Made by a program: the position numbers and the translations under genes. Below are positions 1 through 64,000 of a stretch of DNA of 64,000 nt, piece after piece. The stretch comes from Nocardioides sp. L-11A. GTDB lineage: Bacteria > Actinomycetota > Actinomycetes > Propionibacteriales > Nocardioidaceae. Every line of letters starts with the position of its first letter. The stretch's first letter is position 1. The notes under the pieces were generated by a model, which was not told the origin of the DNA, did not search any database, and saw nothing but the letters and a program-made list of their open reading frames with translations. The stretch is from contig CP124680.1 in NCBI GenBank assembly GCA_029961745.1, positions 5,270,001-5,334,000 on the forward strand, given 5' to 3'.

Positions 1-136
1 CGAGCGAGCGCTCCGGACGGCCACGGGCGACCCGCTCGAGGACGACCTCGAAGGCCGCCAGCTGCTCGTCGCGGCCCGCGAGCTCGGGCGGGCGCTGCCC
101 GGCGCCGGGTGCGTACGGGTTGCGGATCGGGTCCAT
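1..136 (-). CDS. AAA-type ATP-binding protein, N-terminal fragment
   Basis: Only the first 45 codons lie in the window; the gene runs off the left edge on the minus strand. The protein begins MDPIRNPYAPGAG followed by a segment ending in GRPERSL. This resembles the N-terminus of actinobacterial AAA ATPases whose Walker A motif comes just downstream; that motif is outside the window, so the family call is from N-terminal resemblance only. The ATG at 136 is preceded by TACCGT with a 6-nt gap, the leaderless promoter pattern seen across this window, which supports this start. Confidence 0.5.
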   Translation of the reverse strand, partial: MDPIRNPYAPGAGQRPPELAGRDEQLAAFEVVLERVARGRPERSL

Positions 137-232
137 GATCCGACGGTATCGGCCTCTCTAGCGGGTTCCTTATACATCGCTAGCGTGTCGGATCATCGGT
201 CTGGGACCGGCGCCGGTGGGCACCGCGGAGAC

Positions 233-439
233 ATGGATCCGGTGCTCTTCGCCTGGTCGGTCGCGCTGATCGTGACCGCCGGCACCCTCCCGGCCGGGGT
301 GATCCGCGCCCTCGCCTACCGATCCGGCTCGGTCGACCACACGCCGGGCATGCGGACGGTGGCGCTGGTCGTCCTCGGGATCGGCCTCGTCGGCCTGGTC
401 TGCCTCGTCTCGCTGAGCGTCGCGCTGATCGCGGCCTGA
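233..439 (+). CDS. small two-helix membrane protein
   Basis: A 68-residue protein with two predicted membrane segments, one right after MDPVLFAW (about residues 3-23) and a second, strongly hydrophobic one at the C-terminus rich in V, L and G. No catalytic motif is visible and I do not recognise the family. The ATG at 233 has GGAG only 2 nt upstream, which is tight; an in-frame GTG at 185 would add 16 mostly polar residues and is an alternative start. The stop codon falls inside an 11-bp tandem repeat that continues downstream. Confidence 0.5.
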   Translation: MDPVLFAWSVALIVTAGTLPAGVIRALAYRSGSVDHTPGMRTVALVVLGIGLVGLVCLVSLSVALIAA

Positions 440-467
440 TCGCGGCCTGATCGCGGCCTGATCGCGG
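427..467. repeat. 11-bp tandem repeat across a stop codon
   Basis: The unit GATCGCGGCCT is present three times plus a partial fourth copy, starting in the last codons of the small membrane protein. Because 11 is not a multiple of 3, slippage here would change the reading frame and C-terminus. Each shift brings another TGA into play, so the protein end is only slightly affected. Confidence 0.75.
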
Positions 468-498
468 CGGAGCACCGGCTCGGCGGGCTCAGGCGGGC

Positions 499-1731
499 TC
501 AGGCGCCGCTGGCGGGCAACGCGCTGCCGGGAGTCACCGCCGACGCGGGGGCCGGGTGGGCGCCGGGAGCGAGCGCGGTGGCCGGGGCCACGGCGCCGTC
601 CGGCACCGCCACGCCGGCGGGGAGTACGACGACCGGGAGCCCGGTGGGCACGGCGGACTCCGTGGGCGTGGTGGGCGCGCCCGGATCGGCGCAGGGCGGC
701 GTCGCGGGCTGACCGGGGACCAGGACGAAGTCCTCGACCCAGGCGGGCTCGACCACGACCTCGCCGGCGGCCGCCGCCACGACGTCGACGGCCGAGCCGG
801 GCAGCACGGTCCAGCCGCCGCCGGCCGGCGGGAGTGCCGAGGTGGCGGCGGTGCTCTCGACGCGCGGGGTCCCGGTACGGGTCGCGCCGGTCGCCACGAA
901 CCCCGGGTCGGGGGCGGTGCCGTCGGGCAGCCAGACCCGCTCCTCCTCGGCGGCCGAGATCTCGGCGGTGGCGCCCTCGACCCAGCCCTCGCCCTCCGGC
1001 TGCTCGCCGACCGGCAGGTCGCTCTCCTCGGTCGCGGACGGTACGGCGCGGGTGCGGCCGGTCGGCGCCGCGCCGGCGGGCGGCGTCGTACCGGTGGCGA
1101 ACCAGCCGGTCTCCTCGTGGGACGCCTCGGGCTCGGCCGGGACGGCGGCGCGGTCGACCACCCACACGTCCTCGGTGACCGCCGGGGTGGTCTCGACGCT
1201 GCGGGTGCGGCCGGTCGGCGACCAGCCGTTGCCGTTCTCCCCCGCGTTCCAGCCCGCGCGCTCCCATCGGGTGCGCCCGGTCTGCTGCTGGACGTACTCC
1301 GCCTGCTCCTCGACGACGGCCGGCGCGACCACCCGGGTCTCGTGATGGCCCTCCTCCGGCGAGCCCGCCCGCGCGGGGCGGTCGATCACCGTCCAGGCGT
1401 GCTCGTGCTCGACGCCCTCGACCGTACGGCTCCAGTGCACGAGGAGGACGGCGGCGACGGTCTCGCGGGCGTACTCCCGCTCGAGCGTCCCGACCGCACG
1501 CTGCCAGCGCCACTCGGTGCGGGTGACGGCGTCGACGGTCCGGGTGACGGCGGGGTGCTCGACGCTGGCCCACTGCGCGGGGACCTCCGGCTGGCCGCAG
1601 CCGCGCGGGTCACCGGACGGCGACGGGACGCCGGGGGCGGCTGCGGTGGCCACGGGCGCGAGGAGCCCCGTACCGGTGCCGAGGACCGCCATGAGGGCGA
1701 GCGAACCCAGGGTCAGGTGCCTGCTGTGCAT
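499..1731 (-). CDS. secreted repeat protein with LPxTG-like C-terminus
   Basis: A 410-residue protein with a clear signal peptide (basic MHSRHL, hydrophobic core, AXA-type cleavage near residue 31). The middle contains degenerate repeats centred on W..TG.TR motifs (for example GWSPTGRTRSV, ATGATRTGT, PTGRTRAV), a pattern I know from actinobacterial cell-wall-anchored proteins. The C-terminal 80 residues are Pro/Ala/Val rich and the protein ends in LPASGA. LPASG looks like a sortase motif, but the usual membrane segment and basic tail are absent. It may be secreted, or the anchor may have been lost. Function unknown. Confidence 0.6.
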   Translation of the reverse strand: MHSRHLTLGSLALMAVLGTGTGLLAPVATAAAPGVPSPSGDPRGCGQPEVPAQWASVEHPAVTRTVDAVTRTEWRWQRAVGTLEREYARETVAAVLLVHWSRTVEGVEHEHAWTVIDRPARAGSPEEGHHETRVVAPAVVEEQAEYVQQQTGRTRWERAGWNAGENGNGWSPTGRTRSVETTPAVTEDVWVVDRAAVPAEPEASHEETGWFATGTTPPAGAAPTGRTRAVPSATEESDLPVGEQPEGEGWVEGATAEISAAEEERVWLPDGTAPDPGFVATGATRTGTPRVESTAATSALPPAGGGWTVLPGSAVDVVAAAAGEVVVEPAWVEDFVLVPGQPATPPCADPGAPTTPTESAVPTGLPVVVLPAGVAVPDGAVAPATALAPGAHPAPASAVTPGSALPASGA

Positions 1732-1897
1732 GGGAAAGCCCTTCTAGGTAGCGGGTGGAGGGCCCCGAGCGGCGCCGACGACCGACCAACGCAGCGGCGC
1801 GGAGCGGGTCATGGCACGCGGCCGGAAACAGGACGAAGTCCCGGATCACGTCGCGTAGCAGGCGGGGATTTGGGAGACGCGCCCTAGGCTGGCACCT

Positions 1898-2776
1898 GTG
1901 CCCGAGCTGCCCGAGGTGGAAGCCCTGGCCCTCGACCTGCGGGGCCGGCTGGCCGGACGTGCGCTCGCCCGCGTCCACATCGCGGCGTTCAGCGCACTCA
2001 AGACCTACGATCCGCCGCTGACGGCGATCGAGGGCGCGCTGGTCGACGACGTCCGCCGGCACGGCAAGTTCCTCGACATCGAGGCGAGCGGCCTGCACCT
2101 CGTGCTCCACCTGGCCCGCGCCGGCTGGGTGCGGTGGAAGGACGAGGTCCCCGCGCTGCCGCCGCGGCCGAGCACCAAGTCGACGCTGGCGGTGCGGATC
2201 GTGCTCGACGAGCAGGACGGCGTCACGCCGGGCCTCGACATCACCGAGGCCGGCACCAAGAAGTCGCTCGCGCTCTACCTCGTCCGCGAGCCCGGGGACG
2301 TCCCCGGCGTCGCCAGCCTCGGTCCCGACCCGCTCACCGACGACTTCACACCCGAGCGGCTCGCCGGCATCCTCGCCGATGCCGGCCGCAAGCAGCTCAA
2401 GGGCGTGCTGCGCCACCAGGGCACCATCGCGGGCATCGGCAACGCCTACTCCGACGAGATCCTGCACGCCGCGCGGATGTCGCCGTTCAAGCCGGCCGAC
2501 AGCCTCTCCGAGGAGGAGCTGGCGACGCTCTACGCCGCCGTCCGCGACACCCTCGGCGACGCGGTCGAGCGCTCCCGCGGGCTCGCGGCCAGCGAGCTGA
2601 AGAAGGAGAAGAAGTCACATCTCGCGGTGCACGGCCAGACCGGCAAGCCGTGCCCGGTCTGCGGCGACATCGTGCGCGAGGTCTCCTTCGCCGACTCCAG
2701 CCTCCAGTACTGCCCCACCTGCCAGACCGGCGGCAAGCCCCTCGCCGACCGCCGGATGAGCAAGCTCTTGAAGTAG
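1898..2776 (+). CDS. Fpg/Nei family DNA glycosylase
   Basis: A 292-residue base-excision repair enzyme that removes oxidised bases and nicks the abasic site. After Met removal the N-terminus is Pro2-Glu3 (MPELPEVEAL), the catalytic pair of this family; Lys57 in HGKFL and the helix-two-turn-helix GIGNAYSDEIL are present. The C-terminal zinc finger is C252-x2-C255-x16-C272-x2-C275. The GTG start is fixed by the obligate Pro2 and by TAGGCT 7 nt upstream (leaderless pattern). Fpg (8-oxoG) versus Nei-like (oxidised pyrimidine) specificity is not settled. The 3' end is overlapped antisense by the EamA gene. Confidence 0.9.
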   Translation: MPELPEVEALALDLRGRLAGRALARVHIAAFSALKTYDPPLTAIEGALVDDVRRHGKFLDIEASGLHLVLHLARAGWVRWKDEVPALPPRPSTKSTLAVRIVLDEQDGVTPGLDITEAGTKKSLALYLVREPGDVPGVASLGPDPLTDDFTPERLAGILADAGRKQLKGVLRHQGTIAGIGNAYSDEILHAARMSPFKPADSLSEEELATLYAAVRDTLGDAVERSRGLAASELKKEKKSHLAVHGQTGKPCPVCGDIVREVSFADSSLQYCPTCQTGGKPLADRRMSKLLK

Positions 2777-3706
2777 CTCCGGCCGGCCGGGTCGTCGGCC
2801 GGGTCGCCGGCCGGGTCGTCGGCCCGGGAGTTGGACGAGCACCACCGCGCCGAGCACGAGCAGGCCGCCGAGCCACTGCGGCGCGGTCAGCACCTCCCCG
2901 AACACGACCGCGGCGCTGAGCACGGTCACGACCGGCTCCAGGATGGACAGGATGGCCGCGGTCGAGGGGCCGACCCGGGCGAGGCCGGCGAAGAACAGCA
3001 GCACCGAGGCGACGGTGCTGATCAGCACCAGGGCGGTCAGCCACCCCCAGCCGGCCGCCCCGAAGCCGAGGTCGGGGAGGCCGCGCACGGTGCCGACACC
3101 CAGCAGCGCACCGGTCGCGCCGGTGCAGACCAGAGCAGCGAGGGCCAGCGGCGGGGTGCCGGCGGTGATCCGGTCGCCGATCACGATGTAGCCGGTGTAC
3201 GTCGCGGCGGCGCCCAGCGACAGCAGGACGCCGAGTCCGTCGAACTGCCCGGTCGCGGCTCCGACGAGGACCAGGCCGATGCCGCCGAGGGCGACCAGCA
3301 GAGCCCCGCCCCGGCGGGCGGAGGGCCGCTCCCGGCCGATCGCGATCGAGGCCACCATCACCGTGACCGGGTAGACGTAGAAGACCAGCGCGACCAGCGA
3401 GGCGTCGAGGTGGCGCAGGGCCGAGAAGTAGAAGGACGCCTGCACGGCGTACCCGAAGACGCCCATGGCCAGCCCGACCAGCACCGCGCGCCGGGTCAGG
3501 CCGCGCAGCGCGCCGGTGCCGGCGGCGAGCACGAGCAGGACCGCGGCGGCCAGCCCGAAGCGCACCAGGAGCAGCGCCGGGACCGAGACGCCCTCGTCGT
3601 ACGCGGACTTGGCGAAGACCGCCATCAGGCCGAAGCCGACGGCGGAGAGCAAGCAGTACAGGGCACCCACGGCTCCATCGTCCGGGCGTCGATCGTTCAC
3701 GTCCAT
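2615..3706 (-). CDS. EamA-family (DMT) transporter with extended C-terminus
   Basis: A 363-residue inner-membrane transporter with about ten hydrophobic segments arranged as two EamA repeats, for example starting AVGFGLMAVFAK and ending in AAVVFGEVLTAPQWLGG. Members of this drug/metabolite superfamily export small molecules; the substrate is unknown. It is transcribed away from the LysR gene at 3747, which probably regulates it. The frame does not stop at the end of the last helix: it passes through a 12-bp repeat (PGRR repeats) and runs about 55 further residues, antisense to the glycosylase zinc-finger region. That tail looks like read-through of non-coding sequence. Family length is usually about 290-310 residues. 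Confidence 0.8.
   Translation of the reverse strand: MDVNDRRPDDGAVGALYCLLSAVGFGLMAVFAKSAYDEGVSVPALLLVRFGLAAAVLLVLAAGTGALRGLTRRAVLVGLAMGVFGYAVQASFYFSALRHLDASLVALVFYVYPVTVMVASIAIGRERPSARRGGALLVALGGIGLVLVGAATGQFDGLGVLLSLGAAATYTGYIVIGDRITAGTPPLALAALVCTGATGALLGVGTVRGLPDLGFGAAGWGWLTALVLISTVASVLLFFAGLARVGPSTAAILSILEPVVTVLSAAVVFGEVLTAPQWLGGLLVLGAVVLVQLPGRRPGRRPGRRPGRPELLQELAHPAVGEGLAAGLAGGAVLEAGVGEGDLAHDVAADRARLAGLAVHREM
2785..2820. repeat. 12-bp tandem repeat at EamA/Fpg junction
   Basis: Three copies of GGCCGGGTCGYC lie just after the glycosylase stop. On the minus strand they encode PGRRPGRR repeats in the EamA reading frame, and may be the reason the EamA frame is open into the neighbouring gene. 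Confidence 0.7.
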
Positions 3707-3726
3707 CACGTCTTCGTGGCCCTGAT

Positions 3727-3745
3727 TGTTCAGATATCGTGAACA
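3727..3745. promoter_or_regulatory. LysR-type operator overlapping lysR -10
   Basis: The inverted repeat TGTTCA-N7-TGAACA lies in the short gap between the divergent EamA and LysR genes. It fits the T-N11-A style of LysR boxes. The hexamer TATCGT (3735-3740) inside it sits 6 nt before the LysR ATG, so binding would cover the lysR -10 and allow autoregulation. Confidence 0.6.
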
Positions 3746-3746
3746 G

Positions 3747-4655
3747 ATGCTGGACCTGCACCGCCTCCGCCTGCTCCGTGAGGTCCACGGCCGCGGCACC
3801 GTCCACGCGGCCGCCGCCGCGCTCGGGTACTCCCCCAGCGCCGTCTCGCAGCAGCTCGCCGTCCTCGAACGCGAGGCCGGCACGCCGCTGCTCGAACGCA
3901 CCGGCCGCAACGTCCGGCTGACCGCGGCGGGCGAGGTGCTCGTGACACACGCGATCACCCTGCTCGAGGGTGTCGAGGCGGCCGAGGCCGACCTGGCGAC
4001 GCTCGCCGCGGGCCGCGCCGCCGGGCCGGTGCGGGTCTCGGCGTTCCAGTCGGCGATGCTGCGGATCGTGGCACCGGCGGTGCGCGACCTCGCGGCCAGC
4101 CACCCCGACATCCGCGTCGAGGTGACCGAGGCCGAGGTCGAGGTGACCGCGCCGGGCCTGCGCCTGCACCAGTTCGACCTCGTCATCGGCGACGAGTACG
4201 ACGACCAGCCGCGGGTCCTGCATCCCGACCTGCGCCGTGAGCGGCTGCTCCGCGAGCGGCTGCAGGTCGTCCTCCCCGCCGGCCACCCCGAGGCACGCGC
4301 GGCGCGGGTGTCCATCGGACGGCTCGCCGGGCTGGCCTGGGCCGCGTGCCAGCCGGGGACCGGCCAGCGGGCGATGCACCTGCGGGTGTGCCGGCAGTTC
4401 GGCGGCTTCGAGCCCGACGTGCGCTACAGCTCCGACGACTTCCGCATCCTGCTGGAGATGGCCCGCACCGCCGGGGCGGGTGCACTGCTGCCGGACCTCG
4501 CCCTCGACCGGCGCGACACCGGCCTCGCCGCGCGCCCGCTGGCCGAGGGACCCCTCGGCCGCGAGGTGTTCCTGCTGACCCGGCCGGCCCGCACCCCCGC
4601 CGTCGAGGCGGTCGCCGCCGCCCTCCACGCCGCCACGCCTAGGCTGGACGCATGA
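3747..4655 (+). CDS. LysR-family transcriptional regulator
   Basis: A 302-residue regulator. Residues 1-60 form the winged helix-turn-helix (MLDLHRLRLLREV, then AAAALGYSPSAVSQQLAVLE), followed by a linker helix and a periplasmic-binding-protein-like effector domain from about 90 to 295. The start is ATG 3747, preceded by TATCGT and a 6-nt gap; an upstream in-frame TTG at 3726 would put coding sequence over the operator and is unlikely. The likely target is the divergent EamA transporter gene. Its stop overlaps the start of the rhodanese gene (ATGA). Confidence 0.9.
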   Translation: MLDLHRLRLLREVHGRGTVHAAAAALGYSPSAVSQQLAVLEREAGTPLLERTGRNVRLTAAGEVLVTHAITLLEGVEAAEADLATLAAGRAAGPVRVSAFQSAMLRIVAPAVRDLAASHPDIRVEVTEAEVEVTAPGLRLHQFDLVIGDEYDDQPRVLHPDLRRERLLRERLQVVLPAGHPEARAARVSIGRLAGLAWAACQPGTGQRAMHLRVCRQFGGFEPDVRYSSDDFRILLEMARTAGAGALLPDLALDRRDTGLAARPLAEGPLGREVFLLTRPARTPAVEAVAAALHAATPRLDA

Positions 4656-4990
4656 TCCCGACGACTGAGATCGACAGCGTGCCGGACCCGCTGCCCGCGG
4701 GCCTCGTGGTGCTCGACGTCCGCGAGGACGACGAATGGGCCGCCGGGCACATCGACGGCGCGGTGCACATCCCGCTGATGGAGCTGCCCGCGCGGCTCGG
4801 GGAGTTCGTCGAGCTCGAGGCGCCCCAGACGCTGGTCGTCTGCAAGGGCGGCGGCCGCTCCGCGCGCGCGGTCGCCTATCTCGCGCAACAGGGCTACGAC
4901 GTGGTCAACCTCGCCGACGGGATGCTCGGCTGGGAGCGCGCCGGACGGCCCATGGTCGCCGACGGCGACCAGCCGCCGTACGTCGTCTGA
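4652..4990 (+). CDS. rhodanese-like sulfurtransferase domain protein
   Basis: A 112-residue single rhodanese domain. The active-site loop is CKGGGRS with the catalytic Cys at residue 64, and the conserved DVRE and GHIDGAVHIPL motifs are at residues 22-41. It is probably cytosolic and carries persulfide sulfur; the acceptor is unknown. The ATG overlaps the LysR stop, yet a TAGGCT hexamer 6 nt upstream (4640-4645) suggests it also has its own leaderless promoter inside the lysR 3' end. Confidence 0.9.
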   Translation: MIPTTEIDSVPDPLPAGLVVLDVREDDEWAAGHIDGAVHIPLMELPARLGEFVELEAPQTLVVCKGGGRSARAVAYLAQQGYDVVNLADGMLGWERAGRPMVADGDQPPYVV

Positions 4991-5011
4991 CCGCTCTCTC
5001 CCCCGACACAG

Positions 5012-5057
5012 CGCACGGCCCCGCTGCCCAGGCGTACCTGGTCGGCGGGGCCGTGCG
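5012..5057. terminator. bidirectional hairpin terminator
   Basis: A perfect 13-bp stem (CGCACGGCCCCGC with its complement) encloses a loop that itself contains CCAGG-cgta-CCTGG, giving a long GC-rich hairpin between the convergent rhodanese and lipoprotein genes. There is no clear U tract. Confidence 0.7.
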
Positions 5058-5075
5058 TCGTACCGGGTCAGGGCG

Positions 5076-5717
5076 TCACTGGCCCTGCTGCTCCTCGAGC
5101 AGGCTCTGCAGCTCGCTCGGGAGCCCGGTGCCCAACTCCGACATCATGCTCTCGAGATCCTCCGGGGTCGTGGGCAGGTCGGACGGGAACCCGCTCGGCA
5201 GCCCGTCGGTCGGCAGGCCGTCCGTCGGGAGATCGTCGACGTCCGGAAGGTCCTCGGAGTCCGGCAGGTCCTCGCTGTCCGGCGCGTCGACGTCGGCGCA
5301 GGTCTCGGCCTGGTACGTCGTGAACGCCTCGACCTTCTTCATCTCCTCCTTGGAGAACTCGTCGGCGAACGGGTCCTCGCCCGCCTCGGCCTCGAGGCCC
5401 TTCTTGATGTCGTCGGCGTCGAGGTCCTCGTACGCGTCGAGCTGGAGCTCGAATCCCTCGCGCGCGTCGTCCGGGATGTCCTTGGGCGTGCCGATGTCGG
5501 CCGCCTTCTCCGCCGCCTTCTTGAAGATGTCCTCGAGCTTGTCGTAGTCCTTCTCCTGGAAGGCCGTCATGAACTCCTTGCCGAGGGTGTCGGCCGCGGC
5601 GTTGCAGAAGTCGTCGACGGACGCGTCGCTCGGCGCTCCCCCGCCGCAGGCGGTGAGCGAGAGGGCGAGCAGGACGGTGGCGCCGGCCGTGGCCAACGGG
5701 CGCTTCATGAGAGTCAT
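5076..5717 (-). CDS. secreted lipoprotein, paralogue 1
   Basis: A 213-residue predicted lipoprotein: basic n-region (MKRP), hydrophobic core and lipobox LTAC with the modified Cys near residue 24. The mature part is acidic and helical, with two conserved Cys, a TPKDIPDDAREGFE segment, and a low-complexity C-terminal region of DLPDSEDLP / TDGLP repeats. It shares the segment around IGTPKDI and the signal peptide with the next gene, so the two are a tandem duplication. No enzymatic motif. ATG 5717 has AAGGGA upstream; an internal ATG three codons later is possible. Confidence 0.75.
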   Translation of the reverse strand: MTLMKRPLATAGATVLLALSLTACGGGAPSDASVDDFCNAAADTLGKEFMTAFQEKDYDKLEDIFKKAAEKAADIGTPKDIPDDAREGFELQLDAYEDLDADDIKKGLEAEAGEDPFADEFSKEEMKKVEAFTTYQAETCADVDAPDSEDLPDSEDLPDVDDLPTDGLPTDGLPSGFPSDLPTTPEDLESMMSELGTGLPSELQSLLEEQQGQ

Positions 5718-5743
5718 CGGGGTCCCTTTCCGGGGGATGTGGG

Positions 5744-6178
5744 TCAGCTGCCGGACTGGTCGGCGCAGGCGGACTGGACGTAGGTGAAGAACTTCTCGGC
5801 GTCCTTCTCGTCGTCCTTGGAGACGCCGGGGATGGAGTCGTCGCCGTCCTCGTCACCGAAGGACTTCTTCGCCTCGTCGTAGTCGAGGTCGGTGATGGTG
5901 TCGACGATGACCTCGAACCCGTTGCGCTCGGTGTCGCCGATGTCCTTGGGCGTGCCGATGTCGCCGAGGTCCCCGTAGGCCTTCTGGAGGTCCTTCCACT
6001 CCTCCTCCGTGGGCTCCTCGCCGGCGACGGAGGTGGTGGCCGTGACGACGTCCTCGACGCCGCCACAGAACTTGTCCTTCGACGCGTCGGTCGGATAGCT
6101 GCCACCGCAGGCGGTCAGGGTCAGGCCCAGCAGCACGGCCGCGCCGGCGGCGGCCAGCGGGCGCTTGATCGGGGTCAT
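5744..6178 (-). CDS. secreted lipoprotein, paralogue 2
   Basis: A 144-residue predicted lipoprotein with lipobox LTAC, two mature-region Cys residues and an acidic body (GDEDGDDS). The GDIGTPKDIGDTERNGFE segment parallels the same segment of its downstream neighbour (26 bp away), showing duplication; this copy lacks the Pro/Asp repeat tail. A strong AAAGGA ribosome site precedes ATG 6178. Function unknown; probably a surface-exposed actinobacterial family. Confidence 0.75.
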   Translation of the reverse strand: MTPIKRPLAAAGAAVLLGLTLTACGGSYPTDASKDKFCGGVEDVVTATTSVAGEEPTEEEWKDLQKAYGDLGDIGTPKDIGDTERNGFEVIVDTITDLDYDEAKKSFGDEDGDDSIPGVSKDDEKDAEKFFTYVQSACADQSGS

Positions 6179-6341
6179 GTCGTTTCCTTTCCTAGGGAGC
6201 CGGGGCGCCTCGGCGTCGCCTGCGCACAGGGCACGGCCGAGCGGGCGACCACGCGGTCACCCTGCCCCCACCGGTTCAGACTATTCACCGGGACGGCGAA
6301 CGGCAGGTTGCCGATCCATGACCGGCGCGGTGCGCCGAGGC

Positions 6342-7097
6342 TCACCGCTGCCAGAACGCCGCCGTCGGCACCTCGAGCAGCCCGCCCAGCGCCGCCAGGT
6401 ACGACGCCCGCGCCACCTCGCGCACACCGAGGCTCGCCAGGTGCCGGGTGGCCCACTGGACGTCGATCAGCCGGTTCCCGGCGGCTCCGTCGGCGTCCGC
6501 ACGGAGCCCCTCGACGAGCCCGAGCAGCGCGACCTTCGACGCGTCGGTGACGTGGTGGAACATCGACTCCCCCGCGAACAGGCCGCCGATCGCCACGCCG
6601 TACAGACCGCCGACCAGGCGGTCGTCCCGCCAGGCCTCCACCGAGTGCGCCCAGCCCAGCCGGTGCAGGTCGCCGTACGCGCGGGCGATCCGGCCGTCGA
6701 TCCACCCGTGCGGCCGGCGCGGATCGGCGCAGGCGGCGACGACCTCGTCGAAGGCGGTGTCGACGCGGACCTCGAAGTCGCGCGCCGAGCGCCGCAGCGA
6801 GCGGGAGACGCGCAGCTCGTCGAGGTGGAGCACACCCCGATGGGCCGGGCTCCACCAGCCGATCCCGCGGCCCTCGGGCATCGGGAACAGGCCGTGCCGG
6901 TACGCCGCCAGCAGGGTGCCCGGCGCCAGGTCGGCACCCACCGCCACGAGGTCGCTGCCGTCGTGGGTGCCGTCGCGGTCACCGTCCGCCGCGTCGTCCC
7001 GGCCGTCCTCGTCGTCGGGCTCGTCCAGCACCGGCAGCGCGGCCAGGTCGGCGCGGCTCGGGAAGACCCAGGGGCTGGGCTCGGGCTCGACGGGCAC
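6342..7097 (-). CDS. aat: leucyl/phenylalanyl-tRNA--protein transferase
   Basis: A 251-residue Aat enzyme, which transfers Leu or Phe from aminoacyl-tRNA to N-terminal Arg or Lys of proteins to mark them for Clp degradation. Family motifs are present in order: YRHGLFPMP, WWSPAHRGVL, GWAHSVEAW, LVGGLYGVAIGGLFAGESMF and NRLIDVQ. Between the N-terminal motif and the first catalytic motif there is a hydrophilic Asp/Gly-rich insertion (about residues 27-45). The GTG start has TAGGAT 6 nt upstream and diverges from the EcsC-like gene. Confidence 0.93.
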   Translation of the reverse strand: MPVEPEPSPWVFPSRADLAALPVLDEPDDEDGRDDAADGDRDGTHDGSDLVAVGADLAPGTLLAAYRHGLFPMPEGRGIGWWSPAHRGVLHLDELRVSRSLRRSARDFEVRVDTAFDEVVAACADPRRPHGWIDGRIARAYGDLHRLGWAHSVEAWRDDRLVGGLYGVAIGGLFAGESMFHHVTDASKVALLGLVEGLRADADGAAGNRLIDVQWATRHLASLGVREVARASYLAALGGLLEVPTAAFWQR

Positions 7098-7103
7098 CCG
7101 CTG

Positions 7104-7165
7104 ATCCTAGGAGGGCGGGCGGGGAGGGCCGGCGGGCGCGGGGACTAGGACGCGTCTCCTAGTCT
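7104..7165. promoter_or_regulatory. divergent leaderless promoters aat / EcsC-like
   Basis: On the minus strand TAGGAT (7109-7104) is 6 nt from the aat GTG; on the plus strand TAGTCT (7160-7165) is 6 nt from the EcsC-like ATG. The 74-bp gap thus carries two back-to-back -10 elements with no room for 5' leaders. Confidence 0.6.
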
Positions 7166-7171
7166 CGGGAC

Positions 7172-7870
7172 ATGGCTTCGCTCAAGAAGGGTCTGGCGCT
7201 GCAGACGGCGCGGGCGCTCGCCCCGAAGGTCACGCAGTTGGCCCCGGGGCTGACGCAGTCCTTCGTGCGCGAGTCCCTGCACCGCGCCCTCGTGGGCATC
7301 GGCCCCCTGCCACCGGCCGCGCACGCCGCGCGGATCCAGCTCGAGGAGCAGCACGGCAACGTCGACAAGGCGGTGCGGGAGCTGATCGAGAACCACGTCG
7401 CGTACGCCGGCGTGGAGGGCCTCGCCACCAACCTGGGCGGCCTGATCACGGCTGCCATCGTGGCGCCGGCGAGCATCACCGGGCTCGCGATCATCCAGTG
7501 CCGGATGGTGGCGGGCATCGCCCACCTCCGCGGCTACGACCTCGACGACCCCCGGGTCCGCAACGCGATCCTGGTCTGCATCCTGGGCGAGGACACCGTG
7601 CAGACGATGGTCAAGCGGCACCAGCTGCCCGCGCCGCCGATGGCGATCGCGACCGCGCCCCAGCACGACCCGACCCTGGACCGGACCGTGTCGACGGTGC
7701 TGGCGGGCGAGCTGGTCGGCCGGGTGATCGGCAAGCGGGTCGCGACGACGGTCGGCAAGCGGGTACCGCTCGTCGGCGGCGCCGTCGGCGCGGTCGCCGA
7801 CGGCTGGAGCACCTACCGGGTCGGGCGCTATGCGGGGCGGGAGTTCCGGCCGTTGCGGTCGCAGGCCTGA
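7172..7870 (+). CDS. EcsC-family-like protein
   Basis: A 232-residue protein with no signal peptide. The central region (ENHVAYAGVEGLATNLGGL, then a hydrophobic APASITGLAIIQCRMVAGIAHLRG-like stretch and LDDPRVRNAILVCILGED) resembles the EcsC family of Gram-positive proteins of unclear biochemical role. Glycine-rich hydrophobic segments near the C-terminus (LVGGAVGAVADG) suggest membrane association. The start is supported by TAGTCT 6 nt upstream. It ends 10 bp before a 96-bp palindromic element. Confidence 0.6.
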   Translation: MASLKKGLALQTARALAPKVTQLAPGLTQSFVRESLHRALVGIGPLPPAAHAARIQLEEQHGNVDKAVRELIENHVAYAGVEGLATNLGGLITAAIVAPASITGLAIIQCRMVAGIAHLRGYDLDDPRVRNAILVCILGEDTVQTMVKRHQLPAPPMAIATAPQHDPTLDRTVSTVLAGELVGRVIGKRVATTVGKRVPLVGGAVGAVADGWSTYRVGRYAGREFRPLRSQA

Positions 7871-7880
7871 CCCCGCCGGG

Positions 7881-7976
7881 CGCGGATTCATCACGGGATG
7901 TAGCCGAGCCGCCGCTTCTGTAGCGGTGCTCCGCACGGGAAGCGGCGATCGACCTACCTACCGTGATGAATCCGCG
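7881..7976. repeat. 96-bp terminal-inverted-repeat element, family A copy 1
   Basis: Perfect 16-bp terminal inverted repeats (CGCGGATTCATCACGG at 7881-7896 and its complement at 7961-7976) bound a 64-bp interior containing the hairpin CCGCTTCTGTAGCGG. A second copy of identical length at 14733-14828 differs at about 8 of 96 positions. There is no coding capacity. The right end lies inside the ridA 3' end and supplies its last codons (DSSR) and TAG stop. It resembles a miniature inverted-repeat element; no target-site duplication is obvious. Confidence 0.8.
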
Positions 7977-8353
7977 GCCGCACGCCCCGCCACCGCGACA
8001 CAGTCGATCTCGAGCCGTGCGCCCAACGGCAGCCCGGCGACCCGGACGCAGGTACGCGCGGGCCGATGCGCCAGGAGCTCCGCGTAGGCGAGGTTCATCT
8101 CCTGGTAGTCGGCGAAGTCGGTCAGGTACACCGTCGTCCGCACGACCCGGTCCAGTGCGCTGCCGGCGGCGCGGAGCACCGCGTCGAGGTTCGCCAACGC
8201 CTGGCGGGTCATCGCGGCCACGTCGTCGCTCACCAGGCTCCCGTCGGGCGCCAGCGGCACCTGCCCGGAGCAGTGGACCAGGCCCGCCACGACGACGGCA
8301 TGGCTCAATGGCGCACCGGGAACCGCGAGCGCGGGCAGGTCCACGGTCCTCAT
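7958..8353 (-). CDS. RidA/YjgF/UK114 family enamine/imine deaminase
   Basis: A 131-residue RidA-family protein; these trimeric proteins hydrolyse reactive enamine/imine intermediates released by amino-acid oxidases and PLP enzymes. Family features are GLVHCSGQVPLAPDGSLV, the helix TRQALANLDAVLRAAGS, the strand VVRTTVYLTDFADY, and the ligand-binding Arg in HRPARTCVRV. It is last in a seven-gene operon directly after a D-amino-acid-dehydrogenase-like flavoprotein whose imine product it could hydrolyse. ATG 8353 has a good GGAG site. The C-terminal DSSR and the stop codon come from the family A repeat. Confidence 0.9.
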   Translation of the reverse strand: MRTVDLPALAVPGAPLSHAVVVAGLVHCSGQVPLAPDGSLVSDDVAAMTRQALANLDAVLRAAGSALDRVVRTTVYLTDFADYQEMNLAYAELLAHRPARTCVRVAGLPLGARLEIDCVAVAGRAAADSSR

Positions 8354-8370
8354 GATCTCCGCTCCCCCGG

Positions 8371-9621
8371 TCATCGCGTCGGGCTCAGCGGACGCAGGAT
8401 CTCGGAGGGCCGGCCCAGGATCTGCTCGGCGAGCAGCCGGGCCGTCGCGGGCCCCTGGGTGATGCCCCACATGCCGTGGCCGCCGTGGACGAACACCCGC
8501 GACGACCTGGTGGCGCCCACCAGTGGGAGACCGTCGGCCGAGCAGGGCCGCGACCCGCACCACTCGTCCGACCGGCTGCCGAGCTCGCCCGCGAGATAGG
8601 GCGCGACCGCGGCGGCGATCTGCTGGATCCGGTCCTCCCGGAAGGGCGCGTCGGGCGCGCGGAGCTCCATCGTTCCCGCCACCCTGGTCCCGTTCGCCAG
8701 CGGTGTGCAGACCACCCGTTGGGCCGGCAGGTAGACGGGGCGGCCCACGGCGGGCCGGTCGGGCATCGTGAAGCTGTAGCCGCGCCCCGCCTGCACGGGG
8801 ACCCGGACGCCGTAGGGCCGGACCAGGCGGCTGAGCCAGGCTCCGGTCGCGACGACGACCGCGTCGAAGCGCCGTGGTGGTCCGAGCCGGTCGCGCACCT
8901 CGACCCCGCGGCCGTCGTCATGGACGGCGACGACATCGACCCCGGGGCGGATCGTCCCGCCGCGCCGGACGATGTCGTGGGCAAGCTGCTCGCAGAAGTC
9001 GCCCGGATCGAGCGTGCGCTGCGACCGGAGCAGCAGGCCGGCACCGACCTCGTCGGTCAGCTGTGGCTCCAGCTCCCGGGCGGCAGCGCCGGTGAGCACG
9101 TCCGCCTTCGCGTCCAGTCCCGCCTCGGCGGCAGCAGCGACCTCGGCGGCCAGATGATGCAGGTCGTCGGTGGTGCGGCCCACGGCGAGGATGTCGACAT
9201 CGCTGGCGCCGACCTTCACCCCGGCATCGGCGAGCTCGTCGAACGCGTCGAGCGCGACCGCGTTGATCGACGCCAGATGCCCCATCGCGTCGGCCCAGCG
9301 GGCCCGGGTCGAGCTCCGGGCGAACCGGGCGAGGAAGGACCACAGGTCCCGCGACGGGCGCAGTGACACGTGCAGCGGCGAGCGACGGTCCAGGACCGCC
9401 CGGGCGCCGTAGCGCAGGATGCCCGGCTCCGGCAGCGGCCCGGCCAGAGCCGGGGTCAGCCAGCCGGCATTGCCCCACGACGAGCCCGCGGCGACCCCGG
9501 AGCGGTCGAGGACCTCGACCTGGACGCCGGCCCGCTGCAGGAACCATGCGATCGCCAGCCCCGTGCTTCCGGCACCGACCACGCCCACCCGTTCGATCCG
9601 GTCACTGCCCATCCTCATCAT
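8371..9621 (-). CDS. DadA-like FAD-dependent amino acid/amine dehydrogenase
   Basis: A 416-residue DAO-superfamily flavoprotein. The Rossmann motif VGVVGAGSTGLAIAWFL near residues 12-28 is followed by SSWGNAGWLTP as in DadA-type D-amino acid dehydrogenases; the second FAD segment VFVHGGHGMWGITQGPATA is near the C-terminus. Likely substrates are D-amino acids or a related primary/secondary amine; glycine or sarcosine-type oxidation is an alternative. The start overlaps the end of the PucR gene by 20 nt. Three closely spaced ATGs follow an AGGAGG; the third (9612) has the best spacing. RidA follows 17 bp downstream. Confidence 0.85.
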   Translation of the reverse strand: MMRMGSDRIERVGVVGAGSTGLAIAWFLQRAGVQVEVLDRSGVAAGSSWGNAGWLTPALAGPLPEPGILRYGARAVLDRRSPLHVSLRPSRDLWSFLARFARSSTRARWADAMGHLASINAVALDAFDELADAGVKVGASDVDILAVGRTTDDLHHLAAEVAAAAEAGLDAKADVLTGAAARELEPQLTDEVGAGLLLRSQRTLDPGDFCEQLAHDIVRRGGTIRPGVDVVAVHDDGRGVEVRDRLGPPRRFDAVVVATGAWLSRLVRPYGVRVPVQAGRGYSFTMPDRPAVGRPVYLPAQRVVCTPLANGTRVAGTMELRAPDAPFREDRIQQIAAAVAPYLAGELGSRSDEWCGSRPCSADGLPLVGATRSSRVFVHGGHGMWGITQGPATARLLAEQILGRPSEILRPLSPTR

Positions 9622-11227
9622 TCCTCCTCTCGGCCGCGCCGCCCACGCCTCGGGCGAGCGACGGCGGACCGGTCATCTGCAGCCTGCGGATGCCCAGCCA
9701 CGTGAGCAGCACGGTGTCGGGGTCCTGCAGGTCGAACTCGCCCACCTCGGCAGCTCGCCGCAGGCGGTAGCGCACGGTGTTGGGGTGCACGTGCAGCCGC
9801 CGGGCGGCGGTCGCGACATCCCCGATCGCCGCCAGGTAGGCCTCCAGCGAGACCAGCAGATCGGTCGCGTTGTCGCGGTCGTAGGACAGCAGCCGGCCGA
9901 GGACGCCGTCGACCGGATCCACCCCTTCCGACTGGAGGTAGTCCTCGGCCGCGATCAGGACCGCCCCCAGGGTGCTCTCCTCGGGGAACATCACCTCGCT
10001 GCCCGATCCCATCCGGCGCCGGACCCGGATCGAGCGGTCCACGTCCCTGCGGGAGTAGATCAGCTCGTCCAGGGTGCGAGCGCTGCGGCCCACCGCCACG
10101 TAGCCCGCCGGGATCGCGATGCTGCGCAGCATGCGCGACGCGAGCGCGTCGATGCGCACGGCGGACTGCTCGGTCAGTACGACGGCGTACAGCTGGTCGT
10201 CCATGGTCGTCACGGCCGACGTGGGGCTGGCCGCGGTCAGCTGGAGCGCGACCGCGTCGGCGATCCGATAGCGGCCCTCCTCGTCGATGCCCGTCAGGTC
10301 GACGGCGAGGACCCGGGACTCGCGGTCCGCCAGGCCCAGCCGGGTCCGGGCCTCGGCGGCGTCGGGCGTGCGTGAGAGGAGATCGGCCAGGAGCTCCGCG
10401 CGCAGCCGGCGGCCACCGCGCCCCTCCGCCCGCCGACGCAGGAGGGCCAGCGCCACCACGCGGGCCGCGTCGGCGAAGGCCGCCTCGCGGTCGGGGCCGA
10501 CCGGGCCGTCGACGACGGCCCACATCGACCCCAGGAGCACACCGCCCGACCAGACCGGCATGGCCAGCCGCGGCCGGAGACCGTCGAGCTCGAGGTACAG
10601 CGGCGACTCCGCCTCCGCGAGGCGCTCGTGGACACCGGCGGCGTCGAGCAGGTCGCGATACTCCTGGGGTACGGCGCGGCCGAGCACGGTGGCGGCACGC
10701 GCCGGGTCGACCTCCTGGTTGCGCTGGGAGAACGCGATGACGGTGAAGTCGCGATCCTCGATCGTCACCGGACCGGCGACGAGCTCGCTGACGGCGTTGG
10801 CGACCTCGAACAGGTCGGTGCCGAAGGCTTCGCTGTCCCCGCCGGCAGTCCCCGCGAACGTCCCCAGACCCAGTCGCTCGCGGACCAGGCCGGCGACGTG
10901 GAACCACGACGCCTGCGGCTCGATGAGCACGACATGGGCCCGGCCGAGCCGCGGCGAGGCGAGCAGCCGCCGGCGCAGCTCGGCGCTGTGCTTGGCGATG
11001 ATGGCCGCGACCCCGAGGGTCTCGGCGACGGACGGATCGTCGGCCGCGCCGTCGCCCACGTCGAGCAGCACCGTCGCCGGCTCGACCGCAGCGAGGGAGC
11101 CGTCGGCGATCTCGGCGAAGCGGATCAGCGGATCGCGGTCCTCCGCGCCGGACACGACGTCGCGGACCAGCGGCCCGAGGTCACGGACCAGCTGGGCGAG
11201 GCGGACACCGGAGACCCCTGGCTGCAT
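9602..11227 (-). CDS. PucR-family transcriptional regulator
   Basis: A 541-residue regulator. The N-terminal 170 residues look like a PucR-type effector domain, the middle is a GAF/CdaR-like region, and the C-terminus has the PucR helix-turn-helix (VATAARRLHVHPNTVRYRLRRAAEVGEFDL-type, about residues 480-515). PucR and CdaR regulators sense catabolic substrates and usually activate adjacent operons. Its ATG shares one base with the ABC ATPase stop (TGATG), so it is translationally coupled within the operon and probably autoregulates the HD/ABC/DadA/RidA cluster. Confidence 0.85.
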   Translation of the reverse strand: MQPGVSGVRLAQLVRDLGPLVRDVVSGAEDRDPLIRFAEIADGSLAAVEPATVLLDVGDGAADDPSVAETLGVAAIIAKHSAELRRRLLASPRLGRAHVVLIEPQASWFHVAGLVRERLGLGTFAGTAGGDSEAFGTDLFEVANAVSELVAGPVTIEDRDFTVIAFSQRNQEVDPARAATVLGRAVPQEYRDLLDAAGVHERLAEAESPLYLELDGLRPRLAMPVWSGGVLLGSMWAVVDGPVGPDREAAFADAARVVALALLRRRAEGRGGRRLRAELLADLLSRTPDAAEARTRLGLADRESRVLAVDLTGIDEEGRYRIADAVALQLTAASPTSAVTTMDDQLYAVVLTEQSAVRIDALASRMLRSIAIPAGYVAVGRSARTLDELIYSRRDVDRSIRVRRRMGSGSEVMFPEESTLGAVLIAAEDYLQSEGVDPVDGVLGRLLSYDRDNATDLLVSLEAYLAAIGDVATAARRLHVHPNTVRYRLRRAAEVGEFDLQDPDTVLLTWLGIRRLQMTGPPSLARGVGGAAERRNDEDGQ

Positions 11228-12069
11228 CACCGTTGACCGGCGCCGTCGGTGGCGAGCTTCACCACGTCCGGTACGTCGCCGCCCGTCGCCTCCTCGAAGT
11301 GCGCGAGGAGATCGCCGGCGGTCAGCGCCCGGCCGGGGTTGCGCAGGTCCGCGGCGATGCTGCCCTGGTGCATGATCACCACCCGGTCGGCCAGCTCCAC
11401 GGCCTGATCGAGGTTGTGGGTGATCATCAGGCAGGCCAGCCGGTTCTCGGCGACCAGGCGACCGGTGGCCGCGATCACCGTGCGCCCGCTGCGCGGGTCG
11501 AGGGCGGCGGCGTGCTCGTCCACGAGCAGCACGGTCGGCGCGGCGACACTCGCCATCGCCACGGCCACCGCCTGGCGCTGTCCGCCGGACAGCTCGGCGC
11601 CCAGCGACGACAGGCGATCCTCCAGGCCCATGCCCAGCCCGGCGAGCGCCGCTCGTCCCCGCTCCCGGCGCTCCCGGGTGAGCAGTCGCCCCAGGGGCCG
11701 ACGCCGTCCGGTGAAGGCCTGGGCGAGGGCGAGGTTCTCCTCGAGGGTCAGCCGGCCCATGACGTTGACCTCGGGATCCTGGCGGATGGTCCACAGCTGG
11801 CGGGCCCGCTTCCACGAGGGCCAGCGGGTCACGTCGCGTCCCGCCACCCACACGCTGCCCTCGTCGGGCACGAGACCGCCGGCCACCACGTTCATCAGGG
11901 TCGACTTGCCCGCGCCGTTCGATCCGAGGATCGCGACCAGCTCGCCGGGCTGGACGCTCAGGCTCGCACCCCGGAGCGCACGGATGGTGTCGCGGCCCGA
12001 GCCGCTGAACGACTTGCTGCAGCCGCGGACGTCGAGGCTGGGCGGGGAGTCAGAGGATGGGGCTGACAC
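11227..12069 (-). CDS. ABC transporter ATP-binding protein
   Basis: A 280-residue ABC ATPase with Walker A GSNGAGKST (about residues 49-57), Q-loop, signature LSGGQRQA, Walker B VLLVDEHAAALD and switch His in MITHNLD. It energises uptake together with the permease and substrate-binding protein just upstream. It belongs to the set that pairs with ABC_sub_bind/BPD_transp_2 components, often annotated for amino acids, tryptophan-like ligands or nucleosides. It overlaps the permease by 20 nt and the PucR start by 1 nt. Confidence 0.9.
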   Translation of the reverse strand: MSAPSSDSPPSLDVRGCSKSFSGSGRDTIRALRGASLSVQPGELVAILGSNGAGKSTLMNVVAGGLVPDEGSVWVAGRDVTRWPSWKRARQLWTIRQDPEVNVMGRLTLEENLALAQAFTGRRRPLGRLLTRERRERGRAALAGLGMGLEDRLSSLGAELSGGQRQAVAVAMASVAAPTVLLVDEHAAALDPRSGRTVIAATGRLVAENRLACLMITHNLDQAVELADRVVIMHQGSIAADLRNPGRALTAGDLLAHFEEATGGDVPDVVKLATDGAGQR

Positions 12070-12994
12070 GATCGGCCTCCAGGTAGTCGGTTTGGATCCG
12101 GCGCCGCTGGGCCCGCGCGGATGCCGAGATGCCGCGCGCCCAGGACGACCCGTGGCTGCGGGCCACCAGGACGACGATCACCGCGATGCTGGTGACCAGC
12201 CGCAGGCTGTTCGCCGAGCCGCCGTTCTCCAGCGTCCAGGCGACGATGAAGCGGTAGACCAGCACGCCCAGGACGACGGCGGCCAGCGCGAGCACCGGGC
12301 GGTCGCTGCGGATGATGGTCCTGCCCAGGACCAGGGCGGCGATGCCGACGACGAGCGTGCCGACCTGGATCGAGACGTCCATGAAGCCCTGCTGCTGGAC
12401 GACCAGGGCGCCCGACAGGCCCACCAGGGCGTTGGCGACCCCGAGGCCGGCCAACTGCCGCATCTCGGTGCGCACGCCCATGGCCCTGCTGGTCTGGATG
12501 TTCAGTCCCGTGGCGCGGATGGACACGCCGAAGCTGGTCGAGAGCAGCCACAGGAGGAAGGCGACGCACGCGAGCGAGGCGAGCCCGCCGACCAGGATGT
12601 TGGCCTCGGTCAGCCCGAGGTCGAGTCCCTGCGCCTGGGTGAACAGCGTCTCCACCCCGATCAGCGCGACATTCGCACCGCCCATCACGAACAGGCAGAT
12701 CGACCAGCAGGCGGCGGTGACCAGGATCGACGCCAGCAGGGTGTTCATCCGCAGGAAGACGTGCAGCGACCCGGTCGTGAGCCCGGCCGCGCCGCCGGCC
12801 GCCATGGCTGCGGCGACCGCGATCCACGGCGACCCGCCCGATTGGAGCACCGCCGCACAGGTCGCGCCGCCCAGCCCGAAGGAGCCCTCGATCGTGAGGT
12901 CGGGCAGGCTCAGCACGATCAGGCTGAGGTAGATGCCCAGCGCCAACGGGATGTACTGGGCCCCGATCTCCAGGGCGGTGAGCGCCGCCGTCAC
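12050..12994 (-). CDS. ABC transporter permease
   Basis: A 314-residue integral membrane permease with 8-9 hydrophobic segments and the LIVH-type core (PDLTIEGSFGLGGA near the N-terminus, RTEMRQLAGLGVANALVGLSGAL in the middle). Start GTG 12994 overlaps the substrate-binding-protein stop (GTGA), indicating coupled translation. It forms the membrane pore for the ligand bound by the lipoprotein encoded upstream. Substrate unknown. Confidence 0.88.
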   Translation of the reverse strand: MTAALTALEIGAQYIPLALGIYLSLIVLSLPDLTIEGSFGLGGATCAAVLQSGGSPWIAVAAAMAAGGAAGLTTGSLHVFLRMNTLLASILVTAACWSICLFVMGGANVALIGVETLFTQAQGLDLGLTEANILVGGLASLACVAFLLWLLSTSFGVSIRATGLNIQTSRAMGVRTEMRQLAGLGVANALVGLSGALVVQQQGFMDVSIQVGTLVVGIAALVLGRTIIRSDRPVLALAAVVLGVLVYRFIVAWTLENGGSANSLRLVTSIAVIVVLVARSHGSSWARGISASARAQRRRIQTDYLEADRVSPIL

Positions 12995-13971
12995 GAGGAC
13001 GTCCCGACGTACTCGACCTCGAGGCCGTCGGGGACCTGCAGGCCGAGCCGCTCGAGGACGGCCTCGTTGACCGACATGGCGCTGGCGTCGGGCACGTAGA
13101 CCGGGATCCTGCCCGCGTCGTCGCTGTCGAGCACCTTGGCGACCAGCTTGCCGGCCTCGACGCCGAGGGCGCCGTAGTCGTACATCCCGGCCACCAGGGC
13201 GCCCTGCTCGACGGACTCGGTCGTCCCGCCGAACACCGGCAGGCCGGCGTCCTCGGCGACCTTCAGGATGCCGGCGACGCCGCTGACCGTCGGGCCGTCG
13301 CCGGCCACCTGGATCGCGTCGACCTTGCCCACGAGGAGGCGAGCCGCCTGCGTCGTCTCGGACGGATTGGCGATCGGCGACTCGACGATCTCGATCCCGG
13401 CCTTCTTCGCCGCGGCGATCGCGCGGGCGGCCAGGGCGTCGCCCGACGAGTCGCCGTTCTTCCAGATCAGGCCCACCCGCGTGACGTCCGGCGCGATCGC
13501 CAGCATGGCGTCGAGCTCGAGCTCGACCGGAAGCGGGTCGCTGACCCCGGTCGTGTTGTTGCCGGGCTCCTCCAGCGAGGACACCAGCTTCGCCTCGACC
13601 GGCGCCGAGGAGGCGAAGAAGACCAGCGGCGCCTTCCTGCCCGGCTGCAGGAAGGCCTGCGATCCGGGCGTCGCCAGGCCGAACAGCACGTCGCAGTCGG
13701 CGTCGCGCAGGAACTGGCTGACGATCGTCTGCTGGGTCGCGGCATCGCCCTCGGGGTTGCGGATGTCGTAGGTGACCTCGTCCTCGCCGTAGCCGGAGGC
13801 CGCCATCCCCTCCTTCAGACCCTCGAGCCCCTCCTTGAAGATGGGGAGGGTCACGTACTCGTTGACGCACACCTTGACGCCGTCGGCGTCGCCACCGCCC
13901 GAACCGCCGCACGCGGCGAGGCCGGTGACGGCGAGGGCGGCCGAGACGGTGATCAGGACTGACTTCTTCAT
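12991..13971 (-). CDS. ABC transporter substrate-binding lipoprotein
   Basis: A 326-residue lipoprotein: n-region MKKSVLI, hydrophobic core and lipobox LAAC (Cys about residue 20), then a two-lobed binding domain of the ABC_sub_bind (TrpX/YtlA-like) family, with motifs FGLATPGSQAFL, LVFFASSAPVEAKLV, VGLIWKNGDSSGD and GMYDYGALGVEAGKL. It would capture the ligand at the outer membrane face and feed the permease. Known ligands in the family include aromatic amino acids, but the ligand here cannot be read from sequence. It starts 20 bp after the HD-domain gene. Confidence 0.88.
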   Translation of the reverse strand: MKKSVLITVSAALAVTGLAACGGSGGGDADGVKVCVNEYVTLPIFKEGLEGLKEGMAASGYGEDEVTYDIRNPEGDAATQQTIVSQFLRDADCDVLFGLATPGSQAFLQPGRKAPLVFFASSAPVEAKLVSSLEEPGNNTTGVSDPLPVELELDAMLAIAPDVTRVGLIWKNGDSSGDALAARAIAAAKKAGIEIVESPIANPSETTQAARLLVGKVDAIQVAGDGPTVSGVAGILKVAEDAGLPVFGGTTESVEQGALVAGMYDYGALGVEAGKLVAKVLDSDDAGRIPVYVPDASAMSVNEAVLERLGLQVPDGLEVEYVGTSS

Positions 13972-13991
13972 TCCGGGTGACCTCTCAGTCG

Positions 13992-14543
13992 TCACATGCC
14001 GGGCGGCACATTGATGGGATGGGCGAGGACCCGCTTCAGCACGGGCTCGAAGTACTCCAGGGGCTTGGCCGTGTAGGTCTCGCTGAAGGCCGGCTCGTCG
14101 TACCGCTCGCAGAACTCCTGCGTGGCGGCGGCGAACTCGTGCTCGACGATGGCTGCCGGTGGGTCCCAGGTCTCGCCGAGCAGGGGGTAGTAGTACTGCG
14201 CCTGGAAGACCGGGTGGTGCTTGACCACCCACCACGTCCGGTCGTCGACGAAGGGACGGAGGATCGCGGCCGCGACGTCGCCGTGGTTCGTGGGCGCCAG
14301 CGAGTCGCCGATGTCGTGGAGCAGGGCGGCGACGACGTACCTGTCGTCCGCGCCCGCGTTCATCGCCCGCGTCGCGGTCTGCAGGGCGTGCTCCAACTGC
14401 GAGACGTTGAGGGTGCGGCGCCGGGCCGCGCCGCGCAGCTCGTGGAGGAGGCGGTTCGTGAGGTTGTCGAAGACCTCCTCCTCGAACCGGACCACCCCCT
14501 GGATCTCCGCGATGCTCGCCCTGCCGAGATGTCCTTCGTTCAT
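13992..14543 (-). CDS. HD-domain protein, PhnZ/TmpB-like diiron oxygenase or phosphohydrolase
   Basis: A 183-residue HD-superfamily protein, first gene of the operon. Candidate metal ligands in order are His52 (LEHALQTA), His76-Asp77 (LLHDIGD), His87 (NHGDVAA), His109/110 (VVKHHPVF) and Asp149. The NHG..VAA and VKHHP...QYYYP features resemble COG4341, which includes the mixed-valent diiron oxygenases PhnZ and TmpB that cleave hydroxyphosphonates. A plain phosphohydrolase is the alternative. Its place beside an amine oxidoreductase, RidA and an uptake system favours a catabolic role. Start has GGAGGAGACC before ATG. Confidence 0.75.
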   Translation of the reverse strand: MNEGHLGRASIAEIQGVVRFEEEVFDNLTNRLLHELRGAARRRTLNVSQLEHALQTATRAMNAGADDRYVVAALLHDIGDSLAPTNHGDVAAAILRPFVDDRTWWVVKHHPVFQAQYYYPLLGETWDPPAAIVEHEFAAATQEFCERYDEPAFSETYTAKPLEYFEPVLKRVLAHPINVPPGM

Positions 14544-14606
14544 GGTCTCCTCCAGACGGTCGGACTCGGTGCGCGTCAGGCTAGTCACGGCCGTCGGGAG
14601 GTGTCG

Positions 14607-14704
14607 TTGGCCGAATCGCCAAGCCGATCCGGTCCTGCTTGGGGGGTCGGCCAAGTTGCCGTCCTGCTGTCGCCGGGACGACCTTCCTTGTCGGATCGGC
14701 CAAG
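14607..14704. promoter_or_regulatory. repeated CGGCCAAG boxes upstream of the HD/ABC operon
   Basis: The 308-bp gap between the operon and the sulfotransferase gene holds TTGGC-N6-GCCAA (14607-14622) and two TCGGCCAAG boxes (14647-14655, 14696-14704), about 31-49 bp apart. They are plausible binding sites for the operon's PucR regulator. The rest of the gap is the family A repeat and otherwise featureless. Confidence 0.4.
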
Positions 14705-14732
14705 CCGAGCGGGAGGTGGCGACTCCTCCCGG

Positions 14733-14828
14733 CGCGGATTCATCAGGGGATGTGGCCGAGCCGCCGCTTCTGTAGCGGTACTCCGCACGGGAAGCAACGA
14801 CTGACCTGCCTACCGTGATGAATCCGCG
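14733..14828. repeat. 96-bp terminal-inverted-repeat element, family A copy 2
   Basis: Same length and ends as the copy at 7881-7976 (CGCGGATTCATCA at the left, TGATGAATCCGCG at the right). One base of the left arm is changed (C to G at 14746) and about 7 interior bases differ. It lies 24 bp beyond the sulfotransferase stop. Both copies have the same orientation and bracket the seven-gene catabolic operon. Confidence 0.8.
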
Positions 14829-14851
14829 GCCGGACCTGCACCGACCTCCCG

Positions 14852-16084
14852 CTACCGGGGTGCGCGGTTGCGGGCCTTGCGGTACACCTCGAGCGCCTGG
14901 CGGCCCTTGCCGCTGTTCTCGAGCTTGTGCACGGTCCACTCCATCGACCGCATCAGCCGCGGGGTGCGGGCGCGGACCAGCTCGCGGCGCGCGTCCTCGA
15001 GCTTGCGGCGCAGGCGCTCGTTCTCGGCGTGCGCCTCGGCGTTGTCCAGCAGCAGCGCCTTGATCGCGTCGACGGCGGCCGCGGCGACCTGACGCTCGGG
15101 CGGGTGGTCGGGGTCGACCCATTTGCCGCTCGGCGCGGGCGCGCCCCGGAGGTCCTCGAGGTCCCCGACGACGTCGTACCCACGGCGCGCGAGCTCGGCG
15201 ATCCAACGCTCGGTCAGGTCGGTGACCCAGGGGTACTGGTCGGGCGGGAGGCCGAGGCGCGCCGACTTGGTGCGCTTGGACAGCGTGCGGTGGGCGAGCA
15301 GCTCGCGCACCAGCGGCCGGTAGTGCTGCGGGGGCAGGTCGCGGGCGGCGACCCGGTTGATCCGCCGGATCAGCGCCGACTCGGGTACGCCGAGGCTCGG
15401 GTTGGCACGCTGCGTCGTGAGTTTGAGGTCGAGCTCGCCGAGGCCGAAGGCCGTGCTGAACCGCTCCCACAGCAGATCGGGCGGTCCACCCGAGGGCGGG
15501 ACGGTGACCAGGTGGATCCGCTCCGGCGGCAGGTCCGCACCCCAGCGGTCGAGGATGTCGGGGATCTCCTGCACGCCCCAGAACCAGGCGCCGACCCGGT
15601 GCGCCCGCTCCGGGTCCTGGATCAGCTCCAGGAAGCGGCCGTAGCCGAAGCGGGCGCGGTGCTTGACGTTCTCCTGCCACTCGGCAGGGATCTGGCGGAC
15701 CAGGTCGCGCACGGAGAGGATGAGGTGGATCTCGGTGCCGCCGTCGCTGGTGTCGCCGCCCGGCCGGTGGCCGAGCGAGGCGAGGGCCCGCGCGACCTGG
15801 CTGCGCGAGGCGGAGGCGAGGATCTCGTGGCTGATGATGGAGGTGCCCTCATGGGCCCGGACCTCGGCGGAGAGCCTGTCCCAGGCACCGACGGCCTGCG
15901 CCTCGAGCCCGCCCCAGCGCAGCCGCATCAGGTCGAGGGCGGCGAGGAAATGGGCGTCGAACCGGTCCGCCGGGTAGTTGACGTCCTGCTTGAGCAGGCG
16001 CCCGCGGTTCTTGTAGAGCACGTCCTGGAGGTACGACGTCCCGGTCTTGGGCGTGCCGACGTGCAGAAGGACCCGCCTGCTCAC
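14852..16084 (-). CDS. sulfotransferase-fold protein with coiled-coil C-terminus
   Basis: A 410-residue protein. The N-terminal P-loop-like PSB motif VGTPKTGTSYLQD (about residues 9-21) is the PAPS-binding loop of sulfotransferases, and LILSVRDLVRQIPAEWQE resembles the 3'-phosphate-binding (3'-PB) region. The last ~90 residues are charged and heptad-like (NAEAHAENERLRRKLEDARRE), predicting a coiled coil. The acceptor is unknown, perhaps a cell-surface glycan or lipid. GTG 16084 is chosen because GGGGA lies 6 nt upstream; a GTG 12 nt earlier is possible. The upstream gene of unknown function is only 67 bp away and co-directional. Confidence 0.75.
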   Translation of the reverse strand: MSRRVLLHVGTPKTGTSYLQDVLYKNRGRLLKQDVNYPADRFDAHFLAALDLMRLRWGGLEAQAVGAWDRLSAEVRAHEGTSIISHEILASASRSQVARALASLGHRPGGDTSDGGTEIHLILSVRDLVRQIPAEWQENVKHRARFGYGRFLELIQDPERAHRVGAWFWGVQEIPDILDRWGADLPPERIHLVTVPPSGGPPDLLWERFSTAFGLGELDLKLTTQRANPSLGVPESALIRRINRVAARDLPPQHYRPLVRELLAHRTLSKRTKSARLGLPPDQYPWVTDLTERWIAELARRGYDVVGDLEDLRGAPAPSGKWVDPDHPPERQVAAAAVDAIKALLLDNAEAHAENERLRRKLEDARRELVRARTPRLMRSMEWTVHKLENSGKGRQALEVYRKARNRAPR

Positions 16085-16151
16085 CGGAGTCCCCACCGAA
16101 GGCTGCGGCGGCGGAGTGCGGCGGAGGAGCCGCGGACCTGGGCCGGGTGGT

Positions 16152-17339
16152 TCACGCTTCCTCCTTGGACGTGGCGCCTCCGCGACCGGTGACGGGATCG
16201 AGGAGCAGGCCCAGTGCGAGCGCCAGCACCTCGGCGTCGACCGGGGCGACCGGTCCGTCGTGGTCGCGCCGCGGCGGGCGCGGCAGCAGCTGGTCCAGGT
16301 CGCCGAGCACAGGGTAGCGAGCGGCGGCGAGGTCGTGCCGCGTGCGCTCGGCCTGGGTCCGCAGCCAGCCGTCCCACCGCGGCGGGAGGCTCGGCGGCGG
16401 CCCGCCGAGACCGTCGAGGCGCTCGCCGAGAGTGTCGCGCAGCAGCGCCGGGCGGTCCTCCGACGGCACGAGCAGCCCGAGGGGCTCCCCCACCCGGCGG
16501 ACCAGGTCGACGGCGTGGGCCCCGAGCCGCGGCGGCGCGCCCAGGCGGGGGACGCCGAGCTCGTCGGCCAGCAGCCGGTCGTCGAGCACGACCCGGACCC
16601 GCTCGGCGCCGTACTTGTAGGCGGCCGAGCGCGCCATCCGCGCGACGTCGGCGCGCGGCGGCAGGTTGCCCGCTCCGGCGTTGGCGCGGACGAAGCCGCG
16701 CCAGGTCGCCCCGCCCTGGTCGAAGCAGCGGGCGGTCCAGGCCTGGACCAGGACGGTCTCGAGGTCGTCGGCGAGGAGGTACGCCGTGGGCCGGCGTCCG
16801 CCCGGACGGTGGCCCCGCGCGGTCAGGTCGGCCCGGACGGCGTCGGCGCGCCAGGGCATGCCGACCACGACGAACGAGCGGACCCAGGGCCGGCGTACCG
16901 ACCGGACACGTTCGAGGAGACCCGGCTCGGGGTCGGGAACGGCAGCGGCGACCGCGACGTCGTCGGCGACCAGGGCGCTGGCGACCCGCAGCAGCTCGTC
17001 GTCGGCGAGTGCGTCGGGGTCGACAGGGCGCGGGCCGAACTGGCCCGGCGGGTCGGACGGCCCGGGATCGTCGACGCCCACCAGCGCCAGCTCGCTGCGG
17101 CCGCGCCCGGAGACGCCGGCGCCGAGGACCCGGTCGGCGACGGTGGTGGGGACGGTGCGCCCGGCCCCGGCGGCGTAGAGGTTGAGCCGGCGCAGGAGGG
17201 CGAGCTGCTGGGCACCGGGCAGCTCGTCGCCGCGGGCCTCGCCCTCAGCGGCAGCGCCGTCGGCCGGCCATTCCAGCCACGGCGTCGTCGATCCGTCCCG
17301 CAAGGCGGCCACCCAGCCCCAGGCGCGTCGTCGACTCAT
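16152..17339 (-). CDS. protein of unknown function paired with sulfotransferase
   Basis: A 395-residue soluble protein that I do not recognise. It lacks a signal peptide and membrane segments, is rich in Arg and Asp, and has conserved-looking motifs such as VVVGMPWRADAVRADL, TWRGFVRANAGAGNLPPRADVARMA and AYKYGAERVRVVLDD. It precedes the sulfotransferase gene on the same strand, so a shared role in glycan or surface sulfation is possible. The ATG has TAACGT 6 nt upstream, giving a confident leaderless start. Confidence 0.6.
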   Translation of the reverse strand: MSRRRAWGWVAALRDGSTTPWLEWPADGAAAEGEARGDELPGAQQLALLRRLNLYAAGAGRTVPTTVADRVLGAGVSGRGRSELALVGVDDPGPSDPPGQFGPRPVDPDALADDELLRVASALVADDVAVAAAVPDPEPGLLERVRSVRRPWVRSFVVVGMPWRADAVRADLTARGHRPGGRRPTAYLLADDLETVLVQAWTARCFDQGGATWRGFVRANAGAGNLPPRADVARMARSAAYKYGAERVRVVLDDRLLADELGVPRLGAPPRLGAHAVDLVRRVGEPLGLLVPSEDRPALLRDTLGERLDGLGGPPPSLPPRWDGWLRTQAERTRHDLAAARYPVLGDLDQLLPRPPRRDHDGPVAPVDAEVLALALGLLLDPVTGRGGATSKEEA

Positions 17340-17359
17340 GGCCCAACGTTAAGGGGGCG

Positions 17360-18313
17360 TCAGGAATCCGCGGCACCGGCCCCCAGCGCCCGTACGACGG
17401 CGGACGGGCTGGGGCGGCCCAGCCGGCCGGCCATCCAGACGCTGGCGGCGACGACGGCGTCGAGGTCGACACCGTGCTCGATGCCGAGACCGGTGAGGAA
17501 CCAGACCAGGTCCTCAGTGGCGAGGTTCCCGGTGGCGCTCTTGGCGTAGGGGCAGCCACCGAGGCCGCCCGCGGACGCGTCGTACGTCGTGACGCCGGAC
17601 TGGAGACCGGCGTGGACATTGGTGAGCGCCTGGCCGTAGGTGTCGTGGAAGTGCAGCGCGAGGCGCTCGCAGCCGACCCCGGCCTCGGCGAAGGCGGCGA
17701 CCAGCGCCCGCACATGACCGGCCGTGGCGACCCCGATGGTGTCGCCCAGGCTGAGCTGTCCGACGCCGAGATCGAGCAGTCGCCGACCGACGGCGACGAC
17801 CTGCTCGATCGGCACGGCGCCCTCCCACGGGTCGCCGAAGCACATCGAGACGTAGCCGCGCACGTCCATGCCCGCCGCCCGAGCCTGCTCGATCGTGGGC
17901 GCGAACATCTCGAACTGCGACGCGAGGGTGCGGTTGAGGTTCTTGCTCGCGAAGGTCTCGGTCGCGGAGGCGAAGACCGCGACGTGGCGCAGCCCGAGCT
18001 CGACGGCACGGTCGAGGCCACGCTGGTTGGGCACCAGGACCGGCAGCCCGCGGGCGGTGTCGCCGAGCTCGGCGGTGAGGCCGGTCATCAGGTCGGCCGC
18101 GTCGGCGAGCTGGGGCACCCACCGCGGGTGCACGAAGCTGGTCGCCTCGACGATCGGGAGGCCGGCAGCGAGCAGGCGCCGCACGAACTCCGCCTTGACC
18201 TCGGTCGGGACGACGGACTTCTCGTTCTGCAGGCCGTCGCGCGCGCCGACCTCGTAGATGGTGACCTTCGCCGGCAGCCCGGCCTCGGGCACGACCATGG
18301 GCAACCCGGTCAT
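17360..18313 (-). CDS. hydroxymethylglutaryl-CoA lyase
   Basis: A 317-residue DRE-TIM metallolyase that cleaves HMG-CoA to acetyl-CoA and acetoacetate, the last step of leucine breakdown. Key features are YEVGARDGLQNEK near the N-terminus (catalytic Asp/Arg), EATSFVHPRWVPQLADA, the metal-binding HFHDTYGQAL and the active-site loop GGLGGCPYAKSATGN with the catalytic Cys. It overlaps the biotin carboxylase stop by 4 nt (ATGA) and completes the carboxylase operon. Confidence 0.93.
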   Translation of the reverse strand: MTGLPMVVPEAGLPAKVTIYEVGARDGLQNEKSVVPTEVKAEFVRRLLAAGLPIVEATSFVHPRWVPQLADAADLMTGLTAELGDTARGLPVLVPNQRGLDRAVELGLRHVAVFASATETFASKNLNRTLASQFEMFAPTIEQARAAGMDVRGYVSMCFGDPWEGAVPIEQVVAVGRRLLDLGVGQLSLGDTIGVATAGHVRALVAAFAEAGVGCERLALHFHDTYGQALTNVHAGLQSGVTTYDASAGGLGGCPYAKSATGNLATEDLVWFLTGLGIEHGVDLDAVVAASVWMAGRLGRPSPSAVVRALGAGAADS

Positions 18314-20154
18314 CGCACCTCCTCCGACTCCACCGACTCGACCACGAACAGCGTCACACCGAGCGCCACCTGCTGGCCGGTGCTCGCGCCGACGGCGGTC
18401 ACCGTGCCGGCGTACGGCGCCTTGAGCGCCAGCTCCATCTTCATCGCCTCGACGACGCCGAGCACGTCGCCCTCGGCCACCGGGTCGCCGACCGCGACCC
18501 TCACGTCGAGGACGGTGCCCGGCATCGGCGCGACGATGGTCCCGTCACCGGCCGCCGCGCCGTGGTCGGCGCCGGCGTCGGGGCGGTCGAATACGTAGCG
18601 CTGACCCTGGTGGGCGAGCTCGACGCGGTGGGCCGAGACGCGTTGCGTCATACGTTCTGAGGGCTCTAGCCCACGGGGCGAATGACGTTGTGCGGGGGAA
18701 AGCTCCACCGAGCCGTCGGTGAACTCCACCACGACCGGCGCCGCGGGGCCGCCCATCCGGAAGCCGTCGCCCGTGAACGGTCCGTCGGGCGCGGTGTTGG
18801 CGTCCAGCCAGAGCCGGGCGGCCAGGGCACGGGCGGGCGCCGGGTCGGGCGCCGGGACCTCGTGGCGGTCCAGCCAGGCGGTGTCGATCCCGCCGGGCAC
18901 GGCGAACTCCTCGCCCGCCGCCAGCATCCGCAGGAACCCGGTGTTGGTGGTCAGCCCGAGGATCGCGGTGTCGTCGAGCGCGGCGACCAGCGCGCGACGG
19001 GCGGCTCGGCGGTCCCGGCCGGCCACGATCACCTTGCCGAGCATCGGGTCGTACGACGTGCTCACTACCTGGCCGGACTCGAGCGCGTGGTCGACCCGCG
19101 CGCCCTCGGGCCACGCTACGACGGTCGCCGTACCGGCCTGCGGGAGGAAGCCGCCGAAGGCGTCCTCGGCGTAGATCCGCGCCTCGATCGCGTGGTCGTA
19201 GAAGCGCAGCCCGGACTGGTCGAAGGGCAACGGATCGCCCGCGGCGACGGAGATCTGCAGTGCCACGAGGTCCGTGCCGCTGTGGATCTCCGTGACCGGG
19301 TGCTCGACCTGCAGCCGGGTGTTCATCTCCAGGAAGTAGAAGTCGCCCGTGCTCGCGTCGAGGAGGTACTCGATGGTGCCGGCGTTCTCGTAGCCGACGG
19401 ACGCGGAGAGCGCGACGGCCGAGCTGTGGATCCGCTCGCGCAGCTCGGCGTCGAGCGCGGGGGCGGGCGCCTCCTCGAGCACCTTCTGGTGGCGGCGCTG
19501 GACGGAGCACTCGCGGGTGCCGAGATGGACGACGGTGCCATGGCTGTCGCCGAGCACCTGGACCTCGATGTGGCGGCCACGCTCGACGTACTTCTCGACC
19601 AGGATCGTGTCGTCGCCGAAGGCGCCGGCGGCCTCGCGCTTCGCGGCCGCCACGGCGGCGTCGAAGTCGGCGGCCGCGCGCACCACGCGCATCCCCTTGC
19701 CGCCGCCGCCGGCGGCGGCCTTGACCAGGACCGGATAGGCGAAGGACGCGGGGTCCGCGTCGACGTCGTACGACGGCACGACGGGCACGCCGGCCGCGAC
19801 GGCCAGGTCGCGGGCGGCGTCCTTGCGGCCCATCTGCTCGATCACCTTGGGGCTCGGCCCGATCCAGGCGATGCCGGCGTCGGTGACGTCCGCGGCGAAG
19901 CCGGCGTTCTCGGAGAGGAAGCCGTAGCCCGGGTGGATCGCGTCGGCACCGGCCTCCCGGGCGGCGGCGAGAACGGCGGCGCCGTCGAGGTAGCCGGGCA
20001 CGGACAGGGCGACGTCGGCGTCGCGCACGTGCAGCGCGTCGGCGTCGAGGTCGGTGTGGACCGCGACCGTGCGGATGCCGAGGTCGCGGCAGGTACGGAA
20101 GACGCGGCGGGCGATCTCGCCCCGGTTGGCGACGAGGAGGGTCTTGATCTCCAC
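18310..20154 (-). CDS. acyl-CoA carboxylase biotin carboxylase/BCCP subunit (methylcrotonyl-CoA type)
   Basis: A 614-residue fused subunit: biotin carboxylase (residues 1-450; LLVANRGEIA, ATP-grasp glycine loop AAAGGGGKGMR, EMNTRLQVEHPVTE) plus a C-terminal biotinyl domain with EAMKM (biotinylated Lys about 572). It carboxylates biotin for the partner carboxyltransferase encoded upstream. Residues about 489-503, in the linker between the domains, are encoded by a 45-bp palindromic repeat inserted in frame. HMG-CoA lyase next door indicates 3-methylcrotonyl-CoA as substrate; geranyl- or propionyl-CoA are alternatives. GTG 20154 gives the typical family N-terminus. Confidence 0.92.
   Translation of the reverse strand: MEIKTLLVANRGEIARRVFRTCRDLGIRTVAVHTDLDADALHVRDADVALSVPGYLDGAAVLAAAREAGADAIHPGYGFLSENAGFAADVTDAGIAWIGPSPKVIEQMGRKDAARDLAVAAGVPVVPSYDVDADPASFAYPVLVKAAAGGGGKGMRVVRAAADFDAAVAAAKREAAGAFGDDTILVEKYVERGRHIEVQVLGDSHGTVVHLGTRECSVQRRHQKVLEEAPAPALDAELRERIHSSAVALSASVGYENAGTIEYLLDASTGDFYFLEMNTRLQVEHPVTEIHSGTDLVALQISVAAGDPLPFDQSGLRFYDHAIEARIYAEDAFGGFLPQAGTATVVAWPEGARVDHALESGQVVSTSYDPMLGKVIVAGRDRRAARRALVAALDDTAILGLTTNTGFLRMLAAGEEFAVPGGIDTAWLDRHEVPAPDPAPARALAARLWLDANTAPDGPFTGDGFRMGGPAAPVVVEFTDGSVELSPAQRHSPRGLEPSERMTQRVSAHRVELAHQGQRYVFDRPDAGADHGAAAGDGTIVAPMPGTVLDVRVAVGDPVAEGDVLGVVEAMKMELALKAPYAGTVTAVGASTGQQVALGVTLFVVESVESEEVR
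18645..18689. repeat. 45-bp palindromic element family E, in-frame copy in carboxylase gene
   Basis: GCGTCATACGTTC, an inner AGGGCT/AGCCC stem and ATGACGTT form a 45-bp palindrome matching 37 of 45 bases of an intergenic copy at 52249-52293. On the coding strand it encodes a hydrophilic insert (RHSPRGLEPSERMTQ) between the biotin carboxylase and biotinyl domains, with no frameshift. Confidence 0.8.
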
Positions 20155-20159
20155 GGGGA

Positions 20160-21770
20160 TCACATCCTGAAGATGCCGTAGTGGGGGGCGGGCGTCGGCA
20201 CGGCCGTCGTGATCTCGAGCGCCATACCGAGGATGCGGCGGGTGTCGGCGGGGTCGATCACGCCGTCGTCCCACAGCCGCGCGGATGCGTAGTACGGCGA
20301 GCCCTGGGTCTCGTACTGCTCCCTGATCGGCTGTTTGAACGCTTCGACATCGGGGTCGTCCTCGCGGCCGGCGACCGTGGCCAGGACGTTGGCGGCCTGG
20401 TCGCCGCCCATCACGGAGATCCGGGCGTTGGGCCACATCCACAGGAAGCGGGGGTCGTAGGCACGTCCGCACATGCCGTAGTTGCCGGCGCCGAAGGAGC
20501 CGCCGATGACGACGGTCAGCTTCGGCACGACCGAGCAGGCGACGGCGGTGACGAGCTTGGCACCGTCGCGGGCGATGCCGCGGTTCTCGTACTCACGGCC
20601 GACCATGAAGCCGGAGATGTTCTGCAGGAACAGCAGCGGGATCCCACGCTGGTTGCACAGCTCGATGAAGTGCGCGCCTTTGAGCGCGCTCTCGGAGAAG
20701 AGGATGCCATTGTTGGCGACGATGCCGACCGGATGGCCGTGGATCCGGGCGAAGCCGCAGACCAGCGTCTCGCCGTACAGCTGCTTGAACTCCTGGAGCC
20801 GGCTGCCGTCGACCAGGCGCCGGATCACCTCGCGGACGTCGTACGGCGTGCGGGTGCTCGTCGGCACGACGTCGTAGATCGACTCGGGCGACTCCAGAGG
20901 ATCGTCGACGGGCGCGTCAGAAAAGTTGCGGTTTGGGACCAAACCGTGCAATTCCCGGCCGCCGACATGCGGTCTCTGCCCAATCGGCAGGGTGGCGACG
21001 ATGCCGCGCAGGATCCGCAGCGCGTGGGCATCATCGTCGGCGAGGTGGTCGACGACCCCGGACTTGCGGGCGTGCACGTCGCCGCCGCCGAGGTCCTCGG
21101 CCGTGACGACCTCACCGGTCGCGGCCTTCACCAGCGGCGGCCCCCCGAGGAAGATGGTGCCCTGGTTCTTGACGATCACGGTCTCGTCCGACATCGCCGG
21201 GACATAGGCCCCGCCGGCCGTGCAGGAGCCCATCACGGCGGCGAGCTGCGGGATCCCGCGCGCGGACATGGTGGCCTGGTTGAAGAAGATCCGGCCGAAG
21301 TGCTCCTTGTCGGGGAACACCTCGTCCTGCATCGGCAGGAAGGCGCCGCCGGAGTCGACGAGGTAGACGCACGGCAGGTCGTTCTCGGCGGCGACGGTCT
21401 GCGCCCGCAGGTGCTTCTTGACCGTCATCGGGTAGTAGGTGCCGCCCTTCACGGTCGCGTCGTTGGCGACGACCATGACGTTGCGCCCCTCGACCCGGCC
21501 GATGCCGGCGACAACGCCGGCCGCGGGAACCGCGAAATCCTGGTCGGGGCCACCCGGCTTGCCGTACATTCCGTACGCCGCCAGCGGCGCCAGCTCCAGG
21601 AAGGGGCTGCCCGGGTCGAGCAGGCCGTCGACCCGGTCGCGGGCGAGCAGCTTGCCCCGGTCGGTGTGCTTGGTGCGGGCCGCCTCGCTGCCGCCCTGGC
21701 GCACGCGGGCGAGCCGCTCGCGCAGGTCGGCAGCGAGATCGCGGAGCGTGGGCTCGGAGGTCTCGGACAC
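20160..21770 (-). CDS. acyl-CoA carboxylase carboxyltransferase (methylcrotonyl-CoA type)
   Basis: A 536-residue carboxyltransferase, first gene of the leucine-type operon. Both crotonase-fold halves are visible: [20 protein letters not shown] and [16 protein letters not shown] in the N-half, [14 protein letters not shown] and [20 protein letters not shown] in the C-half. These motifs favour methylcrotonyl-CoA over propionyl-CoA. The GTG at 21770 is chosen because TAACCT lies 7 nt upstream. Residues about 260-285 contain an AT-richer, rare-codon insert not expected in the family (see the repeat at 20915-20990). The stop lies 5 bp before the biotin carboxylase start. Confidence 0.92.
20915..20990. 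repeat. AT-richer palindromic segment inside carboxyltransferase gene
   Basis: The plus strand reads TTGC-GGTTTGG-ga-CCAAACC-gt-GCAA around 20926-20951, followed by a second small palindrome CTGCC-caatc-GGCAG (20976-20990). The segment has visibly lower GC and includes codons rare in this genome (TTG, TTT, TCT). It encodes about 25 residues including [13 protein letters not shown] between the two crotonase halves, where I would expect a shorter linker. It looks like a second family of in-frame palindromic insert. Confidence 0.6.
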
Positions 21771-21777
21771 AGGGGTC

Positions 21778-21796
21778 AGGTTAATGATCATTAACC
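21778..21796 (-). promoter_or_regulatory. palindromic operator over the carboxylase operon -10
   Basis: GGTTAATGATCATTAACC is an 18-bp perfect palindrome at 21779-21796. The -10 hexamer TAACCT (21783-21778 on the minus strand) overlaps it and lies 7 nt before GTG 21770, so a bound repressor would block the leaderless promoter. A TetR-type regulator is likely; the TetR gene at 23624 is a candidate. Confidence 0.7.
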
Positions 21797-21855
21797 GCGT
21801 GCGCAATGGGACGTCCACAGCGGGGACCATGGCAGACCCGAACTAGGGTCGCCCC

Positions 21856-22329
21856 ATGCGCCGCGCCCCCGTCCGACTCCTCGCCCCTGTACTCGTCGTA
21901 CCCCTCCTGCTGCTGACAGCCTGCGGGTCCGGTGCCGCCGATGAGACCGGCAGGCCGTCGGACGTCCCGACCACGACGCCGGGTACGGACGAGCCGGTCG
22001 ACGAGGAGTCCACCCCACCGCAGTGGCACCACACCGCCGCACCCGCGACCTTCTGCGCCGTGATGCAGGAGATCGATGCCTCGATCGACGAGGGCTACGC
22101 TGCCGGCGGCGACCCGGATGACGCGTGGGCGCGGATCATCGCGGCCTTCGACGCGATCGACGAGAGCGGCATCCCGGCCACCGTCCCCGCCGCGGCCGTC
22201 GAGGAGCTCGCCCACATCGACCGGCTGGTGCACCAGAGCACCTCGCTCGAGGACTACGACGCGGCCCTGGCCGCGGACCAGGCGACCGGCAGAGCCCTCG
22301 ACGGGTGGCTGTCCGCCAACTGCAGGTGA
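21856..22329 (+). CDS. small secreted lipoprotein
   Basis: A 157-residue predicted lipoprotein: basic MRRAPVR, long hydrophobic core, lipobox LTAC (Cys about residue 22), then a Thr/Pro/Asp linker and a helical C-terminal domain with two further Cys (FCAVMQEID and the C-terminal NCR), possibly a disulfide. Family not recognised. The ATG has TAGGGT 6 nt upstream, so the transcript is probably leaderless. It diverges from the carboxylase operon with an 85-bp gap. Confidence 0.75.
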   Translation: MRRAPVRLLAPVLVVPLLLLTACGSGAADETGRPSDVPTTTPGTDEPVDEESTPPQWHHTAAPATFCAVMQEIDASIDEGYAAGGDPDDAWARIIAAFDAIDESGIPATVPAAAVEELAHIDRLVHQSTSLEDYDAALAADQATGRALDGWLSANCR

Positions 22330-22341
22330 GCGCCCGGACGC

Positions 22342-23505
22342 TCAGCGGAGCCGGAGCAGTGCTCCGGGACCGAACAGCGGACCGGCGACGTAGACGTGAT
22401 CGCTGACGTCGACCCCACCCGGGTTCACCAGCCGACCCGCAGCCAGCTCGCGCACCCGGGGCGTGGTGCCGCGGGGCCGGATCAGGAACAGGCCGCCCTC
22501 CTGCGCGCCGGGCAGGCCCATCTCGAAGGCGAACCAGCTCTTCTTCGACAGCTCCAGGGCGTAGACACCCTTCGGGCCGGCGGCGAGGTCGGTGATCGAG
22601 GTGAACCCGTCGGCGTACCGCTGACAGGACCCCGTCCGCGGGCGGGCGGGGTCGCAGGTCGCGTTCTTCGCGCCCGGCCTGATCCGCCAGACCTGCGATG
22701 TGCCCGGCGTGGCCGGGAAGCCGCGCAGCTCGCCGACGTACCAGTAGCCGTCGGCCCCGACCGTCACCGAGGTGGCGACCGCCTCGGACGGGATCGGGGT
22801 CCCGGCGGGCGGGAGCGGTCCGCCCATCTCCGGGGGTACGTCGGGCAGGCCGGCCGGGACCGGCACGGTGCGGGGCATCAGCCGCGCGACCGTCCTGATC
22901 CGACCCGTCCTCGGCCAGACCCGGAGCAGGTCGTTGCCGGCCGCGTCGGAGACCAGCACCGTGCCGTCGTCGAGGGCGACGACCCCGAACGGGTTGCTGT
23001 CGGTCGGGAACTGCTCCTGGTCCCACGGGTCCGGGTCGGTCTTCTGGTAGGCGCCGATGTCGGCGACCACCCGGGGCGCCGGCCAGCCGCGCTTCCAGCG
23101 GAACAGCGTGGCAGCGGGCGCGGGCGCCGCAGCCCCGCGCAGGACCGAGGGGCGCTGCTCCGGCGGCGGGCCGGAGGCTCCGGTCAGCAGGTAGATCGTG
23201 CCGCGCGGGCCCTTCGCGATCGCGGGCGGGAAGTCCGTGGGCAGGTTGCCGAGCGGGATCACGCGAGCCGGCCGGTGCCGGCGCTCGATCACGAGGCTGA
23301 AGGTGCCACCCGTCTCCGTGACGAGGGTCCGCCCGTTGCCGAGGGCGTCGACACCGCGGGGCCCCATGAGCGAGGCCACCGTCTTGGGCGCGGCCCGGCC
23401 ACCGTCCTGCTGGCCCGCCGCCTGCCCCGCCACCGCCGGGATTCCGGTCGCCGCGAGCGCGAACGCCGCCGCCGCCGTACCGATCCTGATCGCTGCCTTG
23501 CCCAT
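22342..23505 (-). CDS. secreted ScyD/ScyE-family beta-propeller protein
   Basis: A 387-residue protein with a signal peptide (MGKAAIRIG, AGQAAG cleavage region about residue 27-30). The rest resembles the ScyD/ScyE family, a propeller fold with repeats such as PRGVDALGNGRTLVTETGG, NPFGVVALDDGTVLVSDAAGNDLLRV and YADGFTSITDLAAGPKGVYALE. Homologues occur in cyanobacterial scytonemin clusters and broadly in secreted actinobacterial proteins, so no specific reaction can be assigned. GAGGAGCAGACC before ATG is a good ribosome site. It converges with the preceding lipoprotein gene. Confidence 0.75.
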   Translation of the reverse strand: MGKAAIRIGTAAAAFALAATGIPAVAGQAAGQQDGGRAAPKTVASLMGPRGVDALGNGRTLVTETGGTFSLVIERRHRPARVIPLGNLPTDFPPAIAKGPRGTIYLLTGASGPPPEQRPSVLRGAAAPAPAATLFRWKRGWPAPRVVADIGAYQKTDPDPWDQEQFPTDSNPFGVVALDDGTVLVSDAAGNDLLRVWPRTGRIRTVARLMPRTVPVPAGLPDVPPEMGGPLPPAGTPIPSEAVATSVTVGADGYWYVGELRGFPATPGTSQVWRIRPGAKNATCDPARPRTGSCQRYADGFTSITDLAAGPKGVYALELSKKSWFAFEMGLPGAQEGGLFLIRPRGTTPRVRELAAGRLVNPGGVDVSDHVYVAGPLFGPGALLRLR

Positions 23506-23623
23506 GGTCTGCTCCTCGGGTCGTGGGCGCGCACCGCACCGTCACCCTGCCTAGCAGCGCCGGACCGGGCGCGTCATGCCCCATCGTGGGGACGTGCCAG
23601 GTCGGGTGGCCTAACCTTCGGGG

Positions 23624-24208
23624 GTGACCGAGCCGACCCGCCGTGAGCAGATCCTGGCCACCGCCGCCGAGCTGTTCGCCGCGCGCGGGTTCCACGGCGT
23701 CTCGGTCGCCGACCTCGGCGCGGCCTGCGGCATCTCCGGACCCGCGCTCTACAAGCACTTCGCGTCGAAGCAGGCGATGCTCGCCGAGATGCTGACCTCG
23801 ATCAGCGAGCGGCTGCTCGAGGTCGGCCGCGAGCGGGTCGCCGCGAGCGGTGGCGAGCCCGCCGCCGCGCTGCGCGGGCTGGTCGGCTGGCATGTCGAGT
23901 TCGCCCTGGGCCACCGCCCGCTGATCATCGTCCAGGACCGTGACTGGGAGTCGCTGCCCGAGGACGCGCGCGCCCAGGTCCGCCGCCTGCAGCGCGCGTA
24001 CGTCGGGCTCTGGGCCGATCAGCTCCGCGCCCTGCGCCCTGACCTCGACAAGGCCCGCGCCCACGCCGCCGCCCAGGCGACGTTCGGGCTCCTCAACTCC
24101 ACCCCCCGCGCCGGCCACGGCATCCCCGACGCTGCGCTGCGCGAGCTGCTCGGGTCGATGGCGCTGGCGGCGCTCGGGGTCGATGTGGCTGCGCAAGCGG
24201 CGCTGTAA
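23624..24208 (+). CDS. TetR-family transcriptional regulator
   Basis: A 194-residue TetR repressor. The N-terminal HTH reads RREQILATAAELFAARGFHGVSV, ADLGAACGISGPALYKHFASK; the rest is the all-helical ligand domain. It lies between the leucine-type carboxylase operon and the convergent acyl-CoA dehydrogenase operon, so it may repress acyl-CoA catabolism, including the palindrome at 21779. The start is GTG 23624 with TAACCT 6 nt upstream. The last Leu codon and the TAA stop, a rare stop here, fall inside the left arm of inverted repeat C. Confidence 0.9.
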   Translation: MTEPTRREQILATAAELFAARGFHGVSVADLGAACGISGPALYKHFASKQAMLAEMLTSISERLLEVGRERVAASGGEPAAALRGLVGWHVEFALGHRPLIIVQDRDWESLPEDARAQVRRLQRAYVGLWADQLRALRPDLDKARAHAAAQATFGLLNSTPRAGHGIPDAALRELLGSMALAALGVDVAAQAAL

Positions 24209-24314
24209 CACGCTGTCCGTCCGACTGGGCGCCGGTTGTCTGCGCGAATCGGGCGATTTCGGCGTGATTTCCGCGGAAAAGTGTCAGGTAGTCGGGTGGA
24301 CAGCGTGTTACAGC
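24202..24314. repeat. 113-bp inverted-repeat element, family C
   Basis: Perfect 17-bp arms GCTGTAACACGCTGTCC (24202-24218) and complement (24298-24314) are extended inward by CCGACT/AGTCGG after a 2-nt mismatch. The interior is not coding. The left arm contains the last codon and TAA stop of the TetR gene. Length and terminal arms look like a small mobile or REP-like element rather than a simple terminator. Confidence 0.7.
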
Positions 24315-24364
24315 ACGGCACGGCACGCCGACCAGAAGCCGGGCACGGGCGCGGGGGTCGATGT

Positions 24365-24433
24365 TTGCGGTTCACCTACCGGATTTGTCGTGAACCCGCC
24401 GGATCGACGACGAATTCGGTAGGTGAACCGCAA
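24365..24433. repeat. 69-bp long hairpin, family D
   Basis: Perfect 17-bp arms TTGCGGTTCACCTACCG / complement (24365-24381, 24417-24433) extend to 27-nt arms with two G-T pairs, closing on a 15-nt loop. It lies 11 bp past the stop of the acyl-CoA dehydrogenase gene and could also serve as its terminator. Confidence 0.7.
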
Positions 24434-24444
24434 CGAGACCCGGA

Positions 24445-26073
24445 TCAGAAGCCGGGCTCGGTGCGCTCCAGGATGGGTGCGAGGTCGAGACCGGCGGGCA
24501 GGGTGCCGAACGCGCTGCCCCAATCCCGGGCCAGCCGGGTGGCGCAGAACGCGTCGGCGACGGCGGTCGGGGCATGGCGGATCAGCAGCCCGGCCTGGAA
24601 GATCACCGCGATCTGCTCCACGAGCCGGCGCGCCCGCAGCTCGATGTCGTCGACGTCGGTGAACTCCTTCTTGAGCGAGGTGAGCGCGTCGTCGTACCTC
24701 GCGTCCACACCGGCGGCGAGCTCCGCCTCGGCGAAGAACGCGTCGAGCGACTCCGGCTCACGACCGATGGCGCGCAGCGCGTCGAGGGCGGCGACATTGC
24801 CGGAGCCCTCCCAGATCGAGAGCAGCGGCAACTCACGGTAGATGCGGGCCAGGTCGAAGTCCTCGATGTAGCCGTTGCCGCCCAGGCACTCCAACGCCTC
24901 GTTGGCGAGGACCGGGCCGCGCTTGCAGACGTAGTACTTGGTGGCCGCGAGCGCGAGGCGGCGCAGGGCGGCCTCCCCGGCATCGCCGCGGACCGCACGG
25001 TCGTTGGCACCGGCCAAGCGCATCATCGCGGTGGTGGCGGCCTCGGACTCGACCGCGAGGTCGGCGAGGACGTTGCGCATGAGCGGCTGGTCGATGAGGA
25101 GCTTGCCGAAGGCGGCGCGATGGCGGGCGTGGTGGGCGGCCTGCACCAGCGCGGACCGCATCCCCGACGCCGATCCGATCACGCAGTCGAGACGGGTCAT
25201 GTTGACCATCTCCACGATCGTCTTGACCCCGCGCCCCTCCTCGCCGACCAGCCAGCCGACGGCGTCGTCGTACTCGATCTCGGAGGAGGCGTTGGACTTG
25301 TTGCCGAGCTTGTCCTTGAGCCGCAGGAAGCGGATCGGATTGGCGTCGCCGCCCGGCAGCACGCGCGGGAGCAGGAAGCAGGACAGTCCACCCGGGGCCT
25401 GGGCGAGGGTGAGGAACAGGTCGGACATCGGGGCTGAGGTGAACCACTTGTGCCCGGTGATCCGGTACGTGCCGTCGGGCTGCGGAGTGGCGGTCGTGGT
25501 GTTCGCGCGTACGTCGGACCCGCCCTGCTTCTCGGTCATCGACATGCCCGCGATCAGGCCCCGCTTGGTCGCGGGGTCGCGCAGCCCGAAGTCGTACGCG
25601 CGGTTGGTGAGCAGCGGCTCGAAGCGCGCGGCGAGCTCCGGGTTCGCGCGCAGAGCCGGGACCACGGCGTAGGTCATCGAGATCGGGCACCCGTGGCCGG
25701 CATCGACGTTCCAGGAGTAGAACTTCGCGGCCCGCGCGACGTGGGCGCCCGGGCGGTCGTCTGCCCACGGCGCGGCGTGGATGCCGTGGGAGACGGCGGT
25801 CTCCATGAGCTGGTGGTACGCCGGCACGTACTCCACCTCGTCGACCCGGCGCCCGTAGCGGTCGTGGGTGTGCAGCCGCGGCGGGACCCGCTCGGCGAGG
25901 CGCCCCCAGTCCCGGGCCTGCTCGGTGCCGGCCAGGCGGCCGACCTCCGCGATCTCGGACAGCGCCCAGCCGGCTCCCTCGCGTTCGAGGCCCTCGCGCA
26001 GCGCGGGGTCGGCGGAGGTGTCGTGACCGAGGAGCGGCGGAACCTGGTTGAGGACCTCGTGGGTGGTGGACAT
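24445..26073 (-). CDS. AidB-like acyl-CoA dehydrogenase
   Basis: A 542-residue flavoprotein of the AidB branch of acyl-CoA dehydrogenases, longer than the usual ~380-400 residues. Diagnostic segments are SHGIHAAPWAD, SWNVDAGHGCPISMTYAVV, GMSMTEKQGGSDVRANTT, ITGHKWFTSAPMSDLFL and YKRGPVLANEALECLGGNGYIED-like ECLGGNGY motifs. E. coli AidB protects DNA from alkylation; in actinobacteria such proteins sit with crotonases and may be true dehydrogenases. It starts 4 bp after the crotonase stop with AAGGGG upstream, so the two are cotranscribed. Confidence 0.88.
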   Translation of the reverse strand: MSTTHEVLNQVPPLLGHDTSADPALREGLEREGAGWALSEIAEVGRLAGTEQARDWGRLAERVPPRLHTHDRYGRRVDEVEYVPAYHQLMETAVSHGIHAAPWADDRPGAHVARAAKFYSWNVDAGHGCPISMTYAVVPALRANPELAARFEPLLTNRAYDFGLRDPATKRGLIAGMSMTEKQGGSDVRANTTTATPQPDGTYRITGHKWFTSAPMSDLFLTLAQAPGGLSCFLLPRVLPGGDANPIRFLRLKDKLGNKSNASSEIEYDDAVGWLVGEEGRGVKTIVEMVNMTRLDCVIGSASGMRSALVQAAHHARHRAAFGKLLIDQPLMRNVLADLAVESEAATTAMMRLAGANDRAVRGDAGEAALRRLALAATKYYVCKRGPVLANEALECLGGNGYIEDFDLARIYRELPLLSIWEGSGNVAALDALRAIGREPESLDAFFAEAELAAGVDARYDDALTSLKKEFTDVDDIELRARRLVEQIAVIFQAGLLIRHAPTAVADAFCATRLARDWGSAFGTLPAGLDLAPILERTEPGF

Positions 26074-26077
26074 GTCG

Positions 26078-27115
26078 CTACCCCTTGCTGTCGGTGCTGT
26101 CGGTGCTGTCGGTGACCTTGCTGGTCTGCGGGCCGTGGTCGTCGTACGGCGCGCCGTCGCGCTCGCGCACGGCCTGCCGGAAGCCCGCCTCGGCCGCCCG
26201 CTGCTGGAAGGCGTAGCCCTCACGGGTGTGCCGGGAGATGCCGTCGAAGACGGTGCTGATCAGCTGGCTGTTCTGCACGCCCTGGGCGAGCAGGGCGGAG
26301 TTGAGGGCGAGCTTGACCATCATCAGCTGGTTCAGCGGCATCGCGGCGATCCGCTGCACCAGCCGTTCGGTGCGCTCGTCGAGGTCCTCGGGCGCGGGTG
26401 CCTCGATCGCGAGGCCCCACTCCGCGGCCTCGCGACCGGTGAGCGTGTCGCCGGTGAGGAGCAGCCGCTTGGCGCGCTGGTCGCCGAGGCGGTGGGCCCA
26501 CATCCCGGCGGAGGGCACGCCCCAGACCCGGGTCGGCGGGTAGCCGATCTTGGCGTCGGCGGCGATCACGATCTGGTCGCAGTGCAGCGCGATGTCGGTG
26601 CCCCCGGCCACGCAGAAGCCGTGGATCTTCGCCACGGTCGGCTTGTCGGCGTGGAGCAGGCTCGCGAAGCCCTTCGTGAACCGGCTCATCATCGCGTAGT
26701 CGACCATCGGGTCCCAGGTGCCGGCCGGGTCGTGGTTGAGCATCTGCACGGTCGGGTCGAGCGCGGTGCCGCTGCGCGGCGCGGCGCCGGTCATCCCGCC
26801 GTCCATCAGGTGCTCGGCACTCGCGGCGAGGTCGTAGCCCCCGCAGAAGCCCTTCCCGCGGCCGCTGAGGACGATGACGTGCACCCGCGGGTCGAGGTCC
26901 GCGCGCTCGACCGCGTCGGCGAGCTCGACCGGGGTGTCCGGCGTGATCGAGTTGCCCTGCTCGGGCCGGTCGAAGGTCAGCCGCGCCACCCGGCCGTCCA
27001 CCTCGTAGGTCAGGGTCCGGTACGACGGCGCCGCATCGGCCGGCTGCGGGACGGCACGGTAGGGCGACTGCTCGCCCTCGGTCGCGGAGCGGCGCCACAG
27101 GGGTGTGTCGGCCAT
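26078..27115 (-). CDS. crotonase/enoyl-CoA hydratase family protein
   Basis: A 345-residue crotonase. The oxyanion-hole motifs are VIVLSGRGKGFCGGYDL and KIHGFCVAGGTDIALHCD; the family is normally about 260 residues and this one has an insertion (AAPRSGTALDPTVQMLNHD region) and a C-terminal tail with TDSTDSTDS repeats. It likely hydrates a branched or unusual enoyl-CoA and works with the AidB-like dehydrogenase downstream. TAACAT is 6 nt before the ATG, giving a leaderless start diverging from the PaaX regulator. Confidence 0.88.
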   Translation of the reverse strand: MADTPLWRRSATEGEQSPYRAVPQPADAAPSYRTLTYEVDGRVARLTFDRPEQGNSITPDTPVELADAVERADLDPRVHVIVLSGRGKGFCGGYDLAASAEHLMDGGMTGAAPRSGTALDPTVQMLNHDPAGTWDPMVDYAMMSRFTKGFASLLHADKPTVAKIHGFCVAGGTDIALHCDQIVIAADAKIGYPPTRVWGVPSAGMWAHRLGDQRAKRLLLTGDTLTGREAAEWGLAIEAPAPEDLDERTERLVQRIAAMPLNQLMMVKLALNSALLAQGVQNSQLISTVFDGISRHTREGYAFQQRAAEAGFRQAVRERDGAPYDDHGPQTSKVTDSTDSTDSKG

Positions 27116-27121
27116 GTCCCG

Positions 27122-27163
27122 ATGTTACGCATCGCCCCACAATCGTGTCTAGATGTGTAGCAT
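27122..27163. promoter_or_regulatory. divergent promoters crotonase / PaaX
   Basis: TAACAT (27127-27122, minus) and TAGCAT (27158-27163, plus) are each 6 nt from the respective ATG (27115 and 27170). The 54-bp gap contains TCTAGA and a TGTGT-rich segment that could hold the PaaX operator, allowing the regulator to control both genes. Confidence 0.6.
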
Positions 27164-27169
27164 GTGACC

Positions 27170-27901
27170 ATGGAGGAGATCGCCCCGCTGTCCGCGCGCT
27201 CGGCGATGCTGAGCCTGCTGCTCGGGTCCCACCCGGACCGGATGTCGGCCGCCGAGCTGGTCCGCGCGGGCGAGCACTTCGGCATCCCGGCCGCGACCGT
27301 GCGGGTCGCGTTGACCCGCGCCGTCGCCGCGGGCGACCTGGAGCGCGACGCGGACGACCCCCGCCACTACGTCCTCGGCGAGCGGCTCGCCGCGCGCCAG
27401 CGCCGCCAGGACGAGGCGGTCCTCGACGCCGAGACGGCATGGGACGGCGGCTGGGAGATGGCGGTCGTCGTGGTCACCGGCCGCACCGGAGCCGAGCGCG
27501 CGGCACTGCGGGAGCGGCTGGCGTCGTACCGGCTGGCGGAGCTGCGGGAGGGCGTGTGGGCCCGGCCCGCGAACCTCCGGCGAGCGCGGGGGTACGCCGA
27601 CGAGTCGGTCCTCGTCACGTTCACGGCCACCCCCGACGAGGATCCCGCCGATCTCGCCACCGGACTGTGGGACCTGGCCGCCTGGGCCGGCGAGGGCCGA
27701 CGCCTGCTGCGGCGCCTGGAGCGGACGACCGCGCCCGCGCCGCGACTGGCGGTCGCAGCGCGCCTCGTCCGGCATCTCGCGGCCGACCCGCTCCTGCCGG
27801 CCGCGCTGCTGCCGGCGGACTGGCCGGCCGGCGCGATGCGGAGCGCCTACGCGGCCTATCAGGACGAGCTGCGCGAGCTGGCGCTCTCCGCCTCGCGCTG
27901 A
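27170..27901 (+). CDS. PaaX-family transcriptional regulator
   Basis: A 243-residue PaaX-type repressor: N-terminal winged helix (ARSAMLSLLLGSHP, AAELVRAGEHFGIPAATVRVALTRAV, LGERLAARQRRQ) followed by the middle and C-terminal PaaX domains (W..GWEMAVVVV, EGVWARPANL). PaaX repressors sense aryl-CoA thioesters; here the likely ligand is an acyl-CoA handled by the divergent crotonase/AidB pair. ATG 27170 is preferred over GTG 27164 because TAGCAT sits 6 nt upstream of the ATG. The 3' end overlaps the convergent membrane protein gene by 43 nt. Confidence 0.85.
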   Translation: MEEIAPLSARSAMLSLLLGSHPDRMSAAELVRAGEHFGIPAATVRVALTRAVAAGDLERDADDPRHYVLGERLAARQRRQDEAVLDAETAWDGGWEMAVVVVTGRTGAERAALRERLASYRLAELREGVWARPANLRRARGYADESVLVTFTATPDEDPADLATGLWDLAAWAGEGRRLLRRLERTTAPAPRLAVAARLVRHLAADPLLPAALLPADWPAGAMRSAYAAYQDELRELALSASR

Positions 27902-28437
27902 TCGACCCGCCACGAGGTGGGCAGCTCCCACAGCGGCCCGAAGAGGAACCACAGGCCGACGAGCGTCCACGGGGGCCGGATCCAGCCGAGCAGGGCGCCG
28001 TCCTGGTCGCCGTCGGCAACGAGGACGACCAGGCCGAGCATCACGACCGACGCGATGACAGCGGCCAGCACGACCCGGAACCACTCGCGCCACAGCGCCG
28101 CCATCCGCTCCGGGCCGTGCTTGGGCGGCTTGACCGGGGGCGGCCCGCCGGCGAAGCGGTGCGCGAAGCGGACGTCGGCCCAGCGCACGATCGAGGGGCC
28201 GAAGGCGATCGAGAACCCGAGGTAGATCCCGGCCAGGCCGTGCGTCGTACCGGCCTCGGCACCCCGGTGCAGGTCGACCGCGACGGCGATGACCAGAGCG
28301 AGGTCGAGCAGCGGGATCAGGGCCAGGGTGACCGTGCTCGCGCGGCGCCGACGGACGACGTAGCGGAGCGCGAGGCCGAGCCCGAGGAGCACCCAGAGAC
28401 CGATCTCGGAGGCCGCGATGAAGCCGGCGACGAACAC
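27859..28437 (-). CDS. integral membrane protein
   Basis: A 192-residue protein with five to six hydrophobic segments (VAGFIAASEIGLWVLLGLG, TVTLALIPLLDLALVIAVAV, VVLAAVIASVVMLGLVVLV and others) and a conserved-looking cytosolic loop with PPKHGPERMAALWREWFR. I know similar uncharacterised membrane proteins beside TetR genes in actinobacteria. The start GTG 28437 is chosen for the AAAGGGAG site 5 nt upstream; an in-frame ATG at 28464 lies near the operator. Likely controlled by the divergent TetR. Confidence 0.65.
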   Translation of the reverse strand: MFVAGFIAASEIGLWVLLGLGLALRYVVRRRRASTVTLALIPLLDLALVIAVAVDLHRGAEAGTTHGLAGIYLGFSIAFGPSIVRWADVRFAHRFAGGPPPVKPPKHGPERMAALWREWFRVVLAAVIASVVMLGLVVLVADGDQDGALLGWIRPPWTLVGLWFLFGPLWELPTSWRVDQREAESASSRSSS

Positions 28438-28480
28438 GAATGCTCCCTTTCGTAGCACGGACATGCCAGAACAGAGACAG

Positions 28481-28500
28481 TAGCACGATCGTGCTAACAT
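28481..28500. promoter_or_regulatory. TetR operator and -10 element
   Basis: TAGCACGATCGTGCTA (28481-28496) is a perfect 16-bp palindrome between the divergent membrane-protein and TetR genes. The TetR -10 TAACAT (28495-28500) overlaps its end and is 6 nt from ATG 28507; on the other strand TACTGT could serve the membrane gene. Autorepression and co-repression are expected. Confidence 0.75.
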
Positions 28501-28506
28501 CGAGAC

Positions 28507-29100
28507 ATGCCGCGGACGATCGACCATGACGAACGGCGGCAGCTGATCGGCGAGGCCGTGTGGCGGCTGGTGCTTCGCGAGGGCGTCGGCGCCGTGTCGC
28601 TGCGGACCGTCGCCGCGGAGGCCGGCCTGGTCCTCGGCTCGCTGAGGCACAGCTTCCCGACGAAGGCCGAGCTCCTCGCCTTCGCCATGCGCCTGGCCCA
28701 CGAGCGGGCGGCGACGCGCGTCGCCCGCCACGGCCGGGTGCGGGACCCGCGCCGTCGGGCGGTGGCCGCCCTGCGGGAGCTGCTCCCCCTCGACGACGAG
28801 CGCACCGTCGAGATGCACGTGCACCTCGCCCTGCTGGCCGAGGGCCCCCGGCACCCGGAGCTGACCGCACTGGCCGACGACGCCCAGGAGGCGATCCGCG
28901 GGCTGTGCCTGCGCTGTCTCACCGATCTGCGCGACGCCGGCCAGATCGCTGCCGATCGTCACCTGGGGCGGGAGACGACCACCCTGCACGCCCTCCTCGA
29001 CGGTCTCGCCCTGCACGCCATGCGCGACCCGCGGCTGCGGCGGGCGGCCACCCGGGCCCTCGACGATCACCTCGACGCGCTGGCCCGACCGCTCGCCTGA
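28507..29100 (+). CDS. TetR-family transcriptional regulator
   Basis: A 197-residue TetR protein with HTH (RRQLIGEAVWRLVLREGVGAVS, RTVAAEAGLVLGSLRHSFPTK) and a BetI-like C-terminal domain. SLRHSF in the recognition helix region is typical of the BetI/TetR_C_6-like subgroup. It is divergent from an integral membrane protein gene with a 16-bp palindromic operator between them, and probably represses both. The start is the leaderless ATG 28507. Confidence 0.9.
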   Translation: MPRTIDHDERRQLIGEAVWRLVLREGVGAVSLRTVAAEAGLVLGSLRHSFPTKAELLAFAMRLAHERAATRVARHGRVRDPRRRAVAALRELLPLDDERTVEMHVHLALLAEGPRHPELTALADDAQEAIRGLCLRCLTDLRDAGQIAADRHLGRETTTLHALLDGLALHAMRDPRLRRAATRALDDHLDALARPLA

Positions 29101-29210
29101 CCGCCGACTGCCGGGGTTCTCCACAGGTCCCCGATCAACGGTGGGGAGGCCACTCCACAGCGGCCAGCATGGCCCCATGACTCTCGGAAATCCCACGGAG
29201 GTGAGGCACC

Positions 29211-29789
29211 ATGGGGACCATGACCAGCCTGTCGCCGGATGCGGACCTGCTGGCGGGGATCCCCGTCGGTCGCTCGCTGACGGCGCTCGACGTCGCCGAG
29301 CTCACCGGCGAGGGGGCTCGCTATGAGCTCATCGACGGGGTGCTGACCGAGATGGCCGGCTGCAGCGAGGAGCACCAGGACGTCGTGGTGCATCTCATCG
29401 CGCTGCTGTTCAGACTCCGGCCGACCACCATGAAGGTGCTGACGGCGCCGTTCGACATCATCGATGACCACACTGCCGTGCAGCCCGATGTCGTCGTGAT
29501 CCCGAAGGGTCCGCCGACCGACCACGGCTACGTCGAAGGCGCGCCGCTGCTGGTCGTCGAGGTGCTCTCGCCGAGCACGGCCCTCTACGACCTCAACACC
29601 AAGTTCAAGAGGTACGAGCGCGCCGGGGTCGCGTCGTACTGGGCGATCGACCCGGTCAAACTGCGCCTGATCGCCTGGGAGCTGCGCGACGGCGCGTACG
29701 TCGAGGTCGCCGACGTCACCGGGGACGAGACCTGGTCCGCCGAGCTGCCCTTCCCCGTCACCATCACACCGGCCGATCTCGTCGACTGA
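29211..29789 (+). CDS. Uma2-family (DUF820) putative endonuclease
   Basis: A 192-residue Uma2-family protein with the PD-(D/E)XK-like core: RYELIDGVLTEMA, a VQPDVVVIPKGPP segment holding the catalytic Asp, and VVEVLSPSTALYDLNTKFKRYERAGV with the Glu and downstream Lys. The family is widespread and often multicopy in cyanobacteria and actinobacteria; its biological role is unknown and a nuclease activity is inferred from fold only. The start has GGAGGTGAGG upstream of ATG; a second ATG three codons later is possible. Confidence 0.85.
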   Translation: MGTMTSLSPDADLLAGIPVGRSLTALDVAELTGEGARYELIDGVLTEMAGCSEEHQDVVVHLIALLFRLRPTTMKVLTAPFDIIDDHTAVQPDVVVIPKGPPTDHGYVEGAPLLVVEVLSPSTALYDLNTKFKRYERAGVASYWAIDPVKLRLIAWELRDGAYVEVADVTGDETWSAELPFPVTITPADLVD

Positions 29790-29812
29790 CCCGGCCGGCT
29801 GAGCCGGCGGGA

Positions 29813-30505
29813 TCAGACCAGCCCGTCGGGCAGCTCGGCACCCGCCTCGAACAGCGGCAGCAGGCGCGCTGCCCGCACCGCCGCGTCGACGACCAGCTCG
29901 ACGTCGTCGGCGAGATCGGCCGAGACCTGCGTATCGTCGGCGGAGCCCCGCGGGGCGATGGTGCGGGCGTGGAGATCGGCGAGCAGCAGGTCCCGGCCGA
30001 CGCCGCGCAGGGCGAAGAGCACCAGCGGATCGGTGTCGACCAGCCAGCCGGCCTGGATCAGGACCGCGACCGCGTGCGGGCAGGGGTCGAGGTAGTGGGG
30101 GCAGGTGCAGGTCGCGGTCAGCTCGCCACCGAAGGGCAGCAGCTCGACACCGACCTCCTCGGCGTGCTCGACGAGGTCGTGCGGCAGGTTGCCGGCCAGC
30201 AGCTCGGCGATCCGCCCCGACTCGGCCGCGACGACCTCGATCAGCGCCGTCCGCGCCGCGTCGTCCAGGACGGGGATCGTGATCTCGACCGTCCAGGCGT
30301 CGTCGGCATCACGGCAGGCGGCGAGCAGGCCGCCGGCCTCGATGCTGATCGCGCCGACGTCGCCGCGACGGGCGTGGGTGCGGCCGGGACGCAGCTCCGC
30401 GTCGGAGTACGCCGCCTCCTCGACCGCGCGCTGCCAGGCCTTGCCCCACCACGAGCGGACGCCGCGGACGGGCCGGGTCTGGCGGGTGAAGGTGGTCCTC
30501 GTCAA
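29813..30505 (-). CDS. SWIM zinc-finger protein
   Basis: A 230-residue protein with a SWIM zinc finger CTCPHYLDPCPH (C-x-C-x6-C-x-H) near residue 125-136, in a protein that otherwise contains a conserved N-terminal RSWWGKAWQRAVE motif. Such proteins are regularly encoded next to SNF2 helicases in actinobacteria, and the SWIM finger may mediate DNA or protein contact. The start is a TTG overlapping the helicase stop (TTGA), with GGAGG upstream, so it is translationally coupled to the helicase gene. Confidence 0.82.
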   Translation of the reverse strand: MTRTTFTRQTRPVRGVRSWWGKAWQRAVEEAAYSDAELRPGRTHARRGDVGAISIEAGGLLAACRDADDAWTVEITIPVLDDAARTALIEVVAAESGRIAELLAGNLPHDLVEHAEEVGVELLPFGGELTATCTCPHYLDPCPHAVAVLIQAGWLVDTDPLVLFALRGVGRDLLLADLHARTIAPRGSADDTQVSADLADDVELVVDAAVRAARLLPLFEAGAELPDGLV

Positions 30506-33282
30506 CCGGTGGTCCTCCGTGCCTCGCGGCGCAGGGTGACCAGGTCGCGCAGCTCCTCGTCGCTGAGCTCGGTCAGCGCGGCGTCGCCCCGGGCCAGGAC
30601 GGCGTCGGCGAGCTGGCGCTTGCGGTCGAGCAGCTGGGCGACCCGCTCCTCGACCGTCCCGCGGGTGACCATCCGGTGCACCTGGACCGGCCGGGTCTGC
30701 CCGATCCGGTACGCCCGGTCCGTCGCCTGCTCCTCCACCGCCGGGTTCCACCAGCGGTCGAAGTGGACGACATGGTCGGCGCGGGTCAGGTTCAGTCCGG
30801 TGCCTCCGGCCTTGAGGGAGAGCAGGAACACCGGGACGCCGGCGCCGTCCGCACCGGCGGGCCCGTCGGCGGCCTGGAACCTGCGGACCATCGCCTCGCG
30901 CTGGGCGACGGGCGTGCCACCGTGCAGGAACTGGTGCGGAACCCCGAGCCCGGTGAGGTGCTCCTCGATGAGGCGGGCCATGGCGACGTACTGGGTGAAC
31001 ACCAGGACGGCGCCGCCCTCGGCGAGCACGGTCGCGACCAGCTCCTCGAGCAGCTCCAACTTCTCGGAGCGGCCGGCGAGCCGGATCGCGCCGGACTGCT
31101 TGAGGAACTGCGCCGGGTGGTTGCAGATCTGCTTGAGGCCGGTCAGCAGCGCCAGCACCATGCCGCGGCGGGCGTCCTCGTCGGCGCGCTCGATGCGGGC
31201 CATGGTGTCCTTGACGAACGCCTCGTAGAGGACGACCTGCTCGCGGGTCAGGCCGAGCAGGTGGTCGGTCTCCGTCTTCGGCGGCAGCTCGGGCGCGATC
31301 CCGGGGTCCGACTTGCGGCGACGGAGCAGGAACGGGCCGATCAGGTCGGCGAACTGGCGGGCCTTCGTGGGCTCCGCCCCGGACTCGATCGGCGCGCCCC
31401 ACACCCGGCGGAACGCCTGACGGCTGCCGAGCAGGCCGGGGACGCACCAGTCGAGGATCGACCACAGCTCGGTGAGGTCGTTCTCGACGGGGGTACCGGT
31501 CAGCGCGACCCGGGCGCGACTGGTCAGGCGACGCAGGGCGCGGGCGGTCGACGTACGGGAGTTCTTGACGTGCTGGGCCTCGTCGGCCACGACGATGTCC
31601 CAGGTGAGCCCGGCGAAGGTGTCGATGTCGCGGCGCAGCGTGCCGTAGGTGGTGAGCACGAAGCCGCCGCGCAGACCCTCGAGGGAGCGCGTGCCACCGT
31701 GGAACCGGCGGACCGGAATGCCGGGCGCGAACCGCTCGATCTCGGCCTCCCAGTTGCCGAGGAGGCTGGCCGGGCACACGACGAGGGTCGGGCCGCCGTG
31801 GGACAGGCCCTGCTCGAGTCGGTGGAGGTGGAGCGCGATCAGGGTGATCGTCTTGCCGAGGCCCATGTCGTCGGCCAGGCAGGCGCCGAGCCCGAGCCCG
31901 GTCAGGTCGGCGAGCCAGGTCAGGCCGTGCCGCTGGTACCCCCGCAACCGCGCGGCCAGGCCGGCCGGCTCGGGGAGGGGCGCGCGGGTCGCGGCGCCGA
32001 GCAGCTGCTCGCGGACCTGCAGCAGGCTGGCGCCGACGACCACCTCGGCGCTCGCCGACGGTACGTCGCCCGTCGCGGGCAGCTCCGTGACGCCGGCGAG
32101 CGCGGCGGCGAGGGCCTGCGCGCCGGTGGCCTTGCGGATCAGCCGCTTGCGGGCCCGCGCGGCGGTGGTCGGATCGACCACGGTCCAGGCGCCGCGGAGT
32201 TTGATCACCGGGCTGGCGGCCTGCGCGAGCTCGGCCATCTCGGCCGCGGTGAGCGCCTCGCCGTGGAGGGAGACCTGCCACGAGAAGGAGAAGAGGCCGT
32301 CGGTCGAGAACGGGCTCTCCTGCAGCGGCAGCTCCGGGTTGCGCCCGGCACCCTCGCGGCGCTGGTCGAGCACGGCGCGGGTGGTCAGGTCGGGGCCGAG
32401 GGAGCGCGGCCAGTGGACATCGACGCGGACGTCGCGCAGGGCGCCCACGTGATCGAGCAGGCTCCCGATCTCCGCGCCGTCGAGCGTGAGCTGGTCGGGC
32501 ACCGCGAGGGCGAGCAGTCGGTCGAGCACCGGCCACGCGTCGGCCGCGGCCCGCAGCGCGATGCTGGCATGCACCCGCGCCCGACTCCCGAAGCCGTGCT
32601 CCGCCGGGCCGCCGGTCCACAGCAGGGCCGCATCGCGGACGTGGAGCGGATCGCGTTCGTCGTGCACCTGGAGCACGACCCGGACCGTACCCGCGACGAG
32701 CTCCTCCTCGTCGGCCTCCACCCGCAGGGAGATCCGCACCAGCTCGGGCAGGACCGCGTCGTCGGCGTCCCGGTCCGGCCGCTCGTCGCGACGTGCCGCG
32801 AGGCGGCGGCGGACCCGGTCGGCGAAGTCCTCGGGCCGGCTCGGTCCGGCCGGCGCCTCGGTGGGGCGGGCCCGTCGGCCGCTCGGCGCCGCGCGCGGCA
32901 GCGTGCCCGCAACGGCGTCCAGCATGCCGCGGACCAGTCCGGCGGCGTCGGCGACCGGCAGGTCGTCGTACGCACGGGCGTGGGCGAGGCGCTCCACCGC
33001 GTCCTGGTCGCGCGGCTCCAGCCCGTCGACCCGCCAGGCCCGGCCGGTGGGGTCGGGCGCGACCTTGCCGGCTGCCACCAGGCGCAGCCCGAGCAGCGCG
33101 GCCCCGCTGAGCAGCTGCACGCTGGGATGGGCGTCGTCGTCGTTGCGCGAGCGGCTCAGCACGGGCAGTGCCGCACTGACCGGCAGGGCGACCCGCCGCG
33201 CACCGTCGGCGTCGGTGAACTCGATGGTCGCCGGGTCCCCGGACCGGAGGGTCGCGGGACCGGTGACGGGAACGAAGCTCAC
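30502..33282 (-). CDS. SNF2/HepA-family helicase-like ATPase
   Basis: A 926-residue SNF2 ATPase. The N-terminal ~450 residues are a bacterial SNF2 accessory region; then come motif I LADDMGLGKTITLIALHL, motif II VVADEAQHVKN, motif III LTGTPVENDLTELWSILDW, motif IV/V VLVFTQYVAMARL and motif VI ATDRAYRIGQTRPVQVHR. It should translocate on double-stranded DNA and remodel protein-DNA complexes, in repair, transcription or defence. The partner SWIM protein follows with overlapping stop/start. GTG 33282 has TAGGTT 6 nt upstream. Confidence 0.92.
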   Translation of the reverse strand: MSFVPVTGPATLRSGDPATIEFTDADGARRVALPVSAALPVLSRSRNDDDAHPSVQLLSGAALLGLRLVAAGKVAPDPTGRAWRVDGLEPRDQDAVERLAHARAYDDLPVADAAGLVRGMLDAVAGTLPRAAPSGRRARPTEAPAGPSRPEDFADRVRRRLAARRDERPDRDADDAVLPELVRISLRVEADEEELVAGTVRVVLQVHDERDPLHVRDAALLWTGGPAEHGFGSRARVHASIALRAAADAWPVLDRLLALAVPDQLTLDGAEIGSLLDHVGALRDVRVDVHWPRSLGPDLTTRAVLDQRREGAGRNPELPLQESPFSTDGLFSFSWQVSLHGEALTAAEMAELAQAASPVIKLRGAWTVVDPTTAARARKRLIRKATGAQALAAALAGVTELPATGDVPSASAEVVVGASLLQVREQLLGAATRAPLPEPAGLAARLRGYQRHGLTWLADLTGLGLGACLADDMGLGKTITLIALHLHRLEQGLSHGGPTLVVCPASLLGNWEAEIERFAPGIPVRRFHGGTRSLEGLRGGFVLTTYGTLRRDIDTFAGLTWDIVVADEAQHVKNSRTSTARALRRLTSRARVALTGTPVENDLTELWSILDWCVPGLLGSRQAFRRVWGAPIESGAEPTKARQFADLIGPFLLRRRKSDPGIAPELPPKTETDHLLGLTREQVVLYEAFVKDTMARIERADEDARRGMVLALLTGLKQICNHPAQFLKQSGAIRLAGRSEKLELLEELVATVLAEGGAVLVFTQYVAMARLIEEHLTGLGVPHQFLHGGTPVAQREAMVRRFQAADGPAGADGAGVPVFLLSLKAGGTGLNLTRADHVVHFDRWWNPAVEEQATDRAYRIGQTRPVQVHRMVTRGTVEERVAQLLDRKRQLADAVLARGDAALTELSDEELRDLVTLRREARRTTG

Positions 33283-33334
33283 AGGGGGAACCTAACCCGC
33301 GGCCCCTACTCAGGCCCGCTCGCGGGGAGGTCCG

Positions 33335-34543
33335 TCACGCCGGGGCGCTCTGGGTCCGCCGACCGCGCAGCCGCGCGAGCAGGACGCCCGCGAGCAGCAC
33401 GAGACCACCGGCCGTCGCCGCGATCGCGGCCCACCAGGTCGGATGCTCAGCCGCGAGCGCCACGGACGCGAGCGGTACGCCGAGCGCCGGCATGGCGATG
33501 GCGAGCAGCGAGAAGCCGGAGTGGTTGGAGACCGCCGCGGCCAGCGCCCACAACACGGTGAGCAGGCCGCCGAGCACGACCACCCACCACACGTCGGACT
33601 CGTCGAAGCCGCCGCCCGCGCCCAGCACCGAGGTGACGTCTCCCGTGTCGCGGTCGAGCATCATCGACATGCCGCCGAAGATCCCGGCGAAGAAGCGCAT
33701 GACGGCGAACGACGCCAGGATCCCGAGGAAACCGGCGAGGCCGAACGCCCCGACGGCGACGCCGGAGACGGCGCGGCTGGGCAGGGCCCAGCCGAGGAGG
33801 GTGACGACAACGACGAAGACGGCCACGAGCACCGCGGCGGTCACCTGCGGGTGTCCGTCGCCGATGCTGTCGGCGACGACGCTGTCGAAGGCGACACCGT
33901 AGATCAGGGCGAGGCCCAGGATCGCGACGACGACGAAGGCGGCCCGCCGGGCCGCGAGATAGCCGATCGCGGCGAGCACGACCATGGTGCCGCCGATGAG
34001 GTAGGCGACCCAGTCGTCGTCGCGGTTGATCCCGATGCCGATCATCAGCGCGGTGGCGCCGATGCCGACGACGCCGGGCCAGGTGACGACCTCCTCGCGG
34101 GCGCGACCTCCGGCCCGACGATCCGCCAGGGCCCCCAGCACCGCGATCACGAGCAGCACGGCGGTGGCGCCGAGCGCGACGCCGTAGTTGGACCAGTCGA
34201 GATCCCCGTCGCCGCGAGCCCGGACGGCACCGACCATGACCGCGGCGCCCAGCAGGCCGGTGCCGAGGGCGACCACGCCGCCGGCGCTGCCGGCCCGGGT
34301 GGCGCGGGTCGGGAACTCCGGCTCGATCGGCCCCGGGAGCCCGGTCCCGACCGGCGGTGGCGGCGGATCCCCCGCGCCGCGCTCGTCGGTCGCGGGATCC
34401 GGGTCGGTGACGATCGCCCCGGCGGGTGGCGTCAGGCCGGCATCGCTCGTGGAGCCCGGCGCGGCGGGTGGTGCCGGCGGCGCGGCCGGCGGCCCGTCGG
34501 CGGGGTGCTCGGGGGTGCCGTTCGCGGGAGCGTCGTCGGTCAT
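33335..34543 (-). CDS. Pro-rich N-terminus, multi-pass membrane protein
   Basis: A 402-residue protein: a disordered, Pro/Ala-rich cytoplasmic N-terminus (residues 1-80), then about nine hydrophobic segments spaced through the rest of the protein. No transporter or enzyme signature is recognised. It is a common architecture among uncharacterised actinobacterial membrane proteins. The ATG has TAGAGT 7 nt upstream (leaderless). It lies 52 bp upstream of the SNF2 gene on the same strand but that gene has its own -10. Confidence 0.65.
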   Translation of the reverse strand: MTDDAPANGTPEHPADGPPAAPPAPPAAPGSTSDAGLTPPAGAIVTDPDPATDERGAGDPPPPPVGTGLPGPIEPEFPTRATRAGSAGGVVALGTGLLGAAVMVGAVRARGDGDLDWSNYGVALGATAVLLVIAVLGALADRRAGGRAREEVVTWPGVVGIGATALMIGIGINRDDDWVAYLIGGTMVVLAAIGYLAARRAAFVVVAILGLALIYGVAFDSVVADSIGDGHPQVTAAVLVAVFVVVVTLLGWALPSRAVSGVAVGAFGLAGFLGILASFAVMRFFAGIFGGMSMMLDRDTGDVTSVLGAGGGFDESDVWWVVVLGGLLTVLWALAAAVSNHSGFSLLAIAMPALGVPLASVALAAEHPTWWAAIAATAGGLVLLAGVLLARLRGRRTQSAPA

Positions 34544-34742
34544 GTTTTCGACTCTAGATGATGGATTCCGGGGGATCGTGCAAGCGAGCGGCGCTCACCG
34601 CGTGCGGCGGCCGGGCGCCGCCGCGACGGCGCGTACCGGGTGTACGTCGAGCGTCCGCGACGCCGTCGACGTGCGCGGTGGGCGGCGCGGTGGGCGTCGC
34701 GGAGCGTGCGAGCCCTCGGTATCGATCATCGACGCGCGTGGA

Positions 34743-34787
34743 GAGCCCGATCGCGGGAGGTGAGTCCCACCTCCCGCGATCGGGCTC
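34743..34787. terminator. strong hairpin downstream of the secreted propeller gene
   Basis: A perfect 20-bp stem (GAGCCCGATCGCGGGAGGTG and complement) with a 5-nt loop lies 14 bp past the stop of the minus-strand gene at 34801. No U tract, but the stability suggests a terminator. The remaining ~200 bp toward 34544 has no other feature that I see. Confidence 0.75.
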
Positions 34788-34800
34788 GGTCCGTCGCGGC

Positions 34801-36876
34801 TCAGCTCCCGCAGACGACTCCCGCGGTCGACTCGCCGATGGCGATGTCGAGCAGGTTCCCCGGAAGGTCGAGGAAGATCGCACGCTGGGTGACGGTGTTG
34901 CCGGTGCGCACCTGCTGGTTGAGCGACAGCGAGCCCACAACCAACGGGATCGTCAGCGGCTTGTCGCCGACCACGATCTTCTTGCCGTTGAGGGTCAGGG
35001 TCGCGATGTGCGACGACCCGGCGACGTCGGCCGCCGTGCAGCTGCGCAGCTGGGAGCGGACCTCGCTGTGCACGCCCGACACGTCCAGGGTGAGCAGGCC
35101 GGGCAGGCTCACGCTCGCGTCGTCGACCGTCGCGGTCGCGGCCGCCAGGCCGGCACCCTTCGTGGTCGTGCCGGTCAGCACCCCCGTGCTCACCGTGTTG
35201 CGCAGCAGCGGGTTGAGCAGACCGCCGAGGAGACTCGGGTTCGTCGTGAGGCGCTCGTTGATCCGCAGCACCTTCCGGCTGTCGCTCGCGCACGGGCTGG
35301 TGGGCCCGTTCGCGGTCCCCGGGGTCAGGTTGAGCAGGGACAGCGGCGTGCCCCGGCACAGCCCGACGGTGGCGACGACCTTGTAGGTGACCTTCGTGGT
35401 CGTGGTCAGGCCCTTGTCGTCGGTGCCGGTCACCGAGAACTCGTGCTGGCCCGGCGTCGAGGTGTCGATGCCCTCGCCGTTCGGGACCGTGCCCTCACAC
35501 GACGTGATGGTGCTGTCGGGCGAGGTGCACGAGTACGACGCCGGCACCTCCTGGCCCTCGAAGTAGACCTCCCCCTCGGCCGGTCCCTCGACCTCGACGA
35601 CCGGCGGGTTCGGCGGCTTGGGGCATCCGGTCACCGTCTGGGGCAGGCCCCAGCCGTTCACCGTGCCGGCCACGAGCGGGAAGCCGTTGGCCGTGAAGGC
35701 CGGCGACGCGGCGTCGGGGGTCTCGACGACGCCGAGCGCGGCCGCACCTCGGTTGGCGACGTACATCCGGCCGTCGGGAGCCCGGCGGACCTGTCCGCCG
35801 TTGCCGATCGCGGCGATGTTCTCACCCGTGGCCTCGACCTCGGCCGAGGTCGAGGCACCCTCCAGCTCGTAGCGGTAGAGGCGGGCACCGCCGAAGATCT
35901 TGGTCGCGTAGACGTAGTCGCCCTCGGGCGAGAAGTCCGCCGAGTAGCCGTTGTTGCCCGTGCCGGAGCCGGTCGGCAGGTCCCAGCTGAAGCGCTCGGT
36001 GAGCACGCCGCTGGCGCCGTCGACATCGAGCACCCGGATCTGGGAGCGGCCCGTGCTGGAACCGGTCTGCTGCACGACCTGGGTGAGGTCCTTGCTGATG
36101 TTGAGGGTGCCGTACTGGTTGCCGTTGGCCGTCGACAGCGTGCTGACGACCGGGGTACCGGACACGGGGCCGTCGCCGTCGAACTCGAAGGCGAGGATCT
36201 CCGGGGCGTCGGCCTTCGTCGACAGCACCCAGAAGCCGTCGCCGGTGGCGTTCGGCACGGCCGTCAGGGCCTCGCTGCCGTCGGTGGAACCGCCGAGCGG
36301 GACGTTCTTGACCGACGTCACCGCGCCCAGGCCCCCATCGAGGCTCAGGTCCACCTCGCTGTAGTACAGCTGGCCGTCGCCGCCGACCTCGGACGCACCG
36401 GTCGTGGTCACCACGAAGTAGGTGCCGGGATTGGTGATCGACGGGAAGGCAGCCACCGTCTGGGTGGCGGACGCATTGATCAACAGGCCGCTGCCGTTGG
36501 GCATCACCTGGTTGTCGCGGTTGAAGATGCTCGAGCCGTTCGACCAGAACAGCAGGTTGCCGGTGGTGTCGGTGACCACGGTCGATCCCTCGACGGTCGC
36601 CCCGGGGACCTTGACCGCTGTGGCCGTGTCGCCGGCGACGCCGAAGTCGATGCCGGCGCTGTTGCCGAACATCCAGTGGCGCTCGGAGGCGCGGACCTGC
36701 GCGGCGGTGCAGGTCTGGAGGGGGGCGGTGCCGGACGCTGCCGACACCGGGTCGGCGACGGCGGGGGCGCCGAGCGAGCCCGTGATGGTCAGGGCCGCGG
36801 CGGTGGTGGCCAGCGCCGCGGCGATCGAGAGGGGCCGTCGCGCGCGCAGGCGCCGGGCCGGGTGGTGAGTACGCAT
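34801..36876 (-). CDS. large secreted beta-propeller/anchor-domain protein
   Basis: A 691-residue secreted protein: twin-basic signal peptide (RRLRARRPLS, AVADP cleavage about residue 41), then a propeller-like domain starting WMFGNSAGIDFG and GNLLFWSNGSSIFNRDNQVMPNG, which resembles modules common in Bacteroidota gliding/secreted proteins. A central Ig-like segment (VEVEGPAEGEVYFEGQEVP, with two Cys) precedes a C-terminal domain (VDDASVSLPGLLTLDVSGV, TLTLNGKKIVVGDKPLTI) similar to actinobacterial choice-of-anchor domains. Function is unknown, probably cell surface. GAGGAAG precedes ATG 36876. Confidence 0.75.
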   Translation of the reverse strand: MRTHHPARRLRARRPLSIAAALATTAAALTITGSLGAPAVADPVSAASGTAPLQTCTAAQVRASERHWMFGNSAGIDFGVAGDTATAVKVPGATVEGSTVVTDTTGNLLFWSNGSSIFNRDNQVMPNGSGLLINASATQTVAAFPSITNPGTYFVVTTTGASEVGGDGQLYYSEVDLSLDGGLGAVTSVKNVPLGGSTDGSEALTAVPNATGDGFWVLSTKADAPEILAFEFDGDGPVSGTPVVSTLSTANGNQYGTLNISKDLTQVVQQTGSSTGRSQIRVLDVDGASGVLTERFSWDLPTGSGTGNNGYSADFSPEGDYVYATKIFGGARLYRYELEGASTSAEVEATGENIAAIGNGGQVRRAPDGRMYVANRGAAALGVVETPDAASPAFTANGFPLVAGTVNGWGLPQTVTGCPKPPNPPVVEVEGPAEGEVYFEGQEVPASYSCTSPDSTITSCEGTVPNGEGIDTSTPGQHEFSVTGTDDKGLTTTTKVTYKVVATVGLCRGTPLSLLNLTPGTANGPTSPCASDSRKVLRINERLTTNPSLLGGLLNPLLRNTVSTGVLTGTTTKGAGLAAATATVDDASVSLPGLLTLDVSGVHSEVRSQLRSCTAADVAGSSHIATLTLNGKKIVVGDKPLTIPLVVGSLSLNQQVRTGNTVTQRAIFLDLPGNLLDIAIGESTAGVVCGS

Positions 36877-37071
36877 CGCACTTCCTCGGTGAGATTCGGC
36901 TCGCCGCCCTCGGTCCTCTCCTCCCCCGGCGATGTGGGGTCGGAGACCCACGGGGAGAGGTCTATCGGCGCCTGGCGGGCTCCGGCAGGCCCGCGCTGCC
37001 ATTTACCCCCCAACCTCACCCGGCCGGACCGGCTGGTCTGGACCAGTGCTCCGCTCGCGTGGCCGGCGGGA

Positions 37072-39477
37072 CTAGCCCGCGATGCCGAGGACGAGCGGGA
37101 CGACGCCCGCCGCGCCTGCCTCGTGGAGCGCCTCGGCGGCGAGGGTGAGCGACCAGCCGGTGACCAGGCGGTCGTCGACGAGCAGCACCCGGGCATCGCG
37201 CACGGCGGCAGGGTCGTCGAGACGGAGCGCGCACCGCCGGCTCACGGCGGCGACCCGCTGGGCGGAGTTGGTGGCGCCGCGGTCGGGGCCCACCGAGGGG
37301 TCGACGACGGCCCACCGACCGGCGATCGGCACCTGGAGGAAGCGGGACAGGCCCGCGGCCAGGTCGGCGGTGAGGCTGGGCCGGCGCTCCGACTCGGCCA
37401 CCACGATCGCGTCGACGTCGGGCCGCCAGTCCTGGAGCATGGTGACCATCGCCCGGGCGAGCGGGTCGGGCACCGGGCCGTCCTGGGCCGTCCCGGGGGG
37501 CGCGTCCGCCGGCGCGGCGAACAGCCCGCGCAGCGCCGCCCCGTGGCCGAGGTCCGTGAGCCGGGCGATGGCCCGGCCCTCCTGCGCGGGCTGCTTGATG
37601 CGTCCGGACCGGCTGACGCCGATCGCGGCCAGACCGGTCGGCCACAGCTTGCGCGGCTCGATCGGCACGCCCGGGCGGGCGATCCGCTCGGCGGCCTCCT
37701 CGACCGCCGCGGCCGAGACCTCCGCGGACAGGCCGAGCCCACCGCAGTTGTCGCACCGCCCGCACCGCCACCCGGGGTCGGCCAGCACCTCCGGGTCGTC
37801 GAGCTCGCGCCGCAGATAGCGCATCCGGCACTCGTCGCTGCGGAGGTAGTCGAGCATCGCCTGCTGCTCGGCCTGGCGGGCCGCGGCGACCCGGGCGTAG
37901 CGCTCCGCGTCGTAGACCCACGGCTCCCCCGTCGCCTCCCAGCCGCCCTTGACCCGGCGCACCGCGCCGTCGACGTCGAGCACCTTGAGCATGGTCTCGA
38001 GCCGGTTGCGCGACAGGTCGACGCGGGGCTCGAGCGCGGCGGTGCTCAGCGCCCGGCCCTCCTCGGCCAGCACCGCGAGGGTCTCGCGGACCAACTCCTC
38101 GCGCGGGAAGGCGAGCGAGGCGAAGTAGGCCCAGATGTCGCGGTCCTCGATCGCGGGCAGCAGCACCACCGTGGCATCGTCGATCGCGCCGCGGCCGGCA
38201 CGGCCGACCTGCTGGTAGTAGGCCACCGGGCTGTTGGGAGCACCCAGGTTGACCACGAACCCCAGGGCCGCGTCGAAGCCCATCCCGAGCGCGCTGGTCG
38301 CGATCAGCGCCTTGACCTCACCGTCGATGAGCGCCTGCTCGAGCGCGAGGCGCTCGGTCTGCTCGGTCTGGCCGGAGTAGGCCGCCACCCGGTGGCCCCG
38401 CGAGCGGAGATAGTCGGCCACCTCCTGCGTCGCGGCCACCGTCAGGCAGTAGACGATGCCACTGCCCGGCTGCTCCGCCAGGTGGTCGGCCAGCCAGGCC
38501 AGCCGCTGCTCGGCAGTCGTCAGCCGGATCACGCCCAGCCGCAGGGACGCCCGGTCGAGGGTGCCGCGGAGCACGAGGGTCTCGTCGCCGGAGACACGCT
38601 CGGCCGATCTCACCGGGCCGGCAGCGTGGCGAGAGACGACCTCCGGGAACTCGTTGGCTTTCTCGTCGTCGGAGACACGCTCGGCCGATCTCACCGGGCC
38701 GGCAGCGTGGCGAGAGACGACCTCCGGGAACTCGTTGGCTTTCTCGTCGTCGGAGACACGCTCGGCCGATCTCACCGGGCCGGCAGCGTGGCGAGAGACG
38801 ACCTCCGGGAACTCGTTGGCTTTCTCGTCGTCGGAGACACGCTCGGCCGATCTCAATTGCTCGGCGACGTCGTCGGTGACGCGCTGGTTGGCGGTGGCCG
38901 TCGTGGCGAGCACCGGGATCCCGGCGGGCAGATCGCGCAGCAGGGTGCGGATCCGTCGGTAGTCGGGGCGGAAGTCGTGGCCCCAGTCGGAGATGCAGTG
39001 GGCCTCGTCGACGACCAGGAGCCCGCAGGTCGCGGCCAGCCGCGGCAGCACCTCGTCGCGGAAACCGGGGTTGTTGAGGCGCTCGGGGCTGACCAGGAGG
39101 ACGTCGACCTCGCCCGCCGCGATGGAGCGGTGCACCTCGTCCCACTGCTCCATGTTGGTCGAGTTGACCGTCACCGCGCGGATCCCGGCCCGCTCGGCCG
39201 CCGCGATCTGGTTGCGCATCAGGGCCAGCAGCGGCGAGATGATGACCGTCGGACCGCTGCCCTGCTCGCGCAGCAGCAACGTGGCCACGAAGTAGACCGC
39301 CGACTTGCCCCACCCGGTGCGCTGGACGACGAGGGCACGGCGCCGGTCGACGACCAGCGCGGCGATGGCGGCCCACTGGTCGTCGTACAGGGTCGCGTCG
39401 GGGCTGCCCACGAGGGCACGGAGGTGCTGCTCCGCGCGGTCGCGGACGGCGGCGTCGGTGAGGGCCCGGGTGTCCAT
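37072..39477 (-). CDS. RecQ-family DNA helicase with PRTase-like C-terminus and in-frame repeats
   Basis: An 801-residue RecQ helicase: motif [12 protein letters not shown], motif [24 protein letters not shown], motif [17 protein letters not shown], motif [12 protein letters not shown], RecQ zinc site CGRCDNCGG, and a C-terminal phosphoribosyltransferase-like domain ([23 protein letters not shown]) typical of actinobacterial RecQ. It unwinds DNA in recombination and repair. Between motif III and the second RecA domain (about residues 207-296) lie three perfect copies of a 27-residue unit encoded by an 81-bp tandem repeat. Frame is kept, so the protein may still fold. TAGACA precedes ATG 39477 by 6 nt. 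Confidence 0.9.
38591..38855. repeat. perfect 81-bp tandem repeat inside recQ
   Basis: Three identical 81-bp units begin at 38591, 38672 and 38753, with a 22-bp partial fourth at 38834. Each encodes 27 residues containing [19 protein letters not shown]. Copies look identical, implying recent expansion; 81 is divisible by 3, so copy-number change keeps the frame. Confidence 0.92.
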
Positions 39478-39635
39478 GGCTCGTGTCTACCAGCGTCGCC
39501 CGACACGGCCGCCCGCGCATCCACAGGCGACCCTCTGCGCCGAGGTTGTCCACAGGACCGCGGCGAGCAGGAGCGTGGCGTCGGGCCCCGCGGCTACGGT
39601 CGGCACCACCCCGATCGGAGGTGTATCGTATGTGT

Positions 39636-39845
39636 ATGACACGCACCAACATCGAGATCGACGACGAGTTGATCGCCCGTGTCATGAAGAAGTACGGCCT
39701 GAGGACCAAGCGCGAGGCGGTCGACCTCGCACTGCGCCGAGCAGCGGGACCCAAGCTCACGCCCGAGGAGATCCTCAGCTACGAAGGCATGGGCTGGGAC
39801 GGCGATCTCGACGAGATTCGCAACGATCCGGTCGAGACGTGGTGA
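39636..39845 (+). CDS. vapB: VapB-type antitoxin
   Basis: A 69-residue VapB-family antitoxin ([31 protein letters not shown] is the conserved DNA-binding N-terminal region, followed by a C-terminal toxin-binding tail ending in [11 protein letters not shown]). It neutralises the PIN-domain toxin encoded next and autoregulates the operon. The start is ambiguous: ATG 39636 has TATCGT 6 nt upstream, while ATG 39630 has GGAGGTG at ideal spacing; they differ by two residues. The region GTGT...ACAC around the start may be the operator. Confidence 0.88.
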
Positions 39846-40240
39846 CCCTCGTCGACAGTTCGGCCTGGATCGACTACTTCCGCCGCCCCGGCGATCCGGG
39901 GAACGAGCCGCTACGTGACCTGATCCGGCGAGAGGAGGTGGCGACGTCCGAGCCGATCGCCATGGAGCTGTCGATGGGGCCGACCGACGAGCTGGCCGTA
40001 CGCCGGATCGAGCGGATCCTCGGCTCCGCCGTGGATCTCTCCATCGAGGCCGACCTCGACTTCCGGGCCGCGGCGGCCATCTTCCGCGCCGTGCGCCGCA
40101 CCGGACGCACGGTGCACTCGACGGTCGACTGCCTGATCGCCGCCATCGCCATCCGGCACGACGTCCCGCTGCTCCACAGGGACGCCGACTTCGAGGCCAT
40201 CGCGACCGTGACCGAGTTGCGGCAGCTGTCGCTGCTCTGA
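39842..40240 (+). CDS. vapC: VapC-type PIN-domain ribonuclease toxin
   Basis: A 132-residue PIN-domain toxin, expected to cleave RNA when freed from the antitoxin. The acidic active-site residues are Asp5 ([12 protein letters not shown]), Glu in AMELSMG, Asp in [11 protein letters not shown] and Asp in HRDADFEAI. The start GTG 39842 overlaps the antitoxin stop (GTGA), as usual for vapBC. A strong intrinsic terminator follows about 50 bp downstream. Confidence 0.9.
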
Positions 40241-40291
40241 TTTCCGGCATTTCGCTGACACGCCCCGCGACGGTCCCCTACGCTCGCTCAC

Positions 40292-40334
40292 GCAACCGCA
40301 GGTGACCCGAGACGCCTGCGGTTGCACCTTTTTT
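40292..40334 (+). terminator. intrinsic terminator after vapBC
   Basis: An 11-bp perfect stem (GCAACCGCAGG / CCTGCGGTTGC) with a 12-nt loop is followed by ACC and six Ts (40329-40334). It is the only classical U-tract terminator seen in the window. Confidence 0.88.
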
Positions 40335-40424
40335 GTTGGGCCGAGCGTGTCGTCCTATCGGGGACGCCGCACGGGACTCGCTGCGCTCGCCCCGCGGGCA
40401 ATCCCCGATGCGCTCCGCGCGGGA

Positions 40425-40650
40425 CGCCACGCTGCCGGCCACTTCTTCACAGGCGGTTCCCTACGCCAGGGCTCCGCGCCGGGCGGTGCGCCACGCTGCC
40501 GGCCACTTCTTCACAAGCGGTTCCCTACGCCAGGCCTCCGCGCCGCGCGGGACGCCACGCTGCCGGCCATTGGTTCGCAGGTGGTTCCCTACGCCAGGCC
40601 TCCGCGCCGGACGGTGCGCCACCCTGCAGGCCGCTTCGTCGCGGCAGGAT
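40425..40650. repeat. 64-bp intergenic tandem repeat
   Basis: Units starting with CGCCACGCTGCCGGCC begin at 40425, 40489, 40553 and 40617 (the last partial), each 64 bp, sharing GGTTCCCTACGCCAGG and CTCCGCGCCG. Copies differ at several positions, so the array is older than the one in recQ. The surrounding 457-bp gap between vapC and the LuxR gene contains only this array and the terminator. 64 is not a multiple of 3 and no convincing coding frame is present. Confidence 0.85.
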
Positions 40651-40697
40651 CTGGGCGCCACTGCTAGGTCACGGCGCCATGAGGTCGCGGGCGCCGG

Positions 40698-42326
40698 TCA
40701 GGCGACGGACCACCAGATCCGGGCCAGCTCGAACCGCGACCCGGCGTCCCAGCGCAGCAGGACGTCGCCGACGTGCTTCTCCACGCCCTTGACCGAGATG
40801 CCCAGCTCCCCGGCGATCTGCTGGTTGGTGCGACCGGCGGCGACGAGGGCGGCGACCTCGGCCTGGCGCGGGCTGAGGGCAGGTGCACCCATGCCCGGGC
40901 CACCGGACCGGCCGGCTCCGTCGCCCACCGCGGCGAGGAGGCCGACCCGGGTGGCGACGCCGAAGGCGCAGAGCACCCGCGACAGGTGGGCGCGCACGGT
41001 GCGCGGGGACAGGAAGAGCGCGGCCGCGATCTCCTCGACCTCCTGGCCGGCGAGCACCGCGCGGGCCACGTCCGCCTCCCGCGCGGACAGCCCGTCCCAG
41101 CCGGCCCCGGCGACCGGCGGCAGCCGGCGGCCGGACGCGGCGAGGGCGGCGCCGGCCGCCCGACGGATAGCCCCGAAGCCGACGCGGTCGCTCGCGGCGA
41201 CGAGGGTACGCAGGCTGCGGGAGGCGGTGCCGAGGTCGGCGTCGAGGATCCGGGCCCGGGCGAGCAGGATCTGCCCCTCACCGGCCTCCACCCCACGCTC
41301 CTCGGCGACGCAGCGCGCGATGCTGGGGGTGAGCAGCTCGATCGCCGTCCCGGTGTCGCCGCCCGCGATCGCCACCCGGGCCCGGGCCCGCTGGACCGTC
41401 GGCTCGGTGATCGGGTGGGCGGCGAGCTCCGCGAGCGCGGCGAGCCACGCCTCGACGGCGTCGCGGTCCCCCTCGAGCAGCGCGGCGTGCAGGAACATCT
41501 CGAAGCAGATCGCTCGGTCGATCAGGGTGCACCGGCTCAGCGCCTCGTCGGCGCCGGCGCGGAAGGCCAGCGCAGCGGCGCCGGCCACGTCGTAGAGCGC
41601 GATCGCCCCGTAGGAGAGCAGCAGCAGCGCACCACGGTCGACGAAGTCACGGGGCTCGGCGGGCACGTGCGCGGCGATCGCTCCCGCCACCCGGACGCCC
41701 TCCTCGTCGCCCGCGTTGCCGCGCACGAGGACCACCACCGCCTCGACCACCGGCTCGAGACGGCTGCCCGCGACGACCGAGGACCGCACCGCCCCGAGCA
41801 GCTCGTCGGCATGCTCGATCCGGCCGGAGAAGGCGGCGATCCGGGCCTGGCAGACCCACATCAGGGTGGCGAACGGGTGGCCGGCCCAGGCCCTGCCGGC
41901 CGGCGGACCGGTTGCGTCGATCTCCGCGGCGTCGCGGATCCGGGCGCCGACGAGAGCGGCCTCGGTCGCGACGTACCGCACCGCCGACCACCAGCGGGAC
42001 GCCGGATCGTCGGCCGCGACGAGCAGCTCGCGCAGCACCGTCCCGTCCGGGCCGGACGCCTCCAGGTCCCCGCCCGCGGCAAGCGCCGCGGCGGCCAGGC
42101 ACAGCCCCCGCGCCCGGTCGTCGGCGGCGGCTGCCGCGACCAGGCCGCTCGTCGCATGCCGAGTGGCGTCGGCGAAGTCGCCGAGCCAGAAGTCCGCCAG
42201 CGCGGCGATGCCGTACGCCGCCGCGTCGCCCTGGTCCGCCGCGGTCAGTGCCCGCTCCCGCGCGGTCCGGGCCGTCCCGCCGGCCAGATGCCCCAGCATG
42301 TCGGCGAGGAGACGGTCGCGGTCCAT
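40698..42326 (-). CDS. LuxR-family regulator with two tandem HTH domains
   Basis: A 542-residue regulator: residues 1-390 are TPR-like helical repeats (Ala-rich), followed by two consecutive LuxR-type HTH domains, the first LSAREADVARAVLAGQ...FLSPRTVRAHLSRVL (about residues 405-460) and the second LSPRQAEVAALVAAGR...GISVKGVEKHVGDVL (about 475-535). There is no N-terminal P-loop, so it is not a classical LAL/MalT protein. Target genes are unknown; the divergent lipoprotein gene at 42449 is a candidate. Double C-terminal HTH is unusual. Confidence 0.85.
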   Translation of the reverse strand: MDRDRLLADMLGHLAGGTARTARERALTAADQGDAAAYGIAALADFWLGDFADATRHATSGLVAAAAADDRARGLCLAAAALAAGGDLEASGPDGTVLRELLVAADDPASRWWSAVRYVATEAALVGARIRDAAEIDATGPPAGRAWAGHPFATLMWVCQARIAAFSGRIEHADELLGAVRSSVVAGSRLEPVVEAVVVLVRGNAGDEEGVRVAGAIAAHVPAEPRDFVDRGALLLLSYGAIALYDVAGAAALAFRAGADEALSRCTLIDRAICFEMFLHAALLEGDRDAVEAWLAALAELAAHPITEPTVQRARARVAIAGGDTGTAIELLTPSIARCVAEERGVEAGEGQILLARARILDADLGTASRSLRTLVAASDRVGFGAIRRAAGAALAASGRRLPPVAGAGWDGLSAREADVARAVLAGQEVEEIAAALFLSPRTVRAHLSRVLCAFGVATRVGLLAAVGDGAGRSGGPGMGAPALSPRQAEVAALVAAGRTNQQIAGELGISVKGVEKHVGDVLLRWDAGSRFELARIWWSVA

Positions 42327-42448
42327 GCTCCGAACGCTCCCACGGACCCGCGACCGGCGGACCCGTTCTCGAATTACGACGGATCCCTACCGACGCGCTC
42401 CACCTCCGTCCGGCAGAGTCGGCCGCCGCGAGACACGAAGGAGCGCAG

Positions 42449-43042
42449 ATGCGGGTACGGGGACGGACGATCGGCGGCCTGCTGCTCGTGGTGGTGCTGG
42501 CGGCCGGGTGCGGCGACGACGGGGGTACGTCGTCGGACCCGGCCCCGGCAGCGTCCACAGCAACCGGAACGGACGGCACGGACGGCACCGGCAGGACCGA
42601 CGGGGACCCCGGCGACGAGGTCACCCTGCCGGTCTTCTGCGACCTGGTGAGTGCCGACCAGCTCACCGCGGCGGTGGGGGCCGCGGTGACCACGAGCACC
42701 GGCCCGTTCGACGGCTGTGAGTTCGACCAGGAGGATCCGCGCGCCCTCAGCGGCTCACTCGGGGCGGTCGACGTCGCGGCGGGGGGCGGCTATGAGGCCT
42801 ACCAGTCCGGCTCGCAGGGTGCGATGGACGAGCCGGTCCGGCACGACATCGACGGCCTCGGGGACGCGGCGTACGTCGACATCGGCACCGTCGCGGGCGG
42901 CGCGAACCTCCAGGTCGGCGGTGGCGTGCTCGTCGGCGACGTGGTCTACACGCTCAACCTCGCACAGGGCACCGGCATGAGCGAGGACGAGCTGGTCGCG
43001 ATCAGCGAGCAGCTGCTGCGACTCATGGTCGACGCCACCTGA
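42449..43042 (+). CDS. secreted lipoprotein (DUF3558-like)
   Basis: A 197-residue lipoprotein: MRVRGRTIGG n-region, hydrophobic core and lipobox LAAGC (Cys about residue 21), a Thr/Asp-rich linker (GTDGTDGTGRTDG) and a C-terminal globular domain with two Cys (LPVFCDLVS and FDGCEFDQED) resembling DUF3558-type mycobacterial/actinobacterial lipoproteins. Function unknown. GAAGGAG precedes ATG 42449. It sits 54 bp upstream of another secreted-protein gene on the same strand. Confidence 0.75.
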   Translation: MRVRGRTIGGLLLVVVLAAGCGDDGGTSSDPAPAASTATGTDGTDGTGRTDGDPGDEVTLPVFCDLVSADQLTAAVGAAVTTSTGPFDGCEFDQEDPRALSGSLGAVDVAAGGGYEAYQSGSQGAMDEPVRHDIDGLGDAAYVDIGTVAGGANLQVGGGVLVGDVVYTLNLAQGTGMSEDELVAISEQLLRLMVDAT

Positions 43043-43096
43043 GGGCCCGCCGGCCACGCTCATCCATCCGACACCAGCGACAGATCAGGAGCCGTC

Positions 43097-43678
43097 ATGG
43101 CACTCATCAGCAGATCCGGGATCGTCACCATCGTCGCGGCCACGGGCCTCGTCCTGACCGCCGGCACGAGCGGCGCGGTCGCCGGCGCGATGATCACCGG
43201 CAAGCAGATCAAGAACAACACCGTGACCACCAAGGACATCAAGAACGGCTCCCTCACCGGCGTCGACGTCGCCGACGGGTCGCTCGACGTCGCCGACCTC
43301 TCGGCCGCGGTGCGATCCGGGCTGGGCGATGTCACGATCTCCGGCTACGCCGGCGTCAGCCCCGGGCCGGCGACCCTCCGATCGGCGCCGGCGGGCGTGT
43401 CGGTCAGCGTCTCCTGGCCGGCCACCGGCATCGCCTGTCTGCGGGTGAGCGGCAGCGCCCCGCCCATCACCATGGCGAACGCCGTGCTGGTCGCCTCACC
43501 CGACTACCCGAACGACGGCACCGGCTCCGGGGTGAACGGCAGGAGCACCCTGGTCGAGTCCTACGGCTCGCCCAACCAGACGAACTGTGCCGACGGGTTC
43601 GCGGTCGCCACCTTCCTGCGCGACAGCGCGAACGGCAACACGCTGAGCACCCAGCCGTTCGTGTTCCTCATCGGCTGA
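43097..43678 (+). CDS. secreted protein with tandem IKN/GSL repeat motif
   Basis: A 193-residue secreted protein with a signal peptide (to about residue 26) followed by short repeats GKQIKNNTVTTKDIKNGSLTG / VDVADGSLDVADL, a beta-solenoid-like motif common in secreted actinobacterial proteins, and a C-terminal domain with two Cys (GIACLRVSG, NCADGFAV). Probably a surface or exported structural protein; no enzymatic signature. It ends just before a triple-palindrome repeat. Confidence 0.7.
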   Translation: MALISRSGIVTIVAATGLVLTAGTSGAVAGAMITGKQIKNNTVTTKDIKNGSLTGVDVADGSLDVADLSAAVRSGLGDVTISGYAGVSPGPATLRSAPAGVSVSVSWPATGIACLRVSGSAPPITMANAVLVASPDYPNDGTGSGVNGRSTLVESYGSPNQTNCADGFAVATFLRDSANGNTLSTQPFVFLIG

Positions 43679-43714
43679 TATCCCGAAAGCGCCTGCGCCG
43701 GCTGCGCGCGGTCG

Positions 43715-43801
43715 GAACAACCGGTCGACCGGTTGTTCTGTCACTTGTCGGGCGTTGCAACGCCCGTCAAGTGACGGAATCGCCGGTCGACCGGTGATTC
43801 C
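43715..43801. repeat. triple-palindrome array, family B copy 1
   Basis: Three consecutive palindromes: a perfect 24-bp one centred on GGTCGACC (43715-43738, GAACAACC... type), a 36-bp one GTCACTTG-t-CGGGCGTTGCAACGCCCG-t-CAAGTGAC (43740-43775) with one mismatched pair, and a 26-bp one GGAATC-g-CCGGTCGACCGG-t-GATTCC (43776-43801). A related array in opposite order lies at 60958-61064. It is in the convergent gap before the DUF2470 stop. Confidence 0.85.
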
Positions 43802-43809
43802 TCCCCGGA

Positions 43810-44124
43810 TCAGTGCGGGCGCGGCTCCACGCCGAGCGCGACGCACGCGGCGTCGTACAGCGCGACCACCTCGCGGCGGATCTCCGCACGCTCGGCGATC
43901 GGGCCGCCCGGCCAGAGGATCCGCCGCTCGCCGAGCGGCCCCTCGGGCCCGATCACCGTCCACGTGCCGGCCTCGCCGTCCACGTCGCTCATCGACGCGG
44001 CGGTCGCCTCGGGGACGCCGTGGGCGCGGACGATGAGCAGGTTGTCGTCGAGATGGTCGCCGTTCATGTGCGCGAGCACCGCGTCGACGACCGCGGGGTC
44101 GAAGGCGTGCGGCACGGAGCTCAC
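43810..44124 (-). CDS. DUF2470 domain protein
   Basis: A 104-residue protein matching the DUF2470 fold (VDAVLAHMNGDHLDDNLLIVRAHG, then a short beta domain and a C-terminal helix ending in AACVALGVEPRPH). This domain is found at the C-terminus of HugZ-like heme oxygenases/flavin-binding proteins and as stand-alone proteins; the HMNGDH motif suggests heme or flavin contact. The start GTG 44124 overlaps the M13 peptidase stop (GTGA), so it is cotranslated with it. Confidence 0.8.
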   Translation of the reverse strand: MSSVPHAFDPAVVDAVLAHMNGDHLDDNLLIVRAHGVPEATAASMSDVDGEAGTWTVIGPEGPLGERRILWPGGPIAERAEIRREVVALYDAACVALGVEPRPH

Positions 44125-46088
44125 CAGATCCGCACCCGGTCGGCCGGGTCCAGCCAGAGTCCGTCGCCGGGGGCGGTGCCGAAGACCTCGTGGAACTCGT
44201 CGAGGTTGCGCACGATGTTGGCGCGGAACTCCGGCGGGCTGTGCGGGTCGATGGTGAGGTACTGCTGCTCCTGTTCGAGGCGTCGCTTGGTGCGCCAGAC
44301 GTAGGCCCAGTTGAGGAACAGGGTCCTGCGGTCCTCCTCCGTGGCCGCGCCGCCCCCCGAGCGCACGGCGATCTGGAAGGCGGTGTGCGCGATGGTCAGT
44401 CCACCGAGGTCGCCGATGTTCTCGCCGACGGTGAGCGCACCGTTGACGTGCTCGCCGGGCAGGTTGCGGGGCGAGAACCCGTCGTACTGGGCGATCAGGG
44501 CCTTCGACTTCACCTCGAAGGCGGCCTTGTCGTCGGCGGTCCACCAGTCGTTGAGGTTGCCCTCGCCGTCGTACTGCGCACCCTGGTCGTCGAACCCGTG
44601 CCCGACCTCGTGCCCGATCACCGCGCCGATGCCGCCGTAGTTCTCGGCCGGGAGCGCGTCGGGACTGAAGAACGGCTTCTGCAGGATCCCCGCCGGGAAG
44701 CAGATCTCGTTGGTGCCGGGGTTGTAGTAGGCGTTGACCGTCTGCGGCAGCATGAACCACTCGTCGCGGTCGACCGGCGCGCCGATCTTGGCGAGCTGGC
44801 GGTCGGTCTCGAAGCCGGCCGCGGCCTGGGCGTTGGCCACCAGGTCGTCCGGTACGACGACCAGCGCGCTGTAGTCGCGGAAGCGCTCCGGGTAGCCGAT
44901 CTTGGGCCGGAAGGTCGCGAGCTTCTCGTAGGCCCGCTCCTTGGTCTCGTCGGTCATCCAGTCGAGCCGGCTGATCGACTGGCGGTAGGCGGCGAGCAGG
45001 TTGGCGACCAGCTCGTCCATCATCGCCTTGGACGTCGGCGGGAAGTGCCGCGCGACGTACTCCCGGCCGACCGCCTCGCCCATCGCACCCTCGACGAAGG
45101 ACACCGCGCGCTTCCAGCGGGCCCGCAGCTCCGGCGTACCGGACAGGGTGCGGCCGTAGAAGTCGAAGTTGGTCTGCACCAGCTCGTCGGTGAGGTACGG
45201 CGCCGCGGAGCGCAGCACGCGGGACAGGAACCAGTCGCGCCAGATCTCGACCGGCGTCGCCTCGAGGACTCCGGACAGGTGCTGGAGGTACGACGGCTGG
45301 CGCACCACGACCTCGGCGATCGTGGCGTGCTCCCCGTCGAGACGGCCGCCGAGGTTGGTGATGTAGGCGTCCCAGTCGAAGGCCGGGCACAGCGCCGTGA
45401 GCTCGGCGGCGCTCAGCAGGTTGTAGGTCTTCTGGACGTCCCGGGTCTCCGCGCGCTCCCAGTGCCCCTTGGCCAGGTCGGTGTCGAGCTCGAGGATCCG
45501 CTGCGCCGCGCCCGCGGGGTCGGCGTGGCCGCCGAGCGTGAGCAGGCGGGTGAGGTACCCGACGTAGGCCTCGCGGATCTCGGCGAACTTGTCGTCGCGG
45601 TAGTACGACTCGTCGGGCAGGCCGAGCCCGCCCTGCACGATGTGGAAGAGGTAGCGGTCGGACTGGCGGTCGTCGGTGTCGACATAGGAGCCGAAGAGGC
45701 CGTAGCCGCCGATCCGCTCGAACTCGCCGAGGAAGGCGGCCAGGTCGCGGACGTCGCGCAGACCGGCGACCGCGTCGATGAGCGGCTGTGCCGGAGCGAT
45801 CCCGGCGGCCTCCACACGGTCGGTGTCCATGAAGGAGTTGAAGAGGTCGGCGATCTTGCGGGCGTCGGCGTCGCCGCCGCCCCCGTCGCTGGCCGCGGCC
45901 AGCTCGGTGATGATCACCCGCACGTCCTCCTCGGCCTGGTCGGCGAGCTGGACGAACGGGCCCCAGCTGGAGCGGTCGGACGGGATCTCCGTCTCGGTCA
46001 GCCAGGTGCCGTTGACGTGGCCGAAGAGGTCGTCCTGGGGACGGATGCCGAGGTCCATGCCCGGCCGGGCGTCATCGAGGATGCTCAC
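44121..46088 (-). CDS. M13-family (neprilysin/PepO-like) zinc metallopeptidase
   Basis: A 655-residue M13 peptidase without a signal peptide, so probably cytosolic like PepO. The zinc motif HEVGH (VIGHEVGHGFDDQGAQYDGEG) is near residue 490, preceded by the substrate motif NAYYNPGTNEICFPAGIL and followed by ENIGDLGGLTIAHTAF, the third zinc-ligand region. It cleaves peptides and small proteins at hydrophobic residues. GTG 46088 has TAGGCT 6 nt upstream. Confidence 0.93.
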   Translation of the reverse strand: MSILDDARPGMDLGIRPQDDLFGHVNGTWLTETEIPSDRSSWGPFVQLADQAEEDVRVIITELAAASDGGGGDADARKIADLFNSFMDTDRVEAAGIAPAQPLIDAVAGLRDVRDLAAFLGEFERIGGYGLFGSYVDTDDRQSDRYLFHIVQGGLGLPDESYYRDDKFAEIREAYVGYLTRLLTLGGHADPAGAAQRILELDTDLAKGHWERAETRDVQKTYNLLSAAELTALCPAFDWDAYITNLGGRLDGEHATIAEVVVRQPSYLQHLSGVLEATPVEIWRDWFLSRVLRSAAPYLTDELVQTNFDFYGRTLSGTPELRARWKRAVSFVEGAMGEAVGREYVARHFPPTSKAMMDELVANLLAAYRQSISRLDWMTDETKERAYEKLATFRPKIGYPERFRDYSALVVVPDDLVANAQAAAGFETDRQLAKIGAPVDRDEWFMLPQTVNAYYNPGTNEICFPAGILQKPFFSPDALPAENYGGIGAVIGHEVGHGFDDQGAQYDGEGNLNDWWTADDKAAFEVKSKALIAQYDGFSPRNLPGEHVNGALTVGENIGDLGGLTIAHTAFQIAVRSGGGAATEEDRRTLFLNWAYVWRTKRRLEQEQQYLTIDPHSPPEFRANIVRNLDEFHEVFGTAPGDGLWLDPADRVRIW

Positions 46089-46193
46089 GCACCGAGCCTA
46101 CGCAGTGGGGGCCAAGCCCGTCTGCCGGGACCATCGTCCTGATTTTCCGGGACGATGCTCAGACCGCACACCCGGGTCACCGATCGGTGGTCC

Positions 46194-46727
46194 ATGATCC
46201 GCCTACTCGGAATGGTGGGGTGCCTCGCGCTCGGGCTGGCGCTGCTCGCGCCGCTGTCGGCCGGAGCGAGCGTCGGTACGGCGCCGGCGGCTGTGCTGCG
46301 ACCGGCGTCGCCGGACGTCGTCCCGGCCCGCAAGCTGGTGCAGCGCGCCATGGAGGACCGGATCCTCGAGCTGACCAACGCCGAGCGCACCCACCACGGC
46401 TGCCGGCCGCTGAAGTTCTCGAAGAAGCTGCGCAAGGCGGCACGGCGGCACACCGTGGCGATGGCGGTCGCGGGCGTGATGTCGCACCAGCTGCCCGGCG
46501 AGGCGAAGTTCTCGACCCGGATCTCGCGGGCCGGCTACCGCGGCTGGACGCTGGTGGCGGAGAACATCGCGCGGGGGTTCAGCTCGCCTGAGGCCGTGAC
46601 GACCGCGTGGATGAACAGCCCCAGCCACCGCAAGAACATCCTCAACTGCCGGCTGCGCGACCTCGGGGTCGGCGTCGTGCTCCAGGACGACCAGCTGTGG
46701 TGGACCCAGGACTTCGGTGTGCGCTGA
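46194..46727 (+). CDS. secreted CAP-domain protein 1
   Basis: A 177-residue secreted CAP (SCP/PR1/YkwD-like) protein: signal peptide (MIRLLGMVGCLALGLALLAP) and a CAP core with LTNAERTHHGCRPLKFSKKLRKAARRHTVAMA, the AENIARGFSSPEAV motif and MNSPSHRKNIL; Cys pairs suggest a disulfide. CAP proteins bind lipids or ions; bacterial roles are mostly unknown. ATG 46194 is chosen for GGTGG upstream and the signal peptide; an upstream ATG at 46155 is possible. First of three tandem paralogues. Confidence 0.85.
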   Translation: MIRLLGMVGCLALGLALLAPLSAGASVGTAPAAVLRPASPDVVPARKLVQRAMEDRILELTNAERTHHGCRPLKFSKKLRKAARRHTVAMAVAGVMSHQLPGEAKFSTRISRAGYRGWTLVAENIARGFSSPEAVTTAWMNSPSHRKNILNCRLRDLGVGVVLQDDQLWWTQDFGVR

Positions 46728-46781
46728 GCTCTCCCGCGGTCCCTGCCGCGACAGCGACGGAGCGGACGATCGCGCGATTTT

Positions 46782-46801
46782 GCTAGCCCTTCGGGACTAG
46801 C
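46782..46801. other. small hairpin between CAP genes
   Basis: GCTAGCCCttcGGGaCTAGC forms a bulged 8-bp hairpin in the 131-bp gap between the first and second CAP genes. It could be a weak terminator or part of the next promoter; no other structure is evident. Confidence 0.3.
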
Positions 46802-46858
46802 CGACCCGAGCCGGTGCACCGACGCGGGCAGGACCCTCCGGACACCACGATCGGGGAC

Positions 46859-47365
46859 ATGCTGCGCCGCTGCTCCCGGACCCTCCTGACGGCACTCCTG
46901 ACCGTCCTCGTCGTCCTGACGTCGCCGCCGCCGGCACCCGCCACCGCCTCCCCCGCCGGAGGCGAGGACCTCCTGCTCGCACCGACCCTCGAGCAGCGGG
47001 TGATCAGGCTGGTGAACCGGCACCGCGCCGACGCCGGCTGCGGCCCGGTGCGCCTGCACCGCAAGCTGCGGCGCGCGGCCCGGGGGCACAGCGTGAGCAT
47101 GGCGACGGCAGGGACCATGGCGCACTACCTCCCCGGCGAGCCGACGCTCGGGCAGCGGGCCGCCGCGGCCGGGTACGACGACTGGCGCCGGCTCGCCGAG
47201 AACATCGCGACCGGCTACCCCACGCCGGGGGCGGTGATGCGGGCCTGGATGGACAGCCCGAGCCATCGCGCGAACATCCTCGACTGCGGCCTGCGCGAGA
47301 TCGGGGTGGGCGTGGTCCGGCACGGTCCCCGGCTGTGGTGGACCCAGGACTTCGGACGCCGCTGA
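46859..47365 (+). CDS. secreted CAP-domain protein 2
   Basis: A 168-residue secreted CAP protein with signal peptide (MLRRCSRTLLTALLTVLVVL, cleavage after ATA about residue 31). The CAP core retains VNRHRADAGCGPVRLHRKLRRAARGHSVSMA, LAENIATGYPTPGAV and MDSPSHRANILDCGL, so the four acid/His residues are conserved as in its upstream paralogue. Function unknown, probably envelope. Start ATG 46859 follows GGGGAC. Confidence 0.85.
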   Translation: MLRRCSRTLLTALLTVLVVLTSPPPAPATASPAGGEDLLLAPTLEQRVIRLVNRHRADAGCGPVRLHRKLRRAARGHSVSMATAGTMAHYLPGEPTLGQRAAAAGYDDWRRLAENIATGYPTPGAVMRAWMDSPSHRANILDCGLREIGVGVVRHGPRLWWTQDFGRR

Positions 47366-47386
47366 CGCGCGGGCCCGATCCCCGCC

Positions 47387-47914
47387 ATGATGCTCTGCGT
47401 GCGCGCGGCCTCCCTGCTCCTGACCGTCGCGGCGACCCTGCTGACGCTGCTCCCGGCGCCGTGGGTCGCCGCTCACCCGTCGACCCACGACCGGGCCACG
47501 GCTGCCGGCACGCCGCCGGCGGTGGACACCGCCCGGATCGAGGTGCGACTGCTCGGCCGGGTCAACGGCGTGCGGCGCAAGGCCGGCTGTCGGCCGCTGC
47601 GTCCCGTGGACGGTCTCCACGGGACGGCGCTCGCCCACTCCGCGGCGATGGCCGCCGGGCGCACCCTCTCCCATCAGGTGCCGGGCGAGGCCAGCCTGCG
47701 CGAGCGCATCGCGGCCGCGGGGTACGGCGACGCCTCCCGCGTCGGCGAGGTGGTGGCCATGGGGCCGATGAGTGCCCGCGGCGCCGTGAAGCGGTGGCTG
47801 GCGAGCCCGCCGCATCGCGCCGTGCTGCTCGGCTGCAGGTTCCGGCTGGCCGGGCTGGGCGTGCACGCGGCGGGACGCCAGCTGTGGTGGACGGTCGACC
47901 TGGTCCGCCCCTGA
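47387..47914 (+). CDS. secreted CAP-domain protein 3, divergent
   Basis: A 175-residue paralogue with a signal peptide (MMLCVRAASLLLTVAATLLTLL). The CAP core is more diverged: GEVVAMGPMSARGAV replaces AENIA..., while LAHSAAMAAGRTLSHQVPGEASLRERIAAAGYG and ASPPHRAVLLGC are kept. The change at the AENIA position may alter ligand or metal binding. It is 21 bp downstream of paralogue 2 and co-directional. Confidence 0.8.
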   Translation: MMLCVRAASLLLTVAATLLTLLPAPWVAAHPSTHDRATAAGTPPAVDTARIEVRLLGRVNGVRRKAGCRPLRPVDGLHGTALAHSAAMAAGRTLSHQVPGEASLRERIAAAGYGDASRVGEVVAMGPMSARGAVKRWLASPPHRAVLLGCRFRLAGLGVHAAGRQLWWTVDLVRP

Positions 47915-47994
47915 GAACGCGTTCTGAGCGAACGGATCCCGGCGGGTCCGGGCCGACCATTGCCTCGGCGGCGTGCGGCTGCGAGGCTCGGCAC

Positions 47995-48447
47995 GTGCCC
48001 GTCGTACCGCCACCCGTGTTCGCCCTGGCCGCTGGGGTCGCCCAGCACCTGCTGGCTCCCGAGCGGCCGGCCGGACGGCCGCGGAGGATCGCTGCGGCGG
48101 CGATCGCCGCCGCGTCGCTCGGGCTGGACGCCGGCGCCATGGCGGCCTTCCGCCGTCACCACACGACGGTGAACCCCCTCGATCCCGCCCAGGCGTCGAC
48201 CATGGTGACGGGCGGGGTCTTCGGGGTGACCCGGAACCCGATGTACGTCGGGATGGCGGGCCTGCTCACCGCACACGCCGTCCGGCGCGGCGGCTGGCTG
48301 ACCCCGCTCCCCGTCGCGGCGTTCGTCGTCCTCATCGACCGGCTCCAGATCCCGGCGGAGGAGGCCGCGATGGAGCGCAACTTCGGCGAGGCGTACACCG
48401 ACTACCGGGCCCGAGTGCCGCGCTGGCTACCGGTCGGCCCGCGCTGA
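47995..48447 (+). CDS. isoprenylcysteine/phospholipid methyltransferase family protein
   Basis: A 150-residue membrane protein of the ICMT/PEMT family: hydrophobic segments around VFALAAGVAQHLLAP, GVFGVTRNPMYVGMAGLLTAHAV and PLPVAAFVVLIDRLQ, then the conserved EEAAMERNFGEAYTDYRARVPRWL, whose RNP and EE..Y..Y..RV form the SAM-binding core. It probably methylates a lipid or small membrane substrate. The GTG at 47995 is supported by GAGGCT 6 nt upstream, close to the leaderless pattern. Confidence 0.8.
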   Translation: MPVVPPPVFALAAGVAQHLLAPERPAGRPRRIAAAAIAAASLGLDAGAMAAFRRHHTTVNPLDPAQASTMVTGGVFGVTRNPMYVGMAGLLTAHAVRRGGWLTPLPVAAFVVLIDRLQIPAEEAAMERNFGEAYTDYRARVPRWLPVGPR

Positions 48448-48492
48448 ACGAGCCGCCGAGCTCCGACTCGGCACCGGTCGCCTCGATGGGGC

Positions 48493-49689
48493 TCAGGACC
48501 GGTCGGCGCGCCGGAACGAGACCCGCACCGTGTGGTCGGTCGTGTCCAGGGTGGCCTCGACCCAGGCCGAGGCGCGCTCCATGGCGTACGCGTCGGTGTA
48601 CCAGCTGGCGTCGACGGTCGCGTCGCAGCGGTGCCGGCCGCCGTCGTAGGAGCGGCACTCGTCCAGGGTGATCGCACCGAACGGCTCCCCGGCGACGGGG
48701 GCGGTGAAGCCCGGGCCGGTCAGCCATGCCTCGAGGTCGGCCGGGGTGAACGACTCGGGTACGCCGAAGGAGCGGCTGAACGACTCCCCGCTGTCGCTGT
48801 CGGAGGCGCCCTCGTCGTACCGGATCCAGTCCGCGGGGACGGGCATCGACCGGGACCGCGCCACCACCTCGGCATCGACCTCCCAGTCCGGCTCGACGTA
48901 CTGCCGATAGGTGACCTGGACGTCGACCTCGGCCACCTCGGGGTCGTACGGCGAGGGGTCGCTGCGCTGGACGTACACGAAGTACTCCGGCTCCGCCCCC
49001 GCCGGCGGGACGAGCTGGGCCCGGCACTCCTGCTGTTCGGCGTCGCAGCGCACGACCCGGATCGCGCCGAAGGAAGGCCCGCGCGGGCTCTCGGACCAGT
49101 CCGGCGAGGCCAGCCACGCCCGGAGATCGGCGAAGCCGTAGGCCGCCGGCACGTCGTAGGTCAGCCAGTGACGCATGTTCGGGTGATGGTTGCCGCCGTC
49201 GTCGCCCTTCTCGGACGCGGTCAGCTCCCAGTCGTCCGGGACCGGCATGGCGGCCACCCTGGCCGGCAGGGAGCGGATCTCGGCGGTACCGAACAGGTGC
49301 CACCACCGGCCGTCCACGGTCACGAACACGGCGGCCGCGAAGACGCCGCCGATCATCACGATCTGCAGCGCCCAGCGGAGCAGGCCGAGCCCGAGCGCCG
49401 TGCCGGGCGAGTACGCCGCCAGGTGCTCGCCGTGCCCGACGCCCCGGGTCGCGACCGTGCCCCAGAAGCCGAGCGTCCACAGCAGGGTCATCGAGACGAC
49501 CACCGCGAACGTCCACATCACGATCGCCGGCAGCACCCGGGCGTCGTAGAACGCGGGGAGCAGGAACAGCCCCCAGCCGGCCCAGGCCACGACGACGGCG
49601 CCGAGGTTGGCGACGACCAGGATCGCGGCCGCGCGGCCGGCGCCGCCGCTGCTCCAGCCGGACAGGTAGGCGACGAGTCGCCGCAGCAT
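48493..49689 (-). CDS. membrane protein with long extracytoplasmic domain
   Basis: A 398-residue protein with three hydrophobic segments in the first 130 residues (AAAILVVANLGAVVVAWAGWG, VLPAIVMWTFAVVVSMTLLW, LRWALQIVMIGGVFAAAVFV) and a large extracytoplasmic domain made of two similar halves, each with a pair of Cys (RCDAEQQECRAQL; LDECRSYDGGRHRC) and MPVP..DW. The internal duplication suggests a two-lobed binding domain; function unrecognised. It is 8 bp downstream of the quinone oxidoreductase stop on the same strand. Confidence 0.65.
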   Translation of the reverse strand: MLRRLVAYLSGWSSGGAGRAAAILVVANLGAVVVAWAGWGLFLLPAFYDARVLPAIVMWTFAVVVSMTLLWTLGFWGTVATRGVGHGEHLAAYSPGTALGLGLLRWALQIVMIGGVFAAAVFVTVDGRWWHLFGTAEIRSLPARVAAMPVPDDWELTASEKGDDGGNHHPNMRHWLTYDVPAAYGFADLRAWLASPDWSESPRGPSFGAIRVVRCDAEQQECRAQLVPPAGAEPEYFVYVQRSDPSPYDPEVAEVDVQVTYRQYVEPDWEVDAEVVARSRSMPVPADWIRYDEGASDSDSGESFSRSFGVPESFTPADLEAWLTGPGFTAPVAGEPFGAITLDECRSYDGGRHRCDATVDASWYTDAYAMERASAWVEATLDTTDHTVRVSFRRADRS

Positions 49690-49697
49690 GGCGTCGT

Positions 49698-50663
49698 TCA
49701 GTCCCGCAGGCGCACGACGAGCTTGCCGAGCGCCGCGCGGGCGTCCATGTCGGACAGCGCGCGGCCGAACTCGGCCATCGGGTAGACCTCGCCGACCGGC
49801 GGCTTGACGGCCCCGGACGCGATCATCGGCACCAGCTGCGCCCACTGCTGCTGGAGGTAGTCGGGCCGGGCGAAGGCGTAGGCGCCCCAGCCGACACCGC
49901 GGACGTCGATGTTGTTGAGCAGCAGCCGGTTGACCTTGACCTCGGGGATGCCCGCGCCCGCGGCGAAGCCGACGACGAGGAGACGTCCCTGCGGCGCCAG
50001 GACCCGCAGCGAGTCGGTGAACGCGTCGCCGCCGACGACATCGAGGACGACGTCGACGCCCCGGCCGCCGGTGAGCCCGTGGACGGCGTCCTTGAAGCCG
50101 GCGAACAGGACGGCCTCGTCGGCACCGGCCGCCCGCGCGTACGCCGCCTTCTCCTCGGTGCTCACCACGGCGATGCTCCGGGCGCCGAGCCCCTTCGCGA
50201 CCTGGATCGTCGCCGTGCCGACACCGCCGGCGGCACCGTGGACGAGGACCGTCTCGTCGGGGCGGAGCCCGGCCCGCTCGTCGAGGGCGAACAGCGCGGT
50301 GAGGTAGTTCATCGGCAGCGCGACGGCCTCGTCGAAGCTCACCTCGTCGGGGAGCGCGAAGGTCGCGTGCCGCGGGCCGGCGACCAGCTCGGCGGCGCCG
50401 CCGTACCCGCCGACACCGACGACCCGCTGCCCGGGCTCGAAGCCGGGGCCCGAGACCACGACGCCGGCGTAGTCGACACCGAGTGTGAACGGCGGCTCCG
50501 GGCGCAGCTGGTACTGGCCGCGGCTGAGCAGCAGGTCGGGGAAGGACACCCCGACGGTGTGCACCTCGACCAGCACGTCGTCGGGCCCGGGTGTCGGGTC
50601 GGGCACCTCCCGGACGACGACGTCGGCGGGACCGGAGGGGGTGACGACCTGGACTGCGCGCAT
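49698..50663 (-). CDS. NADPH:quinone oxidoreductase family protein (zinc-independent MDR)
   Basis: A 321-residue medium-chain reductase: GroES-like N-terminal half (VHTVGVSFPDLLLSRGQYQLRPEPP, LGVDYAGVV) and a Rossmann half with VLVHGAAGGVGTATIQVAKGLGA and STEEKAAYARAAGAD for NADPH. Catalytic-zinc Cys residues are absent, as in quinone reductases (QOR type). It would reduce quinones or enones. ATG 50663 has TACGCT 7 nt upstream. Confidence 0.88.
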   Translation of the reverse strand: MRAVQVVTPSGPADVVVREVPDPTPGPDDVLVEVHTVGVSFPDLLLSRGQYQLRPEPPFTLGVDYAGVVVSGPGFEPGQRVVGVGGYGGAAELVAGPRHATFALPDEVSFDEAVALPMNYLTALFALDERAGLRPDETVLVHGAAGGVGTATIQVAKGLGARSIAVVSTEEKAAYARAAGADEAVLFAGFKDAVHGLTGGRGVDVVLDVVGGDAFTDSLRVLAPQGRLLVVGFAAGAGIPEVKVNRLLLNNIDVRGVGWGAYAFARPDYLQQQWAQLVPMIASGAVKPPVGEVYPMAEFGRALSDMDARAALGKLVVRLRD

Positions 50664-50719
50664 GGTCGGGAGCGTACGCGGGGCGTTTGCCCGGGCCGGG
50701 TGCCGGGCAGGGACCGCAG

Positions 50720-52249
50720 GTGAGTAGTACGTGGGGGGACTGGAAGCAGGACCAGCGGATAGCGGAGGCCGAGGCCCAGCTCGACGCGGAGCGGCGGGCG
50801 CGCAACCGCCTGGCCGAGCAGATCCGCGCCCAGCAGGGCAACACCCAGGCCCAGCTCGACCGACTGACCCGGGCCCTGGTCGCCCTGGTCGAGCACGAGG
50901 ACATCCGCTCCGAGCTGGGGCAGTACGCCGACGCGGCGGCCTGCCGGCGCTACGCGCGCGAGGTCGTGTCGACCGTGGTGGCGACCGGCGGGGCGGCCGT
51001 GCGGGACTCGGCCGAGCCGGGCGACGTACCGGGCTATTGGCTGGCCGCCGCGGCGCGCGGGGTCGCGGCCACCGCCCGCGGGGAGGCCACCGGCGGCCCG
51101 CTGCTCGAGGAGGCGGCGCTGCGGGACCGCGGCCGGACCGCCCTCCTGCTCACCCTGCTCGGCGCCCTCACCCGCGATCCCCGCTGGGCGCCCGCTCCCG
51201 GCGACGGCGTGCTGCCCGACGCCGTGGTCCTCACCCAGGCGCAGCGGCAGGCCTGGCTCGCGATCGCCGAGGGCCGCCTGCCGGGTACGTTCACCGACGC
51301 CCTCGCCGAGGCGCTCGGCCGCCTGGTCGCCGCCACCGGCAGCGCCGGCCCCGACGAGGTCGCGGCGTGGCTCGAGGGCCAGGTGCCGGCCGACCGCCGC
51401 GCGCTGCCCGCCGAGCGGGCCGCGGCCCAGCTGGAGGTGCTGCACCGGGTGCTCAGCACCGGCGCCTCGGCCGGCACCGCCACCGCGCCCGAGTCGCCCG
51501 AGTCGCCCGAGTCACCGGAAGTTCCGGAGGATCCGCTGGCCGACTGCCTGCGCTCGCTGATCGACGAGGGCTCGCCCGGCGAGGCGGAGATCCTGGACCG
51601 GATGGCCACCGCCCGCGCCGACATGGGCTTCCTCGACGAGCGGGTCGCGACCGAGACGGCGGTGTGGAACGCGAGCGCGGGCGACGTCCTCAGCCTGCTG
51701 CTGCGCGACCTGGCCCGGCCGGTCACCGACGGCAGGTACGCCGTCGCGCGCCGCGCACTCGCCCCGGTGCTCCGGGCGATCGGCGACGAGCTGGTGCAGC
51801 AGGCCGCCGTACCCGCCGCGAACACCCGGACCGTGGAGGTGGTCGGCGAGGTGCTGACCGTCGACCGCGCGGGTGCCGAGGCCGGCTGGCAGCAGCGGGT
51901 GACCTCCGGGTTCGACCGCCGCCACCCGCTCGACCGTCGGCTGCTGCCCGCCGGGGTCGGCATCCTCGGCCTCGGGGCGGTGTGCTGCCTGCTGGGCCTG
52001 GTGTCCGGCGGCTTCCTGGTCGTCGGACTGCTCGGCGGCTGCGTGGGCACCGGGCTGGTCGTCGCGGCCCTCCACCAGCGCCGCGGGCTCGACCAGGGCC
52101 GCACCAGCACCCTCGCCGCGACCGGACGGCAGATCGACCAGCAGGCCGCGACGGTGCGCGACGAGGGCGAGCGCAGTGCCGCGGCCGCGAGCCGGGCCGG
52201 CGAGCTGCACCGCTCGGTGGCCGGCGTCCTGGCCGGTGTCCCGTCCTAG
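50720..52249 (+). CDS. coiled-coil, C-terminal membrane-hairpin protein of unknown function
   Basis: A 509-residue protein that I do not recognise. Residues about 10-55 are a coiled coil (RIAEAEAQLDAERRARNRLAEQ); a SPESPESPESPE linker sits near residue 265; two hydrophobic segments (GVGILGLGAVCCLLGLVSGGF, VVGLLGGCVGTGLVVAA) lie near 415-455 before a short charged tail. It could be a membrane-anchored scaffold. GTG 50720 has AGGGA upstream. Its TAG stop overlaps by one base the family E palindrome. Confidence 0.6.
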   Translation: MSSTWGDWKQDQRIAEAEAQLDAERRARNRLAEQIRAQQGNTQAQLDRLTRALVALVEHEDIRSELGQYADAAACRRYAREVVSTVVATGGAAVRDSAEPGDVPGYWLAAAARGVAATARGEATGGPLLEEAALRDRGRTALLLTLLGALTRDPRWAPAPGDGVLPDAVVLTQAQRQAWLAIAEGRLPGTFTDALAEALGRLVAATGSAGPDEVAAWLEGQVPADRRALPAERAAAQLEVLHRVLSTGASAGTATAPESPESPESPEVPEDPLADCLRSLIDEGSPGEAEILDRMATARADMGFLDERVATETAVWNASAGDVLSLLLRDLARPVTDGRYAVARRALAPVLRAIGDELVQQAAVPAANTRTVEVVGEVLTVDRAGAEAGWQQRVTSGFDRRHPLDRRLLPAGVGILGLGAVCCLLGLVSGGFLVVGLLGGCVGTGLVVAALHQRRGLDQGRTSTLAATGRQIDQQAATVRDEGERSAAAASRAGELHRSVAGVLAGVPS

Positions 52250-52293
52250 CGTCATACGTTCCGTGGGCTTGAGCCCCCAGGACGTATGACGTT
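52249..52293. repeat. 45-bp palindromic element family E, intergenic copy
   Basis: GCGTCATACGTTC...GGGCT-tg-AGCCC...ACGTATGACGTT matches 37 of 45 bases of the in-frame copy inside the biotin carboxylase gene (18645-18689), same orientation. It begins at the last base of the preceding TAG stop and lies between convergent genes, where it probably also acts as a terminator hairpin. Confidence 0.85.
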
Positions 52294-52303
52294 ACGGCGG
52301 GGC

Positions 52304-53668
52304 TCAGGTCTGGGCCGAGCGCCGCGCGTGCTCGGCGACCAGCGCGGCGTACCAGTTGAACGATCGCTTGGGCGTGCGCCGCTGCGTGTCGTAGTCGACG
52401 TGCACGAGGCCGAACCGCTGCGTGTAGCCCTCGGCCCACTCGAAGTTGTCGATGAGCGACCAGGCGTAGTAGCCGCGCACGTCGACGCCGCGCTCGATCG
52501 CCTCGGCGACCGCCGTCAGGTGCAGCGCGTGGTAGTCGATGCGCTGGTGGTCGTCGACCACGCCGTGCTCATCGGGCCCCACGTCGTAGGAGCAGCCGGA
52601 CTCGGTGATCACGATGGGAGGTACGGCGGCACGGAAGCGCGCGCGGAAGGTGATCAGCCACTCGCGCAGTGCGTCCGGCACGACCGGCCAGCCGAAGTCG
52701 GTCATCGGGTAGCCGAGCACCTCGCGGAACTCGAAGGGCAGCTCCGCGGTCTCGTCGGCGGCCGCGATCCGCATCGGGTTGTAGTAGTTGACCCCGTAGA
52801 AGTCGAGCGGCTGGCGCATGGTCGCGAAGTCGCCCTCGCGCACCTGGCCCTCGAGCAGCATCATCAGGTCGTCGGAGTACCGGCCGAGCAGCATGCCCTC
52901 CAGGTAGTGGGCGTTCCACAGCAGGTCGAAGAGCTTCGCGGCGCCGACGTCGGCGGGATCGTCGCTGGCCGGCCAGATCGGCGCGTGGTTGTTGGCGCAG
53001 CCGACGCTGGTGGCGCCCGCGGCGCGCAGCGCGATCGCCGCCCGGCCGTGGGCGACGAGCAGGTGGTGGCCCACGGGAAGGGCGTCGAACATGAGCGCCT
53101 TGCCCGGCGCGTGCATCGCGACGGCGTACCCCATCAGGGTCACGACGTTCGGCTCGTTGACCGGCACCCAGTCGGTCACCCGGTCGCCGAGGCGCTCGCC
53201 GACGAGCGCGGCGTAGTCGGCGAAGCGGTCGACGGTGGCGCGGTTCAGCCAGCCGCCGTCGTCCTCCAGGGCCTGCGGGAGGTCCCAGTGGAAGAGCGTG
53301 GCCATCGGCGAGATGCCGGCCTCGAGCAGGCCGTCGACGAGCCGGTCGTAGAAGTCGAGCCCGGCCTGGTTGACGGCGCCGGACCCGGTGGGCTGGATCC
53401 GCGGCCACGCGATCGAGAAGCGGTAGCCGGACGCGCCGAGGGTGCGCATCAGCCCGATGTCCTCGGACCAGCGGTGGTAGTGGTCGCACGCGACCGCTCC
53501 ACTCGACCCGTCGACGATCCGGCCCGGCTCCGCGCAGAAGGTGTCCCACACCGACGGACCCCGACCGTCCTCGGTCACCGCACCCTCGATCTGGTACGAC
53601 GCCGTGCTGGTGCCGAACCGGAACTCCCCCGGAAGACGGCTCGCCAGATCCCCCAACCTGTCCCCCAT
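52304..53668 (-). CDS. GH1-family beta-glucosidase
   Basis: A 454-residue glycoside hydrolase family 1 enzyme, retaining mechanism. The acid/base Glu is in PVNEPN (about residue 171) and the nucleophile in ITESG (about residue 356); FGTSTASYQIEG near the N-terminus, FHWDLPQAL and the C-terminal YYAWSLIDNFEWAEGY motif are typical. No signal peptide, so cytosolic. ITESG rather than ITENG is a minor variant. It converges with the unknown gene upstream across palindrome E2; no sugar transporter is adjacent. Confidence 0.93.
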   Translation of the reverse strand: MGDRLGDLASRLPGEFRFGTSTASYQIEGAVTEDGRGPSVWDTFCAEPGRIVDGSSGAVACDHYHRWSEDIGLMRTLGASGYRFSIAWPRIQPTGSGAVNQAGLDFYDRLVDGLLEAGISPMATLFHWDLPQALEDDGGWLNRATVDRFADYAALVGERLGDRVTDWVPVNEPNVVTLMGYAVAMHAPGKALMFDALPVGHHLLVAHGRAAIALRAAGATSVGCANNHAPIWPASDDPADVGAAKLFDLLWNAHYLEGMLLGRYSDDLMMLLEGQVREGDFATMRQPLDFYGVNYYNPMRIAAADETAELPFEFREVLGYPMTDFGWPVVPDALREWLITFRARFRAAVPPIVITESGCSYDVGPDEHGVVDDHQRIDYHALHLTAVAEAIERGVDVRGYYAWSLIDNFEWAEGYTQRFGLVHVDYDTQRRTPKRSFNWYAALVAEHARRSAQT

Positions 53669-53705
53669 CGGACCAGCCTCCCATGACACCGGCACAATCT
53701 GACAC

Positions 53706-54404
53706 GTGAGCGTCGAGATCCGCAGGGGAACCGCGCGGTTCGTCGAGCGAGAGGCCGGGCGGCTGAGCCAGCACGGATTCTCGTTCGGCCCGCACCTCGA
53801 CCCCGACCGCCTGTCCTTCGGCCCGATGGTGTGCCACGACGACCACCTGCTCGGTCGTGGCGCCGGCTTCGCGGAGCACCCGCACGCGGGTCTGGAGATC
53901 GTCACCTGGGTGGTGTCGGGCTCGGTGGTGCACCGCGACGGGACCGGCGCCGACGGGTCCGCGGAGACGTTGTCCGCCGGGGACTGCGGCGTGCTGTCCG
54001 CAGGCACGGGCGTGCGGCACACGGAGGTCGCGGGCGACGACGGGCCAGCCCGCTTCGTCCAGGTCTGGCTCACCCCCGACGACCCGGACACCTCGCCCGC
54101 CTATGCCCGGGCCACCGGCACCGCCGCTCCGGGAGCCGGGCTCGTGCGGCTGGTCGGCGACGGGGGCCCGCTCTCCGTGGGGATCGCGGGCGCGGCCCTC
54201 GACGTGGCCCGGCTCGAGGCCGGCGAGACCCTCGCCCTCCCCGTGGCCGCCCGGGTCCATGCCTTCCTCACGACCGGCGCGCTGCTGCGGTCCTCCCTGG
54301 CCGAGCCGCTGGCGGCCGGCGATGCGCTGTGCGTGACCGACGGGCCGTCGTACGCCGTGACGGCCGCGGTGCCGACCGAGATCCTGGTCTGGTCGTTCGC
54401 CTGA
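53706..54404 (+). CDS. pirin-family protein
   Basis: A 232-residue bicupin pirin protein with the metal site in the N-cupin (AEHPHAGLEIVTWVVSGSVVHRDGTG and RHTEVAGDD), resembling YhhW-type quercetin-dioxygenase-like pirins. Substrate and role are uncertain (flavonoid oxidation or redox-sensing have been proposed for the family). It diverges from the GH1 gene; the start GTG 53706 has CAATCT about 5 nt upstream. Confidence 0.85.
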   Translation: MSVEIRRGTARFVEREAGRLSQHGFSFGPHLDPDRLSFGPMVCHDDHLLGRGAGFAEHPHAGLEIVTWVVSGSVVHRDGTGADGSAETLSAGDCGVLSAGTGVRHTEVAGDDGPARFVQVWLTPDDPDTSPAYARATGTAAPGAGLVRLVGDGGPLSVGIAGAALDVARLEAGETLALPVAARVHAFLTTGALLRSSLAEPLAAGDALCVTDGPSYAVTAAVPTEILVWSFA

Positions 54405-54410
54405 TCAGGA

Positions 54411-54929
54411 TCATCCGGGCGCCGTCGGACCGACCATCTCCGCGCAGGTGTACGAGTCGCGACCGGCTGCCGCCGCTTCCTCGGCCGCCGCGGAGCACTC
54501 CGGACTCTGGGGGCGATCCATCAGGTCGCCGAAGAGGTGCCGGCCGGCGACGGCGCTCGCGCACCCCGCACCGCCCACCGCCGCCCAGCGGCCGTCCGCC
54601 CGCACCACCTCGTAGGTGCCTCCGTCTTCCCCGAGCACGACCTCGACCAGCGCCCGGTCGGGTCCGCTCAGGTCGACGCCGCGGATCTCGGTCTCACGAC
54701 CCTCGTCGCCGACGACGATCCGGACGGCTTCCTCCGGAGACGCGCCCCACTCGGAGTCCGCCACCGACGACAGCGCGCAGCTCCACGGGGCGTAGGGCAG
54801 GCATTCCGACGTGGTCGGCGATGGATCGGCAGTGGCTACGGAGGGCCCCTGGCCGCCGCAGCCGCCACCGAGGACGATCAGGGCGACGGCGAGGGCCGGC
54901 GCGACCGACGGGCTGGGCACTCCACGCAT
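54411..54929 (-). CDS. small secreted lipoprotein
   Basis: A 172-residue predicted lipoprotein with lipobox LGGGC (Cys about residue 24) and several Cys in the mature region (SECLPYAPWSCAL, GCASAVAG, ECSAAAEE, YTCAEM), suggesting disulfide bonding. No enzymatic motif. Its stop is 6 bp from the convergent pirin stop. Confidence 0.6.
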   Translation of the reverse strand: MRGVPSPSVAPALAVALIVLGGGCGGQGPSVATADPSPTTSECLPYAPWSCALSSVADSEWGASPEEAVRIVVGDEGRETEIRGVDLSGPDRALVEVVLGEDGGTYEVVRADGRWAAVGGAGCASAVAGRHLFGDLMDRPQSPECSAAAEEAAAAGRDSYTCAEMVGPTAPG

Positions 54930-54948
54930 CAGCCGATGATAGGCACCG

Positions 54949-55434
54949 TCAGGCCTCGCCGAGCGCGTCGGCAGGCCCGACCAGCACCGCGGCGACGTCG
55001 GCCAGGACCCGCACCTGTTCGCGGGTGAGCCGGTCGAAGACCAGCTCGCGCACCTGGGCGACGTGGCCAGGGGCGATCCGCTCGAGCAGCGCCCGGCCCT
55101 CGTCGGTCAGGACGGCGTACTGGCTGCGCCGGTCGCTCGGGCAGTTCCGCTTGGTGACCCAGCCCCGCTCCTCGAGCACGGCCACCGCGTGCGTCAGCCG
55201 GGACGGGCTGGTCGTCGTGAGCCGGGCGAGCTCGCCCATGGTCAGCATCCGGTCCGGGGCGGCGGCGAGGTTGGCGAGCATCGCGTAGTAGGTGTGCGTG
55301 ATGCCGGCCTCCTCCCGCAGGCGCCGGTCGATCGCCTGCGGGAGCTCCTGGACGACCCGGATCAGCGGCAGCCAGGCCGCCATCTCCTCCTCGTCCAGCC
55401 AGCGCGGCTCCGACCCCGGGTCCTGTCCACTCAT
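54949..55434 (-). CDS. MarR-family transcriptional regulator
   Basis: A 161-residue MarR repressor: DNA-binding winged helix with TMGELARLTTTSPSRLTHAVAVLEERGWV and the wing KRNCPSDRRSQYAVLTDEG, flanked by dimerisation helices. The Cys in RNCPSD might sense oxidants. It overlaps the ribA stop by 4 nt (ATGA), forming a ribA-marR operon, and the palindrome ATTTCAA-GT-TTGAAAT upstream of ribA is its probable operator. Confidence 0.9.
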   Translation of the reverse strand: MSGQDPGSEPRWLDEEEMAAWLPLIRVVQELPQAIDRRLREEAGITHTYYAMLANLAAAPDRMLTMGELARLTTTSPSRLTHAVAVLEERGWVTKRNCPSDRRSQYAVLTDEGRALLERIAPGHVAQVRELVFDRLTREQVRVLADVAAVLVGPADALGEA

Positions 55435-56162
55435 GCCGACAGCCCGTCGAGGTCGAGGGTGTGCGCGGTGTGGTCGCGCTTCGCGGTGAGGTACCGCTCG
55501 TTGGCGGGCGACAGGTGCACCCCCGTCGGGACCCGCTCGCCGACGCCGATGCCGTACGCCGCGAGCTGGCGGGCCTTGTCCGGGTTGTTGCTGAGCAGGC
55601 GGATCCGGTCGGCACCGACGGCGCGCAGCATCTGCGCGGCGGCCTGGTAGTCGCGCTCGTCCTCACCGCGGCCGAGCGCCAGGTTCGCCTCGTAGGTGTC
55701 GAGGCCCGCGTCCTGGAGGGCGTAGGCGTCGAGCTTGGCGTAGAGGCCGATGCCGCGCCCCTCCTGGCGCAGGTAGAGCAGGAAGCCGCCCTCGCCGGCG
55801 ATCCGCTCCACCGCCTCGCGCAGCTGCGGCCCGCAGTCGCAGCGCTGGGACCCGAACACGTCGCCGGTCAGGCACTCGCTGTGGGGGCGGACCAGGGGCG
55901 GCGTACCGCCGCGGGCACGGTCGGCGACGTCGTCGAGGCGCGTCCGCCAGGCGCCGAGCCCCAGCAGCAGATGCTCCCGGCCGTCGACGAGGCCGTCGAA
56001 GGTCAGCACGTCGGCGGTCGTCTCGTAGCCGTCGGGGAAGCGCAGCGGCACGACGACCCGGGTCCGCACCGCCGCGGGCCCGAGCACCACGGCCGCGCCG
56101 GAGGTCGTGGGGAGGTCGCCGACGGGGTGCGCGTGGCGGGCGCGGGTGGGGCAGGTCGTCAT
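55431..56162 (-). CDS. ribA: GTP cyclohydrolase II
   Basis: A 243-residue GTP cyclohydrolase II catalysing the first step of riboflavin synthesis. The zinc-binding SECLTGDVFGSQRCDCGPQL (Cys-x10-Cys-x-Cys) and LYLRQEGRGIGL with catalytic Tyr/Arg are clear. It lacks the DHBP-synthase domain of bifunctional RibBA. Coupled to a MarR regulator, it is probably induced under redox or aromatic stress to supply flavin. A GGAG site precedes ATG 56162. Confidence 0.93.
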   Translation of the reverse strand: MTTCPTRARHAHPVGDLPTTSGAAVVLGPAAVRTRVVVPLRFPDGYETTADVLTFDGLVDGREHLLLGLGAWRTRLDDVADRARGGTPPLVRPHSECLTGDVFGSQRCDCGPQLREAVERIAGEGGFLLYLRQEGRGIGLYAKLDAYALQDAGLDTYEANLALGRGEDERDYQAAAQMLRAVGADRIRLLSNNPDKARQLAAYGIGVGERVPTGVHLSPANERYLTAKRDHTAHTLDLDGLSA

Positions 56163-56174
56163 GGTCGCTCCGTT

Positions 56175-56190
56175 ATTTCAAACTTGAAAT
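56175..56190. promoter_or_regulatory. MarR operator of the ribA-marR operon
   Basis: ATTTCAA-AC-TTGAAAT, a 16-bp palindrome with perfect 7-bp arms, lies 13 bp upstream of ribA. A/T-rich in a GC-rich genome, it is the likely MarR binding site for autoregulation. Confidence 0.7.
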
Positions 56191-56231
56191 GATGGAGACA
56201 CAAGGTGCGGACGGGCCCCGGTATTCCTCGA

Positions 56232-56253
56232 CCCGCGCGCAGCCTCGCGCGGG
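56232..56253. terminator. hairpin terminator after the DAG-kinase gene
   Basis: CCCGCGCG-cagcct-CGCGCGGG forms an 8-bp GC stem just past the stop of the minus-strand DAG-kinase-like gene, a plausible terminator for that operon. Confidence 0.5.
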
Positions 56254-56254
56254 C

Positions 56255-57187
56255 TCAGAACAGCATGCGCACGGCGCCGGGGAGCAGCTCGACGGTGAGC
56301 GGGTCGGCCGCGTCGGCCGGCAGCGCGCCGAGCGCCTCACCGTCGGCGCCCACCGGCACCGCGGCACCTCCCCGGTGGCGGCCCGAGAGGCTGACCCGCC
56401 GGCCGGTCAGCACCGTCACCTCGTCCAGGGCGACGTGGCTGCCGTCGTACACCTTCGGGAGGGAGCGGATCAGGCCGCTGCGGGACGCCGCCTCGATGAC
56501 GATCACGTCGAGCAGGCCGTCGTCGACGGCCGCGCCCGGAGCGATCGCCATGCCCTTGCCGTAGAAGCGGGAGTTCGCGATCACGACGGTCGCGGCCTGG
56601 TGGGTGGTGCGCACGCCGTCGACCTCGAGGGTGCACTCGGCGGGACGGTAGGTCGCCAGGGCACGGACCGCGGCGACCGGGTACTGCAGCCGCGACGGCA
56701 GCCAGTGCGACCGGTCCACGATCGCGGCGGCGCGCGCGTCGACCCCGGCGTACACCGACCCCGCCACGACGTACGACGCCGGGCCGGCCGGGCCCGGCTG
56801 CGTGGCCCGGAGCAGGTCGATCGGCCGGGGCTCGCCGTCCAGCAGGAGGCGTGCCTGGGCGCCGGTCGCGGTGGGCACCGCGAGCATCCGGGCGAAGTCG
56901 TTGCCGCGCCCGGCGGGCACGACGGCGAGCACTCCGCCGCGCTCGGCGACCGAGCCCGCGACCGAGGAGAGCATCCCGTCGCCGCCCACGGACACCACGA
57001 CCGCGTCCCGGGCGACGGCGTCCGCGACGAGGGCCGGCGTCTCCGCCACCGAGGTCGTGTAGGTGACCTCGACCGCGGCGCCCGCCTCGCGCAGCGCCCG
57101 CGCCAGCGGCACGACGACCTGCGGTGCCGCGCCGCCTCCGGAGGCGGGGTTGACGAGGAAGGCGAACGCCCGCGGCCTTGCACTCAC
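56255..57187 (-). CDS. diacylglycerol kinase-family lipid kinase
   Basis: A 310-residue DAGK-catalytic-family protein: FLVNPASGGG (nucleotide loop), GGDGMLSSVAGSVAERGG signature and RGNDFARML. It phosphorylates diacylglycerol or a related lipid. It overlaps the FAD-oxidase stop (GTGA at 57184-57187). The adjacent ADHAPS-like oxidase and the divergent TetR-GlpD reproduce the mycobacterial Rv2249c-Rv2252 arrangement, where Rv2252 is a DAG kinase feeding phosphatidic acid to PIM synthesis; the same role is inferred here. Confidence 0.85.
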   Translation of the reverse strand: MSARPRAFAFLVNPASGGGAAPQVVVPLARALREAGAAVEVTYTTSVAETPALVADAVARDAVVVSVGGDGMLSSVAGSVAERGGVLAVVPAGRGNDFARMLAVPTATGAQARLLLDGEPRPIDLLRATQPGPAGPASYVVAGSVYAGVDARAAAIVDRSHWLPSRLQYPVAAVRALATYRPAECTLEVDGVRTTHQAATVVIANSRFYGKGMAIAPGAAVDDGLLDVIVIEAASRSGLIRSLPKVYDGSHVALDEVTVLTGRRVSLSGRHRGGAAVPVGADGEALGALPADAADPLTVELLPGAVRMLF

Positions 57188-58791
57188 GGGATCAGCACTC
57201 CGGGGTTGAGGATGCCGGCCGGGTCGACGGCCCGCTTCACAGCGCGGAGGACCTCGACGCCGGTCGTGCCGATCTCGGCGGTGAGATAGGGCTTGTGGTC
57301 GGTGCCGACCGCGTGGTGATGGGTGATCGCGGCACCGGCGGCGACGATCGCCTCGCTGGCCGCGGCCTTGGCCGGGAGCCAGGTGGCGAGCGGGTCCTCG
57401 CCGCCCGGGGCCGCGACGGTGAAGTAGAGCGAGCAGCCGGTCGGGTAGACGTGCGAGATGTGGCAGAGCACCATCGTGCCCGCCCCGAGGCTCTCCTCGA
57501 GCGCGGTCCTGACCCGGGCGTAGAGGTTCTCGCGGTTGCTCCAGAAGGTCGCCGTCTCGAGCGTCTCGACGAGAACGCCGACGTCGAGCAGGCTGTCGCG
57601 CAGGTAGGGCGCGTCGAACCGGCCGTGCGCCCACGCCTCGCCCGGACCGGAGCCCTGTGCGGTGCCGCCGAGCGCGGTCAGTGCCGCGGTGACGGCGGCC
57701 CGCTTGGCGGCGACCGCCGCCGGGGTGCCCTCGTAGCCGACGATCATCTGGCAGCCTCGCGCCCCATCGTCGCCCTCGCCGCCGATCGCCTCCGGGTCGG
57801 CGAGGTTGATCGCGGTCTCGTTCTCGTCGGAGAGCCGGATCACGGTCGGCAGCAGGTCGGACTGGGCGAGCGAGCGCATCGCCTCGGCCCCGTCGGCGAA
57901 GCTCGCCCAGCGCCAGCCCTCGTACTCCTTGACCTCCGGCAGCGGGCGGACCCGGACGGTGACCTCGGTGATGACGCCGAAGGCGCCCTCGGAGCCGAGG
58001 AAGAGCTCGCGCAGGTCGGGACCGGACGCGTTGGCCGGCGCGCTGCCGAGGCGGACCTCGCCGACCGGGGTCGCGACCCGCAGGCCGACCACCATCGCGT
58101 CGAAGCGTCCGTAGCCGGCGCTCGACTGACCACTCGACCGGGTCGCGGCGAAGCCGCCGATCGTGGCGTACTCGAACGACTGCGGGAAGTGGCCCAGCAT
58201 CAGGCCGTGCTCGGCGAGCAGCGCCTCGGCCTCGGGCCCGCGGAGACCGGGCTCCAGCGTCGCGGTCGACGAGACCGGGTCGAGCGCGAGCAGGCCGCGC
58301 ATCCGGCCGAGGTCCAGGGAGAGGACCCCGGCCAGGTCGGTGCCCTCGGTCTCGGCGACCAGCCCGCCCGTGACCGCCGTGCCACCGCCGAAGGGGACGA
58401 CGGCGATGCGGCGCTCGGCCGCGTAGGCGAGCACGGCCGCCACCTCGTCGTGACCCGCCGGCCGGACGACGACGTCGGGCGCGTCGGCCAGGTCGCCGGA
58501 GCGCTGGCGGAGCAGGTCGGGGGTCGACTTTCCGCGGGTGCGCCCGCGGCGCAGTGCATCGTCGAGGACGACGTGCTCGTCGCCGACGATCGCGCGCAGG
58601 CCGACGAGGTCGTCGGCCGCGAGACGCGGCACGGGGAGGGTCACGTCGTCACGGGCCGGAGTGTCCCGGATCGGGAAGACCAGACCGACCAGGTCGCGGA
58701 CCCCCTCCGGAAGGCCGGCCGCGCGGGCCGGGTCGCCCCAGCGCGTGGGCGGCATCTCGGGCTGGAGGACGGAGGGACGATCGATGGTCAT
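57184..58791 (-). CDS. FAD-binding oxidase, alkyl-DHAP synthase-like
   Basis: A 535-residue VAO-fold flavoprotein: FAD-binding-4 segment VVPFGGGTAVTGGLVAETEG and TIGGFAATRSSGQSSAGYGRFD, and a C-terminal ITHHHAVGTDHKPYL with the HHH-type motif of alkyl-dihydroxyacetonephosphate synthases. A related role in ether-lipid or glycerol-phosphate metabolism fits its cluster. Substrate unproven. It is cotranscribed with the downstream DAG kinase (GTGA overlap) and diverges from the TetR-GlpD operon with a shared palindromic operator. Confidence 0.88.
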   Translation of the reverse strand: MTIDRPSVLQPEMPPTRWGDPARAAGLPEGVRDLVGLVFPIRDTPARDDVTLPVPRLAADDLVGLRAIVGDEHVVLDDALRRGRTRGKSTPDLLRQRSGDLADAPDVVVRPAGHDEVAAVLAYAAERRIAVVPFGGGTAVTGGLVAETEGTDLAGVLSLDLGRMRGLLALDPVSSTATLEPGLRGPEAEALLAEHGLMLGHFPQSFEYATIGGFAATRSSGQSSAGYGRFDAMVVGLRVATPVGEVRLGSAPANASGPDLRELFLGSEGAFGVITEVTVRVRPLPEVKEYEGWRWASFADGAEAMRSLAQSDLLPTVIRLSDENETAINLADPEAIGGEGDDGARGCQMIVGYEGTPAAVAAKRAAVTAALTALGGTAQGSGPGEAWAHGRFDAPYLRDSLLDVGVLVETLETATFWSNRENLYARVRTALEESLGAGTMVLCHISHVYPTGCSLYFTVAAPGGEDPLATWLPAKAAASEAIVAAGAAITHHHAVGTDHKPYLTAEIGTTGVEVLRAVKRAVDPAGILNPGVLIP

Positions 58792-58812
58792 GTGTTACAG
58801 TGTGACACATGA
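58788..58812. promoter_or_regulatory. shared operator of oxidase and TetR-glpD operons
   Basis: TCATGTGT-N9-ACACATGA is a 25-bp inverted repeat whose arms contain both divergent ATG codons. TACAGT (58796-58801) is 7 nt from the TetR ATG. A TetR dimer here would shut both promoters at once, linking glycerol-phosphate oxidation to lipid-head synthesis. Confidence 0.75.
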
Positions 58813-59405
58813 CGTCACATCGTCACAACAGTGAATCCGACGGCAGCCCTCGGGACGGCTATCTCGATGCCGCGCGGGAGTGCATCCTCGACGTCGGCTG
58901 GCGGCGCACCACCCTCACCGAGGTCGCCCGGCGAGCAGGTGTCTCGCGGATGACGATCTACCGCGCCTGGTCCGACATGCCCGCGCTGCTGGGGGACCTG
59001 ATGACCCGCGAGTGGGGTGTCCTCGTCGCCGATCGGGTCGACGTCTCCGCGGCCCCCACGCCCGACGCGATCGCCGACGCCGTGGTCGCGACCGTCGGAG
59101 CCCTGCGCGAGAACGAGCTGTTCACCCGGATCGTCGAGCTCGACCCGGAGCTGATCCTCCCCTATCTGCTGTCCCGGCGCGGCCGGTCGCAGGAGCTGAT
59201 CCTCCAGGTGCTCGGCGCCGCGATCGCCACCGGCCAGGAGGCCGGGAGGATCACCGACGGCGACCCGCAGACCATCGCCCGCGGTCTGGTTCTCGCCGCA
59301 CACGGGTTCGTCCTGTCCGCCCACACCATGGTCGACGACGCGGTCGACCAGCCCGCGCTCGACGACGAGCTGCACGCCCTCGTCTCCCGGAGCCTCACGC
59401 CATGA
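58809..59405 (+). CDS. TetR-family transcriptional regulator
   Basis: A 198-residue TetR protein with HTH (LDAARECILDVGWRRTTLTE, RRAGVSRMTIYRAWSD). Positioned like Rv2250c between glpD and the flavoprotein/DAG-kinase pair, it likely represses both through the palindrome at 58788-58812 and responds to a glycerol-phosphate or lipid signal. The leaderless ATG has TACAGT 7 nt upstream; its stop overlaps the glpD ATG (ATGA). Confidence 0.9.
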   Translation: MTSHRHNSESDGSPRDGYLDAARECILDVGWRRTTLTEVARRAGVSRMTIYRAWSDMPALLGDLMTREWGVLVADRVDVSAAPTPDAIADAVVATVGALRENELFTRIVELDPELILPYLLSRRGRSQELILQVLGAAIATGQEAGRITDGDPQTIARGLVLAAHGFVLSAHTMVDDAVDQPALDDELHALVSRSLTP

Positions 59406-60988
59406 CCGCCCCCTCCACCCGGATCACCCCGGGCCTCGCCGGCGTCCCCACCCACGTGGATGTCGTCGTCATCGGCCTCGGCGTGACCGGCGCGGGCGTG
59501 GCCCTCGACGCCGCCGCCCGCGGCCTCTCCGTCCTGTCCGTCGACGCCCACGACCTGGCCTTCGGCACGTCCCGCTTCTCCTCGAAGCTCGTGCACGGCG
59601 GGCTGCGCTATCTCGCCTCCGGCCAGGTCGGCATCGCCCACGAGAGCGCGGTCGAGCGCGGCATCCTGATGGAGACCACGGCGCCGCACCTCACTCGGCC
59701 GCTGCCGTCGATCATCCCGCTGTCCGCCGGCGTCAGCCGCCCGATGGGCACCCTCGCCGGCGCGGGCTTCCTGGGCGGCGACCTGCTCCGCCGTGCCGCC
59801 GGCACGAGCGGCGACACCCTCCCCCGCCCGCGGCGGCTCAGCGCTGCCGAGACCCGACGGATCGCGCCACCGCTGCGCACCGACGGCCTGCGCGGCGCCT
59901 ACCTCGGCTGGGACGGCCAGCTCGAGGACGACGCCCGGCTGGTCACCACCATCGCCCGGACCGCGGCCGAGCACGGCGCCCACGTGCGCACCCACGCCCG
60001 GGTCGTCGCCGCGACCGGCCGTGAGGTGCGCCTGCGCGACGAGCTCACCGGCGCCACGGCCACCGTCGCCACCCGGACCGTGGTCAACGCGACCGGCGTC
60101 TGGGCCGGCGACCTGGTCGACGACGTCCGGCTCCGCCCCTCGCGCGGCACCCATCTGGTGCTGCGGGCCGAGACCCTGCCCGGGCTCGACGTCGCGGTCT
60201 TCGCGCCGATCCCGGGCGAGACCAACCGCTTCGTCCTCGTCCTCCCCCAGCCCGACGGCCAGTTCTACGTCGGCCTCACCGACGAGCCCGCCGACGGCCC
60301 GGTGCCCGACGTGGCGGAGCCCACCGAGGTCGAGATCGGCTTCCTGCTCGACGTCGTCGCCGCGTCGTTCGCCCGGCCCCTGCGACGCGCCGACGTGGTC
60401 GGCGCCTTCGCCGGGCTGCGGCCGCTGCTCGACAGCGGCCCCGGCGAGGGCGACTCGACCGCCGACCTGTCCCGCAAGCACGCCGTGCTCACCTCGCCCA
60501 CCGGCGTGGTGACCATCGTCGGCGGCAAGCTCACGACCTACCGCCGGATGGCGGAGGACGCCGTCGACGCGGCGGTCGCCCACGCCGGCCTCCCCGCCGG
60601 GCCGTGCCTCACCGCGACCCTCCCGCTCGCCGGTGCCGCCCCCCGTGCCGCGCTCGCCGACCGCGCGGCGCAGGCCGACCACCCGGGGACCGCCCGCCTG
60701 GTCCGGAGGTACGGCGCGGACGCGGACCTCGTCCTCGCCGCCGCCCGCGCGGCCAGCGGCTGGACCGAGGCCGACCTGCTCGCCCCGCTCGCCGAGGGCA
60801 TCCCCACCGTGGCGGCCGAGCTGTTCTTCGGTGTCACCCACGAGGGTGCCGCCGACGTCGCCGACCTGCTCGACCGGCGTACCCGGATCGGACTCGTGCC
60901 CGCCGACCGCGCCCTCGCCGTCCCCGCTGCTGAGCGGGTGCTGGCGCGGTGCAGGAATCGCCGGTCGACCGGCGAAACTGTCACTTGA
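59402..60988 (+). CDS. glpD: glycerol-3-phosphate dehydrogenase, FAD-dependent
   Basis: A 528-residue GlpD-type enzyme oxidising glycerol-3-phosphate to DHAP, membrane-associated. The FAD motif VVIGLGVTGAGVALDAAARG and the GlpD signature GTSRFSSKLVHGGLRYL are diagnostic; IVGGKLTTYRRMAEDAVDA is the C-terminal FAD segment. It overlaps the TetR stop and mirrors mycobacterial glpD1. The last residues (RNRRSTGETVT) and the TGA stop are encoded by the family B palindromic array, so the C-terminus is an addition from the repeat. Confidence 0.92.
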   Translation: MTAPSTRITPGLAGVPTHVDVVVIGLGVTGAGVALDAAARGLSVLSVDAHDLAFGTSRFSSKLVHGGLRYLASGQVGIAHESAVERGILMETTAPHLTRPLPSIIPLSAGVSRPMGTLAGAGFLGGDLLRRAAGTSGDTLPRPRRLSAAETRRIAPPLRTDGLRGAYLGWDGQLEDDARLVTTIARTAAEHGAHVRTHARVVAATGREVRLRDELTGATATVATRTVVNATGVWAGDLVDDVRLRPSRGTHLVLRAETLPGLDVAVFAPIPGETNRFVLVLPQPDGQFYVGLTDEPADGPVPDVAEPTEVEIGFLLDVVAASFARPLRRADVVGAFAGLRPLLDSGPGEGDSTADLSRKHAVLTSPTGVVTIVGGKLTTYRRMAEDAVDAAVAHAGLPAGPCLTATLPLAGAAPRAALADRAAQADHPGTARLVRRYGADADLVLAAARAASGWTEADLLAPLAEGIPTVAAELFFGVTHEGAADVADLLDRRTRIGLVPADRALAVPAAERVLARCRNRRSTGETVT

Positions 60989-61064
60989 CGGCCATTGCAA
61001 CGCCCGACAAGTGACAGAAATGCCCGTCAAGTGCAGGAACAACCGGTCGACCGGTTATTCCTGC
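60958..61064. repeat. triple-palindrome array, family B copy 2
   Basis: Order opposite to copy 1: a perfect 18-bp palindrome TCGCCGGTCGACCGGCGA (60958-60975), arms CTGTCACTTG/CAAGTGACAG (60978-60987, 61008-61017) with a partial extra CGTCAAGTG, and a 32-bp near-perfect palindrome GCAGGAA...TTCCTGC with GGTCGACC centre (61033-61064). It begins inside glpD and supplies its stop codon (60986-60988). Confidence 0.85.
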
Positions 61065-61138
61065 AGCCCCCAGCGATGAGTTTTCCGATCGACCCCGGTC
61101 ACCCCATCAGGCAGACTGGCGAGACCACGGGGGCAGCG

Positions 61139-62149
61139 ATGGGAACCACGGTGACCGAGACCGACACGACAGCACAGGTGAGTGACGAGCTCGCCGACTT
61201 CGACACCCTGACCGGGCGCTACCAGCGCGAGCTGATGGCGCACTGCTACCGGATGAGCGGCTCGGTGCACGAGGCCGAGGACCTGGTCCAGGAGACCTTC
61301 CTACGGGCCTGGAAGGCCTCGGCGAGCTTCCAGGGTCGCAGCTCGGTGCGCACCTGGCTCTACAAGATCGCCACCAACGTGTGCCTGACCAACCTCGAGG
61401 CCAAGCCGCGCCGGCCGCTGCCCACCGGGCTCGGCACGGCCGACTCCGCCCCGTCCGACGAGCTGCTCGAGGACCACGAGGTGCCGTGGCTGGAGCCGAT
61501 CCCGGACGCGGCGGTCGAGGTCGCCGAGCGCGACACGATCCGGCTCGCCTTCATCGCGGCGCTCCAGCACCTGCCGGCGCGGCAGCGCGCGGTCCTCATC
61601 CTGCGCGACGTGCTGCGCTGGTCGGCGGCGGAGACCGCCCAGGCGCTCGACACCACGACGGCGGCGGTCAACTCGGCCCTCCAGCGCGCCCACGCCCAGC
61701 TCGCCGAGCGGGGGCTGTCGCCCGACACGGTGGAGCCCGACCTCGACCAGGCCCAGCGCACCCTGCTGGACGCCTACCTGCAGGCGTTCTGGCGCAAGGA
61801 CATCGACCAGATCGTCCAGCTCCTCAAGTACGACGCCACGTGGGACATGCCGCCCTTCCTCAACCACTACCAGGGCGCCGCCGCCATCGGCGAGCTCGTC
61901 GGCACCAAGTGCCCGGGCGGGTGCAACGACATGCCGATGCTCGAGACGGTCGCCAACGGCCAGCCGGCCTTCGGGCTCTACATGCGCCAGCCCGACGGGC
62001 ACTTCGAGCCCTTCCACCTGCAGGTCCTGCAGTTGACGGGCGCGGGCGAGGACCTGCGGGTCGAGCACGTCACGGCGTTCTTCGACGCCCGGCTGTTCGC
62101 GCGGTTCGGGCTGCCGCCACGGCTGCCCGCCGACTACGTCCCGGCGTGA
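61139..62149 (+). CDS. ECF sigma factor with SnoaL-like C-terminal domain (SigG-type)
   Basis: A 336-residue sigma factor: region 2 HCYRMSGSVHEAEDLVQETFLRAWKA, region 4 LPARQRAVLILRDVLRWSAAETAQAL, then a SnoaL-like domain (about residues 200-330; FWRKDIDQIVQLLKYDATWDMPPF) that is thought to modulate activity. It resembles mycobacterial SigG. ATG 61139 is chosen at GGGGGCAGCG; upstream in-frame ATGs fall in the repeat. The TIGR03086 gene follows 7 bp downstream and may be cotranscribed. Confidence 0.9.
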   Translation: MGTTVTETDTTAQVSDELADFDTLTGRYQRELMAHCYRMSGSVHEAEDLVQETFLRAWKASASFQGRSSVRTWLYKIATNVCLTNLEAKPRRPLPTGLGTADSAPSDELLEDHEVPWLEPIPDAAVEVAERDTIRLAFIAALQHLPARQRAVLILRDVLRWSAAETAQALDTTTAAVNSALQRAHAQLAERGLSPDTVEPDLDQAQRTLLDAYLQAFWRKDIDQIVQLLKYDATWDMPPFLNHYQGAAAIGELVGTKCPGGCNDMPMLETVANGQPAFGLYMRQPDGHFEPFHLQVLQLTGAGEDLRVEHVTAFFDARLFARFGLPPRLPADYVPA

Positions 62150-62165
62150 GCCGGGGGTGAGCTCG

Positions 62166-62735
62166 ATGTCCGCCGCCACCGCGCCGGACGGGATGGTCGC
62201 AGGTCTCGACCTGATGCAGCGCGCCCTCGACTACACGAGCGGCGCCCTCGGCACCATCACCTGCGCCGATGTCGACCGGCCGACGCCCTGTGCCGGCTGG
62301 AGTCTGGCCGACCTGCTGGCCCACATGGAGGACGCCCTCGACGCCTTCTCCGAGGCGGCCGACGGCGCCGTCGGCCTCAGCAGTGCCGCCCCCACCCCCG
62401 TCAAGGCCCGGGTGCAGTCGCTCCAGGTCAAGGCGTGCGCGCTCCTCGGCGCCTGGCTGAACGCGGACCGGCCGTACGTCGACGTGGGCGGCCACCCGCT
62501 GCCCGTCGACGCGATCGCGCGGATCGCGGCGCTCGAGATCGCGGTCCACGGCTGGGACGTCGGCCGCGCCACCGGGCGGGGCGGACCACTGCCCGAGCCG
62601 CTCGCCGCGGCACTGCTCCCCTCCGCCCTGCGGATCGCCCTCGCCGGCGACGAGCGGTTCGCGCCGCCCCTGCCGGTCGACATCGAGGCGCCCGCCGGCG
62701 TCCACGTCCTCGCCCTGCTGGGCCGGCGCCCCTGA
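62166..62735 (+). CDS. TIGR03086-type DinB-like metal-binding protein
   Basis: A 189-residue protein of the mycothiol-dependent maleylpyruvate-isomerase N-terminal/TIGR03086 family (RPTPCAGWSLADLLAHMEDAL; ALEIAVHGWDVGRATG), four-helix DinB fold with His residues for metal. Members are mostly uncharacterised thiol-linked enzymes in mycothiol-producing actinobacteria. Placement after SigG-like sigma suggests stress regulation. ATG 62166 has GGGGGTG upstream; GTG 62157 adds three residues. Confidence 0.82.
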   Translation: MSAATAPDGMVAGLDLMQRALDYTSGALGTITCADVDRPTPCAGWSLADLLAHMEDALDAFSEAADGAVGLSSAAPTPVKARVQSLQVKACALLGAWLNADRPYVDVGGHPLPVDAIARIAALEIAVHGWDVGRATGRGGPLPEPLAAALLPSALRIALAGDERFAPPLPVDIEAPAGVHVLALLGRRP

Positions 62736-62781
62736 ACGGGGTTCCCTGTACGGGCACCCCTGACGGCGTCCGCGGCGGACG

Positions 62782-63507
62782 TCAGCCCTTGAACCGGCTG
62801 TCGACCTTCAGCGGCCTGCCCGCCCCGGCCCGCTTGAAGTTCACCACGACGGAGCCACCGCCGCACCGGTCGTAGCGCCGGACCGTGCTGAACTCGGCGG
62901 CGGTCACCGAAGCACCGCGGGCGCGGACGGCGCGCTTGACCGCACCGGGGCGCATGCCCTTGTCGATGCGGCGGAACTCCTTCTTCGACACGCACTTGGC
63001 GACACGCGGTGCCCGGACGTCGGCGGTGGTCGGTGCCGCGAGGGCCGCGGGGGCCGCGGGGGCCGCGACGCGGCCGGCGCCGGAGCAGGCGGTCAGCGTC
63101 CTGACCGGCACCACCGCCTCGACCGTGATCCCGACCTGCGACCCGGAGAGGACGTAGACCCAGCCGTTGCTCGGGCGCCGCAGCGAGACCGTCGGGCCGA
63201 CGGTGCCCTTGTCGCTGTGCGAGTAGGTCCAGCCGGAGATGGTGAAGTTGTCGGAGACGTGCGCGAGGCCACCGGCCCCCGACTCCCGGAACTCGCCGCC
63301 GGCATCCGGGTACCGGCGGCCGTCCCAGTGCGCGAACACCGTGGACGTGCCGTCGCCGTTCGAGGTGGCGCAGACCAGGGTGCGGCCGCCCGCCCAGGAG
63401 GTGACCGGCTCCCAGCCCGGGGCCGCCGAGGCGGCCGGGAGGCCGAGCGTTCCCAGTCCGAGAGTGGTGGTCGCGATCGCCGCGAGTGCCGTCCGTCGGA
63501 TGCGCAT
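62782..63507 (-). CDS. secreted protein, beta-rich N-domain and SmpA/BLIP-like C-domain
   Basis: A 241-residue secreted protein with a signal peptide (MRIRRTALAAIATTTLGLG, cleaved after ASA about residue 28). The N-part is beta-rich with two Cys (LVCATSNGDG; LTACSGAG) and WVYVLSGSQVGI; a Pro/Ala linker leads to a C-domain (CVSKKEFRRIDKGMRPGAVKRAV, RYDRCGGGSVVVNFK) whose small alpha-beta shape and Cys pair recall SmpA/BLIP-like modules. Function unknown. Converges with the TIGR03086 gene. Confidence 0.65.
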   Translation of the reverse strand: MRIRRTALAAIATTTLGLGTLGLPAASAAPGWEPVTSWAGGRTLVCATSNGDGTSTVFAHWDGRRYPDAGGEFRESGAGGLAHVSDNFTISGWTYSHSDKGTVGPTVSLRRPSNGWVYVLSGSQVGITVEAVVPVRTLTACSGAGRVAAPAAPAALAAPTTADVRAPRVAKCVSKKEFRRIDKGMRPGAVKRAVRARGASVTAAEFSTVRRYDRCGGGSVVVNFKRAGAGRPLKVDSRFKG

Positions 63508-63655
63508 GGAGGGTCCCGTCTCGTGGGTGTCCGCCGCAGAGACCGCGGCGCGGGTCCCCGCCCCCTACCCGCGGACGACAGCCGGTAACCCGCCCCCGTC
63601 CGCTCGCTCCCGACGGTGCCGCCCACGGGGGCCCGTTGTCCTTACACTGCCGGAC

Positions 63656-64000
63656 ATGCCCGAGAGCACCGCGCCGGACCTCCGGCACCGCAGCCGCCGC
63701 ATGCTCGGTCGCGATCCGCACGAGGCCCACCGGGTCGCGACGCCGCTGGAGCTGCTGTTCGACCTGACCTTCGTCGTCGCCTTCGGTACGGCGGCGAGCG
63801 AGCTCGCGCACGCGCTGGCCGAGGACCATGTCGGCGCGGGCATCGTCGCGTTCTGCTTCGCGACCTTCGGCATCTCCTGGGCGTGGATCAACTTCACCTG
63901 GTTCGCGTCGGCCTACGACACCGACGACTGGATCTACCGGCTCACGACCATGCTGCAGATGGTGGGCGTCCTGGTGTTCGCGCTCGGCCTGAAGCCGATG
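63656..64000 (+). CDS. low-temperature-requirement A (LtrA) membrane protein, N-terminal part
   Basis: The gene enters from 63656 and runs off the right edge; 115 residues are visible. After a basic N-terminus, TPLELLFDLTFVVAFGTAASELAHAL is the LtrA signature, followed by the helices GIVAFCFATFGISWAWINF and LTTMLQMVGVLVFALGL. LtrA proteins are multi-pass and of unknown reaction. ATG 63656 has TACACT 7 nt upstream (leaderless). Confidence 0.85.
   Translation, partial: MPESTAPDLRHRSRRMLGRDPHEAHRVATPLELLFDLTFVVAFGTAASELAHALAEDHVGAGIVAFCFATFGISWAWINFTWFASAYDTDDWIYRLTTMLQMVGVLVFALGLKPM

What the first reader, a model, noticed from the sequence alone, without database searches (positions are those of the whole stretch)
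18645..18689. Palindromic element inserted in frame inside a biotin carboxylase gene, with an intergenic sister copy
A 45-bp palindrome inside the carboxylase gene matches 37/45 bases of an intergenic palindrome at 52249-52293, same orientation. The insert adds about 15 hydrophilic residues exactly in the linker between the carboxylase and biotinyl domains. This parallels Rickettsia palindromic elements, which insert in frame into proteins, but I know of no such description for this group.
Basis: partly seen in the sequence, partly recalled or inferred. Interest (0 to 1): 0.85.

Follow-up and report, generated by a model that had tools for sequence, protein, structure and literature searches.

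The report
Mobile palindromes paired with a nuclease
A short palindrome sitting in frame inside a metabolic gene of a soil bacterium belongs to a large family of repeated palindromes that flank, and seem to evolve together with, a DNA-cutting enzyme gene, which suggests an unrecognised way for small repeats to spread through genomes.

Summary
The palindrome at 18645-18689 lies in the linker of an acyl-CoA carboxylase gene and matches 52249-52293 at 37/45 bases. It is one of at least 18 copies in this genome (reversed control 0). Related copies occur in 152 of 215 genus genomes (control 11 of 215). Most own copies lie near gene 3' ends; three lie in frame inside genes. In tilS the insert is a clean 48 nt in 4 of 21 orthologues.

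The surprise is the partner gene: an AbiEi-like DNA-binding half fused to a DUF559/PvuRts1I-like nuclease half, with a palindrome on each side. Of 87 homologue loci, 48 have the same palindrome arm on both sides; of 221 control genes, none. Three or more copies occur in 83/95 genomes with the orthologue, 34/120 without. Copies at shared sites follow each genome's own consensus (8.0 differences between genomes, 3.0 within), though own and LHD-245 copies are not told apart.

I read this as a REP-like system with a dedicated nuclease instead of a RAYT transposase. Cutting and movement are inferred, not shown.

The parts
18645..18689 (+). Palindromic element, in-gene copy (42-bp core 18646-18687; CGTCATACG ... 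CGAATGACG)
   Evidence: member of a family of at least 18 copies; arms less perfect than in its orthologue in LHD-245
18310..20154 (-). Acyl-CoA carboxylase alpha subunit (biotin carboxylase + biotinyl domain) carrying the element in its linker; frame is open to 20472
   Evidence: Pfam PF00289, PF02786, PF02785, PF00364; relatives in 117 of 118 genus genomes at E <= 1e-100, paralogues included
52249..52293 (+). Palindromic element, intergenic copy (core 52250-52291) between convergent genes; the + gene ends directly at it and the - gene ends about 12 bp beyond it
   Evidence: own gene caller; shared with Nocardioides sp. LHD-245 at the same site (L005/L074)

Best explanation
The palindrome is a REP-like repeat whose dedicated partner is a nuclease. 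The partner gene (here G000:C1:4391216-4392175, outside the window) encodes an N-terminal AbiEi-like DNA-binding/NTase-like half and a C-terminal DUF559/PvuRts1I-like PD-(D/E)XK nuclease half, and lies between two copies of the palindrome. Proposed action: a dimer of the HTH half binds the two conserved arms (CGTCATNCG and its complement, about 32 bp centre to centre), the nuclease half cuts or nicks in or beside the palindrome, and repair copies palindromes between sites. This would spread them and keep the copies of one genome alike. Copies persist mainly where they do no harm, near stop codons and between convergent genes, where the hairpin may serve as a terminator, and now and then in frame in a protein linker or loop, as here and in tilS. 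Shown: the dispersed family, the flanking of the nuclease, the presence/copy-number association, arm sequence that largely goes with nuclease clade, likeness of copies within genomes, clean in-frame gain in tilS. Inferred: binding, cutting, and the copying step.
Confidence: 0.6

Rival explanations
1. Binding-site reading: the AbiEi-like protein is an autorepressor or defence factor; palindromes are its operators and, elsewhere, conserved terminators or nucleoid sites. Sequence sameness comes from selection for binding, not from copying.
For: AbiEi fold; PADLOC AbiEi profile hits; palindromes often lie upstream of the gene as well; most own copies sit near gene 3' ends like terminators.
Against: Copies also lie downstream of the nuclease gene; one is gained in frame inside tilS and others lie in frame in the carboxylase and a chelatase-like gene; unlinked copies change both arms and the loop together, loop bases included (P. 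simplex GATC loop).
Confidence: 0.2
2. Ordinary GTAG-type REPs mobilised by a RAYT (IS200-like tyrosine transposase), with the DUF559 gene a bystander.
For: REP-like size, copy number and positions; arrays with a period of about 73 bp in G049.
Against: No Y1_Tnp (PF01797) in this genome while 5 of 14 control genomes ring; no constant GTAG end; the flanked gene is the DUF559 gene. RAYTs were not sought in the other genomes.
Confidence: 0.06
3. MITEs: end-to-end remnants of a DDE insertion sequence with these terminal repeats.
For: Palindromes built of two inverted ends.
Against: In this genome the half-site pattern has 11 listed hits with 0 mismatches, all at known copies, none with 1, then chance-like ones from 2 (forward strand as listed); no constant target duplication seen in the flanks.
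Confidence: 0.05
4. Vertical terminators: ancestral 3' hairpins kept by function, with no mobility; in-gene copies are chance.
For: Sites are shared between this genome and relatives: 8 with LHD-245 and 1 with P. simplex 3E aligned.
Against: Conserved sequence, not just structure; nuclease flanking; tilS presence/absence.
Confidence: 0.06

Closest known systems
GTAG REPs with RAYT transposases (REPtrons)
   Same: Many-copy short palindromes, mostly near gene 3' ends and between convergent genes; enzyme gene flanked by copies of its palindrome; copies sometimes inside genes (PMC3733652: abstract, sections 6, 13, 15 and found passages seen)
   Different: Partner is an AbiEi-like/DUF559 nuclease, not an HUH tyrosine transposase; no PF01797 in this genome; ends CGTC, not GTAG; nearly full-length palindrome of 42 bp or more
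CGTC-tagged REPs, including Rickettsia conorii RPE-4/RPE-6 and neisserial dRS3
   Same: Begins CGTC followed by AT; in-gene and 3' positions; [quoted passage not shown]
   Different: Here CGTC stands at both ends and is paired with GACG; arms of 19-20 bp instead of 8-9-bp stems; no CCA tail. Nocardioides, Actinobacteria and DUF559 do not occur in that paper's main text. No CGTC REP sequence was compared here
PvuRts1I / AbaSI / ngo0050-type PD-(D/E)XK nucleases
   Different: Fused to an AbiEi-like half and flanked by its own palindromes
AbiEi antitoxins (autorepressors; that role recalled)
   Different: Carries a nuclease domain; an AbiEii partner was not sought

Membership tests
REP elements (general) | Short palindrome in many copies, mostly in spacers near gene 3' ends | tested here: met
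   18 own copies: 8 between convergent genes, 5 in tandem spacers, 1 divergent, 1 at a gene end, 3 inside genes, by my gene caller
CGTC REPs (Di Nocera 2013) | Terminal CGTC followed by AT | tested here: met
   CGTCAT at both ends in 41 of 43 listed copies; the copies were found with patterns that favour this
CGTC REPs (Di Nocera 2013) | CGTC unpaired at one end, 8-9-bp stem, CCA tail | tested here: not met
   CGTC pairs with GACG at all four pairs in 41 of 41 distinct rows (same ascertainment); definition from section 6 of the paper
RAYT-REPtron | IS200-like tyrosine transposase gene flanked by the palindrome | tested here: not met
   PF01797: 0 matches in this genome; other genomes not searched
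Rickettsia palindromic elements | In-frame insertion in protein genes | tested here: met
   tilS 48-nt insert in 4 of 21; in-frame copy in the carboxylase
Rickettsia palindromic elements | Sequence relationship to RPE families | not tested
   no Rickettsia sequence fetched
DUF559 / PD-(D/E)XK nuclease (partner gene) | Profile match and conserved catalytic motif | tested here: met
   PF04480 20.9 bits against cut-off 20.6, the G046 homologue 19.7, just under it; D248, E259, D261, H264, H265 invariant in 30 rows; PvuRts1I profile match weak, E 0.026
DUF559 / PD-(D/E)XK nuclease (partner gene) | DNA cleavage | not testable with these tools
   -
AbiEi | wHTH + AbiEi C-terminal fold | tested here: met
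MITE | Ends shared with an insertion sequence in the genome | tested here: inconclusive
   no close half-sites outside the palindromes among the listed hits; only the first places were listed

The most novel reading that the evidence does not exclude
AbiEi-HTH/DUF559 nucleases are a general class of palindrome-spreading enzymes, and related DUF559 nucleases are the missing mobiliser of CGTC-tagged REPs as a whole, including the Rickettsia RPE-4/RPE-6 and neisserial dRS3 families for which no enzyme was found. Each nuclease clade would cut and copy its own palindrome by break repair, not by transposase chemistry.
Probability: 0.25. Interest if true: 0.95.

Novelty: new variant of a known kind. 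Interest (0 to 1): 0.84.

Why it matters
REP-like repeats are widespread small repeats of bacteria, and for one of their two large superfamilies no enzyme was known in the 2013 survey (PMC3733652). Here a palindrome family is tied, in many genomes and with matching sequence changes, to a nuclease of a class not linked to REPs in the papers that I could search. It gives a concrete protein-DNA pair for testing how such repeats spread, how they are kept alike, and how proteins gain short in-frame inserts. DUF559 proteins are numerous (the partner protein alone has 1546 relatives among 7991 scored candidates); many may have their own palindromes beside them.

Tried and rejected
RAYT: PF01797 absent here. 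Rfam: no family matches the palindrome at the gathering score in 20 loci. MITE of an insertion sequence: no close half-sites among the listed hits. Clean empty site in the carboxylase: not found; the linker varies in all directions, with an unrelated palindrome in G064. Empty intergenic site: one candidate (own L015 against LHD-245 L072); flanks align but the gap is filled by other sequence. Seven DUF559 relatives of about 33% identity were fetched as a negative control and turned out to have palindromes beside them too; the control was then replaced by ordinary genes. Test of CGTC REPs beside DUF559 genes in Proteobacteria: not achieved; plasmid tblastn gave no match with the whole protein and only six weak ones with the nuclease half, which were not followed. 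First attempt at protein extraction took wrong frames and was redone. The chelatase-like in-gene copy (L014) could not be compared with relatives. VIA-align lists no fold covering both halves of the nuclease; this is not evidence of a new fold.

Full report
What is there. The window lies at C1:5270001-5334000 of a 5,684,321-bp single-contig genome of the genus that holds Nocardioides and Pimelobacter simplex (inferred from the named relatives). The palindrome at 18645-18689 and its sister at 52249-52293 are as described and agree at 37 of 45 bases. The first is in the linker of an acyl-CoA carboxylase alpha subunit between the Biotin_carb_C and Biotin_lipoyl domains.

A family, not a pair. The genome has 18 places, none for the reversed pattern; implies at least one more. 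The core is CGTCATNCG...CGNATGACG, 42 bp, with mostly fixed length and variable centre; the pairing extends a few bases beyond. In named genomes the closer form occurs in P. simplex 3E, Nocardioides sp. LHD-245, N. carbamazepini, N. albidus and others (25 stretches, of which the Paraburkholderia and Actinomycetaceae ones may be chance). With only the arms fixed, 152 of 215 genus genomes have matches, up to 88. The reversed control is 0 in 204 of 215 and at most 7 (G123, against 33), and exceeds the true count in five genomes (G063, G091, G196, G203, G208), so counts of one to a few can be chance. A covariance model found matches in 110 of 215 (at most 25 candidates scored a genome).

Where copies sit. 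By my own codon-based gene caller, of the 18 own copies 8 are between convergent genes, mostly within about 20 bp of a stop codon, 5 in tandem spacers, 1 in a divergent spacer, 1 at a gene end and 3 inside genes: the carboxylase, tilS and a chelatase-like AAA/VWA protein. Two touch the ends of genes for a mycofactocin-type radical SAM protein and a ThiE-like protein (names of these proteins are my reading of the sequences, no family search was run on them). Some other strong hairpins of the window lie at a similar distance from stop codons, so terminator use is plausible.

In-frame gain. For tilS, 20 relatives were compared with the own gene. Four of 21 (own, LHD-245 = G207, G130, G145) have 96 nt between fixed anchors. 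Of the other 17, 11 have 48 nt, three 51, two 63 and one 69, none with the palindrome. The insert is 48 nt, 16 residues, open in frame. For the carboxylase the linker is 38 residues in own, LHD-245 and G145, 28-29 in G130 and G041, which lack a palindrome, and in others it carries different hairpins. Repeated insertion or decay at this spot is likely, but the event is not clean.

Association. Of 215 genus genomes, 95 have a relative at E < 1e-50; the rest have remote DUF559 relatives, none, or (G196) a fragment. With the orthologue, 90 of 95 have at least one palindrome and 83 three or more; without, 62 and 34 of 120. Of the 30 best loci, 27 have an exact-pattern palindrome within 200 bp of the gene, 17 on both sides, and the other three have variants. 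I then examined 87 homologue loci: 47 returned with the searches and 40 regions that I chose from the lists, among them other genera, two further families, four orthologue loci without exact-pattern copies and seven remote relatives. 48 have an identical 9-mer arm pair on both sides; 0 of 221 ordinary genes do. An arm of one side occurs on the other in 72 of 87 against 2 of 221. An arm pair on at least one side is no evidence by itself (85 of 87 against 106 of 221). By a cruder score 49 of 84 exceed the maximum of 192 controls (three loci dropped for short flanks). Palindrome sequence largely goes with the protein tree, judged by eye: CGTCATNCG in most of the genus, CGTCATGGC in one clade, CGTCATCCC in another, CGTCCGAAG in the 8-9-Mb family f3, unrelated words in remote relatives; CGTCCT arms occur in two separate places.

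Concerted evolution. At sites shared by up to four genomes (tilS, carboxylase, both sides of the nuclease gene), copies differ by 8.0 bases on average between genomes (17 comparisons, G000-G207 pairs left out), but by 3.0 from other sites of the same genome. P. simplex copies share a GATC loop and mostly CATTCG arms, G145 copies mostly CATAGG arms. Two limits: own and LHD-245 copies do not form separate sets (4.58 and 4.69 within, 4.62 between), and ascertainment narrows the P. simplex set, which was partly found by a similar pattern; the G145 set came from the covariance model and the protein searches.

Reading. A sequence-specific nuclease enclosed by its own site, many solo sites, site and protein changing together, and likeness of unlinked copies fit a system in which cutting and repair copy the palindrome. 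What is inferred is the cutting itself, and how a copy enters a site without homology. An operator/terminator reading without copying remains possible.

Known work. A 2013 survey of GTAG and CGTC REPs (PMC3733652: abstract, sections 6, 13, 15 and found passages seen) describes similar positions, in-gene copies, RAYT genes flanked by GTAG REPs, and CGTC REPs (with Rickettsia RPE-4/RPE-6 and dRS3) that seem to lack an enzyme. Nocardioides, Actinobacteria and DUF559 do not occur in its main text. Our palindrome shares the CGTCAT start but not the unpaired tag, short stem or tail, so I do not file it there. My searches for a link between DUF559 or Vsr-like nucleases, or this genus, and REP-like repeats found none in the listings (only open-licence PMC papers; no other paper was opened).

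Noticed in passing
window 43715-43790 and 60952-61066: A second, three-part palindromic repeat (GAACAACCGGTCGACCGG..., GTCACTTGTCGGGC..., GAATCGCCGGTCGACC...) present twice in the window; one part also in a P. simplex locus (L066). Possibly another repeat family.
   Followed up: partly
window 34743-34787: Palindrome with 20-bp arms, unrelated in sequence to the family studied.
   Followed up: no
L109 about 1830-1860 (G064): An unrelated palindrome (CAGATCGTTCGATCGAACGATCTG core) occupies the same carboxylase linker in a relative whose best nuclease match is only E 4.9e-20; it may belong to another DUF559 nuclease.
   Followed up: partly
L247-L253: Remote DUF559 relatives (about 33% identity) have their own, unrelated palindromes beside them; 4 of these 7 have the same arm pair on both sides. 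The rule may be general for AbiEi-DUF559 proteins.
   Followed up: partly
G049:C1:1243694-1243879, 1598575-1598833, 1680913-1681170: Tandem arrays of palindromes with a period of about 73 bp, like REP clusters.
   Followed up: no
L012 and L017: Copies supply the C-terminus and stop of a mycofactocin-type radical SAM gene and possibly the start codon or N-terminus of a thiE-like gene (gene names by eye).
   Followed up: no
L010 528-711: Rfam match to actinobacterial sRNA Ms_IGR-5, 108.5 bits.
   Followed up: no
G227 and G226: 69 copies without the nuclease orthologue in G227, 84 with it in G226; a natural test of what follows loss, if the two are close relatives (not checked).
   Followed up: no
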